Below are positions 1-19,016 of a DNA stretch of 19,016 nt, piece by piece. The notes under the pieces were generated by a model. The model did not search any database. It was not told where the DNA came from and saw only the letters and a program-made list of their open reading frames with translations. This stretch comes from Verrucomicrobia bacterium TMED56. GTDB taxonomy: Bacteria > Verrucomicrobiota > Verrucomicrobiia > Opitutales > Seribacteraceae. The stretch covers positions 2,333 through 21,348 of the forward strand of contig NHDJ01000127.1 in NCBI GenBank assembly GCA_002167265.1, written 5' to 3'. The translations under genes were made by a program, and so were the position numbers. Each line of letters opens with the position of its first letter. Position 1 is the stretch's first letter.

Positions 1-819
1 AATGCTATGGATTCGATGAAGGCGAATACCTTGTTTACCAATGTTGCATTGACCGAAGACGGGGATGTCTGGTGGGAAGGATTAACCGAAGAGTCTCCAT
101 CTAAACTCACCGATTGGCAGGGAAATGAATGGACTTCTAATTCTTCGACGCCAGCCGCACATCCAAATGCCAGATTCACGGCTCCTGCATCTCAGTGTCC
201 AACAATTGATCCTGAATGGGAAAACCCCCAAGGAGTTCCAGTGGCTGCATTTATTTTTGGTGGTCGAAGGATGTCTGATATACCTTTGGTTTATCAGTCA
301 TTTAATTGGAACCATGGAGTGTATCTTGGTGCCACTTTATCTTCAGAGACAACAGCTGCGGCTGAAGGTGCACAGGGCAACCTGCGTCGTGACCCTATGG
401 CGATGCTTCCCTTTTGTGGGTATAACATGGGAAATTATTTCAGACATTGGATAAAGATGGGTAAAACCTTAAAGGAAAAACCAAGAATTTTTCATGTTAA
501 TTGGTTCAGGAAAGATGCTAAAGGTAAATTCATGTGGCCAGGGTTTCGGGATAATATGAGGGTTCTCCGCTGGATTGTCGAAAGATCTACAGGAAAGGGT
601 CGTGCTCATGAAGGGCCTCTCGGTTGGATACCCAATAAAGCAGATCTGGACTGGTCAGGTATGGACTTTAGTGAAGCGGATTGGAATGAACTTATGTATA
701 CAGACAAGGAAAGTTTGAGAATGCAGACTTTAAGGCATGAGGAACTGTTCCTTCAGTTATCAGAATTTCTTCCCAAGGAGATGCTGTTTGAACGGGAACT
801 ATTGGTTTCGAGACTTTAA
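1..819 (+). CDS. pckG: Phosphoenolpyruvate carboxykinase (GTP), C-terminal part, 5' truncated by window
   Basis: Converts oxaloacetate plus GTP to PEP, GDP and CO2 in the cytoplasm (gluconeogenesis and anaplerosis balance). The reading frame is open to base 1, so the N-terminal half, including the kinase-1a (P-loop) motif, lies outside the window. The visible 272 residues match the C-terminal half of the GTP class. They include a [16 protein letters not shown] stretch, the [18 protein letters not shown] segment, [20 protein letters not shown], and FHVNWFRKD followed by [14 protein letters not shown], which forms the guanine-nucleotide pocket. The full enzyme is usually about 600 residues. The stop codon TAA overlaps the stop of the convergent ctaG by 4 bp. 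No terminator hairpin was seen. The GTP class is clear from these motifs; the ATP class (PckA) has a different sequence. Confidence 0.96.
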
Positions 820-1625
820 GCAGGCTTTGATGTTTCCTGGGACTGGGTTGACCATCGGTAAAAGATGGACGAGAGCACCCCTACCGAGACGGCCATATTG
901 GCTAGTTTCATAAGCACTCCTCCACTCTTTTGGTCCTCCAGAGGACTCAAGTCGATTATTCTTTCTGCATAAAAATAGGTGTCATATAGAACATCTTTGG
1001 AGAATGTCAGAATTGCAAATATAGGAGTTTGTCCTAGCATAAGTGCAAGTATATAAAGCATTTGTGGGCCAAAGCGTAAAGGGGGAACTCTCTTTGATGG
1101 TCCACAGACTGGCCACCACATAGCAATTGAACAAAAATACATGGACAGGTGTTCTGCCATGTGGATAGACTTGTCTCGAATTGCAGCCTCATAGAATTGT
1201 CCTATGTGCCAAAATGAAAATACAAGAGTAAAAAGTAGACCCGCGATGATTGGATGAAAGAAAAATTTTGCGGTAATTTCTAGAAAAGGTTGTTTCTCAA
1301 AAATTTTGTCGACCAGTTGTTCTGGCAGAGAAAGAAGAAAAAACAGCGGACAAGTGTACATAAGGATATTGTGCTGTATCATGTGCGCAGAGAAGAGAAA
1401 GTTTTCACCCAATGCATCAAGTGGCGAACCTACGGCCAGATAAAAGGTAATCACTGAAAGTGCGAACCAATAACCATACTTACGATTGAAGGGTAGGGAC
1501 GGACACAACAGGGTTCTGTAGGGACCGATTAAAATTGTGTAACCCCACGACAAAAGAAGTAATCCGCCAATGAGGGCGGGTTCAGTATGCCAATGACTAA
1601 AATTAACAGGGGAATTCACAACCAC
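816..1625 (-). CDS. ctaG: Cytochrome c oxidase assembly factor CtaG (Caa3_CtaG family)
   Basis: Polytopic membrane protein of 269 residues, last gene of the oxidase operon. The family is needed for formation of active caa3 oxidase in Bacillus; its mechanism, presumably copper delivery or CuB assembly, is less certain. Family signatures are the paired histidines in [11 protein letters not shown] (His81, His85), a second pair in HMAEHLSMY (His155, His159), and a Trp-Trp at 170-171, all within or next to hydrophobic segments. About seven membrane spans are suggested (roughly 17-36, 52-68, 83-100, 122-140, 157-173, 188-206 and 238-257). The start is GTG; nearby ATGs are out of frame. The gap to ctaF is 35 bp. 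It is unrelated to the Cox11 protein that is also called CtaG in proteobacteria. Confidence 0.9.
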
Positions 1626-1660
1626 ATCATGGTAGACATCCCTGACGAAAGGGCAAAAAA

Positions 1661-2341
1661 CTAATTATTTTCTACCCAGAAGGCTTCGGACCTAACCTTA
1701 ATTCTGAAATCTTCAGTGGCTCCAACTTGCTCGAGCAAAGCAGTCCTGTTACCTTCTACATTATTTTGAGGCGATGGGGAGTACAGATGATAAAAGGGAT
1801 TTTCAGGTTTTTTTGAATTGATTTCGATTAAATCCGCAGTGCTGATTTTCCAAGAAATCATGTGGGGTACACCATCTACTGAATTCCATGAATCCATGGT
1901 CCAGTTGCTGTCTGAAGTGTGATCAGACTTAGCTATATAAAACTTGTCATTTATGGATACATAGTCACCTGATTTATAATTAGTATCTGGTTTCCAATCA
2001 TTTTTTATTTGGGAAACTTCAAACTTTTCTACAACAGGATGTTCGTCAGCCATGTAGATTACGGCGAAATAAGTTCCCAATGCAATCACTAGCCCCATTA
2101 GAAATAATATTGTGTTGAGTATTTTATCCCATCTTAGATGCATAAACCACCAAATCACACCGATAAATTTCAGTACTGAAGTGGCAAACAACACGCCAAT
2201 GATGGTAGAGCCTTCGAACGACTGTACATAAATGATGACAATTTCTAGTCCAGTGATCGCTACAAGGATCATGGATAAATTAAAAAAAGTGAAGAAGCGC
2301 TTACTTTCTTCTGCTACTGGATCTTCAGAGTGACCGCTCAT
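1661..2341 (-). CDS. ctaF: Cytochrome c oxidase subunit IV (COX4_pro) with C-terminal CBM5/12-like extension
   Basis: The first ~100 residues form the small three-span subunit IV of bacterial haem-copper oxidases: spans about 18-40, 46-67 and 76-97, with the family pattern VLKFIGVIWWFMHLRWD. Prokaryotic subunit IV is normally about 100 residues; this protein has 226. With the N-terminus inside and three spans, the extra ~125 residues should lie in the periplasm. Residues 116-153 have the spacing of a type 5/12 carbohydrate-binding module: W116, Y122, G125-D126-V128, F134-Y135-A137, H141-T142, W147 and W152 (pattern W..tnY..GDyVsi..kfY.A..dHTs....W). The segment beyond 155 (ISWKISTADLIEIN... 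to the end) is not recognised. There is no frame break at the junction, so this is a genuine continuous ORF. It lies 33 bp after ctaE and 35 bp before ctaG. Subunit IV assignment is firm; the module assignment is a pattern match by eye. Confidence 0.85.
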   Translation of the reverse strand: MSGHSEDPVAEESKRFFTFFNLSMILVAITGLEIVIIYVQSFEGSTIIGVLFATSVLKFIGVIWWFMHLRWDKILNTILFLMGLVIALGTYFAVIYMADEHPVVEKFEVSQIKNDWKPDTNYKSGDYVSINDKFYIAKSDHTSDSNWTMDSWNSVDGVPHMISWKISTADLIEINSKKPENPFYHLYSPSPQNNVEGNRTALLEQVGATEDFRIKVRSEAFWVENN

Positions 2342-2374
2342 GATATTTCTGTAAGTAAAAAGTAGGTAATATGG

Positions 2375-3022
2375 TTAAAATGCATATTCCATAAGGTAGA
2401 CTACGGGAAAAATGATAATCCATACGATATCAACAAAGTGCCAATATAATCCGCAGCATTCAATATCCATAGCATGTGCAGTGCTCATTTTTCCAGTGAA
2501 TGAATATACCAACCATCCAATTAACCAAAAAACACCAATTGCCACATGGGTACCATGAGTACCGGTAAGCACATAAAATGTCGAACCAAATACATGTGGT
2601 TCGCCTTTGTATGTAGAAAGTGTTAGTTCGTTTCCGGGAGCATGTACGAAGTGAGTGAATTCATAAACCTGACATGCTAAAAATATTGCCCCGAAAATGA
2701 TTGTACCAAAAAGCATCCATCTTGTACTTTTCAAGTTTCCCTTATGAATAGCTGAAACAGCAAGAGCCATAAATAGGGAACTGGCCAGCAGAATAAAAGT
2801 ACTGAAAGATGTTAATTCGATATCGAACACATCTCTAATATCAAGAAAATTTCCGCCTACGGTGGGGGAAATTTTTCTGTAGATTAAATGAGTTGAAATA
2901 AGGGTACCGAAAAACATGCAGTCAGAACCAAGAAAAGCCCACATCAGGACTTTTTTGTTATGAATACCAGTGCTCGTTACTGGTTCGTGGTGATCAAGAG
3001 AATGTACTGATGCTTCACTCAT
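2375..3022 (-). CDS. ctaE: Cytochrome c oxidase subunit III
   Basis: Integral membrane subunit III of the caa3-type oxidase, 215 residues. It supports stability and proton uptake into the D-channel and carries no redox centre. Five membrane spans are visible (about 26-46, 70-92, 103-121, 146-173 and 190-212). Family motifs include LGSDCMFFGTL near the first span, FYVLTGTHGTHV (149-160) and GLYWHFVDIVWI.IFPVVYL at the C-terminus. Classical proteobacterial subunit III has seven spans. The five-span form fits Bacillus-type caa3 enzymes, in which two spans are carried at the C-terminus of subunit I, as appears to be the case here. The gene lies 42 bp after ctaD and 33 bp before ctaF, in the same operon. 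Confidence 0.95.
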   Translation of the reverse strand: MSEASVHSLDHHEPVTSTGIHNKKVLMWAFLGSDCMFFGTLISTHLIYRKISPTVGGNFLDIRDVFDIELTSFSTFILLASSLFMALAVSAIHKGNLKSTRWMLFGTIIFGAIFLACQVYEFTHFVHAPGNELTLSTYKGEPHVFGSTFYVLTGTHGTHVAIGVFWLIGWLVYSFTGKMSTAHAMDIECCGLYWHFVDIVWIIIFPVVYLMEYAF

Positions 3023-3064
3023 GGATATTTATGAATCGTATTACTGATGGGAAAAGAAAAAAAA

Positions 3065-5008
3065 CTATTCTTCGTTTTCTTTTGGGAAAAGATGATAGCC
3101 GCCTGGACCTTCCAATGACCACATAATCATTCCAGTAATAGAGATTATACCACCTACAATGGCAACTGTGTAATCTCTTACGAGTTCGCCTGTAGAATCT
3201 ATTGAAGCATGAAAGAGCATCCCTAGAACTAATATAAAGAGACCGAAAGCAGTAAGTAATGGATACCAGGAACGGTCGGGCATGTGGACACCATGATCAT
3301 CAAGAGGTTCCTTTTGAGAATGATTATCTTTGGGACCGTAGTTGTTCTCCCAAGCCTGATCCCTGGATTTGATTATTGGATTGCGTGCGAAATTATACTC
3401 CCGGACGGGTGATGAAAGTGTCCATTCCAGAGTCCTGGCGTCCCAGGGATTTTTACCAGCAGGTTTTAACTTTTTGTTAAAGAAAGCGTTGATGAATTGA
3501 ATAATACCTATTGCAATACCAACTCCTAAGATTACTGAACCAATGGTTGCAATTTGATTCCATGTTTCAAACCCATGACCCTCATTGTAACTATGCGTTC
3601 TGCGGGGTTGGCCAATCATTCCCAGATAATGCATCGGGAAGAAAGTAAGATTAAAACCAATAAACATTAAAGTGAATACAAACTTTCCAAGATTTTCGCT
3701 AAGCATTCTACCAGTCATTTTAGGCAACCAGTAATAAAATCCGCAAAAAAGACCAAACAGAGCACCCCCAATTAAAACATAGTGAAAGTGAGCAACAACA
3801 AAGTACGAATCTTGATGTTGAGCATCAATGGGTACAGAAGAATGCATGATACCTGTAAATCCACCTATCATAAACATTGTGATAAATCCTAAAGCAAAAA
3901 GCATAGGAGTATCAAAACGAATCCTCCCTCCCCACATGGTACCAATCCAGTTGAATATTTTAACGCCTGTCGGAATGGCGATTAACATGGTTAAAATCGA
4001 AAAAGCAGAAGTTGCGACAACTCCCATTCCCGTGGTGAACATATGGTGGCTCCAAACTGCAAACCCCATGAATCCAATAATTGCACCGGAAAAAATGACA
4101 AGTCCATATCCGAAGAGTGGTTTTCTTGAAAATACAGGAATAACTTCAGAAACAATTCCCATGGCCGGGAGTATAAGAATGTAAACTTCAGGATGACCAA
4201 AAATCCAAAACAAATGTTGCCAAAGATGGGGCTTCCCTCCCTCCAGAAAGTCATAAAAATTGGTACCATAAGTGCGATCAAACATTAATTCTACAAGAGC
4301 AATCGTGATAGCGGGGAATGCCAAGATGATCAGGAAACTAACAATCAAAGTCATCCAAGTGAAAACCGGCATTCTCATCATAGTCATGCCGGGGGCTCTC
4401 ATGTTAATGATAGTTGTAATGAAGTTGAAAGATGCAAGCAGGCTTGCAAGTCCCAATATTTGGAGTGCAAATATCCAAAAGTCTGGTCCCATATCACCGA
4501 CTACTTCAGCAAAGCGGGTATCAGTAAGGGGGGCATATCCAAACCAACCTATGGCAGGAGATCCACCAGTGAAAAACCAACTTAGATTTAAGATTAACCC
4601 GCCGGCAACGAAGCACCACAATGAAAGAGCATTCATTCTAGGGAAAGCTACATCCCTTGCTCCAATTTGAAGTGGCATAAAGAAGTTAAAAAAAGCAGCA
4701 CTCAGAGGCATAATAACAAGAAAGACCATAGTGGTTCCATGCATCGTAAACATTTGGTTGTACTGACGATTAGTAAGCACTTCCATGTTGTGACTCCAGA
4801 GTTGTGACCGAATAAGTAGGGCTTCGATACCTCCAACCAGAAGAAAAAATAACGCGGTAAGACCATACATTAATCCTATTTTCTTGTGATCGATAGTAGT
4901 GAGCCAATCAATAATTCCTGAAGTATGCTGTCCAGGTCGAGGGAAGACCTTGGTCTCAAGCTTGGTTTCCGTATCGGGTGCCGCGTATTTTATGGATTCA
5001 GTTGCCAT
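3065..5008 (-). CDS. ctaD: Cytochrome c oxidase subunit I (A1-type haem-copper oxidase)
   Basis: Catalytic subunit that reduces O2 and pumps protons. All ligands are visible: His90 and His409 for low-spin haem a, His407 for haem a3, and His272, His321 and His322 for CuB. Tyr276 of GHPEVY is the tyrosine that cross-links to a CuB histidine. Glu274 in the same motif marks the A1 subfamily. Proton-channel residues are present: Asp119 and Asn126 (D-channel entrance, IGARDVAFPRMN) and Lys350 of IPTGVKIF (K-channel). At 647 residues it is about 100 longer than mitochondrial-type subunit I. After the usual 12 spans there is a hydrophilic stretch (about 513-582) and two further spans (about 583-603 and 612-631), as in 14-span Bacillus caa3 subunit I. 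It lies 24 bp after ctaC. Confidence 0.98.
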   Translation of the reverse strand: MATESIKYAAPDTETKLETKVFPRPGQHTSGIIDWLTTIDHKKIGLMYGLTALFFLLVGGIEALLIRSQLWSHNMEVLTNRQYNQMFTMHGTTMVFLVIMPLSAAFFNFFMPLQIGARDVAFPRMNALSLWCFVAGGLILNLSWFFTGGSPAIGWFGYAPLTDTRFAEVVGDMGPDFWIFALQILGLASLLASFNFITTIINMRAPGMTMMRMPVFTWMTLIVSFLIILAFPAITIALVELMFDRTYGTNFYDFLEGGKPHLWQHLFWIFGHPEVYILILPAMGIVSEVIPVFSRKPLFGYGLVIFSGAIIGFMGFAVWSHHMFTTGMGVVATSAFSILTMLIAIPTGVKIFNWIGTMWGGRIRFDTPMLFALGFITMFMIGGFTGIMHSSVPIDAQHQDSYFVVAHFHYVLIGGALFGLFCGFYYWLPKMTGRMLSENLGKFVFTLMFIGFNLTFFPMHYLGMIGQPRRTHSYNEGHGFETWNQIATIGSVILGVGIAIGIIQFINAFFNKKLKPAGKNPWDARTLEWTLSSPVREYNFARNPIIKSRDQAWENNYGPKDNHSQKEPLDDHGVHMPDRSWYPLLTAFGLFILVLGMLFHASIDSTGELVRDYTVAIVGGIISITGMIMWSLEGPGGYHLFPKENEE

Positions 5009-5032
5009 GACTAATTATGTTAGTGATTAAAA

Positions 5033-6460
5033 TTACTTTAGACCGAGCAGGTAAGAAACCAACTGTTCAACCTTCTCGTCATCATTTTCCAATTGCCTTA
5101 AAGGATGCCGATCATCAATACCCTCGCCATTCCACATTAGATTTCCAAATTTAACTTCGTTTGAATTACGGAGCCATTTATCTAAACTTTCCTCATCGTT
5201 CCTCATCCAACCGGCAGCAAGAGAGGTGCGGATCCCGAAAAGTGTGAGGTTAGGACCTTTAGCACCTAAACCAGTTCGGTTGATAGCGTGGCACTGGACG
5301 CATTGAAGAGAAGAAAATAAATATTTACCTTTTTCGTAGTCATCTGAATGTACTTTTTCCCATAGTTTGGGTTGAACATCAGGAGTTTGACCTTTAGCAA
5401 CATTTTTAGTTGCACGAAACTCACGTGTTGAGTTTTCACCAAGTGAAGAGTCAGGAAAATTGACAATGCTTCCTTTGGAATATTTGGATTCAGGAGAGTA
5501 AGATTTGGGTTGTAGATTTGGGTTTTGAGCGTTTCTAAATTTTAAAACCCATTTATCAAAATCATCATCAGTTTGTGCTAGTGCCCTGAAAGACATGTAG
5601 GCATGAGAATTACCACAATATTCAGCACATTGACCGTAAAATAGACCTCCTACAGCTTCGAATTCATCAGTAAAAGCTTGTTTTGCAAAAATAGTCTCCC
5701 TCATTTTTCCGTCAAAAACAGATGGCATGGCAATTTCAGCATCAACATTGTAAGGGTTACCATCGGGATCTAAACCAGATCGAATTTTTTCTTCATTTGC
5801 AATAAACCATAAGAAATTTTCCTGACCAGGCATTAAATCCATTTTGCCTGCTAATTTGGGCAACCAGAAGGAATGGATAACATCTTCAGTGCGAAGATTA
5901 ACCCGAACAGCTTTGCTCGCCGGGAAGACTAATTCATTTGCTGTGACAATTCCATATTGAGGATATTCAAAAACCCAGAAGAATCTTTTACCAGTAACAT
6001 TAACTGTAATTGCATCCTCAATTGCACTTTTGTCCAACTTAAGCTTTTCGAGAGTTTTCTGATCGTTGGGATCCGGAACCCTATTCATTAAAACAACACC
6101 TTGAAGAGTTGGCACTGCAAGAATAATCAGAATAACGGCTGATGCTAATATTAAAGTTGTTTCAACTTTAGAATTTCCGTGCATTTGGTCTGGAACTTCC
6201 ATTGCCTCTTTTCTGGATTTTGCCCGGTATTTCCACAAAACGAATAAAAGACATCCTCCCACCGCACAAAACAAGAAAATAGTAATCCACACAGAAAGCA
6301 TGAAAATGTCGTATTGATTCTGTGCAACTAGACCTTTTGGATCAAGTGCAGACTGCTTGTGGTCGACTCTCGAGCAAGAACTGGTGAGGGAAAATAAAAG
6401 GGAAAATAAAGAAAAGAAAATCTTGCAAGAAAAACAATGTGATAAAGTTTTGGTTATCAT
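5033..6460 (-). CDS. ctaC: Cytochrome c oxidase subunit II fused to cytochrome c (caa3 type), lipoprotein
   Basis: Electron-entry subunit. An N-terminal signal ends in a lipobox-like LTSSC with Cys29 as probable lipidation site. Two membrane spans follow (about 50-75 and 100-124), then a periplasmic CuA domain and a C-terminal class I cytochrome c domain. CuA ligands are His196 (VIHSFWLP), Cys278, Cys282, His286 and Met289 in GQCAEYCGNSHAYM; Glu280 is the usual bridging-carbonyl position. The haem motif is C387-V-Q-C-H391, with Met442 (FGNLMW) as likely axial ligand. Oddity: LWF (217-219) is followed by about 56 residues before GQC, where about a dozen is normal. An insertion of roughly 45 residues therefore sits in the CuA domain. 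It contains a D-x-D-G-N acidic loop at 231-235. The gene begins 6 bp after ctaB without a Shine-Dalgarno. Confidence 0.95.
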   Translation of the reverse strand: MITKTLSHCFSCKIFFSLFSLLFSLTSSCSRVDHKQSALDPKGLVAQNQYDIFMLSVWITIFLFCAVGGCLLFVLWKYRAKSRKEAMEVPDQMHGNSKVETTLILASAVILIILAVPTLQGVVLMNRVPDPNDQKTLEKLKLDKSAIEDAITVNVTGKRFFWVFEYPQYGIVTANELVFPASKAVRVNLRTEDVIHSFWLPKLAGKMDLMPGQENFLWFIANEEKIRSGLDPDGNPYNVDAEIAMPSVFDGKMRETIFAKQAFTDEFEAVGGLFYGQCAEYCGNSHAYMSFRALAQTDDDFDKWVLKFRNAQNPNLQPKSYSPESKYSKGSIVNFPDSSLGENSTREFRATKNVAKGQTPDVQPKLWEKVHSDDYEKGKYLFSSLQCVQCHAINRTGLGAKGPNLTLFGIRTSLAAGWMRNDEESLDKWLRNSNEVKFGNLMWNGEGIDDRHPLRQLENDDEKVEQLVSYLLGLK

Positions 6461-6466
6461 AACTGG

Positions 6467-7417
6467 TTATAGATAGCGATCAATGACTAGGGATGCTAAA
6501 AGTAAGGGTAAATAGATAATTGTTACAAAGAAAAGTTTTTTGGAGTTTTGGTCACGATCTTTTTTACTCAGAAATTTGAGCGAGGCATTGAGAAGGTAGA
6601 CTGATAGAAGAGTAGCAGAAGCAAGGTAGAAAATTTGAGGGCGGGATTGATTGAGAGGCAGGAAAAAGGGAGCGAAAACAAAAGTGGTGAGCACGATGGA
6701 GTAGAAGAAGCTTTTCAATCCAATCTTTCTTCCGGAAGAATCATTTGAGTGGTGAAACTGAAATCCACCTTTGGTATAATCTCGGCGATGATTCCAAGCA
6801 ATTGCCATAAAATGAGGAAGTTGCCAAGAGAACAAGATTCCAAAAAGAATTATACCATACATCGTGGGAGCACCGGCAGCCACCACCCATCCTATTAGGG
6901 GAGGCAAAGCACCTGCAATCGCCCCAATTTCAATTGCGATAGGCGAAACCTTTTTGAGGGGTGTGTAAATGGCTAAGTATATAAATAAAGTTGAAAAAGT
7001 AAGTAATGTAGCCCAGGGATTGGTCCAAGTCCACAATATCGCAAGCCCGGCTGTACAGAGGAATGCACCGAAACATAAAGCTAATTCAGGCGAAACAAGT
7101 TTAGCGGGCAAAGGACGGGATGCAGTTCTCGACATAAGTGCATCTTCCTTTCGCTCCATCCATTGATTCAATGCCGCAGCTCCTCCAGCTGCAAATGCAG
7201 TTCCGATAGTAAGAGCAAGAAAAAGAGAAAAATCCGACTTGAGAGGATCATGCACTAGAAAACCAAGTGATGCCGTGAAAACTGAAAGTAAACTGAGCCT
7301 AGGTTTAGTAAGTTCGTATAACCCTCGAATACTAAAAGGTTTAGCATCTTCCAGAATGGAGGAAGGTGATGGTTTTGAAAAGATATCTTTAGTAAGGTTC
7401 ACGAGGGTAACATACAT
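6467..7417 (-). CDS. ctaB: Protoheme IX farnesyltransferase (heme O synthase)
   Basis: Polyprenyltransferase of the UbiA superfamily. It attaches farnesyl to the haem B vinyl group, giving haem O, the precursor of haem A for the oxidase encoded downstream. It has 316 residues and about nine hydrophobic spans. The first aspartate-rich site is visible as N84....(R)..D92...RT..RPLP (Asn84, Asp92, Arg97, Arg101). The second region reads SWQLPHFMAIAWNHRRDYTKGGF, with Asp in RRDY. KPRLS at 38-42 is the usual start of the core, so the N-terminal ~30 residues are an extension typical of this enzyme. It is the first gene of the minus-strand operon. A perfect dyad abuts its start codon. No haem A synthase (CtaA) gene is seen in the window. 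Confidence 0.96.
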   Translation of the reverse strand: MYVTLVNLTKDIFSKPSPSSILEDAKPFSIRGLYELTKPRLSLLSVFTASLGFLVHDPLKSDFSLFLALTIGTAFAAGGAAALNQWMERKEDALMSRTASRPLPAKLVSPELALCFGAFLCTAGLAILWTWTNPWATLLTFSTLFIYLAIYTPLKKVSPIAIEIGAIAGALPPLIGWVVAAGAPTMYGIILFGILFSWQLPHFMAIAWNHRRDYTKGGFQFHHSNDSSGRKIGLKSFFYSIVLTTFVFAPFFLPLNQSRPQIFYLASATLLSVYLLNASLKFLSKKDRDQNSKKLFFVTIIYLPLLLASLVIDRYL

Positions 7418-7432
7418 GATGTAGGTACATCA
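7417..7432. promoter_or_regulatory. Perfect inverted repeat abutting the ctaB start codon
   Basis: TGATGTA-GG-TACATCA: seven-base arms around a 2-nt centre, beginning at the A of the ctaB ATG and extending upstream. The tiny centre makes an RNA hairpin unlikely, so a dimeric DNA-binding protein site is the more natural reading. It would cover the ribosome entry region of ctaB. No known operator was recognised. Chance occurrence in AT-rich DNA is possible. Confidence 0.35.
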
Positions 7433-7600
7433 AAATCAAGCAAGTTGAATGGCAACTTATAACACATTGAAAGAAAAACTAATAACATAGCGTAGAGTAG
7501 TTAACTCAACCTTAAAAATTTTAAAAGGAAATTGATAAAATTATTAAGTTGGAAGATTAAAACGAATTGCGACATTAAGAAATACCATTATTAAGATGTT
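7433..7600. promoter_or_regulatory. Divergent ctaB / sco promoter region
   Basis: AT-rich spacer between two divergent gene sets of the same pathway, so it must hold promoters for both. For the plus strand, TTGCGA (7567-7572), a 16-bp gap and TATTAA (7589-7594) is the best candidate. It would start transcription at or near the GTG of sco, giving a nearly leaderless message. For the minus strand no convincing -35/-10 pair was found. An imperfect AT dyad lies at 7510-7528 (CCTT...AAGG around A/T tracts). All assignments are by eye. Confidence 0.35.
7442..7458. repeat. Perfect inverted repeat in the ctaB/sco intergenic region
   Basis: AAGTTG-AATGG-CAACTT: six-base perfect arms with a 5-nt loop, 25 bp upstream of ctaB. 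It could form a small hairpin in the ctaB leader or serve as a protein site. It lies only 9 bp from the GATGTA/TACATC dyad, giving two consecutive dyads. The function is unknown. Confidence 0.35.
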
Positions 7601-8530
7601 GTGACATATTTCAAATCATCAACTGCCTGTTATTTACTTCTGATTTTCTTAACATCATGCTCTGACAAAACTTCGAAAAGTTCCCAAAAAGGTCTTTTGG
7701 ACGATGAAGTAAGGGCCGAAATTGTGTCAATAGACTCAAATTCAAGTATTGTTGCTTTCAAAGTAACCGCCTCAGGTAGTGCACTTGACAAATTTTCCAA
7801 TATCGAGAATGGCAGTGAAATTGAAGCGGAGGCTCATCCCGGAGATTTAAGTTTGTTGGAAAATAAGAGGATTTTCAAAGGTCGATTGCAATCGACTTTT
7901 AGTCCCCAAAATGGGGAAATATTCCTGCTTCACAGTGTTTGGCCTGATGATTTCAGAGAAAGAATTCGGTTTAACAATGTGAATCGACTTCTAAGAAGAG
8001 ACACATTATCCCTAGGAGAAGATTCAATAAAAACAATTGGGGACCAAGTCCCCCCATTTGCACTTTATGATCAGGATGGGCTTATTATAACAACCGATTA
8101 CTTTGATGGATCTGTTACAATTGTGAATTTTATTTTTACCCGATGCTCTGAACCAGAGATGTGCCCTGCCGCAACCATGAAAATGAAAAAATTGCAGGCA
8201 CTGGTTGAGCAAACCAAAATTCCATTTGTAAAATTCTTATCAATCACTTTAGATCCCAAATTCGACACCCCGGGGGTTTTGAAATCTTACGCAAGAGGAT
8301 ATGGTTTGAACGAATCCAACTTCCGTCTGGGAACTGCCGGAAAAACTGTAATTGACGACCTCACCCGACAATTTGGAATACTTAGGAAAAAAGAACCAAG
8401 CGTGCCCCTTGATCACACCATGAGAACCATCGTGATAAACTCGAAGCGACAAATAATTTATCAAGTGCCCGGAAAAGGTTGGTCAGTTGATGATTTTCTC
8501 AGCAGGTTACAAGGACAGCAATCAATTTAG
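7601..8530 (+). CDS. SCO1/SenC/PrrC-family copper chaperone, lipoprotein, with extra N-terminal domain
   Basis: Thioredoxin-fold protein of the SCO family, which delivers copper to or reduces the CuA site of oxidase subunit II. A lipoprotein signal ends at LTSC (Cys20). Residues ~36-135 form an unrecognised, beta-rich-looking segment. The SCO domain occupies ~145-305: PPFALYDQDG, then IVNFIFTRC, the second cysteine before P, SITLDPKFDTP, and His272 in PLDHTMR, the third copper ligand. The cysteines are Cys182 and Cys188, spaced C-x5-C; the classical motif is C-x3-C. The start is GTG at 7601. The only nearby upstream ATG (7595) runs straight into TGA. The gene is divergent from ctaB and begins the accessory operon, 23 bp before the HLHP protein. 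Family assignment is firm; the N-terminal domain is unassigned. Confidence 0.9.
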   Translation: MTYFKSSTACYLLLIFLTSCSDKTSKSSQKGLLDDEVRAEIVSIDSNSSIVAFKVTASGSALDKFSNIENGSEIEAEAHPGDLSLLENKRIFKGRLQSTFSPQNGEIFLLHSVWPDDFRERIRFNNVNRLLRRDTLSLGEDSIKTIGDQVPPFALYDQDGLIITTDYFDGSVTIVNFIFTRCSEPEMCPAATMKMKKLQALVEQTKIPFVKFLSITLDPKFDTPGVLKSYARGYGLNESNFRLGTAGKTVIDDLTRQFGILRKKEPSVPLDHTMRTIVINSKRQIIYQVPGKGWSVDDFLSRLQGQQSI

Positions 8531-8553
8531 CACAAATATAAACATTTTTACAA

Positions 8554-9474
8554 ATGACCCGGAAGAAAAAATCTCTTTTGTTGTTTATCCCTTTTGTGGT
8601 GATTTATTTTATAGCTCGTTCTTTGCCAGTTGAACCTTGTGAATTTCTCCACGAGGAAACCTACAACGAAGAAGGCGTGCTTGACTATTGCGGTCCGGGT
8701 GATTCTGGATTTGTAGATTTAACCACCCGAAAATGGCCATTGAAAATGGACTTACGGGCACTTGGAGGACTTGAACCTAATAAAGCATGTGAATTCGAAA
8801 TTAATTTGAAGGAATTTGACGGATCACCACTGGCCGCTGATGAGGTCGCTTTAAGTCATACTCAGAAGATTCATTTGCTTGCTATAGACTCGACTTTGCA
8901 AGATTACCAGCATTTGCATCCAGAACCTGATAGTTTATTTGATGGAATTTGGAGATTTAAAATTACCCCTAAGTATTCAGGTGAGTACAAAATATTTTTG
9001 GATTTGATTCCAATTCGCAGTCCAAGAAGGATATTATTATCTGGCTCCTTTTCAGTGGATGGACCTGATCGTGGTGTTCAGGATAAAACTCACTCTACTC
9101 AAGTTTCTGTTGGAAGTCGCAAATTTGCAGTTGAAATAGAGCCCAATGAATTTTCGGATGAGGTAATTTTAACATTCAAAGCCCGAGATGAACTGGGTTC
9201 TCCCTTACTACTTCGCCCAGTCATGGGTGCCCATGCCCACATGGTTGCTTTTGACTGGGAAAGAAAAGGCTTTGCTCATTTACATCCTTTGGAGACTGAG
9301 GATTTAACTGGACCAGCAGTTCGACCAAGTAGCAATGATTTGCAATTTTCGTTTAATTCATCCGAGATTGAGCAATGTCGATTGTGGGTTCAGGTCTTGC
9401 TCGAAGAGGATGAGTTTGAAACTTTCATTCCTTTTAATTTAGATTTCAGAGAGTTGCCTCATGAAACAAATTGA
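8554..9474 (+). CDS. Membrane-anchored periplasmic protein with two His-rich HLHP repeats (unknown function)
   Basis: 306 residues. A basic N-terminus and one hydrophobic span (8-22) suggest a signal anchor, with the rest in the periplasm. Two beta-rich halves each carry the same signature. The first has H107-LLAID-...-H120-LH122-P. The second has H227-A-H229-MVAFD-...-H242-LH244-P. The first half continues as F..KITPKYSGEYKIFLDLIP, as in YtkA-like/FixH-like Ig-fold modules. Two cysteines (Cys29 and Cys46) follow the anchor. The histidine arrangement suggests copper or other metal binding. Its position between an SCO chaperone and a DUF420 protein, opposite the oxidase operon, suggests a role in oxidase metal-centre assembly; this is inference. 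Its 3' end overlaps the next gene by 14 bp, implying translational coupling. No specific family name is claimed. Confidence 0.8.
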   Translation: MTRKKKSLLLFIPFVVIYFIARSLPVEPCEFLHEETYNEEGVLDYCGPGDSGFVDLTTRKWPLKMDLRALGGLEPNKACEFEINLKEFDGSPLAADEVALSHTQKIHLLAIDSTLQDYQHLHPEPDSLFDGIWRFKITPKYSGEYKIFLDLIPIRSPRRILLSGSFSVDGPDRGVQDKTHSTQVSVGSRKFAVEIEPNEFSDEVILTFKARDELGSPLLLRPVMGAHAHMVAFDWERKGFAHLHPLETEDLTGPAVRPSSNDLQFSFNSSEIEQCRLWVQVLLEEDEFETFIPFNLDFRELPHETN

Positions 9475-10063
9475 ACAAATAAAAAAACGCAAAGCAGATT
9501 CTATTCTATTAAAGCGTTTGAAAATTGCAGTGTGGATTATTTCTGGAGTAGTTTTGGGCTTGGTCATGCTTATGCGACAGGTCAAGATTCCACTCCCGGA
9601 TTACATATCCTTGAATTTTCTTCCACCCTTCCACGCAATTCTTAATTCTCTGGCCGCAGTTTCTCTTGTTATGGCTTTGGTCGCCATTAAGAAAGGAAAC
9701 GCATTTGTTCATCAGAAATGGATTTACTGTGCGATGGCCTGTTCTTTTGTTTTTTTACTTTCCTATGTTGCGTACCATTTTACCACTCCAGAAACCATTT
9801 ACGGTGATCAAAATGGAGATGGTAAATTATCCCAACTTGAAGTTGATGAGGCTGGCGTAATGAGAAAAGTTTACCTTTCCATTTTATTGAGCCACATCGC
9901 ATTGGCTGCTCTAAGCTTGCCATTCATACTGCTCAACTTTTGCTATGGGTTTACAAATCATTTTGAAAAACATCGAAAACTTTCAAAAAAAATTTTCCCC
10001 GTCTGGCTTTATGTGGCAGTAACAGGTCCAGTGGTTTATGTATTACTAAATCCATATTATTAG
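9461..10063 (+). CDS. DUF420 / CtaM-like membrane protein with an EF-hand loop
   Basis: 200 residues and five predicted spans (about 21-38, 58-76, 86-106, 133-160 and 178-197). The DUF420 family includes Bacillus/Staphylococcus CtaM (YozB), which is needed for haem-copper oxidase activity. Family features are PPFHAILNSLAAVSLV, a conserved His84 (VHQKW), His106 after YVAYH, and His146 in ILLSHIALAALSLPFIL. Between spans 3 and 4 lies D116-Q-N-G-D120-G-K-L-S-Q-L-E127. This matches the 12-residue EF-hand loop at positions 1, 3, 5, 6, 8 and 12. The positive-inside rule puts it in the periplasm. The gene overlaps the HLHP gene by 14 bp and ends 6 bp from the convergent folA. I assign the family with good confidence, but the exact partner oxidase only from context. 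Confidence 0.85.
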   Translation: MKQIEQIKKRKADSILLKRLKIAVWIISGVVLGLVMLMRQVKIPLPDYISLNFLPPFHAILNSLAAVSLVMALVAIKKGNAFVHQKWIYCAMACSFVFLLSYVAYHFTTPETIYGDQNGDGKLSQLEVDEAGVMRKVYLSILLSHIALAALSLPFILLNFCYGFTNHFEKHRKLSKKIFPVWLYVAVTGPVVYVLLNPYY

Positions 10064-10069
10064 AACCGA

Positions 10070-10549
10070 TTAAGATGGTACGCGAATCCATTTTTTCAAA
10101 GAAAATTCTTCATTGTGAAAAAGCTTTTCTGAGACTTTGAAATCATTTCTAAATGGTGGGAAAAAAGCATCACCATCTTCTATGACCCGATGGACCTCCG
10201 ATACATACAATTCGGAGCATATTGAAAGAGTTTGTCTGTACAGTTCCCCTCCGCCTATGATGAAAAGGGTGCGGTCATATGCAGCTTCAAGTGCATCCCC
10301 CAATTTTTTAAAGACCTTTATTTCAGGTTTGGATTTGATGGTAGAACTTAACACCCAGTTTTCTCTTCGAGGAAGAGCACCTGGCAGGGATTCCCATGTT
10401 TTCCTGCCCATCAGCAAGGTGTGACCAAGGGTGATTTTTTTAAACCATTTCAAGTCTTCGGAAATTTTCCAAGGCAGATCCCCATTTTTTCCGATGACCG
10501 AGTTTTCAGAAATTGCAACAATCGCTTTTATGTGACAGGATGGATTCAC
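10070..10549 (-). CDS. folA: Dihydrofolate reductase
   Basis: NADPH-dependent reduction of dihydrofolate to tetrahydrofolate. It regenerates the cofactor oxidised by thymidylate synthase, whose gene is immediately upstream. It has 159 residues, the standard chromosomal DHFR length. Motifs are [21 protein letters not shown], with Asp32 as the acidic active-site residue; [12 protein letters not shown] for NADPH and substrate binding; and FIIGGGELY (96-104). The start is GTG. The bases GTGA hold both the folA start and the thyA TGA stop (4-bp overlap), so translation is probably coupled. The end of the gene faces the DUF420 gene across a 6-bp gap with no visible terminator. Confidence 0.96.
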
Positions 10550-11340
10550 ACTGAGATCGGAGCCTTTATAGCCGGGTGAGGATCATAATTACTAAGCACA
10601 AAATCCTCATAATTAAAATCGGTTATCTTTTTCTGTTTTCCTTTAATCTGCATAATCGGCTTTTGCTTTGGAGTTCTAGAAAGTTGCAGTTTTGCTTGAT
10701 CTAGATGGTTGGTGTAGAGATGCAAGTCGCCAAAAGTATGGACAAATTCATGAGGGGCAAGATCACAAATCTTGGCTACCATCATTGTTAATAGGGCGTA
10801 GGATGCGATATTGAATGGAACTCCAAGAAAAAGGTCGGCACTTCTTTGATATAATTGACAACTTAGCTTACCATCAGCCACATAGAATTGAAACAATGCG
10901 TGGCAGGGTGGAAGTGCCATCTGGTGAATTTCACCTGGATTCCATGCACACACAAGGTGCCTGCGGCTAGTGGGATTATCTTTTAAAGATTTTATAACAT
11001 CTTCAATTTGATTTACACTCCCACCGTCAGGCTTTTTCCAGTCTGTCCATTGTGCTCCGTAAACTCTTCCCAGATTACCCTTAGAATCAGCCCATTCATC
11101 CCAAATCTTCACTTTGTTATCTTGAAGGTATTTTACATTTGTATCGCCATTGAGAAACCATAGCAGTTCGTGGATAATTGAGCGCAGGTGAAGCTTTTTG
11201 GTAGTAAGTAGAGGAAAGCCGTCATCTAACCGGAAGCGCAACTGTTCTCCAAAAACGGACCATGTTCCGGTCCCTGTTCGATCACCCCGGTAAGTTCCAT
11301 TTTCTATAATATTTGCTAAAAGTGAAAGGTATGAATTCAT
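10546..11340 (-). CDS. thyA: Thymidylate synthase (ThyA type)
   Basis: Methylates dUMP to dTMP using 5,10-methylenetetrahydrofolate, producing dihydrofolate for FolA. It has 264 residues, the same size as the E. coli enzyme. Catalytic Cys146 lies in [12 protein letters not shown]. Phosphate-binding arginines are Arg21 ([10 protein letters not shown]) and Arg126-Arg127 (SRRH). Asp169 and Asn177 ([18 protein letters not shown]) and the [12 protein letters not shown] segment (His207, Tyr209) for dUMP are present. The N-terminal region near [11 protein letters not shown] is canonical, supporting the ATG start at 11340. It is the first gene of a two-gene thyA-folA operon and diverges from the gene at 11411 across a 70-bp spacer. 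Confidence 0.98.
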
Positions 11341-11358
11341 GTAATTTTATTGAAAACC

Positions 11359-11388
11359 TTGCTAAAGATGATGTCGTTTCCTTATACT
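11359..11388 (+). promoter_or_regulatory. Candidate sigma-70 promoter for the gene at 11411
   Basis: TTGCTA (11359-11364), an 18-bp spacer and TATACT (11383-11388) match the housekeeping consensus at most positions. Transcription would start near 11395, leaving a leader of about 16 nt with AAGG (11398-11401) before the ATG. It was found by eye, and the lineage's consensus is not known. Confidence 0.4.
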
Positions 11389-11410
11389 AAATACTTTAAG
11401 GTTAATTCAT

Positions 11411-12169
11411 ATGTCGAGATTTTCCCAGTACCTGTTTCTATTTTCAATAGTTTCAACTGTTTCCTTTGGTCAGCAAAAGTCAAATGACTTTACAAAGCGT
11501 TTTCATTCATTTGACGGTAAAATGAACCGTTTTTCTGGAAAGTTTTTTTCAAAACAAGGGTTAAACACAAAATTTAATAATCGAATCAAAATAGAAAAGT
11601 GGCCGTCCTTACATTCCATTCATAGTAACAGAAGGCTAGAAGGTACTAACCTTGATAAACTAAATTCTAAAAGAATAAATGTTAACAATATTCCCTATGA
11701 CATGCCCATTCAGAATAATTTTTCTGAAATGAATCAAGTTAAGGCATTAAATCCAAACCTTAGAGAACCATCTTCGGCATCTGCATCAATCGAGTTTCGG
11801 GACGCGGTTTATGATGAACTTGACAAGAGAGTAGATGACTGGATGAGCAAGGTAAACAACATGTCGCTTCAAGACATTAACCGCTACCAATTTAGACGGG
11901 GTAGATCATCCACCCCTGGATTTCCTGTTCAACAAGCAGGTTCTGAAAGAAAAAATAGTAAATCAGGTTCATTTACGCGACCCAATGCCATCAAATCCTC
12001 TGGATCTGGCTATTGGTTGGGTCCGATGAAATCTTCCGTTGAAGCAACCAAACACTTATCGCCTAAAGAACAAGCTATCCCAAAACCTCCTAAGGGAGGT
12101 TTTAGAGCTAAGACGAAGCCCATTCTTGGTCCAATGAAAGTTCGTGTTGAAGTTTCTGCCCCAAAGTGA
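11411..12169 (+). CDS. Hypothetical basic secreted protein with two LGPMK repeats
   Basis: 252 residues; I do not recognise a family. A signal peptide is likely: hydrophobic stretch 6-19 (QYLFLFSIVSTVSF), then G-QQ, with cleavage near 20-21. The mature part is rich in Lys, Arg, Asn and Ser, low in hydrophobics and probably largely disordered. One possible helix lies at ~128-150 (FRDAVYDELDKRVDDWMSKVN). Two short repeats occur near the C-terminus: YWLGPMKSSVEA (201-212) and ILGPMKVRVEVS (238-249). A strong DNA inverted repeat lies inside the 3' end of the coding region (12082-12103). It diverges from thyA and precedes tRNA-Val by 54 bp. Codon use looks like that of its neighbours. The signal peptide, start motif and uninterrupted frame support a real gene; the function is unknown. 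Confidence 0.65.
   Translation: MSRFSQYLFLFSIVSTVSFGQQKSNDFTKRFHSFDGKMNRFSGKFFSKQGLNTKFNNRIKIEKWPSLHSIHSNRRLEGTNLDKLNSKRINVNNIPYDMPIQNNFSEMNQVKALNPNLREPSSASASIEFRDAVYDELDKRVDDWMSKVNNMSLQDINRYQFRRGRSSTPGFPVQQAGSERKNSKSGSFTRPNAIKSSGSGYWLGPMKSSVEATKHLSPKEQAIPKPPKGGFRAKTKPILGPMKVRVEVSAPK
12082..12103. repeat. Strong inverted repeat (terminator-like hairpin) inside the 3' end of the 11411 gene
   Basis: AAAACCTCC-TAAG-GGAGGTTTT: a perfect nine-base stem with a four-base loop, A-tract before and T-tract after, as in bidirectional intrinsic terminators. It lies 64 bp before the stop codon, encoding PKPPKGGF. It could attenuate transcription toward the tRNA or be fortuitous. Confidence 0.45.
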
Positions 12170-12176
12170 TTCGCGC

Positions 12177-12204
12177 TTGCAAGCAATAAAGTCTCGTTTA
12201 TGAT
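12177..12204 (+). promoter_or_regulatory. Candidate promoter for tRNA-Val (and ilvN-ilvC)
   Basis: TTGCAA (12177-12182), 16 bp, TATGAT (12199-12204). The transcript would begin near 12211, 13 nt before the mature tRNA. The -35 lies in a 10-bp palindrome GCTTGCAAGC, and the -10 lies in GTTTAT-G-ATAAAC, so dyad symmetry covers both elements. Assignment is by eye. Confidence 0.4.
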
Positions 12205-12223
12205 AAACCGTTCACTTATTTAA

Positions 12224-12300
12224 GGACGGCTAGCTCAGTTGGTTAGAGCGACTGGTTTACACCCAGTAGGTCACAGGTTCGAGTCCTGTGCCGTCCACCA
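12224..12300 (+). tRNA. tRNA-Val, anticodon UAC
   Basis: Full cloverleaf. The acceptor is GGACGGC paired with GCCGTCC. The D-stem is GCTC/GAGC. The anticodon stem is ACTGG/CCAGT around loop TTTACAC, so the anticodon is TAC at 12258-12260, reading valine GUN codons, chiefly GUA/GUG. The T-arm is ACAGG-TTCGAGT-CCTGT. Discriminator A and CCA are encoded at 12297-12300. It is 77 nt including CCA and lies only 22 bp upstream of ilvN, in the same orientation. Confidence 0.97.
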
Positions 12301-12322
12301 TCAATCCCACTTTCTTAATCAT

Positions 12323-12814
12323 ATGCGTCACATTATTTCCGTTCTCGTCGAAAATAAATTCGGAGTATTGGCTAGAATTGCCGGTTTATTTAGTGGTCGT
12401 GGCTTTAATATTGATACCCTAAATGTAGGCCCTACTCACATCGATGGAAGGTCAAGAATTACGGTTACACTAAACGGTGATGAAAAAGCGTTAGATCAAT
12501 GCATCAAGCAACTTGATAAACTTATAGATGTTATAAAAGTTGAGAATTTTGTTGGAGATGAAGGAGTGGGTAGAGAACTTGTTCTTGTTAAAGTGAATGC
12601 TGATTCCAGTACCCGTTCTGAGATTACGCAGATATGCGATGTATTTCGGGGCAAAATCATTGATGTTGCTCCGAAATCTCTCATTATTGAAGTAACGGGC
12701 AATGAAAATAAAATAAGAGCTTTTCTAAATTTGCTGGAATCTTTCGGAGTCAATGAACTTGGTCGAACCGGTATGGTTTCGCTCAGGCGAGGAGCAACAA
12801 ATTTTGAATTTTAA
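12323..12814 (+). CDS. ilvN: Acetolactate synthase small (regulatory) subunit
   Basis: 163 residues. It is the regulatory subunit of acetohydroxyacid synthase, which binds valine for feedback inhibition and activates the catalytic subunit (first common step of valine, leucine and isoleucine synthesis). The N-terminal ACT domain is clear: HIISVLVENKFGVLARIAGLFSGRGFNIDTL, with family residues in NVGPTHIDGRSRITV. The C-terminal small-subunit domain is present: ELVLVKVNADSSTRSEI...IFRGKIIDV-type segment ending GMVSLRRG. The start is set at ATG 12323 because the upstream extension of the frame runs through the tRNA gene. No Shine-Dalgarno is visible. The catalytic subunit gene ilvB is not in the window. 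ilvC follows after 33 bp. Confidence 0.95.
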   Translation: MRHIISVLVENKFGVLARIAGLFSGRGFNIDTLNVGPTHIDGRSRITVTLNGDEKALDQCIKQLDKLIDVIKVENFVGDEGVGRELVLVKVNADSSTRSEITQICDVFRGKIIDVAPKSLIIEVTGNENKIRAFLNLLESFGVNELGRTGMVSLRRGATNFEF

Positions 12815-12847
12815 ACAAAAATATTAATTAAAAAAACCCTCTAGGCT

Positions 12848-13876
12848 ATGCCTGCTAAAGTATACACTCAAAAAGAGGCGAAAATAACGCCCATAAAAAA
12901 GAAAACGCTCGCCGTTATTGGATACGGTTCACAAGGCCATGCCCATGCCCTCAATCTGAAAGATAGTGGCTGCAAGGTAATCATTGGTCTATACAAAGGC
13001 AGTAAGTCCATTCGGGTTGCAAAACGCCATGGTTTTGAAGTTATGGAAGTAGCTGAAGCAGTTTCCAAGGCAGATGTTATCATGATTGGAGTTCCTGACA
13101 TGAAGCAAGCAGAGGTTTATGAGAATGAAATCAAACCTAATCTTTCCAAAGGTAAAGCACTGCTTTTCACTCATGGCTTTGCAATTCATTTTGGACTCAT
13201 AAAAGCACCGCGTGGAATTAGTGTTATTATGGTTGCACCCAAGGGTCCAGGGCATGTTGTCCGCTCACAGTACAAAGAAGGAAAAGGTGTACCTGCTTTG
13301 ATTGCAGTAAATAAGGGGTCTTCAAAAGATTCTAAAAAAATTGCTTTGGCATGGGCTGCCGGCATCGGAGCTGCACGTTCCGGAATTTTGGAAACCTCTT
13401 TTAAAGAAGAGACTGAAACTGATCTGTTTGGTGAACAAGCTGTACTTTGTGGAGGGGCTTCTGCACTTGTCGAAGCTGGCTTCGAAACTCTTGTGGAGGC
13501 TGGTTACGCTCCGGAAATGGCTTATTTTGAATGTTTACACGAATTAAAATTGATTGTGGACCTAATGATTGAGTCAGGTATAGCCGGCATGAGATTTTCA
13601 GTTTCTGAAACCGCAAAATTTGGCGATGTGACTCGGGGTCCTCGTGTGATCAATGGAAATGTTAAGAAATCAATGAAATCGATACTCAAGGAAATTCAAT
13701 CCGGTAAATTTGCCAAGGAGTGGGTCAAGGAATACCAGGCAGGTTTACCCAAGTATAACAAGCTTCTTGAAGATGGAGAAAAGCACCCAATTGAAGAGAC
13801 CGGCAGGCGCTTGCGCTCCTTGATGCCTTGGATTCCCAAGAAAAATATTAAGGGTGCCCAAGCTTCTTATTCATAA
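12848..13876 (+). CDS. ilvC: Ketol-acid reductoisomerase (NADP+), class I
   Basis: Second common step of branched-chain amino acid synthesis. It isomerises and reduces acetolactate or acetohydroxybutyrate using NADPH and Mg2+. It has 342 residues, the short class I form. The Rossmann motif is [19 protein letters not shown] (23-41). The NADPH phosphate-binding loop reads GLYKGSKS (47-54), with Lys50, Ser52 and Ser54; more typical is R.GS..w. The catalytic domain has [21 protein letters not shown] and the Mg2+-binding [16 protein letters not shown], with the later [13 protein letters not shown] and SETAKFGD segments. ATG 12848 gives the usual N-terminal length. The gene lies between ilvN (33 bp) and hemC (63 bp), probably in one transcript. 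Confidence 0.97.
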
Positions 13877-13939
13877 GCAGAGATTCATTCATTGATACAA
13901 TCGTTCTATGGTTAATTTTCTGTGTAGCTTCCTAGCACA

Positions 13940-14788
13940 GTGAATTTTCCCCGAACATTTCGAATTGCGACTAGAAAAAGTCCCCTTGCTATTTGGCAAG
14001 CGGAAAAAACTGCTTCCCTAATAAGAGAAGTATTGGCTTGTAATGTTGAACTTCTTCCCATGAGTACAACTGGGGACAGACAAACCCAGTGGAATCTTTC
14101 AGAAAAAGGAGGGAAAGGATTGTTTACAAAAGAACTAGAAGAATCTCTTCTTAGGGGAGATGCGGATTTAGCAGTACATAGTGCGAAAGACATGCCAACT
14201 GATTCTCCTGATGGGCTAACACTTTCCACTTTTCTAAAACGCGAAGATCCACGGGATGTACTTGTGATAAAGGAAGGAGTTACTTTGCCAAAAGTAATGG
14301 CTACTGGAAGTCCTAGAAGACAGGCACAACTCAAAGACAGGTTTGATGATTGTAGATGGATTCAATTGCGGGGAAATGTAGAGACAAGATTAAGAAAAAT
14401 TGCTCAGGAGGATCAGGCTGATGGTACAGTGCTGGCTGCTGCTGGATTAAATCGTCTGGGGTTCAAAAATTTCCCCGGTCTAGAGTTCATTCACTTGGAA
14501 GTCGAAGAAATGGTGCCCGCACCTGGACAGGGAGCGATTGCAGTTCAATCCAGAACTGATGATTGTAAAGAGTTTCTAAAAATAGGGGATAATAAAACGC
14601 AAAAAGATGTGGAAATTGAACGAAAAATTCTCGTTCAAAGGGGAGGGGGGTGCCAAGTAGCCCTAGGAGTTTGCCTTCATCAGGAGACCCTCCACTTCTT
14701 TGAGGAAAGTAGGGGAAAGCATTCCTTTTCATGTGCCGGAATGTCATCTGATGAAATTGTACAGAAAGTTGGGGATTTAGTTGCTTAA
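13940..14788 (+). CDS. hemC: Hydroxymethylbilane synthase (porphobilinogen deaminase)
   Basis: Polymerises four porphobilinogens to hydroxymethylbilane in the tetrapyrrole pathway. It has 282 residues, slightly shorter than the usual ~305. Motifs are FRIATRKSPLAIWQAE (8-22), STTGDRQ, GGKGLFTKELEESLL, the catalytic Asp84 in HSAKDMPTD, GSPRRQAQL (123-131), LRGNVETRL, AAAGLNRLG and PAPGQGAIAVQ. The dipyrromethane cofactor is held by Cys238 in RGGGCQVALG, where proline-containing CxvP is more usual. The start is GTG at 13940, chosen because the protein then begins just before the canonical FRIATRKS. The stop codon overlaps the next gene's ATG in TAATG, so translation is probably coupled to the cobA-hemD fusion, which supplies the next enzyme. 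Confidence 0.96.
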   Translation: MNFPRTFRIATRKSPLAIWQAEKTASLIREVLACNVELLPMSTTGDRQTQWNLSEKGGKGLFTKELEESLLRGDADLAVHSAKDMPTDSPDGLTLSTFLKREDPRDVLVIKEGVTLPKVMATGSPRRQAQLKDRFDDCRWIQLRGNVETRLRKIAQEDQADGTVLAAAGLNRLGFKNFPGLEFIHLEVEEMVPAPGQGAIAVQSRTDDCKEFLKIGDNKTQKDVEIERKILVQRGGGCQVALGVCLHQETLHFFEESRGKHSFSCAGMSSDEIVQKVGDLVA

Positions 14789-16320
14789 TGAGTGCATCCG
14801 GAATGGTCTATTTAGTTGGAGCTGGGCCTGGCGAGCCCAAACTTTCAACCCTAAGAGCAAAAGAGCTGCTCGAACAATGTGATGTTTTAGTTTATGATAA
14901 CTTAGCTAATCCAGAACTTCGAAAATGGGTGCCTCCGACTTGCATTCAAATTGATGTGGGCAAATCTCCGGGTCGTCATACTTTGGAGCAAAGGGATATT
15001 GAAAAAACCCTAGTTGAACATGCAAGTGAAGGCAAAAAAGTTGTTCGACTAAAAGGAGGAGATCCTTTCGTTTTTGGTCGCTGCGCGGAGGAAATGCTGG
15101 CTTTGGATGTAGCCGGTATTTCCTATGAGATTGTTCCTGGAGTGACTGCGGCGCTGGCCTGTGCAGGATATGCAGGTTTACCGCTTTCACATCGTGAATG
15201 CGGTTCGACAATTTCCTTTCTTACAGGTCATGAAGATTTGAGTAAGGAAGCACTTCGTGTCGACTTTAGTAAATTTGCAAAGGTTGGTGGAACCTTGTGC
15301 ATATATATGGGCATGAGTAAATTGGAAGAGATTATTGGAAAGCTTTTGGAAGGAGGTATGTCACCTGATATTCCTGCTGCCATCGTGAGTAATGGAACGC
15401 TTCCGCACCAAAGAAAAGTGGTTACTAATTTGAGTAACCTGTCTCTGGCGTCTAAGAAAGAATTTTTGCAGGCACCTGCAATTGTATTTGTTGGTAATGC
15501 AATTGGACGAGTCGGGCAAAAAGGAAACTGGTTCGAATCCCGTCCACTTTTTGGGAAAAGATTTGTACTAACTCGTCCGGTAGGTCAGGTCAGTAAACTT
15601 AAATTTAAATTGGAAAATCTTGGGGCTGAGATACTAGAATTACCGCTTATAAAAATTTTACCATCCGAAGATAAGAAACTGATTGCGGAAGTTTTTGCTG
15701 GAATTGCGACTTACGATTGGTCAGTTTTCACAAGTGCTAACGGTGCTCGGGAATTTATGCGTCTATTTTTTCTGGCTTTCGGAGATATTAGAAGTTTTGG
15801 TCCAATGCGAATCGCATGTGTTGGAGAAGGCACGGCAGAAGTTTTTAGAAAATACAATTTAGAAGTCGAACTTATTCCGAACACATCCACAGCTGAAAAT
15901 CTCGCCAAAGACCTTGTGGCTACAGATTCTTTGGACAGTGCCAATGTATTGATTGTAACCGGAAATAGAAACCGTGAAGTTTTAGTCCAGATCCTCCAGG
16001 ACATTGGTCATGCAATTGTGGATACGCTCCCTGTCTACGAGACTGATTTCTCAGATGTAACAGAAATTCCCGATCTTGATCGATTTCGTAAGCAGGGAGC
16101 TGATGCTATTATCTTCACAAGCTCTTCAACGGCTCTCTCTTACATTGAGCAGGAAGAGGATCTAAGCTTGGAAGAAGGTGCCTGTAAGCCGATTTATTGC
16201 AGTTTTGGGCCTGAAACTAGTAAGACTTTAAAGGAAAATGATTTAATTGTTAAATTGGAATGTACAAAACCTAGTATTGATGAGATGGTAATGGTTTTGG
16301 TTGAGCACTTTTCTATGTAA
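14788..16320 (+). CDS. cobA-hemD: Uroporphyrinogen-III C-methyltransferase / uroporphyrinogen-III synthase fusion
   Basis: 510 residues, two enzymes in one chain. Residues ~6-245 are SUMT (CobA), which makes precorrin-2 from uroporphyrinogen III using S-adenosylmethionine. Motifs are VYLVGAGPGEPKLSTLRA (7-24), VVRLKGGDPFVFGRCAEE (85-102), VPGVTAALACAGYAGLPLSHR (116-136), LTGHE and CIYMGM. Residues ~253-508 are HemD, which cyclises hydroxymethylbilane from the adjacent HemC to uroporphyrinogen III. HemD motifs are GKRFVLTRPVGQ near its start, WSVFTSANGAREFM and DAIIFTSSSTALSY. HemD sequences are poorly conserved, so this half rests on these segments plus context. ATG 14788 overlaps the hemC stop; M6 could be an alternative start. 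No siroheme oxidase/ferrochelatase or cobalamin gene lies nearby. Confidence 0.92.
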   Translation: MSASGMVYLVGAGPGEPKLSTLRAKELLEQCDVLVYDNLANPELRKWVPPTCIQIDVGKSPGRHTLEQRDIEKTLVEHASEGKKVVRLKGGDPFVFGRCAEEMLALDVAGISYEIVPGVTAALACAGYAGLPLSHRECGSTISFLTGHEDLSKEALRVDFSKFAKVGGTLCIYMGMSKLEEIIGKLLEGGMSPDIPAAIVSNGTLPHQRKVVTNLSNLSLASKKEFLQAPAIVFVGNAIGRVGQKGNWFESRPLFGKRFVLTRPVGQVSKLKFKLENLGAEILELPLIKILPSEDKKLIAEVFAGIATYDWSVFTSANGAREFMRLFFLAFGDIRSFGPMRIACVGEGTAEVFRKYNLEVELIPNTSTAENLAKDLVATDSLDSANVLIVTGNRNREVLVQILQDIGHAIVDTLPVYETDFSDVTEIPDLDRFRKQGADAIIFTSSSTALSYIEQEEDLSLEEGACKPIYCSFGPETSKTLKENDLIVKLECTKPSIDEMVMVLVEHFSM

Positions 16321-16332
16321 ATACTGAAGAGC

Positions 16333-16983
16333 ATGTCGGTTGAAGTAAAAGTTTGCGGAATAACAAACGGGAAAGATGCTAGGATTGCTCTTACATTGGG
16401 AGCAAAATATTTGGGTTTTATACTTTATTCCAAATCACCCCGCAAAATTAGTTTACAGGATATTAAAGGGATTAAAGATGAATTGGATGATTTAATCTTT
16501 AAATCGGTTGCTGTTGATGTCTGTCCAGATCCATATGATGTCGCCCGGATGAAAGAAGTTGGTTTCCAATATTATCAATTCCATTTTCCGGCCGATTTGG
16601 ACTTGGATGTGATAAAGCAGTGGACTGAAGTCATTCAGCCTGCCAATCTTTGGTTAGCTCCCAAGATTCCACCAGGTATCGATTTTCCGGAGAGTCTACT
16701 GGAATTTGCCGATACATTTCTCATTGATGCATATTCTGATGATAAGTTTGGAGGTACCGGGAAGTCTGCTGATTGGTCTAGCTTTTCTAGGTATCAAAAA
16801 AAATATCCAGATAAAAAATGGATTCTAGCAGGAGGAATGGGACCCGAAAACATAAGCACTGCGGTTACGCAGATAAAGATTGAAACTGTTGATGTGAACA
16901 GTGCTGTCGAATCCGGACCAGGAGTCAAAGACGAATCAAAAATCAAAAAACTTTTTCTTTGCTTGCAAGAGCTTGAAAAATAG
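16333..16983 (+). CDS. trpF: Phosphoribosylanthranilate isomerase, somewhat divergent
   Basis: TIM-barrel enzyme of tryptophan synthesis. It converts N-(5-phosphoribosyl)anthranilate to CdRP by Amadori rearrangement. It has 216 residues, normal length. Catalytic Cys8 lies in VKVCGITNGKDA. Phosphate and acid regions are LGFILYSKSPRKIS (27-40), Asp132 in LIDAYSDDKFGGTGKSADW, LAGGMGPENI (165-174) and VDVNSAVESGPGVKD (186-200). The usual VGVF and VQLHG motifs are replaced by SVAVDV (58-63) and YQFHFPA (81-87), so the loop after strand 3 has diverged. It lies 12 bp after cobA-hemD, presumably in the same transcript. No other trp gene is visible. Confidence 0.92.
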   Translation: MSVEVKVCGITNGKDARIALTLGAKYLGFILYSKSPRKISLQDIKGIKDELDDLIFKSVAVDVCPDPYDVARMKEVGFQYYQFHFPADLDLDVIKQWTEVIQPANLWLAPKIPPGIDFPESLLEFADTFLIDAYSDDKFGGTGKSADWSSFSRYQKKYPDKKWILAGGMGPENISTAVTQIKIETVDVNSAVESGPGVKDESKIKKLFLCLQELEK

Positions 16984-17051
16984 ATGCTTTCTTGTACTAA
17001 TAATATTGTTTTCTTCTAATTTTTACCATGTTACCAAAACCCTAAATTTAA

Positions 17052-19016
<1,965 letters not shown>

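Follow-up and report, generated by a model that had tools for sequence, protein, structure and literature searches.

Oxidase operon and architecture of subunit IV

Conservation is high among terminal oxidases, whose subunit IV in bacteria is usually made of helices alone. In a 19,016-nt stretch of DNA from Verrucomicrobia bacterium TMED56 (contig NHDJ01000127.1, referred to here as the window), the gene for subunit IV of a caa3-type oxidase, ctaF, encodes a protein of 226 aa with a C-terminal extension. This raises the question of what the extension is, where it occurs and what it might do in a respiratory complex. A preliminary description of the locus had proposed an unbroken extended frame carrying a periplasmic domain similar to carbohydrate-binding modules of type 5/12 (CBM5/12).

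The extended frame was confirmed as a single ORF of 226 aa (1661..2341). It comes fifth in a minus-strand gene cluster, ctaB-ctaC-ctaD-ctaE-ctaF-ctaG, which encodes heme o synthase (ctaB, 6467..7417; TIGR01473 above cut-off), subunit II with a CuA domain and a fused cytochrome c (ctaC, 5033..6460), subunit I (ctaD, 3065..5008), subunit III (ctaE, 2375..3022; assigned by Pfam), subunit IV, and a caa3 assembly factor (ctaG, 816..1625; Pfam Caa3_CtaG). Genes for SCO1/SenC (7601-8530) and DUF420 (9461-10063) lie on the plus strand, divergent from the operon. Beside them, a 306-aa protein (8554-9474, plus strand) has no Pfam match at E ≤ 1 and contains the repeated His motifs QHLHPEP, AHAHM and AHLHPLE; it may handle copper during oxidase assembly.

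Residues 1-97 of CtaF (2051..2341) form the ordinary part of the subunit, as indicated by Pfam, the structure model and similarity to E. coli bo3 chain 6wti_D. Residues 25-88 match COX4_pro (PF03626) with 35.2 bits against a cut-off of 28.9 (E 1.6e-8), and helices are predicted at 8-39, 44-68 and 73-98. Members of COX4_pro are recognised by three helices and a location in an oxidase operon, both of which were found for CtaF; the NCBIfam model for caa3 subunit IV (TIGR02229) scored 18.6 bits, below its curated cut-off of 37.25. The extension is likely located on the periplasmic side, as the preliminary description had it, because the basic HLRWDK loop that joins the second and third of its three hydrophobic helices would place the C-terminus outside.

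The extension opens with a first beta-strand (residues 98-111, 2009..2050; predicted strand 104-111), followed by a CBM5/12-fold module (residues 112-156, 1874..2008) and the remainder of a probably Ig-like beta-sandwich (residues 157-226, 1664..1873), the latter delimited by conservation, model and structure matches. In the Pfam search, CBM_5_12 (PF02839) was assigned to residues 116-150 with 31.7 bits against a curated cut-off of 26.2 (E 1.6e-7), and the extension searched by itself reached 33.0 bits (E 6e-8). The predicted model is ordered, with pLDDT values of 84-91 per ten-residue block from 101 to 220, and shows a compact CBM-like fold. Residues 112-156 of this model superimpose on the chitin oligosaccharide deacetylase modules 3wx7 and 4nz1 at 1.1-1.2 Å over 44 residues and on the chitinase module ChiA1 (1ed7) at 1.4 Å over 40 residues. 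By sequence, the nearest solved structures are likewise the deacetylase modules 3wx7, 4nz1 and 4ny2 (E ~1e-4), and the match to 1ed7 is weaker (E 0.31 and 0.047). Foldseek alone returned no match for CtaF at E ≤ 0.001. Matches to the sandwich cover residues 100-226, of which 100-111 and 157-226 make up the sandwich itself; candidate Ig-like counterparts are a SoxYZ chain (2ox5_A) and a domain of IL-17RA (4hsa_F).

The proposed CBM5/12-like domain is thus real, and W116, Y122, G125-D126, F134-Y135, H141-T142, W147 and W152 all lie where they had been placed. The extension as a whole was described too broadly, since just about 45 of its 129 residues are module and the remainder is the host beta-sandwich. 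Profile matches, predicted structure and conservation establish CtaF as a lineage-specific caa3 subunit IV with a beta-sandwich after helix 3 and a CBM5/12-fold module after the first strand of that sandwich. A chance match to CBM_5_12 was rejected in view of the cut-offs, the conservation and the fold; an assembly fusion or frameshift was rejected because 35 of 45 loci, from many assemblies, have a match reaching residue 214 or beyond.

Conservation of the extension and ligand residues

Conservation was assessed in an alignment of the window protein with 115 of the 130 proteins retrieved; those used were 205-250 aa long, and P0001 as well as proteins outside this range were excluded. A second alignment contained 38 of 53 diverse segments. 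Among the 116 CtaF proteins, W116 and W152 are each Trp in 115, Y122 is Tyr in 114, and position 135 is Tyr or Phe in all. COX4_pro was detected in 116/116 and CBM_5_12 in 67/116 at E ≤ 0.01, several of the scanned members remaining under the curated cut-off of PF02839. The mean information content reaches 3.80 bits in residues 25-97, 2.99 bits in 154-226 and 2.25 bits in 114-153, so that the sandwich is conserved above the module. Its strong motifs are PH at 159-160, IEI near 172-174 and DFR-KVRSEA near 211-220. The module is the fastest-changing of 11 parts compared.

Position 139 of CtaF, a Ser in the window protein and variable among the 116 sequences, is the counterpart of Gln679 of ChiA1, a residue with a reported role. 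W116, Y122, Y135 and W152 match core aromatics of ChiA1, and position 130, corresponding to Y670, is non-aromatic in the window protein. In ChiA1, W656, Y662, Y670, Y675 and W696 belong to the core and W687 is the surface ligand residue (PMC3701571). In the alignment with 1ed7, the spans are equal (query 3-35, chain 2-34); W147 therefore falls on chain position 33, which is read as W687. The aromatic at this place is mostly Phe in the family (Phe in 91, Trp in 18 and another residue in 7 of the 116 proteins). CBM5 modules are described as having an exposed aromatic pair (PMC8449059), and this pair has no counterpart at D140-H141 of CtaF.

Distribution of the extended subunit IV

The search for the same fusion in other genomes was informative, as the fusion is a common trait of the organism's own family within the Opitutales. 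A search of contigs yielded 45 loci, of which the matches of the 35 long ones reach residue 214 or beyond and those of the other 10 end at residue 102-129. The long loci come from assemblies named Opitutia, Opitutae, Opitutales or Verrucomicrobia, and isolate names suggest that many are marine. The CtaF profile finds a match in 38 of the 42 family genomes, one of which (G028) owes it to a symporter. This leaves 37/42 genomes, in three genera, with an extended CtaF. The genomes without it are G002, G025 and G061 (82, 63 and 51% complete) and two genomes of genus g3. For subunit I, G002 has one weaker match of 134 bits, and G025 and G061 have none. A loss of the extension in g3 was considered and rejected: its CtaC ORFs of 238-255 aa leave, by their length, no room for a fused cytochrome c and the CtaF match in G031 has 124 aa, and these genes are therefore attributed to another oxidase. 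Two members of one genus (G006 and G017) each carry two full-length extended CtaF matches on different contigs, which may reflect a second operon or a strain mixture.

In a sample of the order, 149 of 273 genomes match the profile. Outside the family, the matches listed end at or before model position 125, those past 113 run through stop codons, and those from other families stop after the third helix. In a sample of the phylum, 50 of 387 genomes match, all in the same order. The only match that continues past position 104 without a stop is that of the window's own genome, the sole family member among the 50. As the extended form occurs in one family and short forms elsewhere, the extension looks like a gain fixed in that family.

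The existence of separate genes for the extension was considered and rejected. Eight proteins consisting of the extension only start shortly before, inside or after helix 3 and were therefore taken as fragments or internal starts. A search with the extension region only, which reaches close relatives and would miss a diverged fusion in other phyla, returned 53 proteins from 58 candidates. None was named as another kind of protein, a few being termed 'hypothetical', and on this basis an occurrence of the extension in other protein kinds was rejected as far as close relatives are concerned.

Inserts in CtaC and a probable second module

For the comparison of the neighbouring subunits, CtaC proteins of at least 360 aa were taken from 25 of the 35 long-CtaF and 8 of the 10 short-CtaF loci. 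The larger clade-specific inserts are located in CtaC: the long group has an insert at 131-144, two within the CuA domain at 225-231 and 241-271, ahead of CAEYCGNSHAYM at 278, and further ones at 312-333 and 341-357 between CuA and cytochrome c. The segment holding the second and third of these (residues 225-271) lies at 5648..5788 on the minus strand. CtaE has just two inserts of 4-5 residues each, and no insert specific to the long-CtaF group was found in CtaD in the same comparison.

Residues 318-371 of CtaC (5348..5509, minus strand), between CuA and cytochrome c, probably form a degenerate second CBM5/12-like module. They contain the module-like residues Y321, Y327, G330, F348-x-A350 and W367. 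One alignment covered 20 of 26 CtaC inserts (leaving out L010, L013, L025, L029, L032 and L039). Comparison of the insert with the CtaF module by hhalign gave a probability of 54.6, or 69.6-69.9 on 26 rows; after column shuffling, 0/150 comparisons reached the real score in each of two settings. Of 71 segments along CtaC, the best scored 24.5 and the best not overlapping 318-371 scored 11.0. The model of CtaC has pLDDT values of 92-96 per ten-residue block over 321-370, with strands at 332-336, 345-350 and 367-369. Their offsets from Y321, F348 and W367 are close to those of CtaF strands 127-130, 133-137 and 152-155 from W116, Y135 and W152. A scan of the individual members against Pfam found CBM_5_12 in 8/20 at a lax E ≤ 10 (best E 6.9e-4). 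The insert of the window protein itself scored 14.6 bits against PF02839, below the cut-off of 26.2, and a HMMER model of the CtaF module reached just 6.3 bits for its best domain on CtaC. Structure searches with whole CtaC returned oxidase chains, with no CBM entry among the matches listed. An aromatic residue at the place of ChiA1 W687 in the ligand loop is present in 0/20 inserts.

In the order sample, the CtaC module was found in 30 of 273 genomes, all within the family and none outside. The same sample contains 32 family genomes with an extended CtaF, and 30 of them also have the CtaC module; it was not found in G008 and G059, and the contig of the latter appears to begin inside ctaD (L008). 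All of the best 120 of 1489 CtaC homologues carry the module. A further alignment comprised the window protein, 62 of the 120 listed homologues and sequences from 10 loci; in some of these, residues upstream of the protein were left on. The extension of CtaF and the inserts of CtaC occur jointly.

CBM5/12-like modules in other proteins

Similar stretches are found in further proteins of the family. A Na+/solute symporter, recognised by SSF matches over cut-off, carries some 50 extra, CBM5/12-like residues in one of its loops in two of seven family orthologues (L133:821-2740, plus strand, in G016; L090:702-2558, minus strand, in G028). The other five (G029, G031, G032, G034 and G061; L155-L159) show a clean empty site. 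In two CtaF homologues (P0024 and P0126), a different loop of the sandwich houses a near-identical second copy of the module; the long insert that P0086 carries close to this position is of another kind and scores just 3.8 bits as a second module. Flagellin-like and secreted proteins of the family show weaker CBM5/12 matches, one of them over the cut-off: a large protein with a flagellin N-terminal domain from the window's own genome (L129:1727-5278, minus strand, contig C94) scores 26.8 against 26.2 bits for PF02839. A second large protein with such a domain (L138:3-1682, minus strand) has a CBM5/12-like stretch. A protein that looks phage-tail-like by eye (L135:589-1362, plus strand, contig C129 of the same genome) contains a weak CBM5/12-like stretch and unknown bases. 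Since the module recurs as the symporter insert, as the doubled CtaF module and in the flagellin-like matches, it behaves as a plug-in.

Possible functions of the extension

The CtaF extension and the CtaC inserts may together form a periplasmic protein-contact cap around CuA and cytochrome c, in which the fold would not bind sugar; we give this reading an even chance. The sandwich and the module of CtaF would meet the CtaC inserts, namely the loop of the CuA domain and the probable module in the linker between CuA and cytochrome c, in the periplasm. Through protein contacts, the cap would keep the tethered cytochrome c at CuA or steer it there, or would stabilise the complex, a chitin-binding fold being reused as a scaffold and not as a sugar binder. 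Consistent with such a cap are the presence of the extension in 37/42 family genomes and of the CtaC module in 30 of 32 with an extended CtaF, the confinement of the larger clade-specific inserts to CtaC and CtaF with none in CtaD, the higher conservation of the sandwich (2.99 versus 2.25 bits), and the state of the ligand positions: the ligand aromatic is absent from all 20 CtaC inserts, CtaF mostly has Phe there, and the residue at the Gln679 position varies. The co-divergence of the parts is, however, unspecific. Given CtaD, the partial correlation over 22 sequences is 0.686 between sandwich and CtaC module and 0.559 between sandwich and the CtaG control, and the CtaF module correlates less with the CtaC module (0.228) than with CtaG (0.65, same 22 sequences). 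The module also changes fastest of the 11 parts, position 147 is aromatic in 109/116 proteins as in a sugar binder, and the two genomes in which the CtaC module was not found have an extended CtaF.

In an alternative, which we regard as rather unlikely, the module would be a passenger that is easily inserted in extracytoplasmic loops and tolerated without a role of its own, and the sandwich would do the work. Its variable presence in the symporter (2/7 orthologues with, 5/7 without a similar insert) and the second copy in P0024 and P0126 fit this view, as do the lowest conservation and fastest change among the parts. Among 13 pairs compared, three whose dS is close to 0.05 give the module a dN/dS of 0.87-1.00, and three others give no defined value; against a passenger, the seven whose dS exceeds 0.1 give 0.05-0.29. 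Moreover, no full-length relative lacking the module was seen, and W116 and W152 are each kept in 115/116 proteins.

That the module still binds a GlcNAc-containing glycan, either peptidoglycan strands or imported chitin oligosaccharides, and serves to fix the oxidase in place or to link it to a substrate, appears unlikely. The score of PF02839 above its curated cut-off and the fact that the nearest neighbours in sequence and fold are modules from enzymes acting on chitin would favour glycan binding, together with the aromatic residue at 147 (Phe or Trp in 109/116), which in the window protein lines up with W687, the ChiA1 ligand residue (PMC3701571), and one GH18-family match over cut-off in the genome (47.4 bits). 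Against it, the residue at 147 is Phe and not Trp in 91/116 proteins, the Gln679 position is variable, the aromatic pair of CBM5 (PMC8449059) has no counterpart at D140-H141, and none of the 20 CtaC inserts has the ligand aromatic. Finally, docking of the extension to another partner (such as an assembly protein, a bc complex or a soluble cytochrome) and not to CtaC of the same complex would agree with its probable periplasmic orientation in a respiratory complex and with the strong PH, IEI and DFR-KVRSEA motifs of the sandwich. Against it, the larger correlated inserts are found in CtaC; we regard this explanation as very improbable.

Returning to a protein-contact cap, a wider reading is put forward tentatively: in this Opitutales family, the CBM5/12 fold may be a plug-in of extracytoplasmic loops that enters unrelated proteins of the inner membrane, namely CtaF, probably CtaC, and the symporter, and in the oxidase the paired modules may act as a docking device that places the tethered cytochrome c over CuA.

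Comparison with known systems

CtaF of TMED56 shares its three helices and its place in the ctaCDEFG operon with prokaryotic COX subunit IV (COX4_pro, PF03626; E. coli bo3 6wti_D). It differs by a folded extension of 129 residues; the ORFs of 24 short relatives from the order continue for 0-27 residues beyond the match (at least two pairs of these ORFs look like the same gene). With the CBM5/12 modules of ChiA1 (1ed7) and of the deacetylases (3wx7, 4nz1), the CtaF module has the profile, the fold and most core aromatics in common. In contrast to these, it is part of a membrane respiratory subunit, is nested in a sandwich, has no counterpart of Gln679, and across its family shows mostly Phe at the W687 position. 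For CtaC, the closest known system is subunit II of the Thermus caa3 oxidase (2yev_B); CtaC of the family has inserts, one of them module-like, that are absent from the short-CtaF relatives with which it was compared.

The nearest idea to this architecture is that of the secreted cytochrome-CBM proteins of Cellvibrio (Cbp2D/E, X183), in which a cytochrome is reportedly linked with carbohydrate-binding modules. These proteins are said to be partners in polysaccharide oxidation and not subunits of a terminal oxidase. A search of the open-access literature found no report of an oxidase subunit combined with a CBM5/12 module. The parts are known, and their combination is a new form of caa3 oxidase; also newly found is the clade-specific insert of CtaC that looks like a degenerate second module.

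A family with a fixed periplasmic domain on CtaF and inserts in CtaC provides a testable case of domain addition to respiratory complexes, and the spread of such modules can be studied on the symporter, where close relatives with a similar insert can be set against others with an empty site. The locus also serves as a warning that a CBM_5_12 match in a genome annotation does not necessarily indicate polysaccharide degradation. If the plug-in and docking reading holds, a carbohydrate-binding fold would have been turned into part of the electron-transfer machine of this family.
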